Of a stretch of 64,000 nucleotides of DNA, positions 1-64,000 are shown in pieces (the first letter of the stretch is position 1; each line of letters opens with the position of its first letter). This stretch comes from Geminocystis sp. NIES-3709 (GTDB taxonomy: Bacteria > Cyanobacteriota > Cyanobacteriia > Cyanobacteriales > Cyanobacteriaceae), in the NCBI RefSeq assembly GCF_001548115.1, contig NZ_AP014821.1, positions 1,488,001 through 1,552,000 on the forward strand, written 5' to 3'. The position numbers and the translations under genes are program-made. The notes under the pieces were generated by a model. That model did no database searches and was not told the DNA's origin. It saw only the letters and a list, made by a program, of their open reading frames with translations.

Positions 1-678
1 ACCAATTAAAGTAGCTGTAATTATCATATTTAAAGGAACTCCTAAAAATATAATTGCTTCATGACTTAAAGCCGTAGGAATAGATAATAAATTATAACAA
101 AAGAAAATATCATAACAATATTTATTAATAATTAGTTTCCTTGACTCTTGACTATTTTCATCGATCGAGCTAAAGTGTAGATTTTTAACAACTTTAGAAA
201 TAAAAAATAAGTTAATTGATATTCCTAAAAAGAAAAAAAATTCTTTTCTACCTAATACTTCTCCTATTATTGTTAAATCATTAAGTGGAAACATTATTAA
301 AGAAGGTAAAAACAAAAAAACCACTAAATTTTCTCCGTTAAGTACCTTAAATGATTGTTTAACTTTTACAATATAAATAATGGAAAATAGTAAGAAAATA
401 AAATAATTAAAAATAACAACAACTGTGTACATATCTAAGTGATATGATTCATTCAAATAAAAGAGAATCGTACCAGTTAAACCTCGTCTGACAAATCCAC
501 CACTATAATTGATAAGCCATTCTGAAAAAACATATTGTGAGAAAATTTTATCAACAATAAAGTATTTAATTATTAATGTGGAGTAAATAAATAAAAACAA
601 ATAGAAAACTATGTTTTTAAGTTTATTATTTGAATAATTAGTTAAATATTTTTCTAAAAAATATTGTTTATTAGACAT
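1..678 (-). CDS. Polytopic membrane protein, partial (runs off window)
   Basis: An uninterrupted minus-strand frame runs from an ATG at 678 to the window edge (226 codons, no stop). It is very hydrophobic, with several predicted membrane spans separated by short Lys/Asn-rich loops. An NYSGGFVRRGLTG stretch sits around residue 60; I associate such a motif with uncharacterised envelope-polysaccharide membrane proteins, but I do not recognise the family. It is the last visible gene of a minus-strand run whose upstream members are a methyltransferase, a GtrA-glycosyltransferase and a sugar-nucleotide epimerase, which suggests a role in glycan assembly or export. Function is inferred from context only. 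Confidence 0.6.
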   Translation of the reverse strand, partial: MSNKQYFLEKYLTNYSNNKLKNIVFYLFLFIYSTLIIKYFIVDKIFSQYVFSEWLINYSGGFVRRGLTGTILFYLNESYHLDMYTVVVIFNYFIFLLFSIIYIVKVKQSFKVLNGENLVVFLFLPSLIMFPLNDLTIIGEVLGRKEFFFFLGISINLFFISKVVKNLHFSSIDENSQESRKLIINKYCYDIFFCYNLLSIPTALSHEAIIFLGVPLNMIITATLIG

Positions 679-712
679 AAATTATAAATTAATTTATATT
701 TTTTAAATGTAG

Positions 713-1402
713 TTAATTAGCTAGTTTAATTACTTTAATAAACATTTGACTACCTAAAATTGACCAGAATAAAGGAATTTTTAAGTAGATTGATAATAGT
801 AAAGGGGAGCTTGGATTTCCTTTAGTAGAGTAGGGTAAAAATCGAGGAATTAACACATCTAATTTAAAGCCAATTGTTTCCAATATTTCTTGTAAGGATA
901 TGTGAGTTATCGGTAATTGATGATCAATAAAATCATAATATTCTTTATAACAATACTTAAAATTGGGCTGAATAATTAATAATGAACCTTCGGGATTGAG
1001 AATCTTATAACAAAAGACTAATACTTCTATTAATTCTTCTTTACTAGCTAAATGTTCAAAAAAATTAGAGACAAAAATAGTATCAAATTTATGGTTAAAT
1101 TTTTCGGGATCATTTAAGTCTAAAATATTCATATTTAACACCGTGACATTGTCATCAGCAAATAATTTGGCATCAGGATTTAGATCGATTAAAAACTTTT
1201 CTTGTGCTTTGATATTATTAATAAACTCTCCGTACCCTCCTCCAATGTCTAAAATAATACCATTAGGATTAACATATTTTTGTAAAAAGTCTTTAATCAG
1301 GGTTTTCCATAGCAGTAGTTTAGCTTTTCTTTGTTGATGATCGAAACGATTATTATAAAGTTTTTCGAGATATTTTTCTTGAGTTGTTAAGCTATTATTC
1401 AT
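713..1402 (-). CDS. Class I SAM-dependent methyltransferase
   Basis: 229 residues. The glycine-rich SAM-binding motif I (IILDIGGGYGEF, residues 49-60) is followed by an acidic strand and a hydrophobic FDTIFVSNFFEHL segment near 105-117, the usual layout of Rossmann-fold methyltransferases of the Methyltransf_11/23 type. The acceptor cannot be read from sequence. The gene lies 4 bp downstream of the GtrA-glycosyltransferase and ahead of a membrane protein on the same strand, so modification of a sugar or lipid-linked glycan is the likely job. The ATG at 1402 fits the tight spacing to the preceding stop. Confidence 0.8.
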   Translation of the reverse strand: MNNSLTTQEKYLEKLYNNRFDHQQRKAKLLLWKTLIKDFLQKYVNPNGIILDIGGGYGEFINNIKAQEKFLIDLNPDAKLFADDNVTVLNMNILDLNDPEKFNHKFDTIFVSNFFEHLASKEELIEVLVFCYKILNPEGSLLIIQPNFKYCYKEYYDFIDHQLPITHISLQEILETIGFKLDVLIPRFLPYSTKGNPSSPLLLSIYLKIPLFWSILGSQMFIKVIKLAN

Positions 1403-1406
1403 AGTT

Positions 1407-2684
1407 TTAATTATTAGATTTTAAACTTACAGAAATCTCTTTTCGACGATAATCTCCTCTTGATAAGTATTTTTCTAGCCATGTATAAAGCACAATAAAA
1501 AGGTAACGACTACCCATTTCTTTTAACTTTAATTTTGATACTCCTGCCGATCGATTTCTCCATGTAATAGGTATAATGGCATAGGAAAAACCTCGTACAA
1601 TGGACTTTAAAGGAAGTTCTACAGTAAGGTTAAAATGGTGAGAAAGTAGGGGGGATATGCCCTGAATCACCTCTCGTCGATACATTTTAAAAGCATTAGT
1701 AGTGTCATTGAAATTTAAGCCAAACAGTACGGAAATAAACAGGTTTGCCATGCGATTAATGGTTAGTTTATACAAAGGATAATCAATAACTTTGCCGCCC
1801 TTGATAAATCTTGAACCAAAAACACAATCATAACCCTCTTGTATTTTATAATAATAGTCAACTATATTTTCAGGACTGTCAGAATTATCTGCCATGACGA
1901 TCGCTACTGCATCGCCTTTGAAATTCTCTAAACCACAGCGAACGGCAAAACCAAAGCCATTGGGATAGTAATTATTGATATAGCAAACTCTCGAATTTTG
2001 TTCATGCAATCCTTGTAAAAGGTTTTCGGTATTATCCTTACTATTGTCATTAACTACTAAAATTTCATAGTTAATCTCGGCTCGATCGAGGTGTTGACTG
2101 ATATTATTAATGGTATTGACGATGCAATCTTCCTCATTATGGGCCGGAATGACAAGGGAAAGTAAATTAATTTTATGCCTTTCCTCGTGAGAAATAACAG
2201 GGGGTGTAATATCCTCAACTAAAGCGGGGGTTAAGGCTTCGGGAAAATAGGCTTCTTTGCCCTGATTTTTGTTTTTAGAGAAGACAAATCGATCGCTGAT
2301 GATAAAATTTAGGGAAGCACTGATTAACGCCCCTAACACAGTATTAACGGCGTAATTAACTCCTAACCAATCCAATACGGGAAACACAAAAAACACCCGT
2401 GTTATAATCGCCGTTCCCGCAGATACATGATAGAGAGGTAATTGTTTGAAAAGTACATTAAACCAATTCCAACTACCGCCACGCCATACCCAGATGCGAT
2501 AAATAAAGAAACTAGCAATCAGGGAAAGTTCGATCGAGATTATATTAGCAACATTGTGTAAAAATGGGGTATCAAAACCTAATTTGTCGATAAGGAGGAA
2601 AATCAACAGTAAATTAATGGCGGTAGCTATACCACCCCCTAACAAAAATTTAACTACTTTTCCCGATAATATGTTGTTATTCAT
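1407..2684 (-). CDS. GtrA-like flippase domain fused to family 2 glycosyltransferase
   Basis: 425 residues in two parts. Residues 1 to about 135 are a GtrA-type domain with four membrane spans. After a linker, residues about 172-400 form a GT-A fold glycosyltransferase related to dolichyl/polyprenyl-phosphate mannosyltransferases: LVIPAHNEED opens the nucleotide-binding part, IVMADNSDS carries the acidic metal-binding residues, and a basic tail follows. GtrA proteins and DPM-like enzymes usually act as a pair that makes and flips polyprenyl-phosphate sugars; here they are one polypeptide. The gene lies between the epimerase and methyltransferase, spaced 24 and 4 bp, consistent with one operon. 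The donor sugar is unknown. Confidence 0.85.
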   Translation of the reverse strand: MNNNILSGKVVKFLLGGGIATAINLLLIFLLIDKLGFDTPFLHNVANIISIELSLIASFFIYRIWVWRGGSWNWFNVLFKQLPLYHVSAGTAIITRVFFVFPVLDWLGVNYAVNTVLGALISASLNFIISDRFVFSKNKNQGKEAYFPEALTPALVEDITPPVISHEERHKINLLSLVIPAHNEEDCIVNTINNISQHLDRAEINYEILVVNDNSKDNTENLLQGLHEQNSRVCYINNYYPNGFGFAVRCGLENFKGDAVAIVMADNSDSPENIVDYYYKIQEGYDCVFGSRFIKGGKVIDYPLYKLTINRMANLFISVLFGLNFNDTTNAFKMYRREVIQGISPLLSHHFNLTVELPLKSIVRGFSYAIIPITWRNRSAGVSKLKLKEMGSRYLFIVLYTWLEKYLSRGDYRRKEISVSLKSNN

Positions 2685-2708
2685 AGTCTGACTTAAAAGG
2701 GGTTAAGG

Positions 2709-3776
2709 TTAACACCATCGATCGAGGTTATTGGTGTAAATTTCCAGTAGAATATCTTTGACAGTATATTTGAAATGCCAATTAGGATAGTGACTTTGAA
2801 ACTTACTCACATCGCTAATCCACCAGATATGATCACCCATACGATTAGTTTCACTATAACTCCAATTCATCTTTTTCCCCGTAATCTCCTCACAAAGTGC
2901 GATCGCCTCTATCATAGAACAGTTACTAAAACGACTACCACCAATGTTATAAACCTCACCCTTACGAGGATTTTGATAAAAATGATAAAAGGCATTAACT
3001 AAATCATGACTGTGGATGTTATCCCGAACCTGTTTACCCTTGTAACCGTAAACCTCGTAATGATTGCCCGTCATGGCACATTTCATCAGATAAGATAAAA
3101 AGCCGTGTAACTTAGTGCCAGAGTGATTTGAACCTGTTAAACATCCTCCTCGAAAACAAGCAGTTTTTATGTCAAAATAGCGTCCATACTCTTGTACTAA
3201 AACATCAGCGGCAACTTTAGACGCACCAAAAAGAGAATGTTTTGTTTGATCAATACTCATGGTTTCGTCAATACCCTTAGCATAGAGATGATTAGAGTCG
3301 ATTTCCCACCGCAATTCTTCTTCTTGAAGCGGTAAAAAATTTGGTGTGTCGCCATAAACTTTATTCGTAGAGCAAAAGATAAAAACGGCTTGGGAGCAAT
3401 ATTTTCGGGTACTTTCCAATAAAGTTAGTGTACCATTGGCGTTGACGGTAAAATCAGTATGGGGATCATTTACCGCCCAATCGTGGGAAGGTTGTGCCGC
3501 CGTGTGGATAATGAGGCTTATATCACTACTATATTTTTCAAAAATAGCCTCGATCGCATTTTGATCTCGAATGTCTATATCATAATGAGTATAGTTTTTT
3601 TTATAAGTATTCAATAAATAATTTTTATTCCATTCCGTAGAAGCATCTTCTCCGAAGAATACCTGACGCATATTATTATCAATACCGACAACATCAAATC
3701 CCATTTCAGCAAATAATTTAACCGATTCAGAACCAATTAACCCTGCTGAGCCTGTAATTAATACAATTTTACTCAT
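2709..3776 (-). CDS. NAD-dependent epimerase/dehydratase (CDP-paratose/tyvelose epimerase-like SDR)
   Basis: 355 residues, an extended short-chain dehydrogenase. The N-terminal Rossmann motif is [10 protein letters not shown] (residues 8-17). The middle part [19 protein letters not shown] and the later [15 protein letters not shown] resemble CDP-tyvelose 2-epimerase-like proteins acting on nucleotide sugars. The catalytic YxxxK position reads FGASK in this alignment, so the usual Tyr appears to be Phe; that may be normal for this subgroup and should be checked. It is the first enzyme-encoding gene of the glycan operon and probably supplies the sugar nucleotide used by the glycosyltransferase downstream. 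Confidence 0.8.
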
Positions 3777-3816
3777 TTTCGTTTGATCGAAATTTTAATT
3801 TTAAAAATCTCTTTTT

Positions 3817-4146
3817 TTATCCTCCACAACAAGTGTTAATACCCATACTTTTAAGAATTAAATCACTCACGGCATTGGCGATCGCAAACTCACTATAAAA
3901 ACTTTTCTGAAAGTCAAAAGACTGCATTTCTGTAACAATAGCAATAACAAGAGAACCGAGATCATTTTCTCCTTCTAATCTCTGACGGATAAAAATTTGA
4001 GATGCTCTTGCCGCAATGGTATCATTAATAAGTTCTGGGACAAATTCTTCATTTAACCATTGACGTAAATTGGTTTCTAGCCATGCTTTTTCCATTTCTG
4101 GATTTTCGACGGGGGGTAAGACAATAGGAGGAATGGGTTGAGACAT
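3817..4146 (-). CDS. Conserved hypothetical protein, CCGG C-terminus
   Basis: 109 residues, not recognised. The N-terminus is proline-rich (IPPIVLPPVENPEMEKAW), the middle is helical with a basic patch (ASQIFIRQRLEG), and the protein ends in CCGG; paired cysteines there could bind a metal or form a disulfide. It lies 40 bp upstream of the epimerase on the same strand and 58 bp from the divergent aat gene, so it probably begins the transcription unit. I can assign no function. Confidence 0.55.
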   Translation of the reverse strand: MSQPIPPIVLPPVENPEMEKAWLETNLRQWLNEEFVPELINDTIAARASQIFIRQRLEGENDLGSLVIAIVTEMQSFDFQKSFYSEFAIANAVSDLILKSMGINTCCGG

Positions 4147-4204
4147 GATTAAATATTATATAGGTTTCCTTTATTAGAAATTATATATATTTAGTTCATC
4201 AGTT

Positions 4205-4786
4205 ATGATAGATATTCCGTCTATTATTCAAGGTTATGCTCACGGTAATTTTTTGATGGCCGACGACAATCAACAATTAGGATGGTATTCTAGTAACCAA
4301 AGAACTTTAATTCCCTTAGACGATCGTTTTCGCTACCCTAAATCTCTACAACGGGTGTTGAATCAAAATACTTTTTCTGTGGCTATCAATAAAGATTTTT
4401 TGGGAGTTTGTCGAGGATGTGCCGATCGAGATACTACTTGGATTTCTGATGAATTGATTTATATTTATACCCAATTGAATCGGGCAGGATGGGCTTATAG
4501 TTTTGAAACGTGGAAAGGAGATCAATTAGCAGGGGGCATTTTAGGTATTGTGATTAGAGGTGCTTTTATCGGTGAATCGATGTTTTTTAATATTCCCAAT
4601 GCTTCCAAGGTAGCAATGGTTAAATTAGTAGAACATTTACGATCGCAAAAATTTGTCGTATTTGATGCACAAATGCAAAACCCCCATTTAGAGAGATTTG
4701 GTTCTTACGTCATCGATAATCAAAAGTATATGAAAATATTAGCAAAAGCTCTTGATACTCAATGTAACTTTTCAATTTATAATTAA
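4205..4786 (+). CDS. aat: Leucyl/phenylalanyl-tRNA-protein transferase
   Basis: 193 residues, about full length for the short cyanobacterial form. The enzyme transfers Leu or Phe from aminoacyl-tRNA to N-terminal Lys/Arg of proteins, marking them for ClpAP/ClpS degradation (N-degron pathway). Diagnostic stretches are GYAHGNFLMA near the N-terminus, FSVAINKDFLGVCRGCADRD in the middle, TWISDELIYIY, and the GNAT-like core GGILGIVIRGAFIGESMF. The C-terminal FDAQMQNPHLERFG is also typical. It is divergently transcribed from the glycan operon, sharing a short AT-rich intergenic region. Confidence 0.93.
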   Translation: MIDIPSIIQGYAHGNFLMADDNQQLGWYSSNQRTLIPLDDRFRYPKSLQRVLNQNTFSVAINKDFLGVCRGCADRDTTWISDELIYIYTQLNRAGWAYSFETWKGDQLAGGILGIVIRGAFIGESMFFNIPNASKVAMVKLVEHLRSQKFVVFDAQMQNPHLERFGSYVIDNQKYMKILAKALDTQCNFSIYN

Positions 4787-4828
4787 GGTGTGATAAAAAA
4801 GTCTTTTGATAAGGAGAAGGTATTAGGC

Positions 4829-4851
4829 ATTAGGTATTAGGTTAAATAACA
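4829..4851. repeat. Short tandem heptamer repeat (STRR-like)
   Basis: Back-to-back variants of ATTAGGT/ATTAGGC occur downstream of aat. Related heptamer runs occur near 19970, 32930 and 33040, always between genes, as known for cyanobacterial STRR sequences. Confidence 0.5.
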
Positions 4852-4916
4852 AAAAAAATCAAGGCTTTGAGACTTTGTATCAGATATAAAAAACAAATTT
4901 GTTTCAAAAAAAATAA

Positions 4917-5060
4917 GGTCAAAAACTTAACACTTTTGATCCCATTCTCTAAATAAAATATTTCTATACTTAATTATTAATACGAAGATTGAGTTCTTTA
5001 TTTATAATCTCTTATCTCCTAACTGCTATCTTCTACCCTCACCACTCATACTTTTTGACC
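4917..5060. repeat. Dispersed repeat/MITE-like element, copy A
   Basis: A 144-bp AT-rich segment bounded by a perfect 9-bp inverted repeat, GGTCAAAAA at 4917-4925 and TTTTTGACC at 5052-5060. A 21-bp block just inside the left end (4919-4939) occurs again as an exact reverse complement at 7160-7180, and a GAGGGTAGAAG-type block near the other end also recurs there. It therefore looks like a small non-autonomous mobile repeat. It occupies most of the gap between aat and the next gene. Confidence 0.5.
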
Positions 5061-5085
5061 AGATCCTAATTATAGATAAAGTATA

Positions 5086-5343
5086 TTATGTTTCCGATTC
5101 TATCTGACTGATAGGAATAAAGTTTTCCCAAGGTAATAAAATAGGTTTTTTAGTAAATAATAATTGTCCTCTGTGGGTTTTTCGATCGATCGCCACACCA
5201 ATAGGAGATTTAGTTAATTTAACATGAAAATAACAATAGGTCTGATAAATTTCCCTAGCAGATTTGAGAATATTGGGATCTAATAGATCGGGAACTCCTT
5301 TTGTCACTTTATGTGCTGTTCCATTTTTGAGATTAGAATTCAT
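5086..5343 (-). CDS. Small conserved hypothetical protein
   Basis: 85 residues, not recognised. It has no membrane segment and no evident motif; the central FHVKLTKSPIGVAIDRKTHRG part looks like a small beta-rich fold. A purine-rich GGAGGAG lies just ahead of the ATG at 5343, supporting translation. It lies between a dispersed repeat and a permease gene on the same strand, 115 bp upstream of that permease, so cotranscription is possible. Confidence 0.55.
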   Translation of the reverse strand: MNSNLKNGTAHKVTKGVPDLLDPNILKSAREIYQTYCYFHVKLTKSPIGVAIDRKTHRGQLLFTKKPILLPWENFIPISQIESET

Positions 5344-5458
5344 TTCTCCTCCTCTAATATTTCTGAATTTATCGTTATTGATTAACTATTATAAGTAAGT
5401 CAGTAAAGTTAGAGATTATATCTTCCTGAAAAAGTATTTTGATTAGGTAACATTACGG

Positions 5459-6796
5459 TTAAAAGATAAAAAATAATCCAATATAAATAGCTGACACTAT
5501 CAGTTGTATTGCCATCATGGGTAATCCATATTTAAGGAAAGTACGAAAAGAAATTTCTTTGCCGTGTTGTTGAGCAATACCTGCCGCTACAATATTAGAA
5601 GATGCCCCAACCAAAGTACCGTTTCCTCCCAAAGTTGCTCCAAACATCATGGCATAAAATAAAGGTAACACTTCTGGTGGAAATTGTCCTGCAAAATTCG
5701 GATCAAGTACTTCTGTTCCCACTAAACCAACATTGACAAGATATTGTTTTAATAAAGGTACCATTGCCACGACTAAAGGTATATTCGGTACAACACTAGA
5801 TAATAGTCCTACCACAAAAATCAACACGATCGAACCTAAAAATATATTTTTTCCTAAAATGATCGCTAATAATCCAGATAAACTTGTCACGACTCCTGTT
5901 TTTTCTAAACCACCAATCAAAACAAAAATAGACATGAAGAAAATCAAAGTACTCCAATCTACATCTCTAAGGATATTATGAACCGTATCAATTTTACTGT
6001 GATGAGCTAATAATAAAGCTAAAGCCGCTCCTAATAAAGCTACTGCCGCCGGTGAAACTGGTACCGCTAAAGAATCTCCAAAAATGAAAAATGCCAGCAC
6101 AAAACTCATAATTAAAGCTCCTAAAGCTAACATTCTAGGATGATTTACTTGGGGCTGAGGTAAGTCTTCAAGATGAGTAAATTTAGTATTCCAGATTTTG
6201 CGAAATAGTAGAGGTGTTGCGATCGCCACTGTTATCACCGCCATTAATCCCCCAATACTTAACCGTTGGAGATACTCCAGAAAAGTCATATTAATTGCAT
6301 CTCCAACAATAAAAGTAGCGGGGTCTCCTACTAAAGTAATTAATCCTGCACTATTGGCAACAAAAACCATCAAAATTAACAAGGGGACAAAATTAACACC
6401 GATTTCTTGGGCTAGAGGTGGAATTAAAGGGGCTAAAAGCATTACAGTTGTTGCATTGGGTAAAACAGCACAGATAGGAGTGGTAATACCGATAATACCC
6501 AATAACAAAACATTACCTCTACCTTTAGCAATAATTACCATTTGGGTAGCTAAATACTCAAAAATTTTAGTAGGCTCAAATGCTCTAACTAATACCATTA
6601 CTCCAAAGAATAAAACTAAGGTAGCATGACTTCTGCTAATATACTCAACAGCTTCATTAAGGGTAAGAGTATGGGTAAAAATGAGTATTAATGCACCTAA
6701 TAAAGCGGCAATAGTTAGATGTAACTTTTCAGACATAATTAATCCAATAACTGTTACAAAAACTGAAGCGGCTATGATACTTGAAATATCGTTCAT
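5459..6796 (-). CDS. ArsB/NhaD-family (SLC13-like) ion permease
   Basis: 445 residues with about eleven to twelve predicted membrane segments covering the whole length. The sequence fits the ion transporter superfamily that includes ArsB, NhaD and the P-protein: the N-terminal FFGVMVLVRAFE region, the PNATTVMLLAPLIPPLA hairpin and its C-terminal counterpart GNGTLVGASSNIVAAG are the paired re-entrant substrate-site loops. The substrate (Na+/H+, arsenite or an anion) cannot be read from sequence, and no arsR or arsenate reductase lies nearby. It is a single gene with a long, gene-poor upstream region. Confidence 0.8.
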   Translation of the reverse strand: MNDISSIIAASVFVTVIGLIMSEKLHLTIAALLGALILIFTHTLTLNEAVEYISRSHATLVLFFGVMVLVRAFEPTKIFEYLATQMVIIAKGRGNVLLLGIIGITTPICAVLPNATTVMLLAPLIPPLAQEIGVNFVPLLILMVFVANSAGLITLVGDPATFIVGDAINMTFLEYLQRLSIGGLMAVITVAIATPLLFRKIWNTKFTHLEDLPQPQVNHPRMLALGALIMSFVLAFFIFGDSLAVPVSPAAVALLGAALALLLAHHSKIDTVHNILRDVDWSTLIFFMSIFVLIGGLEKTGVVTSLSGLLAIILGKNIFLGSIVLIFVVGLLSSVVPNIPLVVAMVPLLKQYLVNVGLVGTEVLDPNFAGQFPPEVLPLFYAMMFGATLGGNGTLVGASSNIVAAGIAQQHGKEISFRTFLKYGLPMMAIQLIVSAIYIGLFFIF

Positions 6797-7666
6797 AATA
6801 TTAAAAATTCTTTATTTGCTAAAAGTCAATGAAGAGTTAATCCAAAAAATATAGAAAAGGCAAACCTAAAATATGGACTGTTAAACAAAACTATCTTTCT
6901 GAAGTTTCTATAAGAATTTCTGAAAGAGTTAAAGGTTTATATGCTAAACATTTTAATAAAGTTTCTAAATTCTGAGAAAATGTTAAATTCATCAATAATA
7001 ATTAATAATCAAAATAATTTAATTAATTAGGAGGTTCTGAAAAAGTCTTTTTATGAGGGTAGAAGTTAGAGAGAGGAGATAGAAGAAATATTAAAAAAAT
7101 CAAGGTTTTGATGTTGTTAATCCATTTAAAAAGTACACTTATAACTAATAGAAATAAAGTCAAAAGTGTTAAGTTTTTGAGTAAAAATCCCTAAAATTGC
7201 AAAGTTTTTTGTTGATGTAGTATATAGAAATCTTTAATTTTATTTAATAGGTTTATAATTTATTCAAGAGACCCTAATTTTAAAAAATCTTTAAAAGAAA
7301 AATCTTAGAAAAAATATCAAAAATTTATCACTATGTACCATTTTTTATAACTCATAAAAATAGAAAATAATAGTCAAGGATTAATAGATTATAAAACAAT
7401 ATTTTCTCAAATATTTGATTTTTCTAAAATTTATTACTATGGTGATTTACCACAATCTATTTAGGATTGCTATATATTTGATTCGTGGTAAGCTAAAATG
7501 CAGTCAGGTTGCATAGTTTAATATAGGGGTTTAATATAATAACAAGGGTTTTAAATCCCTTAATTGATCAAACTCTTTCTTATTTGTTGTTATCTGTTAC
7601 CCCTTGTCTATCCTCACAGTAAACTTAGATGGATCTGAGCTTAACTATTAACTATCTACTATTATC
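6797..7666. other. Gene-free 870-bp stretch with two possible gene remnants
   Basis: No intact gene is visible. Two short frames read like protein: 6841-6975 (44 codons, starting KKYRKGKPKIWTVKQNYLSE, ending in TGA) and 7351-7464 (37 codons, containing SQGLIDYKTIF and ending YYGDLPQSI then TAG). Neither has a start or a recognised family; they may be decayed 3' ends. The segment 7033-7181 is the second copy of the dispersed repeat seen at 4917-5060. Confidence 0.35.
7033..7181. repeat. Dispersed repeat/MITE-like element, copy B (inverted)
   Basis: About 149 bp, in opposite orientation to the copy at 4917-5060. It shares the exact 21-bp block (reverse complement, 7160-7180) and a similar TGAGGGTAGAAG...GGAGATA block at the other end. 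The termini are more diverged than in copy A, which suggests this copy is older. Confidence 0.45.
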
Positions 7667-8692
7667 ATGTCTCGATCGAAATCCTTACAATATTATATTC
7701 TGGCACGTCTTTTATTAGCACCATTAATGATTTGGACAATTATTACGATTGTTTTCTTATTATTAAGAGCAACTCCGGGAGATCCTGCTGATGCTATATT
7801 AGGATCCAGAGCGCCTGAATCAGCTAAACAGGCTTTAAGAGAAGATTTAGGATTAAATGCCCCCCTATGGGTACAATATTTTCGTTATCTACTTCAAATA
7901 CTCAATTTTGATCTTGGTACTTCTTTAAGTAGTCGGGGACTTTCTGTGTGGGATGTTATTCAACAATATTTCCCTGCCACAGTAGAGTTAGCCTTTTTCA
8001 GTATTTTAGTAGCGATCGTAGTGGGGGTAACTATTGGCATTATATCAGCTTCCCGTCCTAACACAATATTTGATGTGGGGGGAAGACTATTCGGTATTAT
8101 CACTTACTCTTTACCGTTATTTTGGGTAGGGATGATTGTACAACTAATTTTCGCCGTACAATTAAAATGGTTTCCTCTCGGTACTAGATTTCCTGTAGGT
8201 ACGCCTTCCCCTGATGCCATCACAGGATTATATACCCTAGATAGTCTTTTAAGCCTTAACTTTGGACAATTTTTCACCGCAATATATTATCTCATTTTAC
8301 CTTGCGTCACCTTGGGAATTTTATTAAGCGGTATCTTTGAACGTATTGTAAGAGTAAACTTAAAAAAAACCCTTCGATCGGAATATGTAGAAGCCGCTAG
8401 AGCAAGAGGTATTCAAGAAAATAAAATTTTAATCAATCACGCTCTTAAAAATGCCTTAATACCTGTTATAACCGTTATGGGATTAACTTTTGCCGCTTTA
8501 TTAGGGGGTGCTGTATTGACAGAAGTTACATTTTCTTGGCCCGGACTTGGTAACCGACTATATGAGGCAATTTCCCTCAGAGACTATCCCACGGTACAAG
8601 GAATTATGGTATTTTTTGGCGTAATTGTGGTTTTTGCCAGTATTTTAATAGATATAATCAATGCTTTAATTGATCCTCGCATCCGCTACTAA
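7667..8692 (+). CDS. ABC transporter permease, DppB/OppB (peptide/nickel) family
   Basis: 341 residues. The layout is that of the binding-protein-dependent transport inner-membrane component for oligopeptides or nickel: an N-terminal span (about 15-37), a TPGDPAD loop, five more spans, and the cytoplasmic EAA loop YVEAARARGIQENKILINHALKNALIPV that contacts the ATPase. The C-terminus (LIDIINALIDPRIRY) is characteristic of DppB. No ATPase, binding protein or second permease (DppC) is adjacent; cyanobacterial opp genes are often scattered. The substrate is undetermined. Confidence 0.9.
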   Translation: MSRSKSLQYYILARLLLAPLMIWTIITIVFLLLRATPGDPADAILGSRAPESAKQALREDLGLNAPLWVQYFRYLLQILNFDLGTSLSSRGLSVWDVIQQYFPATVELAFFSILVAIVVGVTIGIISASRPNTIFDVGGRLFGIITYSLPLFWVGMIVQLIFAVQLKWFPLGTRFPVGTPSPDAITGLYTLDSLLSLNFGQFFTAIYYLILPCVTLGILLSGIFERIVRVNLKKTLRSEYVEAARARGIQENKILINHALKNALIPVITVMGLTFAALLGGAVLTEVTFSWPGLGNRLYEAISLRDYPTVQGIMVFFGVIVVFASILIDIINALIDPRIRY

Positions 8693-9409
8693 ATACAGAT
8701 TCTGAAAACAGAAAAAAATATTTCCTACTAAATGAAGATTCTGAAAAGAAAATAAAAATAAGTTAAGTTCAGACACATTTAATTTGCATTTTATTATCAT
8801 AAGACTTCTGCAATAGCCTTGCCAAATATGGCGGAGTAAAAAACTATTTTTGCCTAAGCTAAGTTTCTTACTAATAACGTCACATCCTAATCCTGTTCTT
8901 TTTCGACAAACTAGATACATTTTTAGTGAATACTAATGCTACTTTATCAAATTTATCTTTTTATAAAGCTCTAAGTAATTATACTTTGAATATAGTAAAT
9001 CTACAAAATACTATAAATTTTACTCATTTTAAGTTTTTAAATATTTATCTGTCATATTCTTACAATAAACACTTTGACATATATGACAATACTTGTATAA
9101 AAAAATATCTTTTATAGATTATAAACAATTACTTTTAAATTTATTTCATAAATTAAATTATTAAAATTCTTTATTTATTTAATATTATTTTTAAAATTTG
9201 TATAGTAATTACAATATAAAAATATGATGAAGATTGTTTCTAAAACCTGTATAAATTTTATATTAACTTTATTAAAAGTTTATAACAAAAATCAGTATTA
9301 ACACTGATAGCATTCATCCTATAAAAGTTTATACTGTGTTTAAATTCTCTCAAAAAAGAGACTATAAAAATGGGGGTATGGGGGATATTTGGAGTTTCTC
9401 TTAACAATT
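8693..9409. other. Gene-free AT-rich stretch
   Basis: About 717 bp between the permease and the pseudopilin cluster. Just after the permease there is a short repeat (TACAGATTCTGAAAACAG and TGAAGATTCTGAAAAGAA). An ATCATAAGACTTCTGCAA sequence near 8797 resembles ATCATAGGACTTTCGCAA near 24919 and could be an old insertion-sequence end. Small frames here are AT-rich and unconvincing. The promoter for the pilin cluster probably lies in 9200-9400. Confidence 0.35.
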
Positions 9410-10144
9410 ATGACAAATTTATTTAGACTTTTAAACCATACAAAAAAAAACGGCTATACCTTAGTAGAACTTCTTTGCCTCATGACTATTATGGGTATTA
9501 TTGGGGCATTAGCAGGACCAAGACTTTTGTTTAATGACTCTAGTGCGACAAGTGATGGTACCACGCAAATTAAAGGAATTTTACAACAAACTAGAGGGCG
9601 TGCTATTTCTACCACTTCAGCAATAAGATTAATCCCAGATTCCACCAATCCCGAAAGTAAATTCACGATCGAAATAGCAAATACGAGAGGATGTGAATCT
9701 TTTACTAAATTGAGAGAAGCGGCAACCAGTACAGATACAGAATTAAAAGTTTATTCTACCAGTGGATTTGTCGAAGGCGATCGCATTAAAGTAGGCAGTG
9801 ACTCGACAAGTAATGAAATATTAGCGATAGATAAAACCAATTCCATAATTAAGTTAGGAGTTGCTTTAGGATCAGCACAAAATCTCGATAAGACAGTGGA
9901 ATTAGCCGATAATTGGAGAGCAGACGGCAGTTTTCAAGCGGATGATTTAACGTTACCAGAAAAGGCAATATTTACTTCAAATATCCCTGATTGGACTTTG
10001 TGTTTTAACAGTAGAGGAGTTGCTTATATTTACGATAAAGAAGGGGATTCACAACCTAATTTGACTTTAAGTATTAGCAGTACCATCGATGGTGGTGGTG
10101 AAACTTTAACGGTTTTAAAAGGCGGTGCTATTCAAACTAATTAA
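9410..10144 (+). CDS. Pseudopilin with prepilin leader (GspH/FimT-like)
   Basis: About 244 residues from the ATG at 9410. An in-frame TTG at 9389 also exists, but the ATG gives the expected short basic leader (MTNLFRLLNHTKKNG). The leader is followed by the class III signal GYTLVELLCLMTIMGIIGALAGPRL, with glycine at the cleavage site and glutamate at mature position 5. After prepilin peptidase processing it would enter a type IV pilus or type II-like assembly. The C-terminal domain is Ser/Thr/Asp-rich and beta-like. It is the first of four closely spaced plus-strand pilin-type genes. Confidence 0.8.
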   Translation: MTNLFRLLNHTKKNGYTLVELLCLMTIMGIIGALAGPRLLFNDSSATSDGTTQIKGILQQTRGRAISTTSAIRLIPDSTNPESKFTIEIANTRGCESFTKLREAATSTDTELKVYSTSGFVEGDRIKVGSDSTSNEILAIDKTNSIIKLGVALGSAQNLDKTVELADNWRADGSFQADDLTLPEKAIFTSNIPDWTLCFNSRGVAYIYDKEGDSQPNLTLSISSTIDGGGETLTVLKGGAIQTN

Positions 10145-10181
10145 TATAACTATTGATTTTATTAAATATGGGACTTTTATA

Positions 10182-10664
10182 ATGAAAAATTACTTTATTG
10201 ATAAATTAAAATATTACTTTCTCACTCGGAAAAAAGATAGAGAAAAAGGTTTTTCTTTTTTAGAAAGTTTAACAGCGATTTTGGTTTTAAGTATCGCTTT
10301 TGCCGTTAATTTACAGTTTTTAGTTGTACTCAAAATTCAAAATTTAAAACAAGAAGTTCAAACAGGTGCAGTCTCTGTGTCAAAAGAAATTTTAGACGAT
10401 TTGAGATACAGACTTAGTAATAATCTTGGTACTGTTGCTTCAGGTAAAACTGAGATTACCAATAGAAGTAGCTTTGGTTATAGTTACGATGCGGATGTTT
10501 ATGTCTGCAATAACGAGCCAACTATTGATGCTCAAAATACGGTTACAGCTTGTCCTACTGCGACAGGTTCTAACATTCGATATATTGTCGTCCAAGTTTT
10601 AGATAAAAAAAGAAACAATGAAAAAGTTTATACAGTTCAAACTATTTTTACTACTTTACAGTAA
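10182..10664 (+). CDS. Pseudopilin, PilV/HpsB-like
   Basis: About 160 residues from the ATG at 10182. A GTG at 10125 would overlap the previous gene and add an unlikely leader, so I prefer the ATG. The basic leader ends in REKG, followed by FSFLESLTAILVLSIAFAVNL, a prepilin cleavage site with Glu5 and a hydrophobic helix. The body is short with two cysteines (VCNNE, TACPT) that could form a disulfide. In other cyanobacteria such pseudopilins sit beside hpsA in the hormogonium polysaccharide secretion locus; that parallel is inference from order and domain type. Confidence 0.75.
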   Translation: MKNYFIDKLKYYFLTRKKDREKGFSFLESLTAILVLSIAFAVNLQFLVVLKIQNLKQEVQTGAVSVSKEILDDLRYRLSNNLGTVASGKTEITNRSSFGYSYDADVYVCNNEPTIDAQNTVTACPTATGSNIRYIVVQVLDKKRNNEKVYTVQTIFTTLQ

Positions 10665-11730
10665 GCCCGATCACCCAACACCACTTCGTGATGCCAAAGG
10701 CACGCTTTTCGATCGCCATTCTCTGGGATTCACCATGATGGAGGCGATTTCCACATTATTAATCGGAAGCGTTATTCTCGGTTTTGCCTTCAATGGGTTT
10801 TTTAGCATGAGGCAAATTTTTATCAGTGATAAAGCTAAAGTCGATGCAAACCAAAGATTAAGAACCATTTTTACCACCATAGGCCCTGATATTCAACAAA
10901 CAGGAGAAGGATTAATTTCTGATCCCAAATTACCGGCGATCGAAATTTCTGAACAAAATATTGGAAGTACAACGGTAAAAACTTCTGAAATTATCGTTAG
11001 AAAAGCAGTTGTACCTTCATCCTTAAATGTTTGTCAAAGTATCACAGCAGGAACAACGAGTATTGTTAACGTTATCGACAATATTAGTACGGATACTACT
11101 TGTAGGGTAAATGATTTTCAACCAGAAGATGGTTGGCCTGATACTGTCAAAATCTGGCAAGGATTAAGACAAAACAAAGGAGGTAGTATTCGAGCTTATA
11201 TTTATGATGGCAACGGAAATGGAGAGTTTTTTAACTACACAGGAGAAGAAACAAAAGATAGCGGTGGCACTGCTATGACTCCGGCAGCAGGTACAAAGCC
11301 TGAAAAAGTAAATATTACAACTGGAGGGCATACTTGGCTAAGAGATTATCCTTTCGGTAGTTTTATTTATCTGATGGAAGAAAGACGTTTTCGAGTACAA
11401 GACGAAAAATTACAGTTAATTGTCAATAATTCTGAAACTTTTGACATTACTGAAGATGTTGAAAAATTAGAAATAAAAGCTATTTTACAAAAAGAAGCAG
11501 GAGGAACACAGTATGTCTGTAAAAAAATACCCCCCACTGTAACCACTGATTGTAGTCCTAATTTCCCAGATCCAGCCACAGAATACTCTTGGGCGCAAAT
11601 AAAAACCATCGATGTCACGGCTAAAATATTGCCTGGAGAAAATACCAACAATCAAAGTACTGGTACTCTCACCCAAGAAGACTTGAGTTTGACACAACAA
11701 TTTTTCCCTCGCAACCGACTCAGTTTTTAA
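10618..11730 (+). CDS. Pseudopilin, PilW/HpsC-like
   Basis: 370 residues from the ATG at 10618, overlapping the previous gene by 47 bp in another frame. A later start nearer the leader is possible, because the prepilin motif only begins around residue 36 (SLGFTMMEAISTLLIGSVILGF; G at the cleavage site, Glu5 conserved). The rest is a large extracytoplasmic domain with scattered cysteines, as in PilW-type minor pilins and GspJ. Overlap and common strand indicate cotranscription and probably translational coupling. Confidence 0.75.
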   Translation: MKKFIQFKLFLLLYSKPDHPTPLRDAKGTLFDRHSLGFTMMEAISTLLIGSVILGFAFNGFFSMRQIFISDKAKVDANQRLRTIFTTIGPDIQQTGEGLISDPKLPAIEISEQNIGSTTVKTSEIIVRKAVVPSSLNVCQSITAGTTSIVNVIDNISTDTTCRVNDFQPEDGWPDTVKIWQGLRQNKGGSIRAYIYDGNGNGEFFNYTGEETKDSGGTAMTPAAGTKPEKVNITTGGHTWLRDYPFGSFIYLMEERRFRVQDEKLQLIVNNSETFDITEDVEKLEIKAILQKEAGGTQYVCKKIPPTVTTDCSPNFPDPATEYSWAQIKTIDVTAKILPGENTNNQSTGTLTQEDLSLTQQFFPRNRLSF

Positions 11731-11777
11731 TTTTTATTTTTAATTCTTATTAATGTTAATCACCATATTACAAAATT

Positions 11778-14312
11778 ATGAAACCTATCGATCGTTCCTT
11801 CAAGCAAAAATTATTAACTTTTTTACTCAAACAAAATTCCAGTCAACAACAAGGATATGTATTAGTTTTAGCCATTGGTGTTGTTGTTGGTTTAGCCGGG
11901 TTAGTCGCTTTATATGCTAAAACCAGTAGAGTTGAACAATATAACACTTCTGCTACAGTAGATAGTAATAGCGGATTTTATGGTGCTGAAGCAGGATTAA
12001 ATTTGAGAGCCAATCTGCTTCGAGAAGCCTATTTAAACTATGAACAGCCTGAAGGTACAAGCCCAACATCATCAACTGCCTGTTTTGATTCTAATACTTC
12101 TAATGATGGAACTGGAGATTTTCAGTGTGATAAATTCGAGGTAGGTGCAGCTGATACGAAAAGAAGTCCTGGTTCAGTAACGACTTATGTAGTAGCAAAA
12201 AATAACGGAGACGCTACTGTAGGAATTGTGCCTAGAGGAAATGCTTTTCAGGGTTTAACTATGCTTGAATATGGACATTCTATTTACTCTCTAGGATTTA
12301 AAGATAATAATGCCGCTACTCAGAATGGAAAACAAGCTGTTGCTATTTTGCAGATGGATGTACTGAGTCGGTTAATCCCTATGTTTCAGTTTGCCGCTTT
12401 TTATACGGGGGATTTAGAAATTTTCCCCGGTGCTGATATGACTCTTAATGGGCCGGTTCATACCAATGGTGATTTATACTTAGGAAGTAATGCTACTTTA
12501 AATATTAAAGGTCAAGTAACCACTGTTCAAGATATTTTTAATTTCAAACCGGCTGATAATTCAAAATTTGCTGATGGTAAAGTAAAAATTGCCAATGCTT
12601 TAGGTACTCTTCTGAATTTATTATCCAACGGAACTGGTAGTACAACTCAAACAACAAATGCTATGGATCCGACTAGAATAAAAACAGCATGGGGTACTCA
12701 AGTGCAAGTCCAAACCGATGCCCCTGTTTCTATTCCTACGCCTAGTATTTTAAATACTACAGGAGATTATTATACTAAGGGAGATATTCGTATCAAGTTC
12801 AAGCCTCAAGCAACCGCACCTAATGGGCAAATGAATTATTTGAAACAAATGTCTTTTGAGGTAAGTGTAGTCGATCGAACGAATAGCAGTGGACAACCTA
12901 TCACTTCTCCCGTTGCGAGAACTTTCAATGCCAATCAATTAGATAGTTTAAGACAACCAGTAATGGTAGGTGCGGATATAGCCAGTATTCCTAGTAATTC
13001 TCCATATCATGCCTGTACTCCAGCAACTTTATCTGGATCAATACTAACTTGGTGGAATGGTTTAACCACAGTGCAAAAAAATACCTTTAGAGAAGTTACT
13101 CAAGAGTATATTCAAGAGCAAATACAATCTCAAACTGCACCTTTACTTTATTCTTTATTATCGATTCCGATCGAGGATGTAAAACCTTATGATACAAATT
13201 TATACGGTAGTTTTGCTCAAAATACTGCCAATTTGAAAAATAATAACAAATTACAGACTGCTTTTACTACTGCTACTTCAAGAAATAATGCTGTAAGTAA
13301 TTTAGATAATATGACAACCCAACAAATAGCTGGTTTAGCAGAATATACTGGTACTGGTTCCGGCACAGCAGTTGCGAATACTGCCCGTTGTTTTGTCGCC
13401 GCACCTCTAATTGATGTAGGGCGAGATGATGCAACCCACTTATCACCTTTCCGTTTTCGCAATGCTAGGGAAGCTAGAGATATGCGACTTTTACAGTTGA
13501 ATATTGAAAGTTTAGCTATTTGGAATCGGGATGGAGTTTATTTAAAAAATGGGAACACTTTAGACTCGACAGAAGAATTACTTTATCTTCATGCACCAGT
13601 AGATAATAACGCCCCTCAGTATTCTTTCCAAAGACTCGGTTTAGCGGCGATCGATAATTCACAAGAAGGAATGGTGCTTCATGCGACTATTGATGGTGAT
13701 ACTTATACCAATGCCAAAACTAAAACAAGTCGTTATGGTTTTGTCTTAGTAAGAGGAAAACAAGTATTTGGTTTAGCAAAAACAACTTCCCAACTAGATC
13801 CTACTGGTTTAACGGTGGCATCAGATCAAGCTGTTTATGTTCAAGGGGACTACAATACTGCAAATAAACAACCGGCTTCTGTATTAGCAGATTCTTTTAA
13901 CGCTATTTCTAATGCCTGTTTAAATAACGATCGAACTGTTAACCATCTTGGAGCATTAGGATGTAATATAAACGGATCTACCACAGTTGCCACAAATACA
14001 AATGTTAATGCGGCAGTATTAGCAGGAACAGATATTACGAACGGATCGGATTACAATGGCGGTTTAGAAAATTATCCTCGTTTTATGGAAAATTGGAGTG
14101 GTAAAACTTGGGCTTATCGGGGATCTTTTGTTAGTATTTCAACACCCCTTTATGTTAGTGGCAAATGGCCAGGTACCGGAACGGTTTATAATGCTCCTAA
14201 CAGAGATTGGGACTATGACGTAGAATTTAACGATCCTAAAAATTTACCCCCTTTAACTCCCCAATTTGTGGCACTCAAACAAGAATCCTTTATTCGTAGT
14301 TTTGAACAATAA
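11778..14312 (+). CDS. hpsA: HpsA-like pilus/polysaccharide-secretion protein (PilX N-terminus)
   Basis: 844 residues. After a basic leader (to about residue 32) comes a single hydrophobic helix, QQGYVLVLAIGVVVGLAGLV, and then YGAEAGLNLRANLLREAYL, which matches the PilX-type N-terminus of cyanobacterial HpsA proteins. The long remainder is Asn/Thr-rich and predicted extracellular. FPGADMTLNGPVHTNGDLYL near residue 220 is typical of this family. In Nostoc, HpsA and neighbouring pseudopilins act with the type IV pilus machinery in polysaccharide secretion. The cluster here has the same ingredients although the host is probably unicellular. It is the last gene of the plus-strand run. Confidence 0.75.
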   Translation: MKPIDRSFKQKLLTFLLKQNSSQQQGYVLVLAIGVVVGLAGLVALYAKTSRVEQYNTSATVDSNSGFYGAEAGLNLRANLLREAYLNYEQPEGTSPTSSTACFDSNTSNDGTGDFQCDKFEVGAADTKRSPGSVTTYVVAKNNGDATVGIVPRGNAFQGLTMLEYGHSIYSLGFKDNNAATQNGKQAVAILQMDVLSRLIPMFQFAAFYTGDLEIFPGADMTLNGPVHTNGDLYLGSNATLNIKGQVTTVQDIFNFKPADNSKFADGKVKIANALGTLLNLLSNGTGSTTQTTNAMDPTRIKTAWGTQVQVQTDAPVSIPTPSILNTTGDYYTKGDIRIKFKPQATAPNGQMNYLKQMSFEVSVVDRTNSSGQPITSPVARTFNANQLDSLRQPVMVGADIASIPSNSPYHACTPATLSGSILTWWNGLTTVQKNTFREVTQEYIQEQIQSQTAPLLYSLLSIPIEDVKPYDTNLYGSFAQNTANLKNNNKLQTAFTTATSRNNAVSNLDNMTTQQIAGLAEYTGTGSGTAVANTARCFVAAPLIDVGRDDATHLSPFRFRNAREARDMRLLQLNIESLAIWNRDGVYLKNGNTLDSTEELLYLHAPVDNNAPQYSFQRLGLAAIDNSQEGMVLHATIDGDTYTNAKTKTSRYGFVLVRGKQVFGLAKTTSQLDPTGLTVASDQAVYVQGDYNTANKQPASVLADSFNAISNACLNNDRTVNHLGALGCNINGSTTVATNTNVNAAVLAGTDITNGSDYNGGLENYPRFMENWSGKTWAYRGSFVSISTPLYVSGKWPGTGTVYNAPNRDWDYDVEFNDPKNLPPLTPQFVALKQESFIRSFEQ

Positions 14313-14363
14313 GAATTAATTAGGAGTTAGCTGTTAGCCTTTAGCTGTTAGGAAAATTCACTA

Positions 14364-16403
14364 TCAAAGGCTTTTTAGGCAAATAATCATCATGGAAACT
14401 CGTCTGTAATTACGGGCTATCGTTTCGGGAATAGAACCTAATGTGGAACTACCAACGATTTTGTAATCATCGATCGACATTAATAATAAGAAATCATCAG
14501 GTTGCATTTCCTGTAAAACTCGGCGAATAAAATTGCCTTTTAGTTGTTGAAAAGAAATTCCTGTTAAGCGACTATCTACTACTATCCCCGAATTACTAGA
14601 GGATACTAAAATAATATGTAAATTAGCTTGAAGTTGATCAGCAAGAATTTTGCTTAAATTTAAGGCTTGGGTAAAACTAGGAGAATTATACTGAAAGTCC
14701 GAGATAGCTAACACAACTCGTTGAGTCGTTTTAATAGGTTCGGTAAAACGGGTGATTAAAACGGGTATGGGGGCTTTTTGTATAACATTATCGATGATCC
14801 CCCCAAAAAAGTTGTCTTGGTAAGTAGAAAATCCTTTCCAACCGCAGATGATAATATTTGCATTACACTCTTGATAGACATGAATAATACCTTGATCGAT
14901 CGAGCTATCAATTCTAGCGATACGTTGAACATCCGTAGCCGTAGCATGGGCAATCATTTCCGCCGTTTCTAATAATTGTGCTTGACGGGTTTTTTCTGCT
15001 TGAGAAATCGCACCATCAGTATCAATAAGGATATGTAAAGGAAATAGTTTACCTTTGGTGGCATTAACTAAGAGTAAAGCCAAATTTAACAAATTATCTT
15101 CAGTATTGGGGTTAGAAATGGGAACGACTACTCGATAAACTGGTTTTTCTTCTTCTGTAAGAGCTTGGTTCGTGGTATCATAAATTTCAGGTATTGAAGA
15201 TGCTTCTGCTTTAATTTCATCAGCCCATCTTGTCGTAACCCACGGGGAAACAATACAAGTAACAAGAATCATGGCGATCGTACCATTAACCGTTAACTCA
15301 TCGACTAATTTGATTTGAAACGCTACAGTAATAGCGGCTAAAGTTGAAGCAGCCTGAGCTACAGACAAACCAAACATCACCATAATATTAGGGAAGGAAA
15401 ACTGAAAATATTTGCCTACTCCCCAAGCGGGAATAAATTTAGCCACGATCGCAACTACTATCATAACTCCAGAAACCACAAACGATCGAGGTTCTTGTAT
15501 TAAAGTAGCAGGATTAACTAACATTCCCACAGACAACAAAAATAAGGGAATAAATAAAGTATTGCCGATAAATTGAATACGATTCATTAATGGACTTAAT
15601 TGAGGAATCAATGGACGAATACTGATCCCTGCTAAAAAAGCACCTATAATAGGTTCAATGTCAATTAATTTAGCCCCATAGGAAACCATAAATAAAGTCA
15701 GTACCACGAAAGTAAATTCTGCACCTTCATCTCGTCCAAAAGTACGGAAAAACCACCTACCCAATTTAGGTACACCGAAAAGAGTGGCAAAAGTATAAAT
15801 AGCTAAAGCGGGAATTAAATATAACCAAAAACCGAGGGTTAATCCTCCTTCACTCGCCCTCACCACGATCGTCAATACCAATAACGCTAGAATATTAACA
15901 ATTAAAGTACCGCCCAGCGTCACCGTCATCATGGAAGAGCGCATCAATCCTCGTTTACTAACAATAGGTAAAGATAAAAGGGTATGAGATGCAAAACAAG
16001 AAGCCACTAAAATAGCCGCTAAAATATCATAGCCAATGAATAACATTGCACCAGTACCTAAAGCCATCGGTACGGCAAAAGTAGCTAAACCGAAAATTGT
16101 TGCTTTGTCACCATTTTCCTTTAAATCATCTAAACTGGTTTCTAATCCTGCCATGAACATGAGAAATAATAGTCCAACAGTACCAAAAAGCACGATCGTC
16201 TTATCTCTGTCTAATAATCCTAACCCATGAGGGCCAATAATAATTCCCGCAACAATTAAGCCCACAATACCCGGAAGTTTAATTTTTTCAAATAATATGG
16301 GTGCAATTAATAATACGCCCATCATAATTAAAAATACAGCAACAGGATCTGTAATAGGATTCGGAAGTTGAGAAAATATATAATATTTCGTCATAATCTG
16401 CAA
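14364..16403 (-). CDS. CPA2-type cation:proton antiporter with C-terminal universal stress protein domains
   Basis: 679 residues. Residues about 15-395 carry roughly twelve to thirteen membrane spans of the Na+/H+ exchanger (KefB/NapA) fold, with LPGIVGLIVAGIIIGPHGLGLL near the start and EPIIGAFLAGISIRPL in the core. From about 425 to the end there are two soluble Usp-like halves (VYRVVVPISNP... and TQRVVLAISDFQ...), which in related proteins bind nucleotides and regulate transport. An internal ATG four codons in is an equally good start. It is convergent with the pilin cluster. Likely role: K+/Na+ or pH homeostasis. Confidence 0.87.
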   Translation of the reverse strand: MQIMTKYYIFSQLPNPITDPVAVFLIMMGVLLIAPILFEKIKLPGIVGLIVAGIIIGPHGLGLLDRDKTIVLFGTVGLLFLMFMAGLETSLDDLKENGDKATIFGLATFAVPMALGTGAMLFIGYDILAAILVASCFASHTLLSLPIVSKRGLMRSSMMTVTLGGTLIVNILALLVLTIVVRASEGGLTLGFWLYLIPALAIYTFATLFGVPKLGRWFFRTFGRDEGAEFTFVVLTLFMVSYGAKLIDIEPIIGAFLAGISIRPLIPQLSPLMNRIQFIGNTLFIPLFLLSVGMLVNPATLIQEPRSFVVSGVMIVVAIVAKFIPAWGVGKYFQFSFPNIMVMFGLSVAQAASTLAAITVAFQIKLVDELTVNGTIAMILVTCIVSPWVTTRWADEIKAEASSIPEIYDTTNQALTEEEKPVYRVVVPISNPNTEDNLLNLALLLVNATKGKLFPLHILIDTDGAISQAEKTRQAQLLETAEMIAHATATDVQRIARIDSSIDQGIIHVYQECNANIIICGWKGFSTYQDNFFGGIIDNVIQKAPIPVLITRFTEPIKTTQRVVLAISDFQYNSPSFTQALNLSKILADQLQANLHIILVSSSNSGIVVDSRLTGISFQQLKGNFIRRVLQEMQPDDFLLLMSIDDYKIVGSSTLGSIPETIARNYRRVSMMIICLKSL

Positions 16404-17108
16404 TTAACAATGAGTGATTGACTGGTTAACTGGTTAACTGATATGGGAATTAGCCACTCCTGTACCTAAAGGCGAGAAGATTCTTATTTTACATAACAAA
16501 TATCTTACAAAAGCAGTGTCTTTAGAAGATCTAACTGTTTAATAATTAGTAATATGTACTATCACATTAATAAAAATTTTTAAAGTAAAACCATTTTGTC
16601 AAGTGTTTGTTTAAAAAAATTAATAAAAATCCAGAATAGTTGATTTGAATGGTTTTGAGATCTTAATACTATCCCCCAGTGTGTAATATCTCCACTAAAA
16701 ATACCAAGACGATCGTCTAAAATCAATAATTTATAAATAATTATTACAAATCATAAAAGTTTAAACGTATTAATTCTGAGTTATTGTAAAAGGTCTAAAG
16801 TTTTATCAGAATACACTGGACAAGTGTAACATTAGTTTAATTTCTAATCAATGCTTATTAAGGGGATTTAAAAACCAGTATATTTTAAAATTCTAAATTC
16901 TTTAAATTACCCAAGTCCGATGTTAGAAACCTTTTTATTTATTAATAAGGGTTTAAGAGTGTTAGGTAAGCACATTCAATCTTAACAAAAGAATTAAATA
17001 AGCGTAAATAATTATCTAAAATCAATTTGACTAATGTTTAAATTAATTCTTACAACGATCTCCTGTTTGCTACTTTTATCAAAAGTTTTATGTTGAACTG
17101 AGGTTAAA
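16404..17108. other. Gene-free intergenic region
   Basis: About 705 bp, AT-rich, with no convincing reading frame, tRNA or recognisable structured RNA. It presumably contains the promoter of the antiporter gene. Nothing else could be supported. Confidence 0.4.
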
Positions 17109-18281
17109 TTAGATTTTTGGTGGTTTTGCAATGCCTAGTTTAATCAGTTGACTTTCTAATTGTTTAATAAAAGTACTATCTTGCTGGTAAATTTGATCTT
17201 GCCCACTAGGATAAAAAGATTTATTTTCCAAGAAAGAGAAAGTTTGACGAAATTCTGAGGGTGTTGCTTCGATTGGTGAGGAAAAATGGGCAGGAATAAT
17301 TTGCTTAAAATCCCATGTAGCGATATAACTAGCCCACTTAATGACTTCTTTAGGAGCTTGAGGTAAAATTAGTGTTTCTAGTATTGGCGCAACTAATACT
17401 CTTTCTTTGATAGCTTCAAAAGATTTTTGCCAATGCGATCGCCAACGAAAAGGATATAAGCCAAAATAGTTGTTTATAGAGCGATTAGGGGCATTTATAG
17501 CCTCTTGAATTAGTTGTTTGATGGGGATCGTGTTTATCATACTGGGACGAAAATAAAGGGCAAATAAACAGATTCTTTGCCAACCCTTAAGATGATTTTC
17601 GTTATTATTTTGAAGGTTATCTAAAGCAGATTCTCTGGCATGAAAAAGTAAAGGAAAAGGATTTAATTTGATAATTTTCGGAGGATACTGAGGTATTTTA
17701 ATGACAGTATCAGTGACTAATAAAGTTTTAGACGGCTTATGTAACAGTGCAACTTCAACAAAAGAACCGGGACTTAAATCAATGTCTAAAATTTGATAGT
17801 TAAATTCATCGGCAAAAGGGGATTTTTGACAATCGGGGGGTAATATTTTCGTGCGTCGAGAAGGAAAACCAAGCCATGTTAAAGGTAAATTGAGGGGAAA
17901 ACTCCATTGACTAGGCGCACTCCAAACTTCCCCTTGGGGAAAATAACGGGCAAAAGGCCCAACAAATACTTTATGTTCCAATCCTGAACTGGTAGAGTGG
18001 ATGATATATTTAACTTCTCCGTGATCATTTTCCAATTCTTTTACAAGATTAACGCATTCTGGAGTTGGTGCGATCGGACAATATACCAGTAAACCACCCT
18101 TTGCCAATTTTACGATCGTCATGCGAATTGGTACAACTGCATATAATAAACCGTGAGGTTGCTCAAATGTCCAGATAGTATCCTTAACAATTTCTTCCCT
18201 TAAAGTTGGGCGCTGTCGATAAGGATAAAGAGGTAAGATAAACCAATAATTCCAGTTTTGTGCTTTTTTTTGACTTATCAT
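17109..18281 (-). CDS. DUF4336 domain protein
   Basis: 390 residues, matching the cyanobacterial/plant DUF4336 family. Recognisable parts are QPHGLLYAVVPIRMTIVKL, GGLLVYCPIAPTPECVNLV, KYIIHSTSSGLEHKVFVGPF and FNYQILDIDLSPGSFVEVAL. The family has a degenerate metallo-beta-lactamase-like fold in which the histidine cluster is mostly lost. Function is unknown. It is a single gene with long flanking spacers. Confidence 0.85.
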   Translation of the reverse strand: MISQKKAQNWNYWFILPLYPYRQRPTLREEIVKDTIWTFEQPHGLLYAVVPIRMTIVKLAKGGLLVYCPIAPTPECVNLVKELENDHGEVKYIIHSTSSGLEHKVFVGPFARYFPQGEVWSAPSQWSFPLNLPLTWLGFPSRRTKILPPDCQKSPFADEFNYQILDIDLSPGSFVEVALLHKPSKTLLVTDTVIKIPQYPPKIIKLNPFPLLFHARESALDNLQNNNENHLKGWQRICLFALYFRPSMINTIPIKQLIQEAINAPNRSINNYFGLYPFRWRSHWQKSFEAIKERVLVAPILETLILPQAPKEVIKWASYIATWDFKQIIPAHFSSPIEATPSEFRQTFSFLENKSFYPSGQDQIYQQDSTFIKQLESQLIKLGIAKPPKI

Positions 18282-18400
18282 GATTTGAGCAAAATTCCCA
18301 AGAGATGAAAATGGAAAATGGAGAATTAAATTTAGCTTTAGTAAACTTGAGCTATTCGCTTTGAAATTTATTTAAGGTGGGAGATGTTAAACATTCCTAA

Positions 18401-18970
18401 CTATTTAATTCCTAATAATTCTACGTCAAAAATTAAAGTTGCATTAGCCGGAATAACATTTCCTGCACCTCTGCTTCCATAACCTAAGTCTGGAGGAATG
18501 ATTAAAGTACTTTTTGTCCCTACATTCATATTTGCTACTCCTTCATCCCATCCTTTGATAACCTGTCCTACACCAATAGTAAAGGTAAAAGGTTGATTTC
18601 GATCGAGAGAGCTATCAAATTTTTTGCCTCTTTTAAAGCCTTCTTCTGCTAAATAACCTGTGTAATGTACGGTGACTTTTTGTCCTCGTTGAGGGGTAAC
18701 ACCTTCTCCAGCAGTGTTTTCAATATACATTAATCCAGTGGCGGAAGTTTGTGCCGTTGATAAATCTATGTCCATATTTCCTTGAGGTTTTAATTTATTA
18801 GCATCTGCTATCAAAGATGATTTTTCAGATACATTCTGAGTTAGTGTAACATTATTTGTACCTGTTTCCGAAGCGATCGCTTGTGGTTTATTATTACTAA
18901 AAATAAGAGAAATAATCAAAAATCCAACGCAGACGATGACAATTCCTAAACTAAATATAATCGGCTTCAT
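18401..18970 (-). CDS. FKBP-type peptidyl-prolyl cis-trans isomerase, membrane-anchored or exported
   Basis: 189 residues. Residues 8-27 form a hydrophobic signal/anchor (LGIVIVCVGFLIISLIF), then a low-complexity linker to about 80, then a complete FKBP domain (about 95-189) with VTVHYTGYL, KFDSSLDRNQPFTFTIG, VIKGWDEGVANM and LIFDVELLGIK. The enzyme catalyses proline isomerisation in the periplasm or thylakoid lumen, where cyanobacterial FKBPs of this type are found. It is a single gene. Confidence 0.9.
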   Translation of the reverse strand: MKPIIFSLGIVIVCVGFLIISLIFSNNKPQAIASETGTNNVTLTQNVSEKSSLIADANKLKPQGNMDIDLSTAQTSATGLMYIENTAGEGVTPQRGQKVTVHYTGYLAEEGFKRGKKFDSSLDRNQPFTFTIGVGQVIKGWDEGVANMNVGTKSTLIIPPDLGYGSRGAGNVIPANATLIFDVELLGIK

Positions 18971-19249
18971 CTTTAAATTAAATATCTATTGCTAAGGTCA
19001 ATTATTAATTGTCTATCACCATTTGTCATTTGTCTATGGTCAATATCGTGTTTCACCTTATTTCGTTCGTAATAATTATTCCGTCCTATTCAATTTAACT
19101 GTTTTATATTATGAGCGATGATTTTTTTACTTATAGTCATAGAACTTTGAATTTTAGATTAAAGCAAATAGTAATAAAATGGGCGTTGCTGATTTGATCT
19201 ATGAATTTTAATTTTGCAACTTTTTACTAATTTTTGAATTCAATCGATT

Positions 19250-19882
19250 TTAGTAATCTTTAAATAATTTTGGTAGAGTCATAGAGGGATTCATGTATAT
19301 AACGTTTAACCCATAATTTAAAGCACTAATAATATTGTTTTTATTGTCATCTATAAAAAGAGTAGAAGAAGGATTTAGTTTAGAGTTATTGACAACATAA
19401 TCAAAAATTTTGAGATCTGGTTTATGTAAGTTTATTTCATAGGAATAATAGATTTTTTCAAATAAAGATTCAAATGTATAGTTAGGGATAGCTTGTTGAA
19501 ATCTTTTTTTCACTTCACGAATATGAATAGGGTTGGTATTACTAAGAATAAAAGTGCGTTTTTCTTTCTGAATTTTTGCTAATAAATCTCCCATATAACT
19601 AGGCACATAACCTAACATTTCATTCCATAAATTTTCCAAAACTATAGGGGGTAAATTTAAGCCAGAAACATGATTAATTTGACTAATAAATTCACGATCG
19701 TTAATTATACCTATTTCGTATTGATAAGCAATATTTCTTAAGTCTTTTAATAAATCATTTTGATTACGATCGCTCATCGTCAATAATTTTTTATAAGGAG
19801 CTTCCATATCCACATCTATAATAACTCCGCCCAAATCAAACATGATCGCATCTATTTTTGATAAGTCTAAATTTGTATTCAT
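19250..19882 (-). CDS. HAD-superfamily hydrolase, subfamily IA
   Basis: 210 residues with all four HAD motifs: motif I IMFDLGGVIIDVD (residues 13-25, nucleophile Asp), motif II TFILSNTN (about 110-117), motif III lysine in NLHKPDLKIF (about 150-159), and motif IV TLFIDDNKNNI (about 172-182). The cap is helical, as in YihX-like phosphatases. Substrate unknown. It is a single minus-strand gene between FKBP and a two-TM protein. Confidence 0.87.
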   Translation of the reverse strand: MNTNLDLSKIDAIMFDLGGVIIDVDMEAPYKKLLTMSDRNQNDLLKDLRNIAYQYEIGIINDREFISQINHVSGLNLPPIVLENLWNEMLGYVPSYMGDLLAKIQKEKRTFILSNTNPIHIREVKKRFQQAIPNYTFESLFEKIYYSYEINLHKPDLKIFDYVVNNSKLNPSSTLFIDDNKNNIISALNYGLNVIYMNPSMTLPKLFKDY

Positions 19883-19969
19883 TAATTGTTAATTAGGATA
19901 TACTAAATAAGTCAAATATTTTTATAATTTTTTTGTGATAATTTTGCAAATTTTGGTAATTTAAGCTAA

Positions 19970-20000
19970 CTGCTAATTGCTAATTGCTAATTCCTAACGG
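19970..20000. repeat. Short tandem heptamer repeat (STRR-like)
   Basis: Consecutive copies of GCTAATT (GCTAATTGCTAATTGCTAAT) directly downstream of the 2TM protein gene; this is the cleanest heptamer run in the window. Confidence 0.55.
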
Positions 20001-20243
20001 CTAATGACTATAATCAGCGATCGAGCTAATATAAATTAAATGAATCAATAAAAATGCTCCCCAAATACCACTAAATTGATTTGCCCATAACCATTCAGGA
20101 TGATTAAAAAGGTGAAAAAACCACACCCCAGAATTACAAGCAAGAAATAAAGCGACATGAACAGCAAAATTCATGCGATCGTCTAGCTTACGATAGTCTG
20201 GGTCATTTTGTCGATCGGGTTGACGAGGCCAACGTGGAGGCAT
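20001..20243 (-). CDS. Small 2TM-domain membrane protein
   Basis: 80 residues. A Pro/Arg-rich N-terminus (MPPRWPRQPDRQNDPDYRKL) precedes two predicted membrane spans, about 28-45 and 55-75, joined by a short Trp-rich loop (NHPEWLWANQFSG). This matches the cyanobacterial 2TM domain type. Function unknown. It lies divergently from the E2 gene with about 120 bp between them. Confidence 0.75.
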   Translation of the reverse strand: MPPRWPRQPDRQNDPDYRKLDDRMNFAVHVALFLACNSGVWFFHLFNHPEWLWANQFSGIWGAFLLIHLIYISSIADYSH

Positions 20244-20363
20244 AGTAAATGTATTTGAATCTAAATATTACCAGATCAATTTTAACCATGAAAGATGAGC
20301 AATGAGCAATTAGGAATTATAATTAGAAGTTTGATGACTAAATAAAATAAATTGTAAATTAAA

Positions 20364-21635
20364 ATGATTCACGATATTTTTATGCCGGCGCTGAGTTCAA
20401 CCATGACTGAGGGGAAAATTGTTTCATGGGAGAAAGCACCCGGAGATAGAATTGAAAAAGGAGAAACCGTTGTTGTCGTGGAGTCAGACAAAGCGGATAT
20501 GGATGTAGAATCCTTCTATTCTGGTTATTTAGCCACTATTTTAGTACAAGCAGGAGAAGAAGCCCCCGTTGGTCAGGCGATCGCTTACATTGCAGAGACA
20601 GAAGCAGAAATCGAAACAGCAAAACAAAAAGCTAGTCAAGGGCAAACCGTTACCACTCCCGCACCAACTCCAGAAGTAAAACCCATAGTTGAACCTCAAC
20701 CAATAGGAGTAACCACCACCGTAGCAACCCCTGCAAAAAGTAACGGTAGAATAATTGTCTCTCCTAGAGCGAAAAAACTAGCAAAAGAATTAAAAGTCGA
20801 TTTAAGTAATATTATCGGTACTGGACCTAATGGGCGTATTATTGCGGAAGATGTGGAAAAAGCCGTTGGCAAAACGCCTCAAATGCCACCTGTTGTCCCT
20901 GTCAGTATTCCTACAAAGGTTCAACCCACTATTACCCCTACTCCTGTTGTTAATAATTTAGCAGGAGAAACAGTTCCTTTCAACACTTTACAACAAGCCG
21001 TTATTCGCAACATGATGGCTAGTTTACAAGTACCCACTTTCCAAGTTAGCTACACTATCACCACAGATGCGTTAGATACTCTTTATCGCAAAATTAAATC
21101 AAAAGGTGTCACTATGACGGCATTACTTGCCAAAGCAGTGGCGATGACGTTACAAAAACATCCCGTCGTTAACGCAGGTTTTACGGATAAAGGTATTAAA
21201 TATAACGAAGGTATAAATATTGCCGTAGCGGTGGCTATGCCTGATGGTGGTTTAATTACTCCTGTTATTAAAAATGCTGATCAATTAGATATTTACTCCT
21301 TAGCGCGTAACTGGCAAGACTTGGTTAATCGAGCGCGTGCCAAACAATTACAACCCGATGAATATACCACAGGTACATTTACCCTTTCTAATTTAGGAAT
21401 GTTTGGAGTAAATGACTTTACCGCTATTTTACCTCCCGGCACTGGGGCTATTTTGGCGATCGGTGGTGTCCGTCCTACAGTTGTAGCTAATAAAGACGGT
21501 TTATTTGGTGTAAAAAATCAAATGACTGTCAATATAACTTGTGATCATCGTACTATTTATGGTGCAGATGCGGCAGGATTTTTACAGGATTTAGCAAAAT
21601 TAATCGAAAACGATAGTCATTCTCTAACTCTTTAG
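20364..21635 (+). CDS. Pyruvate dehydrogenase complex E2, dihydrolipoamide acetyltransferase
   Basis: 423 residues. The lipoyl domain (1-78) has the lipoyl-lysine motif VESDKADMDVES. After an Ala/Pro/Thr linker comes the E1/E3-binding domain (about 128-166, VSPRAKKLAKELKVDLSNI). The CoA-dependent acyltransferase domain follows (about 195-423), with the catalytic-histidine region CDHRTIYGADAAGFLQDL. Its HRxxxYG form, with Tyr where most E2 enzymes have Asp, is usual for cyanobacterial and plastid E2. The product transfers acetyl groups to CoA, feeding fatty-acid synthesis and the TCA pathway. Confidence 0.93.
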   Translation: MIHDIFMPALSSTMTEGKIVSWEKAPGDRIEKGETVVVVESDKADMDVESFYSGYLATILVQAGEEAPVGQAIAYIAETEAEIETAKQKASQGQTVTTPAPTPEVKPIVEPQPIGVTTTVATPAKSNGRIIVSPRAKKLAKELKVDLSNIIGTGPNGRIIAEDVEKAVGKTPQMPPVVPVSIPTKVQPTITPTPVVNNLAGETVPFNTLQQAVIRNMMASLQVPTFQVSYTITTDALDTLYRKIKSKGVTMTALLAKAVAMTLQKHPVVNAGFTDKGIKYNEGINIAVAVAMPDGGLITPVIKNADQLDIYSLARNWQDLVNRARAKQLQPDEYTTGTFTLSNLGMFGVNDFTAILPPGTGAILAIGGVRPTVVANKDGLFGVKNQMTVNITCDHRTIYGADAAGFLQDLAKLIENDSHSLTL

Positions 21636-21774
21636 AAAAGATAAGGGAAAGACAAGAAGATGAAACAGGGAAGACTAGAAGACTGGGAGACTCGAAAATA
21701 CTCGATATAAACTTTAATATATATGGAAAAAAGGCTAAGAGCTAAGAGCTAATCGCTACCTCCACCTATAGAAT

Positions 21775-22650
21775 TTAGTTATTTCCTATTGTTATCCTTC
21801 CAAACCAAAATAAGAATAAGAATAAAAGAGCTAAAAAGTCATATATATTTAGTTTTAATTGATGCCATTGTACTTGATGTTTATTCGGACTTGTAAATCC
21901 TCTTATTTCCATTGCGATCGCAATTTGTTCAGCTCTTAATAAGATATTTTCTAAGAGTCTTTCCGCAACAATTAACCAAATTTGCAAACTTTTTTTGATA
22001 CCTAATTTTTTCCAGTTTATCGCTCTTGTGCTAATCGATCGAATTAAATTTTGGATTTCTTCTAATACTAAAGGAATAAATCTTAAAGCAAGAGTTAAGG
22101 TTAAAACTACCTCTGTAACGGGTAATTTAAACTTTCTTAAAGGGGATAATAATTCTTCTATTCCCGCAGTAATTTGTTCGGGTGCAGTGGTCAATAAATA
22201 TAAGTTACTACTATAAATTAAAGTAAAAAATAAAGTACTAACTCTAATGGCTAAATCTAAAGATCTTCTCGTAACTTTAAAATTACCTAATTGATAAATT
22301 ATATATTGATAATCTGTTGGTTGACTGATAGAAATATCGCTACTGGGTAATCTCGGCTGATAACTAATATTAAATCCATCGGGTGCAAAGGATGTCATGA
22401 TCAAGATAAGGCAAGAAAAAAATAATAACCAACTCATCTGTTTTTTTTGCACTCGCCAAGGAATTAAGGCTAAAATCGTGATTAAAAATAAAAATAATAC
22501 CAAAAAAATACGCCAGTAAGGATTGGCTAATAAAGGAGAAAGAATAAGACTCATTAACCATGCTAATTTTACTCGAGGATCGAGTCTATGCAACCATGTT
22601 AAGGGTTTTTCTAAGTATAATCCAATGGGAAGCGATCGTAATAAATCCAT
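21775..22650 (-). CDS. CbiQ/EcfT-family ECF transporter transmembrane protein
   Basis: 291 residues with four to five membrane spans in the N-terminal half and at the end. It also has the cytoplasmic coupling segment that ends in IAMEIRGFTS, whose Ala-Arg-Gly type motif is the signature of T components that contact the ATPases. The N-terminal TWLHRLDPRVKLAWLM is likewise typical. T components work with an S component (vitamin or metal binder) and two ATPases; none of those is adjacent, so the substrate is unknown. Confidence 0.85.
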   Translation of the reverse strand: MDLLRSLPIGLYLEKPLTWLHRLDPRVKLAWLMSLILSPLLANPYWRIFLVLFLFLITILALIPWRVQKKQMSWLLFFSCLILIMTSFAPDGFNISYQPRLPSSDISISQPTDYQYIIYQLGNFKVTRRSLDLAIRVSTLFFTLIYSSNLYLLTTAPEQITAGIEELLSPLRKFKLPVTEVVLTLTLALRFIPLVLEEIQNLIRSISTRAINWKKLGIKKSLQIWLIVAERLLENILLRAEQIAIAMEIRGFTSPNKHQVQWHQLKLNIYDFLALLFLFLFWFGRITIGNN

Positions 22651-22816
22651 AAATTAATTGAAAATTGACAATTATGTTAATCATTCATTGTTAATGCTCA
22701 ACTGTCAATGATTCATTCCTATATCATGGTTTGGTACTTTTAAGTAAATTTAGCAACATTATTTTACATTTAGTTTTGTTATACTGGAAGAAAGTACAAG
22801 AGGTGAAAGAAAAAAG

Positions 22817-23248
22817 ATGACATTAAAAAGAAAAATTGAACTAAAAAAACTAGAGTCAATTCAAGGAGGAATGTCTCAATTTTATACTCCTCAATCTAGT
22901 CATGAAACCATGTTGGTACAAATTCCTCCCCACACTATCGATGATTTATTTGTACATCATTTTCAAACGGATCAATTATTAGTAGTTAAAGGTAGTTTTG
23001 TCTTAGTAATTTTACAAAATAGGCAATATCAGTATCTTTATTTAACAGAAGATAATCCCCAAGTGGTAACAATACCTATCGGCATCCCCCACAGTGCAAT
23101 TAATTTCAATGACAAACCTTGTTTATTAGTTAATGCTGTGTTGCGTCATGGAGAAAGTCACCCAAAAGATTATCAACCCGTGAAAAAACCATTTCCGTAC
23201 GACTTAAATAAGGTTATGGCTTGTCAAAATATATGCGTAACTAATTGA
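22817..23248 (+). CDS. Cupin-fold protein (RmlC-like)
   Basis: 143 residues. It is a single beta-barrel cupin: HHFQTDQLLVVKGSFVLVIL forms cupin motif 1 and IPIGIPHSAINFNDKPCLLVNAVL motif 2, with a conserved His in each. Short cyanobacterial proteins of this type resemble dTDP-sugar epimerase-like cupins. An AGAGGTGAAAG upstream is a plausible ribosome site. Function unresolved. The gene lies directly upstream of the inserted IS701 element. Confidence 0.7.
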   Translation: MTLKRKIELKKLESIQGGMSQFYTPQSSHETMLVQIPPHTIDDLFVHHFQTDQLLVVKGSFVLVILQNRQYQYLYLTEDNPQVVTIPIGIPHSAINFNDKPCLLVNAVLRHGESHPKDYQPVKKPFPYDLNKVMACQNICVTN

Positions 23249-23398
23249 TTTTAAGTAGTGTATTATAATTCATTAAAAAATAAATATCAAAAGATGATTT
23301 AAAATAATTGCTTTAGCCGATTTTCCCTATCGGTACTTAGACAAAACAATAACAACAATTAAGCTATAATCTTTACACCATAATGCTTTTAGGTCAAA

Positions 23399-24753
23399 AT
23401 GAAAGAAACTACGTCTTCATCAATGCCCCCATGTTTTAATCGCTGGTGTCAAAAAATAGATCCAGTCTTAAAAACAACAGCACAAAAACGAGAGTTTAGA
23501 AATTATTTGGGCGGTTTATTAGGAGATTCTCAAAGAAAAAATCTCACTCAAATTGCTCATAATAATCTTGATAAGCTAAAACGCACCTAGTTGGCAATCC
23601 TGAATCCCTGATAGTAAGAGATTTAGAGCTAAAAAAAGGAAGATTAAATGCGTCTTAGCTTATTACCTATCATAAGTTACACCATTTTCTCACAGAATCC
23701 ACTTGGAATTATGATCAGGTAAATGATAAAAGATTAGAAATTATTGCATCTTGTCGTCAAACTAAAATAAGTCGATGTTTCTCTTTAATTCTCGATGATT
23801 CAGGACACTGTAAGAGTGGTAATTTTACTGACTGTGTGGGAAGACAATATATTGGCGAAATTGGCAAAACTGATAATGGTAATGTTATCGTCACTACTCA
23901 CATTTATGATGGTGTTAGAAGTTTTCCTTTAGATGTTGAATTATATGAAAAAGCAGAAAATTTTTCTGAAGGAAAAGACGATCCTCAATTTCACAAAAAA
24001 CCGGATATTGCCTTTAATTTAATTGAAAAATGTTTAAACCGAAATTATCGTCCCCAAATAATTTTAATGGACGGTGGTTATGGTAACAATACCAATTTAT
24101 TAGAAAAACTAGAAAAAAAGAATTTAAAATATATAGGAATTATTGCTAAAAATAGATTAGTAAAATTAGTGAAAAAAGATTTTATCGAGTCGGAAAAAAG
24201 CATAGCTGAAATAGCACAATCATTACCCCAAAATAGTTTTGAAGAAATAAGAATAGGAAAAAATCGAGAAAAAACTCTTTGGGTAGCAACCATAAATATT
24301 CAATTATCAGCTTTATCGGGAATAAAAACTGTAGCTATCGTCATGAATGCAGACAGTTTTGAAAATTCCACAGATATTGATTATTTAATGACCAATGAAA
24401 TAGGAGAAAAAGTCTGTGCAAATTGGATAGTAGAAACTTATACACAAAGAAATTGGATAGAAGTATTTTACCGTGAAATCAAGGGATGGTTAGGCTTATC
24501 AGAATACCAAGTGAGAAATAAAAGAAGTTTAATGAGACATTTTATATTGGTATTTTGTGCTTATACTTTTATCCAATGGCATCGTTTGACAGGGGGTTTA
24601 AGGAGGCAATGGGGGAAGAAACCGTTAAATACTTTTGCTGAGGCATTGGAAGCGTTTCGTAATGCTGTGTCTTTTCGCTTTTTTCAATGGTTAAAAGACA
24701 ATGTGGAAGTATTTACTTTATATAAAGCTAGTTTAGGCTTTATTTGGGCATAA
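23399..24753 (+). pseudogene. IS701-family transposase, split by MITE
   Basis: The reading frame begins MKETTSSSMPPCFNRWCQKIDP and is interrupted after about 58 codons by an 87-bp insertion. Removing 23574-23660 and one TA leaves 1266 nt, which encode 421 residues, the same length as the intact transposase at 45538-46803. Catalytic landmarks are present: LDDSGHCKSG (first acidic pair), ILMDGGYGNNT, and RNWIEVFYREIKGWLGL (final Glu). The intact copy has HRKSG where this one has HCKSG. The downstream part alone (from about 23836) would lack the first catalytic Asp. Confidence 0.9.
23574..23660. mobile_element. 87-bp MITE, IS630-derived, TA target duplication
   Basis: The segment begins AGCTAAAACGCAC and ends TGCGTCTTAGCT, imperfect inverted repeats. 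It is flanked by TA on both sides (23572-23573, 23661-23662), where the intact IS701 copy has a single TA. Its right end (reverse complement AGCTAAGACGCATTTAA) is identical to the right end of the IS630 element at 52714-53948, which is the likely source of its transposase. It has no coding capacity. Confidence 0.9.
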
Positions 24754-24774
24754 TTTTTGTCTAAGTACCGCTAT

Positions 24775-25124
24775 TAGCTTTGTCAACTTATTGTAAAAGG
24801 ATTTATGACATAATTCAATTAATTGAAGATCATATAATACAAATTGCAAACAAACAATTTTCATGCCTAACACTTAAAGTCTCTCTTCGCGACCACTAAA
24901 TAACTGGAAATTAATAATCATAGGACTTTCGCAAAAAATGTTCAATTTATGTATTGATTATAAATATATTAAACAAAAACACTAGCATATGATTGTTTTC
25001 TAAAATAATATGCAGAATGTGGGTTATAATTGCACATTAAGGTTAAATTATTGATTGATTAATGGGGATTCTGACCAATTAATTTATAGCTCAGACCATA
25101 AAGAACTAAACCCAACGTAAATTT
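24775..25124. other. Gene-free intergenic region
   Basis: About 350 bp with no supported gene. ATCATAGGACTTTCGCAA near 24919 resembles a sequence near 8797 and may be an old insertion-sequence end; otherwise I see only AT-rich DNA ahead of the acetyltransferase gene. Confidence 0.35.
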
Positions 25125-25592
25125 ATGAAAGTTAGATCTGCTACTCCTGATGATGTCTCACTAATTTTCTCATTTATTCAGAAGAAATCAGAATTTGATC
25201 GAAATATTGGTGCTTTTTCTGGTGTATTGCAAGTATCTCAGGATAAGCTCTATAGAACACTTTTTGGAGTCATCCCCTTTTCTTACGTTTTGTTTGCAGA
25301 GATTTTAGAACGTGAGGTTGGCTTTGCATTGTACGGATTTCGGTATTCATCGTTTACAGGTCAACCAAGCATCTGGCTTGACGATTTGTACGTGGATGAT
25401 GAGATGAGAAGCCAAGGTGCTGGAGCCGCATTAATGGCTCAACTAGTTCAAATTGCCAAAGAAAATGACTGTAGTCATCTTGGTTGGAATGCTGATGCTC
25501 GAAATACCGACGGACTTCGATTTTACCATCGCTTGGGTGCAAAGATTATAGAACAGCAAGGTAATTGTTGTTTTTTGAGATGGGTTCCATGA
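25125..25592 (+). CDS. GNAT-family N-acetyltransferase
   Basis: 155 residues with the complete GCN5-related fold. N-terminal VRSATPDDVSLIFSFI leads into the helices, IWLDDLYVDDEMRSQGAGAAL is motif A with the acetyl-CoA pyrophosphate loop (Q/R-x-x-G-x-G/A), and NADARNTDGLRFYHRLGAKI is motif B. It is similar to SAT1/diamine-acetyltransferase-like proteins. The substrate cannot be read from sequence. It is a single gene after the IS701 copy. Confidence 0.87.
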   Translation: MKVRSATPDDVSLIFSFIQKKSEFDRNIGAFSGVLQVSQDKLYRTLFGVIPFSYVLFAEILEREVGFALYGFRYSSFTGQPSIWLDDLYVDDEMRSQGAGAALMAQLVQIAKENDCSHLGWNADARNTDGLRFYHRLGAKIIEQQGNCCFLRWVP

Positions 25593-26062
25593 ACACAAGC
25601 ATGATAACTCAATATTGTCAATATTTATTATTCGGTGGGTGTTGGGTTGTTCTTCGTTTAATTTAGATCTTGTACCTCTATCATAAATTCTCGGTGACGA
25701 GAGGTAAGTGTTTATTGTTGAAAATATTTTATTTAGAAATCTAAATTCATGTGCTATTAATTTTATGAATATTTTGGTCTTAGAAAAAATATCAGAAAAA
25801 TATCCTTTTGACATAGTTTTGTAACGAAAATATTGATTTATCTCTAGGATTAGTTACAATTACAGTGTAACAGTTAATATTAACTCGTAGTATCTTCTCA
25901 TCAAAAATCATTAATTAATTGTATTAAAAGTCAAACTACATATATTTCTCATTCAAGATACTAAAAATCATCAAGAATTAACTGTAATGACGAGTTCAGG
26001 TCATTTGTCAAAGAAAAGATTTTGTTACAACAGTGTCATAAAATTTTACAGGGGTTAGCATT
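25593..26062. other. Gene-free intergenic region
   Basis: About 470 bp between the acetyltransferase gene and a very small membrane-protein gene. No RNA gene recognised. The promoter of the 34-residue gene presumably lies in 25850-26040. Confidence 0.35.
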
Positions 26063-26167
26063 ATGTCTTTTGAATATACTCATATTATTTGGATTGTCTC
26101 TTTAATTACGATCGCAAGTATGATTTTGCTTCCAGCGATCGCATGGGTAATTGCTCATGACAAATAG
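26063..26167 (+). CDS. 34-residue single-span membrane protein
   Basis: ATG at 26063, TAG at 26165-26167; 34 residues. The sequence is a short polar start (MSFEYTHIIW), one hydrophobic span (IVSLITIASMILLPAIAWVI) and a polar end (AHDK). This is the build of the tiny subunits of photosystems, cytochrome b6f or NDH-1, but I cannot match it to a named one. An AGGGG-type purine run lies 8-12 bp ahead of the ATG (ACAGGGGTTAGCATT), supporting translation. It is convergent with minE. Confidence 0.55.
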   Translation: MSFEYTHIIWIVSLITIASMILLPAIAWVIAHDK

Positions 26168-26225
26168 GACTTGAGCATTTTTTATTAATTTTGTCTTTTT
26201 GTTTTCCTATCTTTTTACTTACAAT

Positions 26226-26507
26226 TTATATCGTATCCGGAGTTCTTTTGACTTTTTTGATGGGTAAATTAGCAGTTAATGAAGTATTACGATCGTTACT
26301 TTGAATCGAGAACTCCATTTCTTCGAGATCGACATCAAGATAACGACTTACCACTTCCAAAATTTCCTGACGCATTTTATCGATTAATTCAGGATTAACT
26401 CCAGCTCGATCGTGGGCAATAACTAACTTTAATCTATTTTTAGCTCGGTAACGACTTTTTTTGGCAGTACTCCAAGTGCTAATAGTATTAACTATATCTT
26501 TAAACAT
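26226..26507 (-). CDS. minE: Cell division topological specificity factor MinE
   Basis: 93 residues. The N-terminal KSRYRAKNRLKLVIAHDRAG is the MinD-activating anti-MinCD segment, followed by the dimerisation domain (RQEILEVVSRYLDVDLEEMEF). MinE stimulates the MinD ATPase and drives Min oscillation so that the Z-ring forms at midcell. It is downstream of minD with 48 bp between them, same strand. Confidence 0.93.
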   Translation of the reverse strand: MFKDIVNTISTWSTAKKSRYRAKNRLKLVIAHDRAGVNPELIDKMRQEILEVVSRYLDVDLEEMEFSIQSNDRNTSLTANLPIKKVKRTPDTI

Positions 26508-26555
26508 AACATTTCAACTCGTGGTATTTAATGGGGTTAATAATAGATAAAAGAT

Positions 26556-27362
26556 TTATTTTTTTGAAAAACTGAAAAAACGGCGTATTCGGGTAAAAAG
26601 GGTGTCTTGAGTAGCCATTAAATCGAGATAAGGAACATTTATACCATCAAGCCTTCGGGCAATGTTTGTGATGGCGATAGCGGGGAGAGATTCTTGTTCA
26701 CTAATTACTAAAGGTTCACCACGATTAGCTGAAGTGATAATTCTTTTATCATCAGGTACAATACCAATTAAGGGTACAACTAATAAATCTAAAATATCTT
26801 CTACACTTAACATTTCATCCATTTGTACCATTTCTGGTCGTAAACGATTGACAATTAATCGAATACTTTTCATATTTTCACTTTCTAACAAGCCTACTAC
26901 TCGATCGGCATCCCTAACAGCCGCAACTTCTGGAGTGGTGACAATTAAGGCTTCTTGAGCGGCGGCGATGGCATTTCTAAAACCCATTTCAATTCCCGCA
27001 GGACAATCAACAAAAATGTAGTCAAAACTAGGACTTAACTGTTCGATAACTTCCTTCATTTGATCTGGTGTAATAGCGTCTTTAGTACGATTTTGTGCCG
27101 CAGGTAATAAATTTAGTCCGGGAGTTCTTTTGTCTTTTACGATCGCTTTTTCTAAAGTACATTCTCCAGATAAAGCATCAATAATGGTATAAACAACCCT
27201 TTGTTCTAATCCTAACAATAAATCCAAATTTCTCAAGCCAAAATCTGCATCAATTAAACAAACTTTTTTGCCTAATTGTGCCACCGCAGTACCTAGATTT
27301 GCAGTAATAGTGGTTTTACCAACACCACCTTTTCCTGATGTAATAACAATAACTCTACTCAT
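26556..27362 (-). CDS. minD: Septum site-determining ATPase MinD
   Basis: About 268 residues from the ATG at 27362 (MSRVIVITSGKGG); a longer frame starting at 27392 exists, but the added ten residues are not part of the family. It has the deviant Walker A KGGVGKTT (residues 10-17), DADFGLRNLDLLLG and FVDCPAGIE switch motifs, and a C-terminal amphipathic membrane-targeting helix (FTRIRRFFSFSKK). It recruits MinC to the membrane and is displaced by MinE. The pair minD-minE is intact; minC lies 2 kb upstream. Confidence 0.95.
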   Translation of the reverse strand: MSRVIVITSGKGGVGKTTITANLGTAVAQLGKKVCLIDADFGLRNLDLLLGLEQRVVYTIIDALSGECTLEKAIVKDKRTPGLNLLPAAQNRTKDAITPDQMKEVIEQLSPSFDYIFVDCPAGIEMGFRNAIAAAQEALIVTTPEVAAVRDADRVVGLLESENMKSIRLIVNRLRPEMVQMDEMLSVEDILDLLVVPLIGIVPDDKRIITSANRGEPLVISEQESLPAIAITNIARRLDGINVPYLDLMATQDTLFTRIRRFFSFSKK

Positions 27363-27500
27363 AAAAACTATTTTTAATGGAATAAATATCAATAATAACT
27401 AAGCAAAACTAATTGTACATCACCCTTCCTAAACAATGAACAATTAATAAAAACTTATTTAAAAGAGTTGTTGAAATTATTAATCCCTAATTTCTCATTC

Positions 27501-29003
27501 CTAATTTATACTGGTATCGATGGTTTTTACAAAGGGTTTTTCTATTTCTGTAAAAGGTTCTAACATCTTTTCTTGTTGGAATAATAATTCTGCTGTTGCG
27601 TCTGAAATATCGTCTTTTCTTTCATTAAGTCGATCGTGCAAAATATTTAGAGGAGCAGTACAGTAAATAATCTGTAAATCAATGTTTTCATTAAGGGCAA
27701 ATTCTAATACTGGTTGACGTAAACAAACTCGATCGAATTTAGCGTCTAAAATCACAGTAAATCCTTGTTTTATTAATAATTTTCCTAAGTATAATAAACG
27801 TTCATAAGTTTTGTTCGTCATATCAGCACAATAAAGATTATTTTCTCCTTTTCCTTCTAAAGAAATTCCTGCTAAATGTTTTCTTACTGCATCAGAACGA
27901 ATATGTATTCCCTTAGTTTTTTTAGCAATTTTACTGGCAATAGTACTTTTTCCTGATCCCGATAAACCAGACATTAAAATTAATTTACCTAGAGATTTTT
28001 GAGTATATTTAAAAGCTAAATTATAATATTGTTCAGCAGTTTTTTGAGCTTTTTCTTGTTCAATTTTAGAAAGAGCAGAATCATCTAATAAAAATGATGT
28101 AACTTTCGCTCTGACATAGGCTTGACGACTGAGATATAAAGGTAAAACTTGTAAGCCTTCCCAATCTCCAGTTTGCTCTAAATAGGTATTGAGGAAAACG
28201 TTAGCTAATTTTTCTTCTCCTTTAGAATCAAGATCCATAACGACAAAAGCCACATCATACATTACATCCACAAAACGAAAAGACTCGCTAAATTCGATAC
28301 GATCGAAAAGGAGTATTTTATCATGCCAAATACAGATATTTTTTAGGTGTAAATCTCCATGACATTCTCTAATTTTACGATCGACTTGTCTGCGTTCAAA
28401 AATATGTTTATTGATGATCAAATAATTATCAGTAAAAAATTTTGTTTGTAAGTATTTTTCTTGAGTTTGTGCAATACCAATATATTTTTGAGTTTGGGCA
28501 TAATTTTGATTAATAGATTCTGCTATTTTTTCTACTGAACCAAAATTATTTATATATTCATTAGTGGGAGTATTTTTGTGAAATTGAGCAACTAATTTAC
28601 CTAAGTCTTTCATGTTATTTTCTGTTAATTTTCCTGCTTCAAAAACATTAATTAAAAGATTTTCTTGGGGAAATTGAATCATTTTTAAAACATAATCAAC
28701 AGGATTTGAGTTGTCATTAAAAAACAATTTTTGATGCTTCAAGCTAATAGGAATTACCTCTAAATATAGTTCAGGAGCAATGGAACTATTCATTACTAAT
28801 TCAGCTTCTAAAAAATACTTTCTTTTTGTTAAAGTTGAATAATCTAAAAAGCCAAAATCAACCTCTTTTTTAAGTTTATAAGCATAATTTCCCGTTAAAA
28901 ATACGTTCGAGCAATGAGTTTGTACTATTTGAATCGGAAGTGTAATCCTATGGGGATAAAAGTCTCCTTCTTGCATTCTTTTGATTAATTCCATTTGCGA
29001 CAT
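27501..29003 (-). CDS. Bifunctional APH-like kinase / P-loop ATPase
   Basis: 500 residues in two domains. Residues about 30-310 are an aminoglycoside-phosphotransferase-type kinase fold, with the catalytic loop CHGDLHLKNICIW and the metal-binding LLFDRIEFSE. Residues about 340-500 are a zeta-toxin/gluconate-kinase-like P-loop NTPase with Walker A LMSGLSGSGKSTIASKI. This fusion occurs in many bacteria, usually annotated as an AAA-family ATPase; its substrate is unknown. It sits between minC and minD on the same strand. Confidence 0.83.
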   Translation of the reverse strand: MSQMELIKRMQEGDFYPHRITLPIQIVQTHCSNVFLTGNYAYKLKKEVDFGFLDYSTLTKRKYFLEAELVMNSSIAPELYLEVIPISLKHQKLFFNDNSNPVDYVLKMIQFPQENLLINVFEAGKLTENNMKDLGKLVAQFHKNTPTNEYINNFGSVEKIAESINQNYAQTQKYIGIAQTQEKYLQTKFFTDNYLIINKHIFERRQVDRKIRECHGDLHLKNICIWHDKILLFDRIEFSESFRFVDVMYDVAFVVMDLDSKGEEKLANVFLNTYLEQTGDWEGLQVLPLYLSRQAYVRAKVTSFLLDDSALSKIEQEKAQKTAEQYYNLAFKYTQKSLGKLILMSGLSGSGKSTIASKIAKKTKGIHIRSDAVRKHLAGISLEGKGENNLYCADMTNKTYERLLYLGKLLIKQGFTVILDAKFDRVCLRQPVLEFALNENIDLQIIYCTAPLNILHDRLNERKDDISDATAELLFQQEKMLEPFTEIEKPFVKTIDTSIN

Positions 29004-29213
29004 AGAAATTCTAAATCATTTGTGTAAAAAATCTTTGGTAAAAAAGGAATGGAGAATTGTGATTAGCATCCAACGAATCGCACTGTTTTCCTCCCTGTTC
29101 CCTTTCACCATTATACTTAGGATGTAAACTAGCTTAGTCGCCATTTATTAAATATTTGTAGTAAACTAGAAACATAAATTAATGTACACATTTACTGGAC
29201 AGGTTGATTCAAA

Positions 29214-29414
29214 ATGTTCTCAATAAAAACCAGTTATACTCAAGCACGGGAAAATTTAGCTAATCTACTTGATAAGATAGAAAATGATAGTAGTATTGCC
29301 GTTATTAAACGTCGTGGGCATAAAGATATTGCTCTTATCAGTGCTGATGATTTATCAAGTCTCTTGGAAACTATTTATTTATTGCGATCGCCCTCCAATG
29401 CCCAAAGGTTATTA
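29214..29414 (+). pseudogene. Phd/YefM-family antitoxin remnant
   Basis: From ATG 29214 the frame reads FSIKTSYTQARENLANLLDK, then VIKRRGHKDIALISADDLSS and LLRSPSNAQRLL, a recognisable YefM/Phd DNA-binding antitoxin. The family signal stops around 29414; the frame then continues antisense through the 3' end of minC, so the native C-terminus (toxin-binding part) has been lost. No YoeB-like toxin follows. It is probably a decayed toxin-antitoxin locus truncated at the minC end. Confidence 0.65.
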
Positions 29415-30218
29415 TTAGTTTTTCATTATCCAATGATTTTTAGTCGTGATAAACTCATGGAAACGGTGAAAATTTTGAGCAGAATGAATTTTAATGCCTT
29501 CTTCTCCAATATAAGCAACTTCCGCTATATCAGGAGTGTTATCTGGTACTGTTGCCACCAAATCAGCAATTCTTAATTGAGTTGCTTCTAATTTCAACGC
29601 CATAATTAACCCTTGACGATTACCCATATATCCTGCATGAGCAATTCCTCTCAAATTTCCCCAAATAAAAATATCTCCCCCCGCTAAAATATTTGCACCG
29701 GGGTTAACGTCTCCTAAAATAATTACACTACTAGGATGACAAATTTCTACACCCGATCGAATGGTTGTCTTAAGGTATAATGGTTCAGCTAAATCTTGAG
29801 TACTTTCCGTTTCTTCTTCAGAATTAATAATTCCCGTAAAAGTGTCTTGCTGTACAGAATAACCCGCACTAGAAGCGGCTACTGCCGTTTGACGACGACG
29901 AGTAATAATTAGATTTAAGATTAAACCAATCTGTTCTAAAATAGTTTTAAATTCGTTGATTTGACGGGTATCTAGCAACCTATCTTGACTTTGTAAATGG
30001 ACTTTTGTACCTAATTGCCAAGACTTATCTATTTTCTGCAAACGGATTTTAAAATCGTCAATAATTCTTTGCCATTGATTCGCTTCGGTTTTATTCACCG
30101 ATGGTAAAGTGATCAGTACAATATCACCTTTTTTAATTAAGTTTATTTGTTCTTTACTATTTAAAGGTTTTATCGGAGGTAATTCAATCTTATCCTCTAA
30201 AATTTCTGATTCACTCAT
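29415..30218 (-). CDS. minC: Septum site-determining protein MinC
   Basis: 267 residues. The C-terminal beta-helical domain (about 155-250) is clear: SGVEICHPSSVIILGDVNPG, ANILAGGDIFIWGNLRGIAHAG and the following AYIGEEGIKI. The N-terminal domain (about 30-110) inhibits FtsZ polymer bundling. MinC with MinD blocks Z-rings away from midcell. The last residues (after about 250) may be altered because the antitoxin remnant abuts here. It lies upstream of minD, separated by the kinase gene. Confidence 0.92.
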   Translation of the reverse strand: MSESEILEDKIELPPIKPLNSKEQINLIKKGDIVLITLPSVNKTEANQWQRIIDDFKIRLQKIDKSWQLGTKVHLQSQDRLLDTRQINEFKTILEQIGLILNLIITRRRQTAVAASSAGYSVQQDTFTGIINSEEETESTQDLAEPLYLKTTIRSGVEICHPSSVIILGDVNPGANILAGGDIFIWGNLRGIAHAGYMGNRQGLIMALKLEATQLRIADLVATVPDNTPDIAEVAYIGEEGIKIHSAQNFHRFHEFITTKNHWIMKN

Positions 30219-30294
30219 TATTTTTATGATTTTGGAAAAAGTTTTCAGCTAATTAACAATTAAAGGTTTTTCATTGTATGTTTTATACTCTGAA

Positions 30295-31317
30295 TTATTT
30301 AAACACGATAGTTTGTTCTCCTTCAATTACTTTGCCGATGGAGTAAGTATCAATATCATAGTTACTAAAATGATCTTTTATTGTTGTAACACTATCTTCA
30401 GGTACAATCACAACAAAACCGATACCTAAATTAAAAGTATTCAACATATCTTCTTGATTAACGTTACCAGTTTTAGCTAACCACTGAAAAATAGTCGGCA
30501 TTATCCAGCTATTTAAGTTTACTTCGATCGATCGATTTTTAGGTAAACAACGGGGTAAATTTTCAGGGATTCCTCCTCCCGTAATATGTGCCATTGCTTT
30601 AATGGGTAATTCTGACTTCAAAGCTGATAAAACAGGCTTAACATAAAGACGAGTGGGGGTTAAACAAACTTCTCCCAAACTTTTTCCTTCCAATTCCATC
30701 GGTTTGTCATTCCAACTTAAACCCTGAGTTTCAATAATTTTTCTCACCAAAGAAAAGCCATTACTGTGAATGCCACTACTAGCTAAAGCGATCGCAACAT
30801 CTCCTAATTCAACTTTGCTACCATCAAGTATTTGGCTTTTTTCGACAATTCCCACACAGAAACCAGCTAAATCATATTCTCCTAATTTATAAAATCCCGG
30901 CATTTCTGCTGTTTCTCCTCCCAAAAGAGCACACCCACTTTCTTTACAACCGATGACAATACCATTGATAACTTCTGCTAATTGATTACTGTCTAATTTT
31001 CCTGTGGCGAGATAATCGAGAAAAAATAAGGGTTCGGCACCACTTGTCAAAATATCATTAACGCACATCGCCACTAAATCAATACCTACAGTATCATGAT
31101 GATTTAATTCATGAGCAATCTTTAACTTTGTACCCACACCATCTGTACCAGAAATTAATACAGGCTGTTGATAACCAGCAGGAATTTCAAAACAACCACC
31201 AAAACCACCTAATCCTCCTAAAACACCCTTTCTATAAGTACTAGCCACATTATCAGTGATTTTTTTGACAAACTCTCTACCCGCTTCCACATCAACTCCA
31301 GCCTGTTTATAATCCAT
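30295..31317 (-). CDS. purM: Phosphoribosylformylglycinamidine cyclo-ligase
   Basis: 340 residues, full length. It catalyses ATP-dependent ring closure of FGAM to AIR, step five of purine synthesis. Family landmarks: [19 protein letters not shown] at the start, [52 protein letters not shown] and [14 protein letters not shown]. It lies 76 bp upstream of minC on the same strand. Confidence 0.96.
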
Positions 31318-31958
31318 ATTTTGGTAACTCCTTTAGATAATTTTTTTCTATCGATTAAATTGTACTTGTTAAACTGATCAAATTTTCTTATAGGATTTTC
31401 TTGATCAAAATTGATACTTTAATCACAAATCATATCATTACTATTTAATTTTTGAATTATTAAAAATCCCTAATTTGCCATTGTTTTTTCGTGGTTAGAT
31501 TTTTCAGTATTAAATTCATTTTTTCTGAATATATCACCCTATAACTTTGTTATCTACCCTAAAATAGCCTGATCGAGTCAACAACATTATTCAGCTATTC
31601 ATCTTTTTTCTATTATATATTTTTAATTTGTTCTACTTTGATGTAATTTTTCTTATGCTCGATTTTAACAATACAATTATCCTATTTATTCATTAGTTTT
31701 TCAAAACATTAATCATAGTTTTATAAAAGAATAAACTTATAATTATTACGATCTTTTTTAATATTGTCAACAATTATAATTAATTTCGATATTACATTTA
31801 TCTATAAATAAGAAATATTTAACCATGAGAGAAAAACCTTGTGTTAATTTAGTTGAAGTTAAGTACCAAAAAAAATTATTTTATTAAATTTTACGAGGAG
31901 TAAAGACACCGAAACACCTAACATTAAAGGTTTTCCGTATTCAATTACTAGAAAAATT
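31318..31958. other. Gene-free intergenic region upstream of rlpA
   Basis: About 640 bp, very AT-rich, between divergent purM and rlpA. The 3' part just ahead of rlpA (about 31810-31955) is less AT-rich than the rest and could be a structured leader, but I could not match it to a known riboswitch. Confidence 0.35.
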
Positions 31959-32861
31959 ATGCGTAACAACACTTGGAAAAAGGCTGTCGTATCGGCTTTA
32001 ACAACTATTTTAGGATTAGGAATCACTGGATTTTTATTCGCTCCTAACGTCAAAGCTGATAATTACCAAAAACAAGGTGACACAGCATTATCATCTGTAA
32101 ATAACGTAATTGCCCGTACCTCTATCACCCCTGTACAAGAATTTCTTACCGTTAAACTGTATCCCCATCAAATCAAAAACAGAAACGCTGTCACTTTACA
32201 TTTTCAAAACATTCCCCTTCTTACATTTTTAGACACTCCCAATCACAGCGCGATCGAACAAGCCACAAAATTAGCCCTTCGCCTTGATCAACTATCAAAT
32301 CAATCTATTGACGCTAACGAAATCAATATTAGTTGGAACTCCACCTCCAAAGATTATTCTTTGAAGTTTCAGCAAGAAGAATTAGTCAGAGTTAACAAAA
32401 ATATTATTCTCCCAGATGCAACTAAAAACCTTTCCCACGACGCTTTACAAGCAACTAACCGTCTTCGCCGATTAATGGGGAATGCGGCACCTTTGACAGA
32501 AATTAAGGGGAAACAGGTGGTTAAAGCTGATAGTAAAATGGGGAGTTTTGTTGCTGTCAAAAATCTGCGTAAGGCGGCCCAAGGTATAGCCTCTTGGTAT
32601 GGACCCGGATTTCATGGTCGTAGAACTGCCAGTGGGGAAAGATTTAACCAACATGATTTAACTGCCGCCCATCGTAGTCTCCCATTTGGTACTAGAGTAC
32701 AAGTAACTAACATGAGAAATGGTCGTTCTGTAGTAGTGCGTATCAACGATCGAGGCCCTCATGTACGAGGACGTATCATTGATTTGTCAGCAGGGGCCGC
32801 CAGAGTTATCGGGGTAAAAAGTAGTGGTGTTGCACCTATTCGTATGCAAATTTTAAATTAA
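31959..32861 (+). CDS. RlpA-family septal ring lytic transglycosylase-like protein
   Basis: 300 residues. A signal/anchor covers about 10-35 (VVSALTTILGLGITGFLFAP, then a VKA cleavage-like site). The C-terminal double-psi beta-barrel (about 205-300) has ASWYGPGFHGRRTASGE, LPFGTRVQVTN, VVVRINDRGPHVRGR and IDLSAGAARVIG, including the catalytic-type Asp. RlpA proteins cleave denuded glycan strands at division septa. The middle region is specific to cyanobacterial homologues. Confidence 0.88.
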   Translation: MRNNTWKKAVVSALTTILGLGITGFLFAPNVKADNYQKQGDTALSSVNNVIARTSITPVQEFLTVKLYPHQIKNRNAVTLHFQNIPLLTFLDTPNHSAIEQATKLALRLDQLSNQSIDANEINISWNSTSKDYSLKFQQEELVRVNKNIILPDATKNLSHDALQATNRLRRLMGNAAPLTEIKGKQVVKADSKMGSFVAVKNLRKAAQGIASWYGPGFHGRRTASGERFNQHDLTAAHRSLPFGTRVQVTNMRNGRSVVVRINDRGPHVRGRIIDLSAGAARVIGVKSSGVAPIRMQILN

Positions 32862-33037
32862 CCGTTAAGGGATGAGGAATTAGAAATTACCTTAGTTCGA
32901 CGAAAAAATCTTTGATGTGAGTAATTTTTAGGCTTTAGGGTTTAGGTTTTAGGTTCTAAAAATACCAAATCTGATTGAATTATTTAATTAAATTAATCTA
33001 ACTAAAATCAATTGTTAATGGTTTTTGATCAATTATT

Positions 33038-33072
33038 GACCTAATACCTAACAACTAATACCTAATACCTTA
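33038..33072. repeat. Short tandem heptamer repeat (STRR-like)
   Basis: Imperfect repeats of CTAATAC/CTAACAA between rlpA and the flavoprotein gene; a second run of TTTAGG units lies at about 32931-32957. Confidence 0.45.
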
Positions 33073-33111
33073 CCCATAAATTTCGTGTTGAACGGAGGTT
33101 AATATTCTTCA

Positions 33112-34860
33112 CTAATAATGAGTGCCTGATTTGCGGTGATGTACGGCAGTGACACCGGCATCAGAAAGGAGTTTCCCATTTTTGGCGATCGCATACATTA
33201 CCCAATGATCTCCACATTCAAGACGTTTACTAACTTCACATTCAATATAAGCCAAAGCAGATAATAAAATTGGACTCCCGTTTTCTGCTTCTTGCCATTC
33301 AATATTCGTAAAACGATCTTCCCCCGGAGCAAAAGGTTTTAGAAAATGTTTCATTAGTTCGACGTGTTTGCCTTCCTGAAGAATATTTAATACAAATTGA
33401 CTGCCAGTAGGCAACAAAGACTCGATCGCTCTTTCTTTTGCCACTGCAATAGTAAAGCCGGGGGGGTTAAAGGTTGCCTGAGATACCCAAGAAGCCACCA
33501 TTGCCCCTTTCAATTCTTGCCGTTGAGTGGTGACAATACACAAAGAACCCACCAGACGACCTAAAGCCTGTTCAGTACGGGCAGTGAGAGAATTTCCTGC
33601 TACTGATTCCTTCGGTTTTAGGGCTTTTTTACGTTTTTTCAAGGCTTGAGCAAAATCCGTACCTGCTTCTTCACAGGTTTTTAATACTGACTCTGTCGGT
33701 TTAAATTTAACTCTAATAGTATCAAAACCGAAGCGATAACCTCCATCTTTGAATTTTGATTCTAACAGATCGATCGCCTCTCCACTCCAGCCAAATGAAC
33801 CGAAAACTCCTGTTAATTTATTGGTATCCGCATTAGCTAAAGCAATTCCTAAAGCGCTTTGAATTTGGGTAGGAGCGTGTCCTCCCAATGTAGGAGATCC
33901 AAATATAAATCCGTCACATTGTTGAATACCATTTTTAATTTCTTCACTGGAGGCAAATTCAGCGTTTATTGATTCTACTCTTACTCCTGCTTTAGTTATA
34001 CCACGAGCGATCGCATTAGCTAAAACCGCAGTGTTACCATAAGCAGAGGCATAGATAAGGGCAACGTTTAAGGTTTGATTTTGCTGATTTTCTAACCATT
34101 GACGATATAATCCCGTTAACTCCGTTAAACCATATCTTACTAAAGGGCCATGAGAAGTAGCGTAAATATGGGGATTTTTGGGAGATATTTTTTCTAAGGC
34201 TTTAATTACTTGAGTTGCATAGGGAGCAATGACACAATCAAAATAATAACGCCTATCTTCCTGATAAATTTTCCAACCTTCATCTAATATTTGATCTCCG
34301 CAAACATGAGCAGAAAATAGCTTATCTGTATAAAATATTTTACTTTGTTGATCGAAGGTTAAAAGTTGATCAGGATAGCGAGGATTAGGAGTGGTAATAA
34401 ATTCTAAAATATGTCCTTTTCCTAAGTCTAATTCATAATCATTTTTAATAGAAATAATATTTAAAGATTTTTCTGTAACTGATTCAGCATAACTATTTTC
34501 AAAAATTGTTTGTAAAGATTTTGCCCCAGTATTTGAAGTTATAAAAGTAATATTAGGAACTTTTTTTAATAACTTATCAAGAGTAACACAACGATTAGGA
34601 TTGACATGACCTAAAATAACATAATTGATCGAATTTAAAGGAATTCTTTGATTTAAAGCAGAAAGAAAAATATCACTAAAAGACTCTCCCGGTGGATCAA
34701 TTAATGCAATTTTTTCTCCTTCAATAAGAAAAGAATTAGCCGTAGTTCCTCTACTTAACCCATACTCTACTTCAAATTTTAAGCGATCCCATGTACGAGA
34801 ACGAAGTACTCTTGTATTTAATCCTACCGCACTAACTTGAACGTCTTTTGCCTTAGTCAT
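33112..34860 (-). CDS. Diflavin flavodiiron protein, Flv1/Flv2-type (non-canonical metal site)
   Basis: 582 residues in three domains: metallo-beta-lactamase-like (about 20-255), flavodoxin-like (about 262-405, VALIYASAYGNTAVLANAIARG), and the cyanobacterial C-terminal flavin reductase (about 430-582). In oxygen photoreduction such proteins work as heterodimers (Flv1/Flv3, Flv2/Flv4). The metal motif that reads HxExDH in Flv3/Flv4 reads ILGHVNPNR here, so this is the partner class with substituted ligands. No flv4-sll0218-flv2 operon is present, which makes Flv1 more likely than Flv2, but I do not fix the name. Confidence 0.87.
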   Translation of the reverse strand: MTKAKDVQVSAVGLNTRVLRSRTWDRLKFEVEYGLSRGTTANSFLIEGEKIALIDPPGESFSDIFLSALNQRIPLNSINYVILGHVNPNRCVTLDKLLKKVPNITFITSNTGAKSLQTIFENSYAESVTEKSLNIISIKNDYELDLGKGHILEFITTPNPRYPDQLLTFDQQSKIFYTDKLFSAHVCGDQILDEGWKIYQEDRRYYFDCVIAPYATQVIKALEKISPKNPHIYATSHGPLVRYGLTELTGLYRQWLENQQNQTLNVALIYASAYGNTAVLANAIARGITKAGVRVESINAEFASSEEIKNGIQQCDGFIFGSPTLGGHAPTQIQSALGIALANADTNKLTGVFGSFGWSGEAIDLLESKFKDGGYRFGFDTIRVKFKPTESVLKTCEEAGTDFAQALKKRKKALKPKESVAGNSLTARTEQALGRLVGSLCIVTTQRQELKGAMVASWVSQATFNPPGFTIAVAKERAIESLLPTGSQFVLNILQEGKHVELMKHFLKPFAPGEDRFTNIEWQEAENGSPILLSALAYIECEVSKRLECGDHWVMYAIAKNGKLLSDAGVTAVHHRKSGTHY

Positions 34861-34936
34861 ATTTGTTCCCTCTTTCTATATTTATCTTCTTTCTAACTTA
34901 TCAAAATTTGTTCAACGTTATTAAATTATCAGTTTT

Positions 34937-35827
34937 TTAATAACAATCGGTTAATTGATTAATAGGAAAAAAGGGTTGATGTAAACTAATTAAATGAGCT
35001 AAAGTTTTCTTTAACTGAGTGCGAGGAACGATCGCATCAACAAAACCATGTTGTACTAAATATTCCGAAGTTTGAAAACCTTCAGGTAACTTTTCTCTTA
35101 AAGTTTGTTCAATAACTCTTCTTCCGGCAAAACCTATAGTAGCACCCGGTTCGGCTAAAATAAGATCTCCTAACATAGCAAAACTTGCCGTTACTCCTCC
35201 AGTGGTAGGATGAGTCAATACAGGGATATATAATAATTTCTTCTCTTGATGTCGTTGTAAAGCACCAGAAATTTTAGCCATCTGCATCAAACTTAACATT
35301 CCTTCTTGCATTCTTGCACCGCCAGAAGCACAAACAATCACAACAGGAAATGCGTTAACAGTGGCATATTCAATGAGACGAGTTAATCTTTCTCCGACTA
35401 CCGATCCCATACTACCCCCCATAAAACGAAAATCCATTACTCCTAAAGCCAGAGGTAAACCGTCTATTAATCCTGTTCCTGTCTGTACTGCATCAGTTAA
35501 AGGGACTTTTGTTTGTAATTCTTTGAGTCGATCGCTATAACTTTTTCGATCGTGAAAATGAAGAGGATCGGTGGGTTGAAGATGATGATTTAAAGGTTGC
35601 CATGTGCCAGTATCAATTAACTGATCAATTCTTTCATCACTAAAAATTCTCATGTGATGACCACATTCAATACAGACCATATTATTAGCCTGTAAATCTT
35701 TGGTATAAGCCAAAACGCCACATTCAGGACATTTAGTCCATAAACCATCAGCAATTTCTCTTTCTTGTTGCGGTTTTATTTCTGGCTCAGACTTTCTTAA
35801 ATTATCAAACCAATCAAGTAGGGACAT
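34937..35827 (-). CDS. accD: Acetyl-CoA carboxylase carboxyltransferase subunit beta
   Basis: 296 residues, full length. The N-terminal four-cysteine zinc finger is CPECG ... CIECG (about 33-59). The crotonase-like core includes [62 protein letters not shown] and [19 protein letters not shown]. With AccA it transfers CO2 from carboxybiotin to acetyl-CoA, the first step of fatty-acid synthesis. Confidence 0.96.
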
Positions 35828-35947
35828 CTTTACAATTAATAATGAGTTCGGAATCAGGAAAAAGTAATAAGTAATAAGTTTTTAACTATAGCTTATTGCC
35901 TATTACTTTCCTTTATTGTCTGTCAACTATCAACGATACACTATAAA

Positions 35948-36781
35948 TTAAACCTGTGGTTCTAAACGACCATAGAAAATACCACGAATTTTTACTTCCT
36001 CGGGATCTTCTGCACCCAAGTCTGTAGAAGAAGGTTGTTCACTTTCAAATACTCCTGAAATTTCTCCAGTTTCTTGATCTACTTTAGTAATCTGTAAGGA
36101 GATTTCTCCATTCATACTATCAGCTTGTTTAACGTTACTACGAGTATATTCTGAACTGTCAGCTCCAGCCGGTAATGCAACGGCATTATCATAACCACTG
36201 GTTAAACCACGACCTTTAGGATCTAAGAAAGAAGCTCCACGATAAGAAGGTACTTTAAATTCACCCACAAAGTCAGCAGAAGTATTTACGGAAGTGAAAC
36301 CGGGTTCTGTTTGTGCTACTAATTTTTTGATAGTGAAGAAGAAGGGTACTTGTTCTCCGCCCGGTAATTGTACTGTCGCAATTTGAAAGTCAATCCCGTC
36401 TAGTTCTGTTAAAGTTAAAACACCGTTTTCATCTGCCGAAAGAGTACCTCTGATTTGTTCCAAACTGGTGGTATCTCTGGTTAAGAGTTTCCCTTGAATA
36501 TACTCGGCTTCTTTTCTTTTGTTGCTGGGTTCTTCTTTGACAAAGTATTCTTGTGGTTCTAAACACAGATCTACGAGTGCTAATGGTTGGTCGGGAGAAA
36601 TAGCGATCGTACCACGAGTAAACTCAGAAATTTCAGGGCATTTGTTAGCCAATCCAGTACCGAGAATTTCATCATAGGTGATAGATTTAGGATCATAAGC
36701 TTGAGCCGTATTACTACTACAAGCACCTAAAAACCCTAAACAAACGATTAAGAAAGCTACTAATAGGCTGCGAAACCTCAT
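35948..36781 (-). CDS. psbO: Photosystem II manganese-stabilising protein PsbO
   Basis: 277 residues. A signal peptide (1-28, LVAFLIVCLGFLGACSSNTAQA) directs export to the thylakoid lumen; the mature protein starts near YDPKSITYDEI. Family landmarks: GLANKCPEI with the first Cys and LVDLCLEPQEYFVKEEP with the second (disulfide), PSYRGASFLDPKGRGLTSGYD, and the C-terminal KIRGIFYGRLEPQV. PsbO caps the oxygen-evolving Mn4CaO5 cluster. It is a single gene with a long upstream region. Confidence 0.97.
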   Translation of the reverse strand: MRFRSLLVAFLIVCLGFLGACSSNTAQAYDPKSITYDEILGTGLANKCPEISEFTRGTIAISPDQPLALVDLCLEPQEYFVKEEPSNKRKEAEYIQGKLLTRDTTSLEQIRGTLSADENGVLTLTELDGIDFQIATVQLPGGEQVPFFFTIKKLVAQTEPGFTSVNTSADFVGEFKVPSYRGASFLDPKGRGLTSGYDNAVALPAGADSSEYTRSNVKQADSMNGEISLQITKVDQETGEISGVFESEQPSSTDLGAEDPEEVKIRGIFYGRLEPQV

Positions 36782-37567
36782 GATTTAACCTCTCTTTGTT
36801 AATTTCCTTTAAATTTTTAATCTTAAGTTGTACTTATTCCTAAATTAGTATTCCTTTCTTGCTATTAGATTAGGATGGAGAATAAGCATAGTTAGATTTA
36901 TCGTGATCTACTTTACCAAATTAAGAGTCTTTCTTAAAAACTTTTTAAATTTTCTATAATTTTATTTATTTTTTGCTTCTTTTACTATTAATATTTTTGT
37001 AAAGATTTATTAATTTCTTGTAACGAAAAAATCAACACTTATCTAACTAAACAAAGAAAATAAAAATAGAACTCCTATTATCAATAGGTTTAATCATTCA
37101 GCAGGTATGAACTATTCTTAAACAAATTTTTGGATGGTAAAATTAAATAAGAAAAATCTTTGAACATTTTTTTCTGTAATTTTTATAACTATTAAAAAGT
37201 ATAACAAATTTGATTATTGTTAATATTTATGCGATAAAACCAGAATTTAAAGAGCCGACTAGAACATGTTTTCACTCATCTTGCACCGAGAAAAATTAAT
37301 CTGAAAGTCAGTGGCTGAAAAGTTTAGTCTGAAATGATTTAACAATGTTCTCTAATTAAATTAAGAAAATATTAATCAAAAACCTACTCTACAAGTGATT
37401 TTGGTCTAACCTTTTTAACTTGTCATTTTAGGTTATACTGCTTTTGGTACAATGCATTTAATTAACGAAGTTAGTTCCGTCAAATTTGACTATCATGAAA
37501 TAGTAGAAATCTCTAAGAAATTAAAACTAGTGGACAACAAGTATATTTGAAGAGTTTAGATAATACC
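36782..37567. other. Region between psbO and the CAST left end
   Basis: About 786 bp with no intact gene. It should hold the psbO promoter. A frame at 37419-37550 (43 codons, including MHLINEVSSVKFDYHEIVEI, TGA at 37548-37550) ends 18 bp before the transposon end and may be the 3' end of a displaced gene. AGTA at 37502-37505 lies 62 bp ahead of the transposon end and fits the GTN PAM and spacing of type V-K insertions, which would make 37506-37528 a candidate protospacer. Confidence 0.35.
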
Positions 37568-37783
37568 TGTCGAATAACATTTTATCTGTCGCTTTAACAC
37601 TTTATTTGTCATGGGAATAATTCCGCATTAAATCCTTTTCCCTAAACAATTATAACCGTCTTTGACCTCTCCTCATCATCGAAGATAGGTTTAACAAATT
37701 ACTTGTCATTATTCTGAACATTAACAAATTGACTGTCATTTCTTCTGATTTGACTTTTCAAAATTTATAACATAATAGTTGTC
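37568..37783. promoter_or_regulatory. Left end of type V-K CAST transposon (TnsB binding sites)
   Basis: The end starts TGTCGAATAACATTTTATC and is followed by ordered TGTC-containing repeats at 37587, 37607, 37704, 37734 and 37780. Several are preceded by TTAACAAATT or followed by GCTTTAACA/ATTATT. This arrangement of a terminal TGTCG and repeated TnsB sites upstream of tnsB is that of the left end of type V-K CRISPR-associated transposons. The five bases ATACC just outside would be one copy of the target duplication; the matching right end is not visible. Confidence 0.8.
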
Positions 37784-38112
37784 ATCCTTCAATAACTTTG
37801 TTAAAATAACATTATGTTTTTATAAATAATATTTATGAGCAAAGAAAAAAATATAATCCCTGTTGATATTCCTGAAGATGTCCAGAGGAGGATTGAACTC
37901 ATCAATTATTTAATGGAACCTTGCGATCGCATCTCTTATGGGAAAAAGTTAGATGAAGTGAGTCAGAAGTTAAATTGCTCTCGTCGAACAGTGCAACGCA
38001 TGGTTAAAAAATGGGAAGAGGAGGGAATTAACAGTCTATTTTCAACCCAAAGAACGGATAAAGGTCAACATCGTATCGACAAAGTTTTAGTTGATTTCAT
38101 TAAAAAACAGTA

Positions 38113-39271
38113 TATAAGTAAGTGGGCAGAATTAATTGTATAATTATAACATTAAAATAAATTTAATAAAATCAAAAAGTAATATACAAAAGTTTTATTT
38201 ATATTTAAAAATAATTAATGTAGCTTAAAATCTGCTAAAAATATGAAAAATAAGTAAATCAAGGATAAAAAATGCGATTTGTTACCAGATTAGCTCCAGA
38301 AACACAACAGTTATTAAAGACTATTGAACAAAAAAGTAAATACTATCAAGTTAGACATCGAGCAAAATCGATTTTGTTAAGTTATCAAGGTTATAAAATT
38401 ACTCAAATAATGTTAATATTAAATATTAGTAGAAATACAATTTATAATTGGCTTAATAATTGGGAAAAAAATGGTTTAAATGGATTATATAGCTTGAAGG
38501 GAAGAGGAAGAAAATCAACTTTAAATGAGCAACAAGAATTAAAAGTAAAAGAATGGATAAAATCTCATCCAAAAACCTTAAAGATAGTTCAAGAAAAAAT
38601 AGAAAATGAGTGGGAGATAAAAATAAGCAAAGATACGATAAAAAGATTAGCAAAAAAAAAGGGCATGGGGTGGTATCGGTTCAAGAAAAGGGTAAAAGGG
38701 GAAGTATGCCCTGAATTATACCAACAAAAAAAGAGACAATTAGAGCAACTAAAAAGAGCAGAAAATGAAGGAAAAATAGATATATATTATGGTGATGAAA
38801 GTGGATTTAGTTTAGTACCTTGTTTACCTTATGGATGGCAAGAAAAAGGGAGAAAAATAGAAAGAGAAAGTAGCCTAAGTAAAAGATTAAATGTGTTAGG
38901 ATTTATGAAAAAAAATAATGAGTTAGAAAGCTATGTATTTGAGTCATCAATCAATAGTGATGTCGTGATAGCTTGTATAGATAACTTGAGTAAAAAAATA
39001 AAGAAGGAAACAGTATTAGTAATGGATAATGCCTCGATTCACCAAAATAAAAAATTCTGGAATAAAGAAGAAGAATGGGAAAAAAAAGGATTAAAAATAT
39101 TCTTTCTACCACCCTATTCACCACAATTAAACAAAATAGAAATACTGTGGAGATTTATGAAATATAAATGGTTAGAGAACTCCTGTTATAAAAGTTATTT
39201 AGATTTAGTAAAAGGAGTAGAAAATATTCTTATAAACTTTGGTTCAAAATATACAATTAATTTTGCCTAGG
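38113..39271 (+). mobile_element. IS630-family element inside tnsB
   Basis: 1159 bp at a TA target (38111-38112 and 39272-39273). The near-terminal inverted repeats GGGCAGAATTAATTGTATA (38124-38142) and TATACAATTAATTTTGCCT (39250-39268) match at 17 of 19 positions. The exact outer boundary on the left is uncertain by a few bases because TATAAGTA there could be element or flank; the TA chosen is the one that restores the tnsB frame. Confidence 0.85.
38272..39270 (+). CDS. IS630-family transposase (intact)
   Basis: 332 residues. The N-terminal helix-turn-helix pair (ITQIMLILNISRNTIYNWLNNW; a second half near 95-130) is followed by the DDE catalytic domain: YYGDESGF, VLVMDNASIH and LPPYSPQLNKIEILWRFMKY. 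This is the IS630/Tc1 arrangement and it is uninterrupted, so the element may still be active. The stop codon lies inside the right inverted repeat. Confidence 0.92.
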   Translation: MRFVTRLAPETQQLLKTIEQKSKYYQVRHRAKSILLSYQGYKITQIMLILNISRNTIYNWLNNWEKNGLNGLYSLKGRGRKSTLNEQQELKVKEWIKSHPKTLKIVQEKIENEWEIKISKDTIKRLAKKKGMGWYRFKKRVKGEVCPELYQQKKRQLEQLKRAENEGKIDIYYGDESGFSLVPCLPYGWQEKGRKIERESSLSKRLNVLGFMKKNNELESYVFESSINSDVVIACIDNLSKKIKKETVLVMDNASIHQNKKFWNKEEEWEKKGLKIFFLPPYSPQLNKIEILWRFMKYKWLENSCYKSYLDLVKGVENILINFGSKYTINFA

Positions 39272-40666
39272 TACTTAGAAGGGAATCGGGGAGGAACCAA
39301 AGTTAATCGTTCTCAGATTGCGGTTAAAGCACAAGTTAAAGCTAAACAAGAAGGATTAGAAGTACCCAGTCACATGACTGTTTATCGCATTCTTCAAACA
39401 ATTATCGATGAACAAGCCTTGAAGAAAAATATTCGTAACCCTGGATGGAAAGGTAGTAAATTAAGTTTGAGGACAAAAGATGGCACAATTTTAGAGCCAG
39501 AATACAGTAATCACGTCTGGCAATGTGACCATACAGAGGCAGATATTTTATTGGTTGATAGCTCTGGTAAGATATTTAAACGTCCTTGGTTGACCACCGT
39601 AATCGATACTTATTCCCGTTGTATTGTAGGCATAAACCTTGGTTTTGATGCTCCCAGTTCAATGGTGGTAGGTTTAGCCCTTCGTCATGCTATTTTGCCC
39701 AAAGATTATCCATCGGACTATCAATTACATGAACAGTGGGGAACTTATGGTAAACCAGAGTATATTTTTACTGACAGTGGTACGGATTTTAAGTCTCATC
39801 ATGTTCAGCAAATAGCTTCTCAGCTAGGTATAACCTGGAAGTTTCGTTCTCGTCCTTCTGAAGGTGGTATCGTGGAAAGACCCTTTGGCACTATTAATAC
39901 ACAATTGCTATCTACCTTGCCTGGATATACTGGGTCAAATATCAAAGAACGACCAAAAGAAGCCGAAAAAAGTGCTTGTCTCACTCTTAATGATTTTCAT
40001 AAGCTCGTAGTTCAGTATATAGTTAATAATTACAATCAGAGTTTGGATAAGCGTACTGGACAAACTCGTTATCAGAGGTGGGAAGCAGGTTTAACAGTAA
40101 TACCTTCTTTGCCAACGGAACGAGAATTGGATCTATGTTTAATGAAACAAACTCGCCGTACGGTTTATCAAGGAGGTTATATAAATTTCAATAATTTATC
40201 TTATAAAGGAGAGTATTTGTCGGGCTATGGGGGGGAACAAGTAATCCTTAGATATGATCCTAGTGATATAACAACGATTTATGTGTATAAACAGGATGAA
40301 GGTAAAGAGATATTTCTTTGTCGTGCTTTTGCTCAAGACTTAGAGTCGGAGTCTCTCTCATTTTATGAAGCAAGGGAAATAACCCGTCAAATCAGAGAAA
40401 AAGGTAAATCAATAACGAATAACTCCATTTTATCTGAAGTTCAAGCCAGAGAGTTGATTGTTAAGGAGAAAAAGAGCCGTAGGCAAATACAGAAGGAAGA
40501 ACAAAATTTACTCAAACAACAATTATCACCTCAAAAGGTTGAGCCGATAGGAAAAGATGAGAACTCAAAGGAAAATGAGCCAGATTTACTCGTGGAAACG
40601 GAGAATGAGTCTGTAAATGTTTATGACTATGAAGAAATGATTGATAATTATGGATGGTAAGTAATT

Positions 40667-41293
40667 ATGACTAAAGCGGAAATTATTGCTAATAACTTGG
40701 GTGCTATTGAATCACAACTAGAGGATAATAATCTTCAAAATGAGATTGAAAGGCTAAGAAAGCCAAGTTTTGTAGAATTGGAAGTGGTTAAAATACTACA
40801 TGATTGGCTGGAGAATAAACGTCATTCTCGTCAGTGCTGTCGTGTGGTAGGGGAATCGAGAAATGGCAAAACTGTTGCTTGTAACTCTTTTCGATTAAGA
40901 CATAAACCAGAGCAACAGCAAGGAAAAGCCCCGAAAGTTCCAGTAGTTTATGTTCAACCCCCTCAAGAGTGTAGCTCTAGGGATTTATTTCAAGTAATTA
41001 TTGAGCATCTTAAATATCAAATTACTAAGGGTACTGTTAGTGACATTCGTGATCGCACATACAATGTGCTGAAAACTTGTCAAGTAGAAATGTTAATTAT
41101 TGATGAGGCAGATCGTTTAAAACCGAAGACATTTGCTGATGTCAGAGATATATATGATCGTTTAGGTATAGCAGTGGTTTTAGTGGGAACAGAGCGACTG
41201 GATACAGTAATCAAAAAGGATGAGCAAGTTTACAACCGCTTTCGTGCTTGTTATACTTTTGGTACTCTAACGGGAGACTTATTGATCAAGTAA
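40667..41293 (+). pseudogene. tnsC: TnsC AAA+ regulator (type V-K CAST), C-terminally truncated
   Basis: 208 codons remain. Walker A region CCRVVGESRNGKTVACNSF, Walker B EMLIIDEADRLKPKTFADVRD and sensor VVLVGTERLDTVIKKDEQV match ShTnsC closely; the native protein is about 276 residues. Similarity stops at FGTLTGD, after which six foreign codons lead to a stop at 41293. TnsC forms the filament that links TniQ/Cas12k at the target to TnsB. Here the C-terminal lid and TnsB-interaction part are lost. It begins 6 bp after tnsB, as expected for the operon. Confidence 0.9.
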
Positions 41294-41794
41294 CTCAGTA
41301 GGCGCATTTTTTAATTTACCTTCATAACCCGTAAATTCTCTAAACCATTTAACTCTATCAGCCTCATTTATTAAATCGTAGTAATGGAATAAGCAATTTT
41401 TTATCTCCTCAAGGGCTGTAAACCAGTCGATTACTTCATTATTCTGCGCAATCTCATTTAATTTATTATTCTGTGAAATCGTTAACTTATCTTTATAGGC
41501 TAAATTATCTGGTATAGTATCAGATTTAATATCAGTTATAGCTTTTTTAGTATCATCAATTTGATTTATCGGAGTATTTGGGGTATTCGGATTATTCGGA
41601 GTAAGAGCAATATTTGGGGTATTCGGAGTAAGAGGATTATTTGGGGTATTCAGAGTAAGAGGTTGATCTAATTTAGGCTCGGTATCAGGAATATTTTGTT
41701 TTTTTGTGCCTTTGGATTTACTAGGAGTTAATTTATTTAAAAAGACTGATACTTTATCTTTAATATCTGGATTAATTTTATTTTTGTTGTCCAT
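41279..41794 (-). CDS. Hypothetical protein with Thr-Pro-Asn repeats
   Basis: 171 residues, not recognised. The N-terminal 35 residues are basic; residues about 45-90 are low-complexity variants of TPN(N/T)P; the C-terminal 60 residues (WFTALEEIKNCLFHYYDLIN, VKWFREFTGYEGKLKN) look globular and may be incomplete, because the tnsC junction lies at the stop codon. Similar TPN runs occur in the linker of the neighbouring primase-helicase, and the 18-bp gap to that gene suggests one operon. Confidence 0.55.
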   Translation of the reverse strand: MDNKNKINPDIKDKVSVFLNKLTPSKSKGTKKQNIPDTEPKLDQPLTLNTPNNPLTPNTPNIALTPNNPNTPNTPINQIDDTKKAITDIKSDTIPDNLAYKDKLTISQNNKLNEIAQNNEVIDWFTALEEIKNCLFHYYDLINEADRVKWFREFTGYEGKLKNAPTELLDQ

Positions 41795-41812
41795 TGCTTT
41801 ACTCCTATTTAA

Positions 41813-44722
41813 TTAAAATTGTTCATAATCATTTAAGTTATCGGTTATGTAATTGAGAGGCTCAAAGTAATGAATAGCCTTTGAATATCTAAATAAAATA
41901 TCTCCACATTTACCTGTCCTATTTTTGGCAATAATTAACCGAGAATAAGTATCAGCCTTATCTTTTTCTAGTCTAAATTTATGTGCTAAATTCTGGATTT
42001 TTTGAGCAATATTTGGGTTTTTATCTCTGAATTTTTCTTCTAATATTCCTAACTGAGTAATCTTTATTTCACTGGGGTATTTTTCATCATTTTTTCTAGT
42101 TTCGGTATTGTCATAACTCATCAAAAGCATTATGCAATCAGCACTATGAGCTATTTTAAAGGAATCTCTCAGGGCTGACATATCTAAATCTCCCCCTTTC
42201 ATTGCCTTGTTATATGCCTCTTTATTAATGTCTGAAATGGCAATAATGGGAATATTAGCTTTTCTACTAATTCGTTTTAATTCAGTGGCAATTTTACTTA
42301 CTTTTAATGTCTCGTTAAAGTTGTTATCAAGGTTAGTATCTCCAGAGGATAATAATTGTAAATAATCCACTATTAATAAGTCTAATTTTAGCTTTTTAAT
42401 GATTGCTAATAATCGATTCGGAGTATAACTATCATCGCACTCGATTAAGTGTAAATTCTCTCCTAAACTCTCGTTATATTGCTCGATAGACTTTAATACT
42501 AATTCAGCAAAGGCACTATTTTTTAAGTGTAATTTTGCCTCAAGATTACTCGAATTTATCCCCCCAGAGCGACATAATCCAGTAAGGAATAATTGATCGG
42601 CGCTCATTTCGTAACTTGCATAACCTACTTTATAACCTTGAATACTTGCGTTATCTCCTATTTGGGCTGTAAGGGTAGATTTACCATTAGCTGGGGGTGC
42701 GCCTAAAACATATAACCTACCTTTACCTAATCCCCCATTGAGCAAGTAATTTAAGTCATTTGAGAATGTAGGAATATTAACGTAATTTTCATCAAATAAA
42801 TTATTGATCCAGTCTCCTAACTTATCTGATACTGGTAATAGGTTTTTATCTGATAATGATTGTTTTAGCAATGATTCGGTATCCTCGATCGACTTCGATA
42901 AAATTTCGATACTTGAATCAGCCTTATCCTCATTCAAATTTTGCTGATATTCCTTAAACTTTTTACTTGCTACCTTCTTTATTCCTTTTTCTCTAATCTC
43001 CTCTAGGTACTCCTCGATCGTCTCTTGAGAGGGTAATTTGAGGCTATAAAGATTATCCAAATATTCAGCTATTGAGTCAAATTTACTAATAGTACAATTG
43101 AATCCTTGAGGGAAAATATCGGAGTAATCAATAATTGCCTCTGGGTTTTGGAGTAAATAGCCTATAACCTCACTTTCAGTTAATCTGATACTGTCTGATA
43201 AGTTAACTGATACTTGAGATAAATAATCTTTTTTGAGCCTCTCACATTCTCGGAGTATCTGGGATTTAACAATTTCTTTACCCTCGCTCGTTAGGTTTAA
43301 GAGAGATTGAAAGATAAGGGCTGATACTTTGACATAATCGAGACTGTCTGATATTCCTTGAGTTGAATTGTTAGAGTTGTTAGGAGTGTTAGCAGTATCA
43401 GCCTTTGAGTTACTTTCTGAGTATGTAGATTGATAATTATTAGGAGTATGTGAGTTATTCGGAGTACGGTTTTTATTATCGATACCGTTTGAAGATTGAT
43501 AGTTAGGGTTATGGTTTTTATGTACTAAGCATTTTGTACCAATACAGCCTCGTTTATGTGCCTCCCCCTCTTTGATACCTGAGAGGATATAGCTACATTG
43601 AAATTTATAGTTATCGGAGTTACGTTTACAGGAATTAAAAGCACTTTTAAAATTACTTACCTTGCCTCGATAATCTTTTGATGTGGGGTGATTTTCTGGG
43701 GTATTTTTTGCCACTAATTCAGCTAATGGCAATGCTTTAGACAAGTCAAAACCTCTGGTTAAGCAATACCGAATTAACGTTAAATTGACTTGGTTATAGT
43801 CAACTCCGAGAGGCTCACCATTGTCTAGTAAGAATTTGATACAGCTAGGATGATCCCCCAGAGAGTCTAATAACCCTTTAATCTTCTCTTTACTGCGAGA
43901 TTCGTTAAAATATTTATCCTCACTCCAAGACTCATTTAGAGATTCATCTTTACTCCGAGACTCATTTAGAGATTTATCTTTACTTTGAGAAGTTACTTTA
44001 TCCCAACTATGAGGATCACCATAGCTATCAGTTTTTAATTCACTAATACTAATTAGCTTATCAAGGGCTGTAACTTCAAATTTTGCCATTAAATCCCCTT
44101 GAATTTCTAAATTTATTTCTGGGTTATTAACATCAAAATTAGGGCTAATAAATCCACATCTTTTATTAGTTTTTAGATGAGTAGTGCAAGGTAATTTGAT
44201 ATTGGAGTTAACATCTTTGGGGTAAATTTCTTGAGAGGTAAAATTAGCTCGGAGTGCGATCGATTCTAAAACCTTTTTAACGAGGGTATGAGTTACAGCC
44301 CTCTCAATAAATATCCAAATATGAAAGCCTCTATTACCTGAGTACTCAATATAAAGATTTACTCCTAACTCCGAGCCTTTTTTTACGATATTTTGAGCTA
44401 TGGTTAGAGCTTCTTTCAAATCTTTGCAATCTCTGGGGATGTCTATATCGATACATCCTGATTTAGTAATATTAGTTTTCTCTTGAGTGAGAATGATCCC
44501 CAGTGACTTTTTACCTTCAATACTTGCCACTAAATCAGCCTCGGTTAAGTATTTGTATTCTGTTTCTTCTTTTCCCTCTACTTGCTTATAAATGAATTGG
44601 TGAGGGTATTTAACCTCGTTTCCTGATATTTGAGCGATGCCAACGGCACGCTGCGCGATCGTATACTTTTGGGCTGTCTCATGTACAAATAATCGGTAGT
44701 ATTCCCTTATTAAGTCTTTCAT
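41813..44722 (-). CDS. AEP primase-like / DnaB-type helicase fusion (replication protein)
   Basis: 969 residues. The N-terminal third is an archaeo-eukaryotic primase-like fold: SGCIDIDIPRDCK holds the DxD metal ligands (about 92-96) and EYSGNRGFHIWIF the downstream His. A conserved-Cys region follows (CSYILSGIKEGEAHKRGCIG). The linker is repetitive. The C-terminal third (about 650-960) is a DnaB/RecA-like helicase with Walker A GAPPANGKSTLT and Walker B LDLLIVDYLQLL. Primase-helicase fusions of this kind initiate replication of plasmids, phages and satellite elements. It is the third-largest frame of the module after correction for insertions and probably its replication protein. Confidence 0.8.
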   Translation of the reverse strand: MKDLIREYYRLFVHETAQKYTIAQRAVGIAQISGNEVKYPHQFIYKQVEGKEETEYKYLTEADLVASIEGKKSLGIILTQEKTNITKSGCIDIDIPRDCKDLKEALTIAQNIVKKGSELGVNLYIEYSGNRGFHIWIFIERAVTHTLVKKVLESIALRANFTSQEIYPKDVNSNIKLPCTTHLKTNKRCGFISPNFDVNNPEINLEIQGDLMAKFEVTALDKLISISELKTDSYGDPHSWDKVTSQSKDKSLNESRSKDESLNESWSEDKYFNESRSKEKIKGLLDSLGDHPSCIKFLLDNGEPLGVDYNQVNLTLIRYCLTRGFDLSKALPLAELVAKNTPENHPTSKDYRGKVSNFKSAFNSCKRNSDNYKFQCSYILSGIKEGEAHKRGCIGTKCLVHKNHNPNYQSSNGIDNKNRTPNNSHTPNNYQSTYSESNSKADTANTPNNSNNSTQGISDSLDYVKVSALIFQSLLNLTSEGKEIVKSQILRECERLKKDYLSQVSVNLSDSIRLTESEVIGYLLQNPEAIIDYSDIFPQGFNCTISKFDSIAEYLDNLYSLKLPSQETIEEYLEEIREKGIKKVASKKFKEYQQNLNEDKADSSIEILSKSIEDTESLLKQSLSDKNLLPVSDKLGDWINNLFDENYVNIPTFSNDLNYLLNGGLGKGRLYVLGAPPANGKSTLTAQIGDNASIQGYKVGYASYEMSADQLFLTGLCRSGGINSSNLEAKLHLKNSAFAELVLKSIEQYNESLGENLHLIECDDSYTPNRLLAIIKKLKLDLLIVDYLQLLSSGDTNLDNNFNETLKVSKIATELKRISRKANIPIIAISDINKEAYNKAMKGGDLDMSALRDSFKIAHSADCIMLLMSYDNTETRKNDEKYPSEIKITQLGILEEKFRDKNPNIAQKIQNLAHKFRLEKDKADTYSRLIIAKNRTGKCGDILFRYSKAIHYFEPLNYITDNLNDYEQF
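43881..43995. repeat. 30-bp in-frame tandem repeat in the primase-helicase linker
   Basis: About three and a half 30-bp units encode ten-residue repeats of the type KDESLNESWS / KDKSLNESRS / EDKYFNESRS. Units differ by one to several bases, indicating slippage or unequal crossing-over followed by drift. Confidence 0.7.
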
Positions 44723-44795
44723 GGTTAATATCTAATTTAATTTCAAGTTTGTGCGATCGCCTTCTTGCCTGATTCCAGAGGCGATCTTGTTTTCC

Positions 44796-44990
44796 TTACT
44801 CCAAATCTTTGGGATTATCGCAATAACTCCAAATATCCAAAGATAAATGACTCGGTTCGATCTCCTCATCAATCTCGATCCAATACCCCCCATTAAAAAC
44901 ACGTCTTAAATCGGTTTTAATTTCTTTTTGGGGGGATTGCTCATTAAATGAGTTTTGAGGCATTAAATCCTCAATAAAGTTGAGTTGCAT
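44796..44990 (-). CDS. Small hypothetical protein upstream of the primase-helicase
   Basis: 64 residues, acidic, not recognised; its C-terminal half (VFNGGYWIEIDEEIEPSHLS) looks folded. It lies 73 bp upstream of the primase-helicase gene on the same strand and would be the first gene of that transcription unit. Confidence 0.45.
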   Translation of the reverse strand: MQLNFIEDLMPQNSFNEQSPQKEIKTDLRRVFNGGYWIEIDEEIEPSHLSLDIWSYCDNPKDLE

Positions 44991-45167
44991 ACTTATTACC
45001 TATTACTTTGGTTTACTGGATACTTATTACTTGCACGGCTCGGAAAAAATCGGAGGCGCGCTTTTTTTTGCTTTTTTGGAATAATCAGCCCTTTAAAGTG
45101 AAATTAAATATTTGCAATTTTCCTTTAACTTTTAAGTACGGGCTGTTACTCTTTCTTATTTCTGATT

Positions 45168-45197
45168 GTGGCAAATCGACTTTAGGAGATTTGCCAC
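45168..45197. terminator. Perfect 10-bp stem hairpin
   Basis: GTGGCAAATC and GATTTGCCAC are separated by a 10-nt loop. There is no uridine tract on either side, so it is either a terminator without a T-run or a protein-binding dyad of the origin-like region. Confidence 0.5.
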
Positions 45198-45273
45198 CCA
45201 GTTAATACTTTTAAATACTTTGCGAGAACCATTAAGGCTGAAACCTTTATACAGTAAGGCTTACAAAAATGTC

Positions 45274-45315
45274 TCATCACCAGTTTGCGTCATTTCATCA
45301 CCAGTTTGCGTCATT
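45274..45315. repeat. Tandem 21-bp direct repeats (iteron-like)
   Basis: Two exact, contiguous copies of a 21-bp unit starting TCATCACCAGTTTGCG, at 45274-45294 and 45295-45315. They lie upstream of the primase-helicase operon in a gene-free region and have the length and head-to-tail form of plasmid iterons. Confidence 0.65.
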
Positions 45316-45469
45316 TTGAGAACCACCTTATAACCTATACATAGTAAGGTCTGTAACCTATTTTTACTAGGTTAATTTAATGGTTCGTAACATAGAACCA
45401 CTGACGATATAAATTTAAACCTTAATCTTTTTTTGTAAGTCTTTCGATTTCGTTTAAACAGTCTTCTAT

Positions 45470-46820
45470 CGGAACTTAGACAAAACAATAACAACAATTA
45501 AGCTATAATTTTTACATCATATTGCTTTTAGGTCAAAATGAAAGAAATTACTTCTTCATCAATGCCCCCATGTTTCAATCGCTGGTGTGAAAAAATAGAC
45601 CCAGTCTTAAAAACAAAGGCACAAAAACGAGAGTTTAGAAATTATTTGGGCGGTTTATTAGGAGATTCTCAAAGAAAAAATATAACTCAAATTGCCCATA
45701 ATAATCTTGATATTACTTATCATAAATTACACCATTTCTTAACAGAGTCCACTTGGAATTATGATGAGGTAAATGATAAAAGATTAGAAATTATTGCATC
45801 CTGTCGTCAAACAAAAATTAGTCGATGTTTCTCCTTAATTATAGACGATTCAGGTCATCGTAAAAGTGGAAACTTTACTGACTGTGTGGGAAGACAATAT
45901 ATTGGTGAAATTGGCAAAACTGATAATGGTAATGTTATAGTCACTACTCACATTTATGATGGTGTGAGAAGTTTTCCTTTAGACGTTGAATTATATGAAA
46001 AAGCCGAAAATTTCCCTGAAGGAAAAGACGCTCCACAATTTCAGAAAAAACCAGACATTGCCTTTAATTTAATTGAAAAATGTTTAAATCGAAATTATTG
46101 TCCCCAAATAATTTTAATGGATGGTGGTTATGGAAACAATACTAATTTATTAGGCAAACTAGAAAAAAAGAATTTAAAATATATAGGAATTATTGCTAAA
46201 AATAGATTAGTAAAATTGGTAAAACAAGATTTTATCGAGTCTGAAAAAACCATAGCTGAAATAGCAAAATCATTACCCCAAGATAGTTTTGAAAAAATAA
46301 GAATAGGAAAAAATCGAGAAAAAACTCTTTGGGTAGCAACGATAAATATTGAATTATCAGCTTTGTCGGGAATAAAAACTGTAGCTATCGTCATGAATGC
46401 AGATACTTTTGAAAATTCCACAGATATTGATTATTTAATGACTAATGAAATAGGAGAAAAAGTGTGTGGAAATTGGATAGTAGAAACTTATACACAAAGA
46501 AATTGGATAGAAGTATTTTACCGTGAAATCAAGGGATGGTTAGGGTTATCACAATACCAAGTGAGAAATAAAAGAAGTTTAATGAGACATTTTATCTTGG
46601 TATTTTGTGCCTACACTTTTATTCAATGGCATCGTTTGACAGGAGGTTTAAGAAGACAATGGGGGAATAAACCGTTAAATACTTTTGCTGAGGCATTGGA
46701 AGCGTTTCGTAATGCTGTGTCTTTTCGCTTTTTTCAATGGTTAAAAGACAATGTGGAAGTATTTAGTTTATATAAAGCTAGTTTAGGGTTTATTTGGGCA
46801 TAATTTTTGTCTAAGTACCG
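45470..46820 (+). mobile_element. IS701-family element, copy 2 (intact)
   Basis: 1351 bp with ends CGGAACTTAGACAAAA and TTTTGTCTAAGTACCG, flanked by CTAT (45466-45469, 46821-46824), the same 4-bp target as copy 1. It is inserted into the 3' end of the minus-strand gene at 46783-48735. Removing it and one CTAT restores the native C-terminus of that gene exactly. Confidence 0.92.
45538..46803 (+). CDS. IS701-family DDE transposase (intact)
   Basis: 421 residues, uninterrupted. First catalytic Asp in LIIDDSGHRKSGNFTD, second in ILMDGGYGNNTNLL, final Glu in RNWIEVFYREIKGWLGLSQY; the C-terminal RHFILVFCAYTFIQWHRL is usual for the family. It is the functional counterpart of the split copy at 23399-24753 and could mobilise both copies. 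Confidence 0.93.
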   Translation: MKEITSSSMPPCFNRWCEKIDPVLKTKAQKREFRNYLGGLLGDSQRKNITQIAHNNLDITYHKLHHFLTESTWNYDEVNDKRLEIIASCRQTKISRCFSLIIDDSGHRKSGNFTDCVGRQYIGEIGKTDNGNVIVTTHIYDGVRSFPLDVELYEKAENFPEGKDAPQFQKKPDIAFNLIEKCLNRNYCPQIILMDGGYGNNTNLLGKLEKKNLKYIGIIAKNRLVKLVKQDFIESEKTIAEIAKSLPQDSFEKIRIGKNREKTLWVATINIELSALSGIKTVAIVMNADTFENSTDIDYLMTNEIGEKVCGNWIVETYTQRNWIEVFYREIKGWLGLSQYQVRNKRSLMRHFILVFCAYTFIQWHRLTGGLRRQWGNKPLNTFAEALEAFRNAVSFRFFQWLKDNVEVFSLYKASLGFIWA

Positions 46821-48735
46821 CTATTTCTTTTTGAGTTAATTTGCCGAATAAATCGTTTTTTGGATCTAATCTTTTTTGTAACCAAGGATGTTTTTTATTT
46901 AAGGTGAGGGTAGTTAGTTTACGAATACTAACCTTTCGAGTATGCGCATGAGTCTCAAGAGCTTTAATGAGATCGTTAATAGTTACATTAGATTTAACTT
47001 TAGGGGTAACAACCTCAGTTATCAATTTTTCTCCTAAAATCGCACATTCTAACTCGGAGTCAGTGATTGTCTCAAACGAAACATTATTGTAGAAATCGTT
47101 AAAACTGATATTGTCAGTCAGTCCGATCCAGTTAAATTGCCATTTCAAATTAAGTTCTAAATATTTAATTTCTCCTAGGATTTTATTTTTTAACTTATGC
47201 CCTTTTCTACTGTCATCTAAAGCACCTTTTAACTCCTCTGGAGTAAGAACGTCATCTAGTAAAGATTTAACTTTCAATTTAACAGGCACTCCATAGGCTG
47301 ATCTCGATTTTAAAATATGCTCTTTTTGAGTTCGCAGTAAGACGCAAATTTTTTCAGCAATAGCAAATGACAGCCAATGGTGAGAGGTGTTTATTAACAA
47401 TAATTCTTTAGGTATTCTGGTAAATTGCTTAATTAAACTGCGATTAATTTCAAAATAATCTCCTAAATTAACATTAGCTACTCCAATATCATACAAAGTA
47501 TTTCCCCTAGAAACATCGTAAAATTTCTCAAAATTTAATAAGAAAATATCCTCTCCACTAATATGATCCCCTAGTATTTTTTTCCCTAAAATATATTTCC
47601 ATTTAATTAAAGTTGATCTATATTTTATAAATCTTTTTTTTAAATCTTCAAACTTTTCTTTTAAGGTATTTCCCCCATTTTTTAACTCTCCTATAATCTC
47701 TAAAACATATCTAAAACTAATATCAAATTTTCCATTATGTTTTAATGCCTCAGTAAAGATTAATCTTAAAATTTTTATGTCTTTCCAGTCAAATCCTTTT
47801 ATGATGTAAAATGTTTTATCTCCTATTTCAATATTTTCTGGTTTAGGGATTGCTAACTCAGTATAAGCATCAAATTTATTCTTTTTATTACTATGATTAA
47901 CTCGGTTAAATTCAGAGATATTTGAGTTATCTGTAAACTGAAAAGATTTTATTAACAAAGTAAGAATATCGATGCAAGTAGAATGATTTGGAGTAGGCTC
48001 AATATGCTTTTCTTTAAATGCTTTATTACTAGGTTTAACTCTCTTTTTACTTTTAAATTTAGGGATTATAAACTCAGGGAAAACTCTTTTAATTCCCTCT
48101 AAAATAGAGTTTAAATTATCGAGAGGTATAGGCTGAATTAAATAATTAATAGGAGCTAAAGAATTTAAAACTAATTCATATTTTTCATAACTCATTCCCT
48201 CATTGACAGCCGTTACATTTACTTTTTCTATCCCCCTTTTTATAGCATTCAGAGTATATATTTTACATAAGTTAAATTGTAAATCTAACTTTGTTTTATT
48301 ACCTTCACCATTACTTTTAAATTTACTACAAAATTCAATACTACTTTGATAAAATTCTGGAATTAATAACTCCCCCAGTACTTGAAAAGAAGTTAGTAAT
48401 TTAAGACAGTCCTCGATCGAACTAAGTAGGTTTTCTGGATCGGCTGGATGATCATTTTTTTCCGATAAGAAAAAATTTAAAACTATTGAAAGTGCATCTA
48501 ATTTAGGATTATCCGATTCCAAATCAAGTAATTCTTTGTCTGAAAAATCGTGTTCTATGTATATATCAGTAGATTTATTACCAAATTCATCTATCTTCTC
48601 AAAGATTCCAAAAGCCTCGTTATAGAAGTTTTTAGGGCTTTGGGTAACCTCTGGGGAGGGTTCGGTATCCTCTTTTTTTAGTTTTGCCCATTGTGCCTCA
48701 AGTGCCTTGTCAACTTTTTGGGTTTTTTGTGCCAT
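46783..48735 (-). CDS. Unrecognised 650-residue protein, C-terminus replaced by IS701
   Basis: 650 residues, no family recognised, no membrane segment, Lys/Glu/Asn-rich and mostly helical. The last twelve codons (from AVLRQKL) are read from the IS701 inverted repeat. Excising 45470-46820 with one CTAT gives the native ending QKEIEDCLNEIERLTKKD followed by TAA, so only 14 residues were lost. It is divergently transcribed from the HTH gene at 48924 across a 188-bp spacer that contains the inverted TATCTGATATA operator. Its size and place next to the origin-like repeats make a replication or maintenance role possible, but that is inference. Confidence 0.7.
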   Translation of the reverse strand: MAQKTQKVDKALEAQWAKLKKEDTEPSPEVTQSPKNFYNEAFGIFEKIDEFGNKSTDIYIEHDFSDKELLDLESDNPKLDALSIVLNFFLSEKNDHPADPENLLSSIEDCLKLLTSFQVLGELLIPEFYQSSIEFCSKFKSNGEGNKTKLDLQFNLCKIYTLNAIKRGIEKVNVTAVNEGMSYEKYELVLNSLAPINYLIQPIPLDNLNSILEGIKRVFPEFIIPKFKSKKRVKPSNKAFKEKHIEPTPNHSTCIDILTLLIKSFQFTDNSNISEFNRVNHSNKKNKFDAYTELAIPKPENIEIGDKTFYIIKGFDWKDIKILRLIFTEALKHNGKFDISFRYVLEIIGELKNGGNTLKEKFEDLKKRFIKYRSTLIKWKYILGKKILGDHISGEDIFLLNFEKFYDVSRGNTLYDIGVANVNLGDYFEINRSLIKQFTRIPKELLLINTSHHWLSFAIAEKICVLLRTQKEHILKSRSAYGVPVKLKVKSLLDDVLTPEELKGALDDSRKGHKLKNKILGEIKYLELNLKWQFNWIGLTDNISFNDFYNNVSFETITDSELECAILGEKLITEVVTPKVKSNVTINDLIKALETHAHTRKVSIRKLTTLTLNKKHPWLQKRLDPKNDLFGKLTQKEIAVLRQKLCPNKP

Positions 48736-48884
48736 AATTTTAATTAGGTTTTGAGTGCAATTTAAAGAAGGTAAATCAGCTAAATTAAACTATCTTTACT
48801 TGCCTCCCCTTCTCCAAACATTTTTTTAAGGTTACATCTTACATTATAGGAAATATTTTTATTTTAGTTGTAAATAATGTATAA

Positions 48885-48914
48885 TATCTGATATATACTA
48901 TTTTATATCAGATA
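48885..48914. promoter_or_regulatory. Inverted operator TATCTGATATA / TATATCAGATA
   Basis: An 11-bp perfect inverted repeat with an 8-bp spacer, ending 9 bp before the ATG at 48924 and lying between two divergent genes. The same half-sites occur ahead of the integrase, the Doc operon and the 262-residue gene, pointing to a common element-encoded regulator. Confidence 0.6.
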
Positions 48915-48923
48915 AGTAATAAG

Positions 48924-49481
48924 ATGTTTAATTTTGATGATGATGATAAAAAGATAGAGTTTAGTTACAGCGATGATGACTTTACCCCAGAGGGTAGGTT
49001 AGATTTTAGTTTGTTACCAGAGTATAAGGTTAAGTACGATCGACAGGGTTACTTAATAGAAGATGAGAAATATAAAGAGTATAAGGCTGTAATAGATAGA
49101 AATGAGAAGTTAAAAAAGATCAGCCGGTATCAAAAGAAAGAGGAGTTATGGGAAAATATGGATCGGCTCTCTCCAAATCAGCAAAAAGCATTAACCTTAA
49201 TGGTATCTGGGGTAAATATTAATCAGATTGCCACTGAATGCAACATAGAAAGGTCAACTATTTATCGATGGTTACAGTTAGATATTTTCACTAAAACATT
49301 GAAGTTATGGCAAAAGCAATTATTTATCGAGGCTGATACTAAGCTAAATAACTTGGTAAGCAAGGCGCTTGATCGACTGGAGTATATTTTGGATAATCCT
49401 AGTAAGTTTGACGGTAAGGATTATCTAAGATCGATCGAACTTTGCTTAGGGTTTATGAAAAGGAATGAAGAAAAACTTTAG
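48924..49481 (+). CDS. Helix-turn-helix protein (phage/plasmid type)
   Basis: 185 residues. The acidic N-terminus (MFNFDDDDKK) is followed by a basic middle, and residues about 88-120 form a helix-turn-helix (GVNINQIATECNIERSTIYRWLQ) of the kind seen in phBC6A51-type and terminase-small-subunit-like proteins. The remainder is helical. It lies immediately behind the inverted operator and is a candidate for the regulator that binds it. Confidence 0.65.
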   Translation: MFNFDDDDKKIEFSYSDDDFTPEGRLDFSLLPEYKVKYDRQGYLIEDEKYKEYKAVIDRNEKLKKISRYQKKEELWENMDRLSPNQQKALTLMVSGVNINQIATECNIERSTIYRWLQLDIFTKTLKLWQKQLFIEADTKLNNLVSKALDRLEYILDNPSKFDGKDYLRSIELCLGFMKRNEEKL

Positions 49482-49521
49482 GTTTTTTTATGTTTTATTC
49501 CTTAATTTTACTCCTGAAAAT

Positions 49522-50547
49522 TTAGCTAACCATATTAGCAAGGATGTTGACAGCCTCTTTTTGGAGAGATACTCGGTTATCGTCATATCGCATCAAAACA
49601 TCGAAATTTTTATGTCTGCTATGCTTTTGAGCAAGTCTCACATTACCCCCAGTAGCATCTAAAACGGCTGTAATAGAACTATGTCTGACTTGGTGGGGGG
49701 ATAAAACCTTGCCATTAATTACCTCTCCAGAATACTTTTTAACTAGGTTATAAATGGTTTTAGTACTTAACCGATGTCCATTAGTAGCATTATCTAAAGA
49801 GATAAAGAGAGGGGATTGAGGTAATGGCTGATACCGAACTGAAAGCCAATTTTTAATAGCAGTTACTGACTCCGAGGATAAATAAATAACCTCTTTGCTC
49901 AATTTACCTTTACCTTTAATTCTCAGAGTGCCTTCTAACTCATCAAAATCCTCAATATTTAAACTATTAACCTCACCTCGTCTTAATGCACAATCCCAGA
50001 GTAATCGGAATATGGCATAATCTCGTTTACCTTTGATAGTGGCAAGGTTAGGAAATGAAAGCATAGACTTAATATTTTCTGGAGATGTACCTTTGGTATC
50101 ACGATAAACCTCTGGTAACAAAGATTTAACCTTATCCAAAACGAAATTACATTGCTCATAATCGAAGGCATATTTAACGAGCGCTTTAACCGAGGCAATC
50201 TTGACATTGATAGAGTTAGGTTTTAAATCAGCCTCAAGAAGTGCATTGCGATAAGTACCGAGGTAAGCATTAGCAGTAAAAGCCTCTAACTTTAAATAAT
50301 CTGATATAACAGTTTTAATCTGATACTCTGAAAGATTAACTTTAATTCCCTTTACTACCTCCCCAGTGAGGAGATAATGGCAAAAATGCTTAATCCCTTG
50401 CTTATAGGTTCTTTGGGTAGTTTTTTTATGGACAGAAGCAATTAAACCAGAGTAAACATCCGATACGGGCTGATTCAATGGGGTAATAGTGGATATAGGT
50501 AAAATCCCCAAATCACTGCGACTGCGATTAAAGGTTAAAGTTGTCAT
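49522..50547 (-). CDS. Tyrosine recombinase / integrase
   Basis: 341 residues. The N-terminal SAM-like DNA-binding domain (about 30-135) precedes the catalytic domain: Arg I in LRRGEVNSL (about 205), HxxR in HQVRHSSI (about 297-304), the following His in KHSRHKNFD, and the nucleophile Tyr in VLMRYDD. All five positions are recognisable. It would integrate or resolve the mobile module. No att duplication was found. Convergent with the HTH gene; the palindrome at 50613 lies 66 bp upstream. Confidence 0.9.
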   Translation of the reverse strand: MTTLTFNRSRSDLGILPISTITPLNQPVSDVYSGLIASVHKKTTQRTYKQGIKHFCHYLLTGEVVKGIKVNLSEYQIKTVISDYLKLEAFTANAYLGTYRNALLEADLKPNSINVKIASVKALVKYAFDYEQCNFVLDKVKSLLPEVYRDTKGTSPENIKSMLSFPNLATIKGKRDYAIFRLLWDCALRRGEVNSLNIEDFDELEGTLRIKGKGKLSKEVIYLSSESVTAIKNWLSVRYQPLPQSPLFISLDNATNGHRLSTKTIYNLVKKYSGEVINGKVLSPHQVRHSSITAVLDATGGNVRLAQKHSRHKNFDVLMRYDDNRVSLQKEAVNILANMVS

Positions 50548-50612
50548 AATAGTAATTAAGTATGTTATTAGCTACCTTTATCCGAGGTAGTTTTTTATTA
50601 ACCAGATATAAA

Positions 50613-50624
50613 CTGATATATCAG
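50613..50624. promoter_or_regulatory. Palindrome CTGATATATCAG upstream of the integrase gene
   Basis: A perfect 12-bp palindrome inside a longer run of CAGATATA-type half sites (50602-50628); same motif family as at 48885-48914. Confidence 0.55.
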
Positions 50625-50718
50625 ATATTATACCTAAAGACTTTAGAAAAGTCAATAGAGTATGAAAAGATTTATTCTCGGAATCTGGAATGATTTTAAA
50701 AAGTAACTGTATTTCAAG

Positions 50719-51135
50719 TTACTTAGTCAGATTATTGATGTTTTTAACTAGCCATTGTGTGAGTTCATTTACACTCTTTTCTTGGTTCTCTAAACTTTCA
50801 GCTAATTTTAGAAACACTTTTAGGGTATCTTCTAAATCCCCATTAAAAATAACCCCGTTTTGTTCCAAAAATACTGTCATTACTGCTAAAGCAATTCTCT
50901 TATTACCATCGATAAAACAATGATTTTTGATAAATCCGTAGGCATAAATACAAGCTAATTGTGGTATAAAGTTATTATTTTCATAGTAATAACTGTTTTT
51001 GGCTTTATTTAGAGTAGATTCCAGAGCATTGTTATTCAAAATGCCACCAGTACCACCACTTTTACTTATTAAACTACGATGTATCTCAACTATAGTGCTT
51101 TTATTTAACCATTTTGGTTCTGAGGTATTAATCAC
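50719..51135 (-). CDS. Doc-family (Fic fold) toxin
   Basis: 138 residues with GTG start at 51135. The Fic/Doc active-site motif HCFIDGNKRIAL (about 70-81; HxFx[D/N]GNKR) is complete, and GGILNNNALESTLNKAKNSYYY is the typical N-terminal Doc signature. Doc toxins phosphorylate elongation factor Tu and arrest translation. The start codon overlaps the stop of the upstream small gene by 4 bp (GTGA), the usual coupling of a toxin with its antitoxin. Confidence 0.88.
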   Translation of the reverse strand: MINTSEPKWLNKSTIVEIHRSLISKSGGTGGILNNNALESTLNKAKNSYYYENNNFIPQLACIYAYGFIKNHCFIDGNKRIALAVMTVFLEQNGVIFNGDLEDTLKVFLKLAESLENQEKSVNELTQWLVKNINNLTK

Positions 51136-51305
51136 TTAGCTAATTCTTGAAAAACATATTCGTATTTTTTATATACTCTTTCAAATATTTCGAGAGCTTC
51201 TTTATCTACTTGATTATCCTCATTCTTATTACTCATAGAGTTTTTTATTTTTCCTGATTTATCGTATAAAGTACATTTAATTTCTTTATTTTTAGGGGTG
51301 TACAT
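51132..51305 (-). CDS. Candidate antitoxin partner of Doc (57 residues)
   Basis: ATG at 51305, TGA at 51132-51134; 57 residues (MYTPKNKEIKCTLYDKSGKI ... VYKKYEYVFQELAK). It does not look like Phd; a small beta start followed by a charged helix is predicted. Its stop overlaps the toxin GTG, which argues strongly for a translated, coupled antitoxin. The upstream region has TATATCAGATA half sites that could be its own operator. Confidence 0.7.
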   Translation of the reverse strand: MYTPKNKEIKCTLYDKSGKIKNSMSNKNEDNQVDKEALEIFERVYKKYEYVFQELAK

Positions 51306-51469
51306 AATAACCTCAGTAGTTTTATAGGTTATATACCTATTTATTTTTATCGGATATATTCAGTTATAACGGCTGATAATTTTTACCGCTATATTTTTTA
51401 TGTGTTAATTTAACTCCCTTTTTAATTTAATATCCTCAAAACCGCGCGCCTAATTTTATCGTTTAACTT

Positions 51470-51505
51470 TATATCAGATAATTTAACTGATATAATATCT
51501 GATTA
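51470..51505. promoter_or_regulatory. Clustered TATATCAGATA / TATCTGATTA sites upstream of the Doc operon
   Basis: TATATCAGATA at 51470-51480, CTGATATA at 51487-51494 and TATCTGATTA at 51496-51505 form overlapping dyads about 165 bp upstream of the antitoxin start. Confidence 0.5.
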
Positions 51506-51584
51506 TCAAAAGAAAATAAAAAACCCTCTCACTTGATGGGCTGTAATAGTTTATTTACATAGACTTTGGAGATTAGATTAAAAT

Positions 51585-52373
51585 TTATTTTTGAGGATAA
51601 TATTTATTATCGGTTTCGTTGCGATACCAGCCGATCCCGTTTTTATCCTTTTCTTTTGTCCACTGGATAAAATCTTCTTTACTTAAATCCTTAAATTTTT
51701 TGGATACCTCAGAATGTCCTTTATAGCCTAATCGATTGCCTAATCCCTTACTAAATAATCCGTTTTCAAACTCATTCTCTCGAATGTCATCGTTATTTAG
51801 GGCTGATACTTCTTTATCCTCAATTACTACCTCTGGGATAACTTCAATGGCATTAAGGTTTTTAACATATTCATTATTTTCATTGCCACTGGATACCCTC
51901 TCAATAACCTCATTCTCAATCATTATTTCTGGGGTAATTGTCTCGTTAACTAGACTATTTTTAATCTCGGAGTTATCCTTTTTAATATCCTCAGTAATTG
52001 ATTCGGAGTTATCGCTATCCTCTTTAATCTCCTCTGTATCAGCCCTTAACCTTGCCTCTAATAATTGCTCTAATCGTGCCTCAAGTCTCTTAAAAAGTTT
52101 ATCCTCAATCTTGTCTGATATATGGGTATTAGGTAAGGGTTTTATATTATTCTCTCCTAATACCTCAATACCTTCATTCTCTATTACTCCTAATCCTAAT
52201 TCCATTAACTTGAGAATTATTGGAGTTACGATCGGTTTAGGGTTATCGGTATTTTTACTTTTCGGAGTAGGGGGCTGATTCGTGGCGATCGCTATATTTT
52301 CTATCTCGGAGTAAAATTCTAAGGGTATCCTCACATCGACTCTCATTACATTTTCATCTTTAAATTTTCCCAT
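51585..52373 (-). CDS. Ribbon-helix-helix-like protein with acidic linker
   Basis: 262 residues. The start (VMRVDVRIPLEFYSEIENIA ... VTPIILKLMELGL) has the strand-helix-helix spacing of a ribbon-helix-helix DNA-binding domain. Residues about 90-205 are a low-complexity Glu/Asn/Ile linker. The final 50 residues (GLGNRLGYKGHSEVSKKFKD, then WTKEKDKNGIGWYRNE) form a small conserved-looking module. No named family recognised. It is preceded by the operator cluster at 52385-52430, so it may be the autoregulated repressor or a partition-type adaptor. Confidence 0.55.
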   Translation of the reverse strand: MGKFKDENVMRVDVRIPLEFYSEIENIAIATNQPPTPKSKNTDNPKPIVTPIILKLMELGLGVIENEGIEVLGENNIKPLPNTHISDKIEDKLFKRLEARLEQLLEARLRADTEEIKEDSDNSESITEDIKKDNSEIKNSLVNETITPEIMIENEVIERVSSGNENNEYVKNLNAIEVIPEVVIEDKEVSALNNDDIRENEFENGLFSKGLGNRLGYKGHSEVSKKFKDLSKEDFIQWTKEKDKNGIGWYRNETDNKYYPQK

Positions 52374-52384
52374 AAAACCTTCTC

Positions 52385-52430
52385 TATCTGATATATCATT
52401 TACTTTATTTATTATACCTAATATCTGATA
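52385..52430. promoter_or_regulatory. TATCTGATATATCA and TATCTGATA sites upstream of the 262-residue gene
   Basis: TATCTGATATATCA (52385-52398) begins 12 bp upstream of the start codon; a second TATCTGATA is at 52422-52430, with further partial TATCAG sites to 52447. Same motif as at 48885, 50613 and 51470. Confidence 0.55.
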
Positions 52431-52584
52431 CTATCAGCAATATCAGAATATAAATAAATCTTCAAAATATTTTCAGGGATTGCATAATTTAGAGATTTGA
52501 TACTGATATATAGTTAATGGTTATTTTAAAAAAAATTGTGAGGGGATAAATACCGATTAAATACCCCTACCTATAAGTCAAGGA

Positions 52585-52712
52585 TTATTTATCAGCCCAT
52601 GAGTTGCCTATACTGCCCAGAGCCTCTTTTAAACTATCCTTAGATGCGATCGCCTCAATCCTAAAATCTTCTTTTTTTACTGATTCTAAACCAAGATTGA
52701 TTAAGAGGTAAT
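52585..52712 (-). pseudogene. 3' remnant of a gene cut by IS630
   Basis: A minus-strand frame from the IS630 boundary to TAA at 52585-52587 reads YLLINLGLESVKKEDFRIEA, then SKDSLKEALGSIGNSWADK. It looks like a genuine C-terminus, but no matching upstream part remains in frame beyond the IS630 (a stop occurs within about 12 codons of 53949), so the gene was already damaged or the junction is not simple. Family not recognised. Confidence 0.4.
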
Positions 52713-52776
52713 AAGATAAGACGCATTGATTTGGTATATAATTTAAGTCAGAAAAGATAAAACTTAGGTGTGATTT

Positions 52777-53935
52777 ATGCCTTCTAAAAATTTTTTGTCA
52801 GAGGAAGAAAGAAAGTATCTACAAGATGCTTTAAAAATAGAAAAGAGATCGGAAGTCAGGGAAAGAATTTTAATATTTTTATTAGAGAATGATGGTAAAA
52901 ATTATCAAGAAATAGCAGTTTTTTTTGGGTTGTTCCCCCAAAACGGTGGCTTACTGGGCAGTTCATGGTAATCCTAATAATGTAGATTCATTGCAAGATA
53001 AAAGAAGAAAAGGAAACCAAACAAAAGCAACGGATAAATATATTGAAAGATTATTAGAAGTAGTTGATAAAAATCCTGAAGATTTTGGATATGATTTTGG
53101 TCGATGGACGGGGCAAAGATTATCAGAACATTTGGAAAAAGAAACAGGAATTAAATTAAGCAAATCACAAGTAGTGAGGATATTAAAAAGAAAAAAGTAT
53201 AGTTATATTTGGGGAAAATATAGTTTAGAAGACAAACAAAATCAAGAACAAAGAAAAGCATTTAAAGAAAAATTAGAACATTACATAGAAATAGGTAAAG
53301 AGAATCCTGAGTTAGTTCAAGTATGGTTTTGGGATGGGGCGTTTAAAGTGGCGAACTAAATTCGCCACACAGCCCCTCATGAATGTGGTTTTAGTTTAAG
53401 GGTGATAAGAAGAAAAACATGGACGAAAAAAGGAAAAAGAAAAAAGGTGAAGGGAGAAAGAAGAAGAGGAAGAGTAAATATCATGGGAGGAATAAGATAT
53501 TCGGATAAAAAAAGAAGATGTTTTGTAATAAAAAAAGGTGATTCAGAAACGTTTTGTGAACAATTAAAAAAGTTATGGGAAGAAATAAAAAATGAATGGG
53601 TAAGTAAGGGAAATGATGAAAAAGATTTTAAAGAATGTGGTCCGAAAATAATCATAATATTAGACAACGCAAGTTTCCATAAAAAAAAGGAAATAGTAGA
53701 AAAAATAGAAAAAAATCTACCGAATATAAGACTAGAATATTTACCGGTATATAGTCCAGATTATAACTTAATAGAATTAGTGTGGCATTCGGCAAAGGAA
53801 TATATAGCTTATAGAAACTTTGAAAATAAAGAACAGCTAGAAAAAACAGTAAATTACTTATTAAATGAAGGAGGTTTAGTAATTAATTGGAGTAAAAAAT
53901 TTAAGAATAAGGGTGAATTAATTAATGTAAGTTAA
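52777..53935 (+). pseudogene. IS630-family transposase with frameshift and hairpin insertion
   Basis: The frame starts MPSKNFLSEEERKYLQDALK. At 52919-52926 a run of eight T shifts the frame by one base; seven T would read IAVFLGCSPKTVAYWAVHG. After WFWDG (53336) a 33-bp in-frame insertion introduces a TAA at 53357, and the frame resumes HECGFSLRVIRRKTW. Correcting both leaves exactly 375 codons (374 residues). The DDE parts present are WFWD(G), IIIILDNASFH and LPVYSPDYNLIELVWHSAK. The T-run may instead be a programmed slippage site. Confidence 0.85.
53336..53376. repeat. 41-nt nested hairpin inserted in the transposase gene
   Basis: GGGGC (53336-53340) pairs with GCCCC (53372-53376), and inside it GTGGCGAA (53348-53355) pairs perfectly with TTCGCCAC (53361-53368) around a 5-nt loop. 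The unit accounts for the 33-bp in-frame excess in the transposase and is far richer in G+C than its surroundings, as expected for a small dispersed palindromic repeat. Confidence 0.7.
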
Positions 53936-54985
53936 ATGCGTCTTAGCTTAGTCTCGGTGTTTCAGGATAAAAATTAAAAATTGTTGCTAATTGAGGTAAA
54001 TGGTGGTATTTCAGTAAAATATTAGTAATTGCAGAAAATATAATAGTCACGGCAAAAATATTAATTTGGTATGACTAACTGCAACCTATAAATAAATCTT
54101 GATTAGATCATGACTAAAAATATTAAACAAGCGTTAAATTCTGCTTTTCGTAAAGTACCAATTGCACAAGAAGATATTAATAAGTTTAAAGAATATTTAA
54201 CTGCACTTTTAAACATAACTGATAATAAAATTAAAGAACTAGAAGAACATCATAAAAATAATTTACGAGATTTTTTCAACCAGATTTTTGCTATTCATAA
54301 TTTTAATTCTTATCTTAATACCAAAAATAGAAATGATTTGGTGATTCATAATGGTGATCAGGATAGTCCAGTTGGGGTAATTATTGAGACTAAAAAACCT
54401 GATGATTCCACAGAAATGGTAACTCTTGATAAATTTAATGTGAAATCTTTACAGCAATTACTTTTTTATTATTTACAAGACGCAGTTGAGGAAAATAATT
54501 TTAAATTAAAACACTTAATTATCACTGATATTTATAATTGGTTTATTTTTGATGCCACTTTATTTCAAAGATTATTTAGTCAAAATAAGCCGTTAATCAA
54601 AGATTTTAAAGACTTTCAAGAAGGGCGATTACCTAGCAAAAATAGACCATTTTTTTATGAAAATATTGCTAGTAAATATATTGCTCAATGGGAAGATGAA
54701 CTTAAAAATAATTGTACTTATTTTAACCTGAAAGAATCTGAAAATAAACTTCAAGATAATCAAGATATAGAAAGCGATCTCTCGTTAATTCCTTTGTATA
54801 AATTTTTATCACCTAAGCATTTATTAAAGTTACCTTTTATTAATGATAGTAATAGTTTAGATAAAGATTTTTATAATGAGTTATTATACATAATTGGTTT
54901 GGAAGAAGTAGGAGATAATAAAAAATTAATTCAGCGTTTACCAAGTAATAATAGACAAGAAGGCTCTTTACTTGAAAATGTTATA

Positions 54986-55077
54986 TAGCGTTTATCTAAA
55001 TAGTAAGGTACACCTATTTCTTAATAGCAATGGGTTTGACTCTGCTCTGGAGTACCTCATAAATATAAGAATTGCTA
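54986..55077. mobile_element. 92-bp MITE with TA duplication
   Basis: Ends TAGCGTTTATC... and ...GAATTGCTA with internal GTAAGGTAC / GTACCTCAT dyad, flanked by TA (54984-54985, 55078-55079). Excision restores GTT ATA TAT CAT in the frame of the restriction-methyltransferase. The ends resemble those of cyanobacterial IS630-type elements but differ from the other IS630 copies in this window. Confidence 0.85.
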
Positions 55078-55299
55078 TATATCATTTAGAACTTTATAAT
55101 AAATTAAGTAATTTAACTAATTTAGATAAATTTGGTACTAAGTATGAAGAACAATTATTCGGAGTTGCCTTAGAATTAGTAATTACTTGGATTAACCGTA
55201 TTTTATTTTTAAAACTGTTAGAAGCCCAATTAGTTAACTATAATAATAATGATAAAAAATATACTTTTCTCCAGCAAGAAAAAATTGCTAACTTTAATA

Positions 55300-56434
55300 G
55301 ACCTCTTGCAAAATTAAATACGAGATAGGATTAACCAGAATAATCTATAATTTTGGGCGATGGAGGATACCTTAAGTATAAGATTTAATTATGAAACTTG
55401 AGAGAATAAAAAAATTAAAGCCAGAAAAGTTTAAAAGGAGATTTGGAGTAAAAAAAGAAACCTATAATCTTTTAGTAGAAATAGTCAAAAAAGAACAAAA
55501 CAATCACAAAAGAGGAAGGAAAAGCAAATTAACAGTGTCCGAGCAGATTTTAGTAACCTTGGAATATTTGAGAGAATATCGAACTTATTTTCACATATCA
55601 GAGTACTGGAATATCTCAGAATCAACGGTTTGTAGAACAGTTCATAAAATTGAAAAAATCTTGCTCAAATCAGGTTATTTTTCCCTAGGTGGTAAAAAAG
55701 AATTGATAAAAAAAGAGAATGAAATTAAGGCAGTATTAATAGATGTTACTGAAATAGCAATCGAAAGACCAAAAAAAAGACAAAAAATTTACTATAGTGG
55801 CAAAAAGAAGGAACATACATTTAAAGCACAATTAGTAGTTAATAAAGATACCTTGGAAATAATTTGTTATGTAAATGGACGAGGAAGAGAACATGATTTT
55901 AAAATTTTTAAAAACAGTAGATTACCATTAAGTGAAAAAATAAAGTGTTTAGTAGACAAAGGTTATCAAGGTATAGAAAAAATTCATAAATTAAGCGAAA
56001 TACCAAAAAAGAAAACAAAAAAAAGAAAGTTAACCCAAGAAGAAAAAAGAAAAAATAGAGAGTTAAATCGACAAAGAATCGTAATTGAACATGTAAATAG
56101 AAAACTTAAAATATTTAGAATACTATCAGAAAAATATAGAAATAAAAGAAAAAGATTTGGGTTAAGATTCAACTTAATTGCGGGAATTTATAACTATGAA
56201 ATAGTGAAAAAAGACATAGCTATTATTTAAGAACTATATTAAAGAATCCAGTAAATTAATTTGTGTATTTTATCGCCAATGGGTATTTACTTTCCTAGGT
56301 TGAGAATTATATAAGCAAGAATTATGATTAACTGTATAAAGGCACTTATTTTCTTTAATTAAATTAAAGGCGATTGCTAATATTTTGTCTTATCCTATCA
56401 TCTTTTTATGTTCATTATAATTTTGCAAGAGATC
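55300..56434 (+). mobile_element. IS5-family element in the restriction-methyltransferase gene
   Basis: 1135 bp with imperfect ends GACCTCTTGCAAAATTA and TAATTTTGCAAGAGATC. The duplicated target is TA or TAA; both choices restore the host frame (NFN(N)DLDTLFLGILAK), so the boundary is uncertain by 1-2 bases. About 200 bp lie between the transposase stop and the right end, longer than usual. Confidence 0.82.
55391..56230 (+). CDS. IS5-family transposase (intact)
   Basis: 279 residues in one frame. An N-terminal helix-turn-helix (YFHISEYWNISESTVCRTVHKI) is followed by the DDE domain: AVLIDVTEIAIERP, KCLVDKGYQGIEKI, and RQRIVIEHVNRKLKIFRIL with the final Glu. The arrangement corresponds to the single-frame IS5 relatives (IS427/ISL2-like groups). 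No visible lesion. Confidence 0.87.
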   Translation: MKLERIKKLKPEKFKRRFGVKKETYNLLVEIVKKEQNNHKRGRKSKLTVSEQILVTLEYLREYRTYFHISEYWNISESTVCRTVHKIEKILLKSGYFSLGGKKELIKKENEIKAVLIDVTEIAIERPKKRQKIYYSGKKKEHTFKAQLVVNKDTLEIICYVNGRGREHDFKIFKNSRLPLSEKIKCLVDKGYQGIEKIHKLSEIPKKKTKKRKLTQEEKRKNRELNRQRIVIEHVNRKLKIFRILSEKYRNKRKRFGLRFNLIAGIYNYEIVKKDIAII

Positions 56435-59131
56435 TAATGACTTAGATACTTTATTTTTGGGAATATTAGCGAAAAGAAATGAAGAAAGAAACCCAGATAT
56501 TAAAGCTAAATTTAATGATATTCCGTACCTGAATAGTTCCTTATTTGAGATAACAGAATTAGAAAATCAAACTTTATTTATTGCTAACTTAAACAATGAT
56601 TATCAACTACCGTTATTTACAAAAACTGTTTTAAAAGATAATCAAGGCAGAAGGAAAACAGGAGAGTTAAACACCTTAACTTATTTATTTGACTTTTTAT
56701 CGGCTTATAATTTCAGTAGTGAAGGTAAAGAGGAAATTCAAGCAGAAAGAAAGAATTTAATTAATGCCTCAGTATTAGGGTTAATTTTTGAGAAGATTAA
56801 CGGTTATCAAGACGGCTCATATTTTACCCCCGGTTTTATTACTATGTATATGTGTCGGGAAACTATCACAAGGGCAGTTATTGAAAAATTTAATCAAGAA
56901 AAAAACTGGAATGGTACTAATATTGAAAATTTACAAGAATTAATTGAATATCAAGATCAAGAAGTCAGAAAAGAAGCTAATAATATTATTAATAGTATCA
57001 AAATTTGTGACCCTGCGGTGGGTTCAGGTCATTTTTTAGTGTCTGGTTTAAATGAAATTATTGCCTTAAAAAGTAAGTTAAATATTCTGCAAGATAGGGA
57101 AGGAAAACGCATTAAAGAATATACGATAGAAGTAGAAAATGATGAATTAGTTATTAAAGATGAGGATGGGGATTTATATAGTTATAAACCTAATTATGCC
57201 CCTAGTCAACGCATCCAAGAAACTTTATTTTATGAGAAGAAAACTATTATTGAAAATTGCTTATTTGGAGTTGATATTAATCTTAATTCAGTGAATATTT
57301 GTCGGTTAAGATTATGGATTGAGTTGTTAAAAAATGCTTATTATCATCGTGACACCAAAGAGTTAGAAACCTTACCAAATATTGATATTAATATTAAGTG
57401 TGGTAATTCTTTAATTAGTCGGTTTGATTTAAACTCAGATTTGAGTTTAGCTTTGAAAAAAATTAATTTAACCATTGCCGATTATCAACAAGCGATTAAA
57501 ACTTATCATAATCCTCAAAATCGTCAAGAAAAGGAAGAAATTGTTAAGTTAATTAAGCAAATTAAAGATAACTTTAACACATTAATGACAGGTAATACTC
57601 CCCTTGAAAAGAAATTGAGAGAAAAAGAAAGTCAGTTATATCAGTTGCAAAATCAAACTTCTTTATTGCCTGAATCAGACGATGATAAAAAAGCCCGTGA
57701 AACCACAGAAAAAAGTTTAAACAACGAGATTAATCAATTAAAAAAAGAAATAGAAGATGAGACAAATAATGTTATTTATCGTAACGCTTTTGAATGGCGT
57801 TTTGAGTTTCCAGAAGTATTGAATGAAAAGGGTGATTTTATCGGTTTTGATCTTATTATCGGTAATCCCCCTTATATCAGTGCAAATTCAGGAGAAGAAA
57901 TATTGAAATTAAGACAAAAAATTTTACAAAGTAATCGATATAAAACTCTCTGGGAAAAATGGGATTTATATGTTGCTTTTATTGAAGAAAGTTTTCAGTT
58001 AATAAAAAATAGAGGTTTATGCTCTTTAATTATTCCTTATCCTTACCTAAATCAAAATTACGCTAAACTTTCCAGAGAATTTATTATTAAAGAAAATACA
58101 TTACTGGAAATTGTTAATTTGCATAGCATTAAAGTATTTGAAACTGCTACTGTAAATAATTGTATTGTTTTTGGAAAAAAAGAATATAAAGGTGATTACA
58201 AAATAAAAGTTTCTTTACCTGAAGACTATAAAATAAATAAAACTTTTTATGTTGACAAATATAATATTTTAACTACGAATTCTGTTATTGAGTTAGAAAC
58301 AAGAAAAACTTTTAATTTTTCTCAAAAACAATTCAAAAATTTAGGTGATGTATGTTTTATATCGGTAGGAATGGTATTAAATGCGGATGAAAAAAGAGTT
58401 AAAGGTGCTTTCAAAAAAAAAGATTTAATTAGTGATACGCAATCTGGAATTCATCAAAAACAATATATTGAGGCAAAAAATATTGACTCTTATCAAATTA
58501 ATTTAATTCGTTTTTTAGAATGGAATACTAATAGAGTTCCAAACTTAATAAGAAGACCAACCTTTCCTGAATTATATCAAAATGAAAAAATATTAATTAA
58601 TAAAATAGGAAAAATAAAAGCCACTTATGATAATAATAATTTATTTTGTGATCAGACAATTAGAATAGCAGTTTTGTGGTGCAACTTAATAGGTGTTCAA
58701 AATAAAAGTATTGATAATAACGTAAAAAAATTTAGTAATTATTCTCGGCAACAATTAGAACAATTTTCTACACAAATTAATATAAAATTTATTTTAGGAA
58801 TTTTAAATTCAAAATTAGGTAATTATCTACTTGACAACATAAGAGGTGTAGGTAATATAGATTTAAACCCAGACTATTTAAAAAATATTCCTATACCTTA
58901 TGTACCACTAGAGCAACAAAAAACAATAATAAATTTAGTAGATGAAATACTAGAAATAAAAAAGAAAAAACCTCAAACAAAAACCAATAATAAAGAAGAA
59001 ATAGATGAATTAGTGTATAAATTATATGGATTAACAAAAGAAGAAATTAAGATAATAGAAGGACATCAATAAATAGATAAAACCAAATCAACAAAAGTTT
59101 ATTATTACCTCTTAATTTTAGACTATTATTT

Positions 59132-60454
59132 TTACTTATCACTCCAATTATCCCCTATACTAGCCTCAGCCTCAATCGGTACTCTGTTAAGAAATTCCTT
59201 ACCAGAGTTAACCATAGTCTCACTTAATACCGAGGCAACTTGAGAAGAGATCGACTCATGAGCCTCTAAGATAATCTCATCATGTACCGTTGCCAATATC
59301 CGAGCTTTACCATTAAAAGGTTTAAGGGCTGATACCAGTTTACCGAGGGCAAGTTTAACCATATCAGCCCCCGTGCCTTGAATGGGAGTATTGAGGATTT
59401 GCTGAGGTGAGGCATTATCAAAATATCTGATTCTATCTGATAATGTCCTAGTCTCATTAATCCCCCCATTGTAGATTCTTGATTTAGTCTTTTTATGCCA
59501 ATTAGCTAAACCGCTATAGGATTTAAAGAAGTTATCCATAATTGTTTTAGCTTCTTTTTCACTTAAACTTATGCCGTAATTACTTTCAGCATAGCCTCTA
59601 AATCCGTTAACCGATGCGCCGTAAATCAGCCCAAAGTTAGCTGATTTAGCTATCTGTCTATCCTCTTTAGTTACCTCAGTTAATGGTTTATTGAGAATAC
59701 TAGCTCTTGGCATTCTTGAACCAGTTTTACCCAACATTGCTCTTTCCACAGTCTCTTGTCTTCTAAAAATCCATCCTAAAAAAGTGCGATCAACTCCATC
59801 TTTTGGTAAAAAAGGTATTAATTCTGTTGTACATCTACCTTCAAAATTAGGTATTGCAACTTTATTTAGATAAGGACGTAATTTACTATATAAAACATGA
59901 GATGAATTAAAAACATAAGTTGAGCTGATACCTTCATTCTTTATGCTTTCTGAAGGTTGTTTTAGTATTCGCCCTGTTTGACTTTCTATATGTTCTAAAC
60001 CAATGTAGGTAAGAGATAATAATTGATATGTGTTTGAATCTATAATTTGTTTATCTTCTTGACAAACATCACCTAATTTAACTTGTTTCCAAGATTTAGC
60101 CTCCTCACTGTGGAAGTACGATCGCAGATAAGCAGAGGGTAAAGCTAAAGCCGATTCTAATTGAGCTTCGGTGGCTTTCCTTGCCTTTTCCACTGCCGAC
60201 ATTTGCTCATTCAATATCGATGCGATGCGTTTTTGTTCATCTATTGGCGGCAAAGGGATTGGGAGGTTAATTAAAAATTCTTTCGGTACTCTTTTTTGTC
60301 CTACAGAACCAGTAAAATGTTCACTAGCTAATTGATATATTTTAGGTTGTCTAATAAAGTTGTGAACGTATTTAGCATCAATAAGTTGAGTTGGTCTAAG
60401 GTGATTTCTTAGAAAGAAATTACCCGCTAAGAAGATCGGATAAGAATATCCCAT
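59132..60454 (-). CDS. In-frame chimera: HsdS specificity fragment joined to DNA polymerase I C-terminus
   Basis: 440 codons without a stop. Residues about 20-252 are HsdS: SVGQKRVPKEFLINLPIPLP and DEQKRIASILNEQMSAVEKA (central conserved helix), a second target-recognition domain, and GKTGSRMPRASI. From about residue 254 the sequence is the palm/fingers end of a family A polymerase: VTKEDRQIAKSANFGLIYGA (motif B) and ARILATVHDEIILEAHE (motif C with catalytic His-Asp-Glu). The join lies in ASI-LNKP (about 59696), a short stretch plausible in both parents. The first 19 residues come from the ISAzo13 end. Neither half is complete, so activity is unlikely. Confidence 0.85.
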   Translation of the reverse strand: MGYSYPIFLAGNFFLRNHLRPTQLIDAKYVHNFIRQPKIYQLASEHFTGSVGQKRVPKEFLINLPIPLPPIDEQKRIASILNEQMSAVEKARKATEAQLESALALPSAYLRSYFHSEEAKSWKQVKLGDVCQEDKQIIDSNTYQLLSLTYIGLEHIESQTGRILKQPSESIKNEGISSTYVFNSSHVLYSKLRPYLNKVAIPNFEGRCTTELIPFLPKDGVDRTFLGWIFRRQETVERAMLGKTGSRMPRASILNKPLTEVTKEDRQIAKSANFGLIYGASVNGFRGYAESNYGISLSEKEAKTIMDNFFKSYSGLANWHKKTKSRIYNGGINETRTLSDRIRYFDNASPQQILNTPIQGTGADMVKLALGKLVSALKPFNGKARILATVHDEIILEAHESISSQVASVLSETMVNSGKEFLNRVPIEAEASIGDNWSDK

Positions 60455-60639
60455 TTTGGCAAGTCTGGATTACGTTCCAAGTGCATTTCAATGTTTTTCA
60501 TTTCTTTTTTTGTTAAAGAGATTCCTTTTTCATATACTTTCTCACTGAAGTTAACAATTGGTCTTAATCCTTTCCATGTCATGGTTTTTGCCCAAGCTAA
60601 CATAGTTTCTACAGGGAGAAAGTCAGTTATGCGAAACAA
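60427..60639 (-). pseudogene. ISAzo13 transposase, C-terminal fragment
   Basis: Reads DFLPVETMLAWAKTMTWKGL, then VYEKGISLTKKEMKNIEMHL and DLPKWDILI, characteristic of the C-terminus of ISAzo13-type (Rhodopirellula-type DDE) transposases. It ends at 60427, 27 bp inside the element end. Confidence 0.7.
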
Positions 60640-60856
60640 AAGTACTATTGACTGCTTAAAGACAATTATTGAGATATGCACATCTATGTTTGAGTACTTG
60701 AGCGATGTTTTCTTTGTTCCATTGTGCACCTGAAATTTTGAGTCGCCTATCTATTTGCTTTACCGTTGATTCTACCGCTCCTGAACCAATAGAACAAATT
60801 TGTTCTTCCTAATAATAACCGTAGTTAACAATCCGCTCTCTATGAGTCTCCAAATA

Positions 60857-61808
60857 TAGTTATTTAAAATAACACTGAGACAGTTAGTGATAGAATTAAA
60901 ATCAACAAATATTCAGATTTTACTAATACTATAATGTATCATAATTTAGAATTGAGAGAAAAGGTTATTGACGATGTAGAGAATAAAGGTAGTGTAACTA
61001 AAGCAAGTAGAATTTTCGGGGTATCAAGAGCTTCAATATATCGCTGGTTAACCAGAGAAAACTTAAAACCAACTATCGTGAAATATCGACATCGCAAATT
61101 AAATTGGTCAGCATTATACCGTGATGTGATAGAAAATCCCGATGATAAATTAATTGAGAGAGCAAACAAGTTTGGAGTAACAGTTCCCGCTATATCTTAT
61201 GCTTTTAAAAGAATGAAGATTACTAGAAAAAAAAACAGTTACGCTATAGAGAGAGAAATAGTACAGAGAGAATAAAATACTTAATAACAATAAGAGAATT
61301 AGTAAAAAAACATGGCATCAAAAGTCTTGTATTTATTGACGAATCTGGGTTTGAAGAAAAAAGTAGTTGTATTTATGGATGGTCAAAAAAAGGGAAAAAA
61401 ATTTATGGAAATAAGCAAGGAAAACGAGGAAAAAGAGAAAGTTTAGTAGCAGGAAGAAGAAAAAAAGAAAGAGACTTTATTGCACCAATGATTTTCAGAG
61501 GAAGTTTAAATGCAGAAAGTTTTGAAGGGTGGCTTGTAAAATATTTATTACCATCCCTGAAAGAATTTTCAATACTGATCATGGATAATGCACCAATTCA
61601 TAGAAAAAATAAAATAAAAGAGTTAGTAAAAAATGCAGGGCATCAAGTGATATTTTTGCCAACTTATTCTCCTGACTTTAATGATATTGAACATGATTTT
61701 AGTGCATTAAAAAGGGCAAGAATGTATAGTAAAGAAGATATTAGTTTAGATGAAATAATCCGCAGTTATTGTGACAGTTAAGTGTCTCATTCTTATTTTT
61801 AATGACTA
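60857..61808 (+). mobile_element. IS630-family element with two-frame transposase
   Basis: 952 bp. Inverted ends TAGTTATTTAAAATAACA and, as reverse complement of the right end, TAGTCATTAAAAATAAGA; the similarity continues for more than 25 bp through TGAGACA. TA lies on both sides (60855-60856, 61809-61810). It is inserted in the ISKra4 remnant and is the innermost element of the nest. Confidence 0.88.
60934..61781 (+). CDS. IS630-family transposase, orfA/orfB joined by -1 frameshift
   Basis: OrfA (60934-61275) has the helix-turn-helix GSVTKASRIFGVSRASIYRW. OrfB carries the DDE domain: KSLVFIDESGFEEKS, ILIMDNAPIH and LPTYSPDFNDIEHDFSAL. The frames overlap at a run of nine A (61227-61235); a -1 slip there joins RMKITRKK to QLRYRERNSTERIKYL and gives a 282-residue protein. 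This two-frame design with an A-run is common among IS630 relatives and is probably functional programmed frameshifting rather than damage. Confidence 0.85.
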
Positions 61809-62310
61809 TAGTTACAGAAATTTTCTGCTTTTTTTTTCTTCACCTGTGACATTAATGTGATTGTTTCATCTATTTTCCCACACCAAAGCAAATTTTCTGC
61901 TTCCTTTAATCTTTTCCTACTTCCTCCCATTTTGTTTAAGTTTTCCATCAAATGATACCAATCAAGTATTTCTCTTTTTTCTCCAGGTAAGGACTAATTC
62001 TTTGATTTGTTTTTAAATTTAATCTAATGGCTTGTTTTTCAGTAATGGGTAATTCCCCAATTATACTTCTGATGTTTCGGGTTCTTCCCGATTGGGTGTT
62101 TGTGATGTTTTGGATAAAAAAAATCCTATTTGTGGAGTAATATATTTAAGGGTTTGTTCTCGAATAGTTTCTTCTATAGTAGCCAAATTATGAAGTTGAT
62201 TAACATCAGATTGTTGATAAAGAATATTGGCAATAGCTCGAATATGTAGATTCAGTTGTGCTTGTTGTTCAGGGATCATTTTTAAAGAAAATAAGAGAAT
62301 TAAGATTAAT

Positions 62311-62565
62311 TTAGTTAACCAAAAACCATTTTAGTTCTTTTGTCAAGTAGTTTTTTTGTTCGGCAAATTTGACCTGCTCCCAACAAATAATACCAGTACG
62401 TTCTTCTTCCAAACCAAGTTGAACATTATCTCGCCCCCATCCCCAAATTCTTTCTGCTTGAAATGAGCGGCGAAAAGCACCATACATTTTACTTGCAGCC
62501 ATTCGTATATCTTCAATCTGAGATTGTGTTAATTCAATAGCTTGATCCATTAAACGTAACGCCAA
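62311..62565 (-). pseudogene. ISAzo13 transposase, N-terminal fragment
   Basis: Reads MDQAIELTQSQIEDIRMAAS, then FRRSFQAE and GWGRDNVQLGLEEERTGIIC, a clear ISAzo13 N-terminus with a small internal deletion, then diverges after WEQVKFAEQKNY. It lies 72 bp inside the right end of the element. Confidence 0.72.
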
Positions 62566-62967
62566 TTATCTTTATTGTACAGCTATGATTATCGCAAAAT
62601 TTTGATTTTTTGGGTAGATCCTTTTTCAGAAATCACCTAATTACATGAAATTCTGTTGTACCAAGTCCAAAACCATCAATTAAATTAGTTGCGATCGCAT
62701 TTTTGCCATTTTCCATACAAGGAGTTATTTTGGCAAATAAGACATCACCTTCTTCAAAATATGTATAACCTCGTTTAACTTCGATATAAGGTTTTACTTC
62801 CGCATCTGCAATAATTCCTCGTTTTTCATCTACTGCCGACATTGGCACAAATGTTGTCGGGGTTTTATCCTCTCTTTTTATATCACTTGGGCGACGAGGA
62901 TTAATTTCACAAACATCAACTAATTTAACCCATTGCCAACCATCAGGTAACTTCTTATTATCCTTAC

Positions 62968-64000
62968 TCATGCAGCAAATAACCTCATTTTAGTCTCTAA
63001 TAATATCTCTTTAGGATCGCCAAACTCTTTTAAAGCACCAATTCCCCCTGCTTTTTTCACCATTGGCAACTGAAATAATTTAGGGTTTTCTAGCTCTTCC
63101 GTACCATTTTGAGCAAATTGAGCCGTAATGGCTTTTATTGTCGCTACTGTGGCTTCTGGCATCATTTCTAACCATTTTTCTTGCTTATACTCAAAGGCTT
63201 CTGCCCGTTGTTTACGGGTGCGTAACTGAATACCATAACCCAATTCCCCTAAAATATCAAATAAATCATAGTCTTCCAACTCCGACACCGCTCTTAATAC
63301 TAGAGGCGATCGCCCCCCATCAGGTAAAATACTCATTAACTGATTACGACTATTAGGCTTAATCCAAATCTCTCGAAATAGAGCAATATTGGACACCTCC
63401 TCAATTAACCGTTTCCCTAATCTTTCTCGGTATTCCTCCACACTCACAGGAATTGTCTCACCATTTACCATCGTTAAAATGGACTTTTGCCCTGCGGTAA
63501 TGCGTACATCAAAACCTTCCACCGTAATAATTTTTTGAGATTCCACATTATAACTCCCCCCCTTCTCCTTAACTCGATCACTTGTCTTGTCATCCTTACG
63601 GGGAGATAACCTCGTCAAAAACTCCTCCCCAAATAAACGAGTCGCATTGGTATAGTCATAAACCCGAAACATCAACTTACCCGAAGGAGGATGTAACCTT
63701 GTACCCCTACCAATCATCTGATAAAAAGTGAGGGGCGATCGCATATAGCGGAAAAAAACAATATTTTCCAACGGAGGCACATCCACCCCAGTCGTCAACA
63801 AATCCACGGTAGTAGCGATAAAATGACTTCTCGAAGACTCCTTTAAATCTGGTAAATAATCATTACCCGAATTTTTTGCCGTACATTTAAAAGCATAATC
63901 AGACAAAAGTTGACGGTTATTTTGACCACACCAATCAACATAAATATTATTCATAGTAATAGCCACCTCATCAGCGTGTTTATCACTAACACAGAAAATA
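62968..64000 (-). CDS. hsdR: Type I restriction endonuclease subunit R, C-terminal part (runs off window)
   Basis: The open frame extends from the stop at 62968 to the window edge (about 344 codons visible). IFCVSDKHADEVAI at the edge and SSRSHFIATTVDLLTTGVDV, IVFFRYMRSPLTFYQMIGRGT are helicase motifs IV to VI of the SF2 motor. The later RITAGQKSILTMVNGETIPV and FREIWIKPNSRNQLMS belong to the EcoEI-type C-terminal domain that assembles with HsdM/HsdS. The gene overlaps hsdS by 4 bp (ATGA), so they form an operon in the order hsdR-hsdS; hsdM must lie outside. Confidence 0.9.
   Translation of the reverse strand, partial: IFCVSDKHADEVAITMNNIYVDWCGQNNRQLLSDYAFKCTAKNSGNDYLPDLKESSRSHFIATTVDLLTTGVDVPPLENIVFFRYMRSPLTFYQMIGRGTRLHPPSGKLMFRVYDYTNATRLFGEEFLTRLSPRKDDKTSDRVKEKGGSYNVESQKIITVEGFDVRITAGQKSILTMVNGETIPVSVEEYRERLGKRLIEEVSNIALFREIWIKPNSRNQLMSILPDGGRSPLVLRAVSELEDYDLFDILGELGYGIQLRTRKQRAEAFEYKQEKWLEMMPEATVATIKAITAQFAQNGTEELENPKLFQLPMVKKAGGIGALKEFGDPKEILLETKMRLFAA

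Follow-up and report, generated by a model that had tools for sequence, protein, structure and literature searches.

We conclude with high confidence that M1, an 87-bp element lying inside an IS701-like insertion sequence of Geminocystis sp. NIES-3709, belongs among the non-autonomous MITEs of IS630/Tc1-mariner type and would be moved in trans by a transposase of the IS630 A/B clade, and that it does not come from the IS630 copy found in the same window (the whole 64,000-nucleotide stretch of contig NZ_AP014821.1 analysed here). The jump of M1 into another mobile element is an ordinary event, and it is outweighed by a finding that concerns the IS630 itself: in several IS630 lineages an in-frame hairpin, a 45-bp palindrome, sits between the codons for a presumably catalytic Asp and the adjacent Glu, and one of these lineages seems to work with the palindrome in place. 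If true, this would be a natural, testable example of a mobile element whose active-site code harbours a hairpin element, and of an IS family caught in the act of turning non-autonomous.

The initial annotation had described the 87-bp element as a MITE inserted at a TA inside IS701 copy 1, and this description was confirmed down to the exact boundaries (Table 1). The element is short, contains no transposase gene, carries terminal inverted repeats, and occurs in multiple TA-flanked copies, with the target TA of the window copy at 23572-23573 and 23661-23662. Its 14-bp inverted repeats pair at 13 of 14 positions in the window copy and perfectly in the family consensus, whose ends, derived from aligned copies, are TAAGCTAAGACGCA and its complement. 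The TA duplication, together with ends that match those of IS630 elements encoding a DDE_3 transposase, places M1 in the IS630/Tc1-mariner group. Folding of the M1 strand barely exceeds that of shuffled sequences (z -1.38; 19 of 200 shuffles equal or better), so our claims are limited to the end repeats.

The host of M1 owes the name IS701 to that earlier, sequence-only annotation; Pfam assigns PF13546 (DDE_5). CTAT stands on either side of both IS701 copies. Apart from M1, copy 1 is uninterrupted, and its gap-free alignment with copy 2 gives 93% identity over codons 1–58 and 95% over codons 59–421. The intact copy was a sound choice of witness for the empty site, as it has a single TA, in TTGA-TA-TTAC, at the place where copy 1 has two. 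Because M1 and the duplicated TA add 89 bases, the IS701 frame is shifted, and the reading frame that enters M1 ends at a stop at the sixth codon past codon 58.

Table 1. Positions of M1, its host, the IS630 copy, and the palindrome in the window, with two further M1 copies elsewhere in the same genome (G000; C1, contig).
Feature	Position	Strand	Remarks
M1 MITE	23574..23660	+	87 bp, AGCTAAAACGCA...TGCGTCTTAGCT; no coding capacity
M1 left inverted repeat, including target TA	23572..23585	+	TAAGCTAAAACGCA; family consensus TAAGCTAAGACGCA
M1 right inverted repeat, including target TA	23649..23662	-	TGCGTCTTAGCTTA
IS701-like copy 1	23331..24770	+	transposase split by M1 after codon 58; PF13546 DDE_5 (Pfam)
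IS701-like copy 2	45470..46820	+	open 421-aa transposase, ORF 45538-46803; empty TA
IS630 group-A copy	52714..53948	+	TA at 52712-52713 and 53949-53950; dead relative of the probable M1 mobilizer
N-terminal piece, broken IS630 transposase	52925..53359	+	frame lost upstream by 1-base insertion
45-bp palindrome	53336..53380	+	between Asp codon GAT and Glu codon GAA
C-terminal piece, broken IS630 transposase	53402..53935	+	PF13358 DDE_3
M1 copy, 100% identical to window's	G000:C1:2948563
M1 copy, 98% identical to window's	G000:C1:1689071

The window's genome (G000; 4.43 Mb, 12 contigs) holds seven near-full M1 copies, of which two are 100%, one is 98%, and the remaining four are 80–85% identical, and an eighth match that spans 29 bases only; this MITE census is a lower bound obtained from sequence searches and from the stretches around listed matches. 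The expectation that every copy would lie at TA and share both ends was largely upheld: six of the seven copies do so, the exception (L006) having lost its right end, and among five full copies in other genomes, TA stands on both sides of four, with GA on the left of the fifth (L184). Across 195 genomes of relatives, G000 counted, any match at E <= 0.001 was obtained in eight. Full-length M1 outside G000 amounts to at least one copy in a genome of the same genus (G004) and at least four in one of another genus (G009), with at most four candidates scored per genome; the remaining matches outside G000 are fragments of 28–40 bases. Among the five genomes of the genus, near-identical copies were found in G000 only. 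Two identical copies and one 98% copy occupy different sites, so M1 appears to have moved recently in G000. The window-identical copy lies between two IS630 group-A copies at G000:C1:2947319-2950159, within 2.9 kb, one of these neighbours having the palindrome and the other lacking it.

M1 is one of several related families. End-like sites in G000 gave 162 and 209 matches, and from about 100 of each among the matches listed, we recognized three or more additional MITE subfamilies, approximately 106–127 bp long and with similar ends, in the stretches around the sites (L119–L158). The right end of M2 matches the group-A left end at 88.6% over 35 bases, and the right end of M3 matches the group-A right end at 92.6% over 27 bases. 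Group A is thus closer kin to M2 and M3 than to the M1 of the window. M2 also resembles the left 24 bases of M1 (79%).

The genome gave 74 matches to PF13358. For group A of the window, 29 full IS630 copies were listed (25 at 99–100% and four at 94–96% identity), along with two relatives at 75–76% identity, designated group B. The group-A count comes from 40 scored candidates out of 220, and scoring all 83 candidates of the PF13358 search also gives 29. Each of the 29 copies occupies a TA site of its own; L015 and L029 have an identical 15-base left flank and may for this reason have targeted one TA within a repeat. Of the five genomes of the genus (G000–G004), only G000 gave group A at E <= 1e-60. 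Group A as the recent mobilizer of M1 fits this co-occurrence in one genome. M1 itself probably predates the group-A burst, because it is present in G004, where no group-A relative was detected at E <= 1e-60, and in another genus. An apparent common target of an IS630-A copy and an M1 copy in another genome was rejected, as the 15-base right flank matches and the left flank differs.

The IS630 copy of the window has no intact transposase gene: a 1-base insertion destroys the frame, the left end has mutated to TAAGATAAG, and a stop comes with a 45-bp insert. The insert is present in 25 of the 29 group-A copies, and of the four without it (L034, L035, L036, and L037) only L035 is fully open, over 369 codons; this gene, at G000:C1:1990711, was the sole group-A gene found intact. 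A single 4-base frameshift recurs in five copies with the insert (L027, L028, L029, L032, and L033), each at a different TA, which supports movement of group A in trans, as does the stop within the catalytic domain of 25 of the 29 copies. The same four extra bases occur in L037, without the 45-bp insert, so the change is perhaps recurrent or was passed between copies, and the argument for trans movement is weakened to that extent. Movement of the interrupted copies by the intact gene would be the simplest reading. Stop read-through in group A is possible, with nothing here in its favour; in-frame stops have been surveyed generally (PMC7918605). The window also contains an open IS630 gene of another group, group C, at 38272-39270, with at least seven copies elsewhere in the genome at 99.6–100% identity, so group C has recently been active as well.

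The link between M1 and IS630 rests on the ends. The right end that M1 and the window IS630 have in common, TTAAATGCGTCTTAGCT, is identical over 17 bases (19 including the TA), and their left ends, TAAGCTAAAACGCA and TAAGATAAGACGCA, agree at 12 of 14 bases; the 17 identical terminal bases claimed for the pair are therefore found at the right end and not at the left. With up to three mismatches allowed, the 17-base end has 162 matches in the genome against nine for a reversed control, an excess over chance, many of the 162 being the two ends of IS630 copies themselves. Scored as ungapped matches over the two 25-base ends of M1 (2 × 25 = 50), group A reaches 40, the window IS630 copy 39, a relative in G009 39, and group B 38 with the window M1 and 39 with the M1 consensus, followed by a Xenococcaceae IS630 (L225) at 36–37 and the IS630 of G261 at 35–36; groups C, D, and E match poorly (12–19). 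Kinship of M1 with IS630 elements of the window's type is thus supported, since A and B fit at 38–40 of 50 positions and C, D, and E at 19 or fewer. On these end comparisons M1 belongs with the A/B clade, and the ends cannot separate A from B, as the two groups differ by only 1–2 of 50 positions. Whether a different IS630 would match better depends on the end considered: judged by the left end, L225 leads by a small margin (20–21 of 25, against 18–19), whereas at the right end it is the worst of the clade (16 of 25, against 21). Past CGCA, the left end of M1 (CCTAGTTTGC) differs from that of group A (TTGATTTGG).

These data bear directly on the origin of M1, for which the initial annotation had proposed a clear parent-MITE pair, with the likely parent 29 kb away. 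It is very improbable that M1 arose by internal deletion from the IS630 copy at 52714-53948. The two share a genome, a TA target, and the 19 identical right-end bases, yet direct alignment joins them at the ends only (19 bases on the right, about 14 on the left), and the M1 interior gave only chance-level matches to the window IS630 (best E 0.12), so that no part of it can be traced to that element. The supposed parent is moreover dead and one of 29 group-A copies, which makes the 29-kb distance meaningless; group B fits equally well, and full-length relatives of M1 exist in another genus. The pairing was therefore not borne out. Duplication of an immobile M1 along with its surroundings can hardly be entertained, given that the flanks of the copies differ, the TA borders are exact, and the site in IS701 copy 2 is empty.

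A group-B IS630 (C4:46937-48128 or C1:3899120-3900311) or a close relative might instead have been both source and mobilizer; its left end, CGCAC, runs one base further along the family consensus than that of group A (15 against 14), and its right end ties with group A. We regard this as unlikely, since the two group-B copies seen are each broken into two frames near residues 136–147, leaving no intact group-B gene known here, and the summed end matches are no higher than those of group A. We give even chances to a further proposal, compatible with the preferred reading and adding an origin to it, namely that M1 was founded by another IS630 from this clade, one that G000 did not yield, and that A and B only cross-mobilize it today. 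Such a founder would have a left end like CGCACTTAGTTAGC, that of the Xenococcaceae relative; the left-end score of L225, the likeness of M2 to the left 24 bases of M1, and the occurrence of the family in two genera speak for it, and the poorer right end of L225, together with the failure of our searches to find an element with both ends, speaks against it.

Under our preferred explanation, trans mobilization of M1, an IS630 transposase of the A/B clade would recognize the 14-bp ends of M1, cut the element out, and insert it at TA with duplication of the TA, in a cut-and-paste manner. M1 would descend from an older MITE lineage common to at least two genera rather than from the window IS630; it landed after codon 58 of the IS701 transposase gene, inactivating copy 1, and an IS630 transposase would have moved it recently in G000 in trans. 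The likeliest source of that transposase would be the intact group-A gene at G000:C1:1990711 or a group-A gene since lost, with group B remaining a candidate. A transposase of the A or B type probably mobilizes M1, and we infer both the trans mode and the transposase concerned. Precedent for the reaction comes from ISY100, an IS630-family element whose purified transposase alone excises and integrates ISY100 and a mini form at TA in vitro (PMC2170065). More generally, end bases in common with a nearby IS do not make that IS the parent, and claims of parentage need checks of copy number, of further IS630 groups and genomes, and of whether the transposase is intact.

The 45-bp insert of the window IS630 follows TGG GAT (Trp-Asp) and precedes GAA (Glu); we take this Asp to be the first of the catalytic residues in the DDE domain. 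The palindrome has the stem GTGGCGAA/TTCGCCAC and a TAA stop in its loop (53357-53359), and turns the protein WFWD/ECGF into WFWDGAFKVAN*IRHTAPHECGF (asterisk, stop). Its core, GTGGCGAACTAAATTCGCCAC, occurs 25 times in the genome at up to three mismatches, always within group A, and the loop stop is present in all 25 insert-bearing copies, so in this genome the palindrome does not keep the frame. Of 291 genomes from the order, 22 (G000 among them) contain a looser core (GTGGCGAA-5-TTCGCCAC), with a differing outer sequence in many of the matches; gene context was read for three of these loci (L235, L239, and L245), none of which has an IS630 gene at that place. A longer pattern that favours the IS630 context was found in three of 386 genomes of a phylum sample, again counting G000. 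IS630 genes with an insert at the exact D/E junction occur in G000, G261, G204, G212, G256, and G152, and G212 has two insert-bearing subfamilies, one with an altered right arm and one a fragment. Four IS630 lineages carry such an insert at this codon junction (one of them seen as a fragment only), and in other genomes than G000 it occurs in frame without a stop.

The strongest case for function comes from G261. Its full IS630 copies (L264 and 11 further loci) all bear the insert and are open over 384 codons, at 12 distinct sites; they comprise eight distinct sequences, with 21 synonymous and eight nonsynonymous variable codons and a dN/dS of 0.02–0.10 in the five pairs computed. A thirteenth copy has a changed palindrome arm and has lost the frame, and no insert-free full copy was found among the 14 matches in G261. 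Because 12 of 12 copies are open, the insert is retained, and dN/dS is low, we infer that the IS630 transposase of G261 works with its 15 extra residues in place; G261 is the only genome in which a palindrome within a gene, a kept frame, and selection were seen together. A homologue of the whole G261 protein appears in 15 plasmid records, of which H14 was inspected, its length being suggestive of the insert, and the others were judged by match length (H4, H11, H13, and H15 match in two to three pieces); a search with the insert peptide gave no match in plasmids, phages, or viral contigs. An AlphaFold model of the window's read-through protein, from a two-row alignment, had a mean pLDDT of 44 and was set aside.

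Other IS630 genes show irregularities of their own. In the IS630 of H14, a Stanieria sp. NIES-3757 plasmid (L292, 601-1761), another in-frame, hairpin-forming insert follows RRKLWGKK, and the Xenococcaceae IS630 (L225, 1501-2655) has a different in-frame insert of about 16 codons after LDNASFH, partly palindromic and with one stop. Two IS630 remnants in other genomes (L273 and L269) begin at or beside the D/E junction, as if broken there.

In an IS630 tree of 27 rows, built with the insert columns excluded, the 10 rows with the insert are spread over four places, and a single clade of such rows was rejected (p-AU 3.7e-38). The starred branches force at least four changes. Two rows, L238 and L254, are partial (L254 is 31% filled and on a long branch), and L269 and L273 are labelled insert-free but are cut at the site; with the latter two uncounted, five changes are needed, and four if L254 is left out as well. 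Insert gains and precise losses cannot be separated on this tree, and the differences in arm and loop between lineages would favour separate insertions of palindromes. Outside IS630, GGGAY stands to the left of the palindromes L235, L239, L245, and L256 and is absent from L248, GGGAY having been part of the search pattern with up to four substitutions allowed; a target preference for Trp-Asp-encoding sequence is a lead. At a single locus, L245 (1064-1540), a Y1 (IS200-like) transposase gene (PF01797) is followed after 35 bp by a related palindrome, the only one of its kind found within 3 kb there, and an IS200/IS605 link of the 45-nt palindrome through L245 is likewise a lead. On present evidence we lean towards the view that cyanobacterial IS630 genes were repeatedly invaded at TGG GAY/GAR by a 45-nt, GGGAY-preferring palindrome, which was tolerated in frame as 15 residues and spread under purifying selection in one genome, and whose loop stop made 25 of the 29 copies here non-autonomous, riding like MITEs on one intact gene.

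Among known systems, Nezha is reportedly a MITE of cyanobacteria, described by Zhou et al. in 2008. M1 and Nezha are both cyanobacterial MITEs, likened here by description only, apart from sequence or parent. MITEs moved by bacterial IS transposases have been reviewed (PMC10969869), and M1 resembles them in its shortness, lack of a transposase, IS-type inverted ends, target duplication, and insertion in genes. A 187-nt MITE of Microcystis was tied to ISL3 by shared ends (PMC11448079); M1 differs in its partner, an IS630 with a TA target, and in being short at 87 bp. ISY100 (ISTcSa) of Synechocystis, an IS630/Tc1-mariner element, shares the TA target with M1, and one DDE transposase of ISY100 acts alone on a mini-element, whereas M1 itself has no transposase (PMC2170065). 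M1 is thus an additional IS630-type MITE family, of a kind already known.

For an in-frame palindrome at the D/E junction, no description was found in the open-licence literature searched. A palindromic coding repeat is said to be the subject of a published paper. The closest described parallel that we found for the 45-nt insert is the set of palindromic elements of Rickettsia, which sit in frame inside genes (PMC3733652). The likeness, one of form only, lies in an in-frame palindrome within a gene that seemingly still works; the 45-nt insert is unlike the Rickettsia elements in occupying a transposase gene, at the catalytic D/E junction, and in its GTGGCGAA/TTCGCCAC stem.
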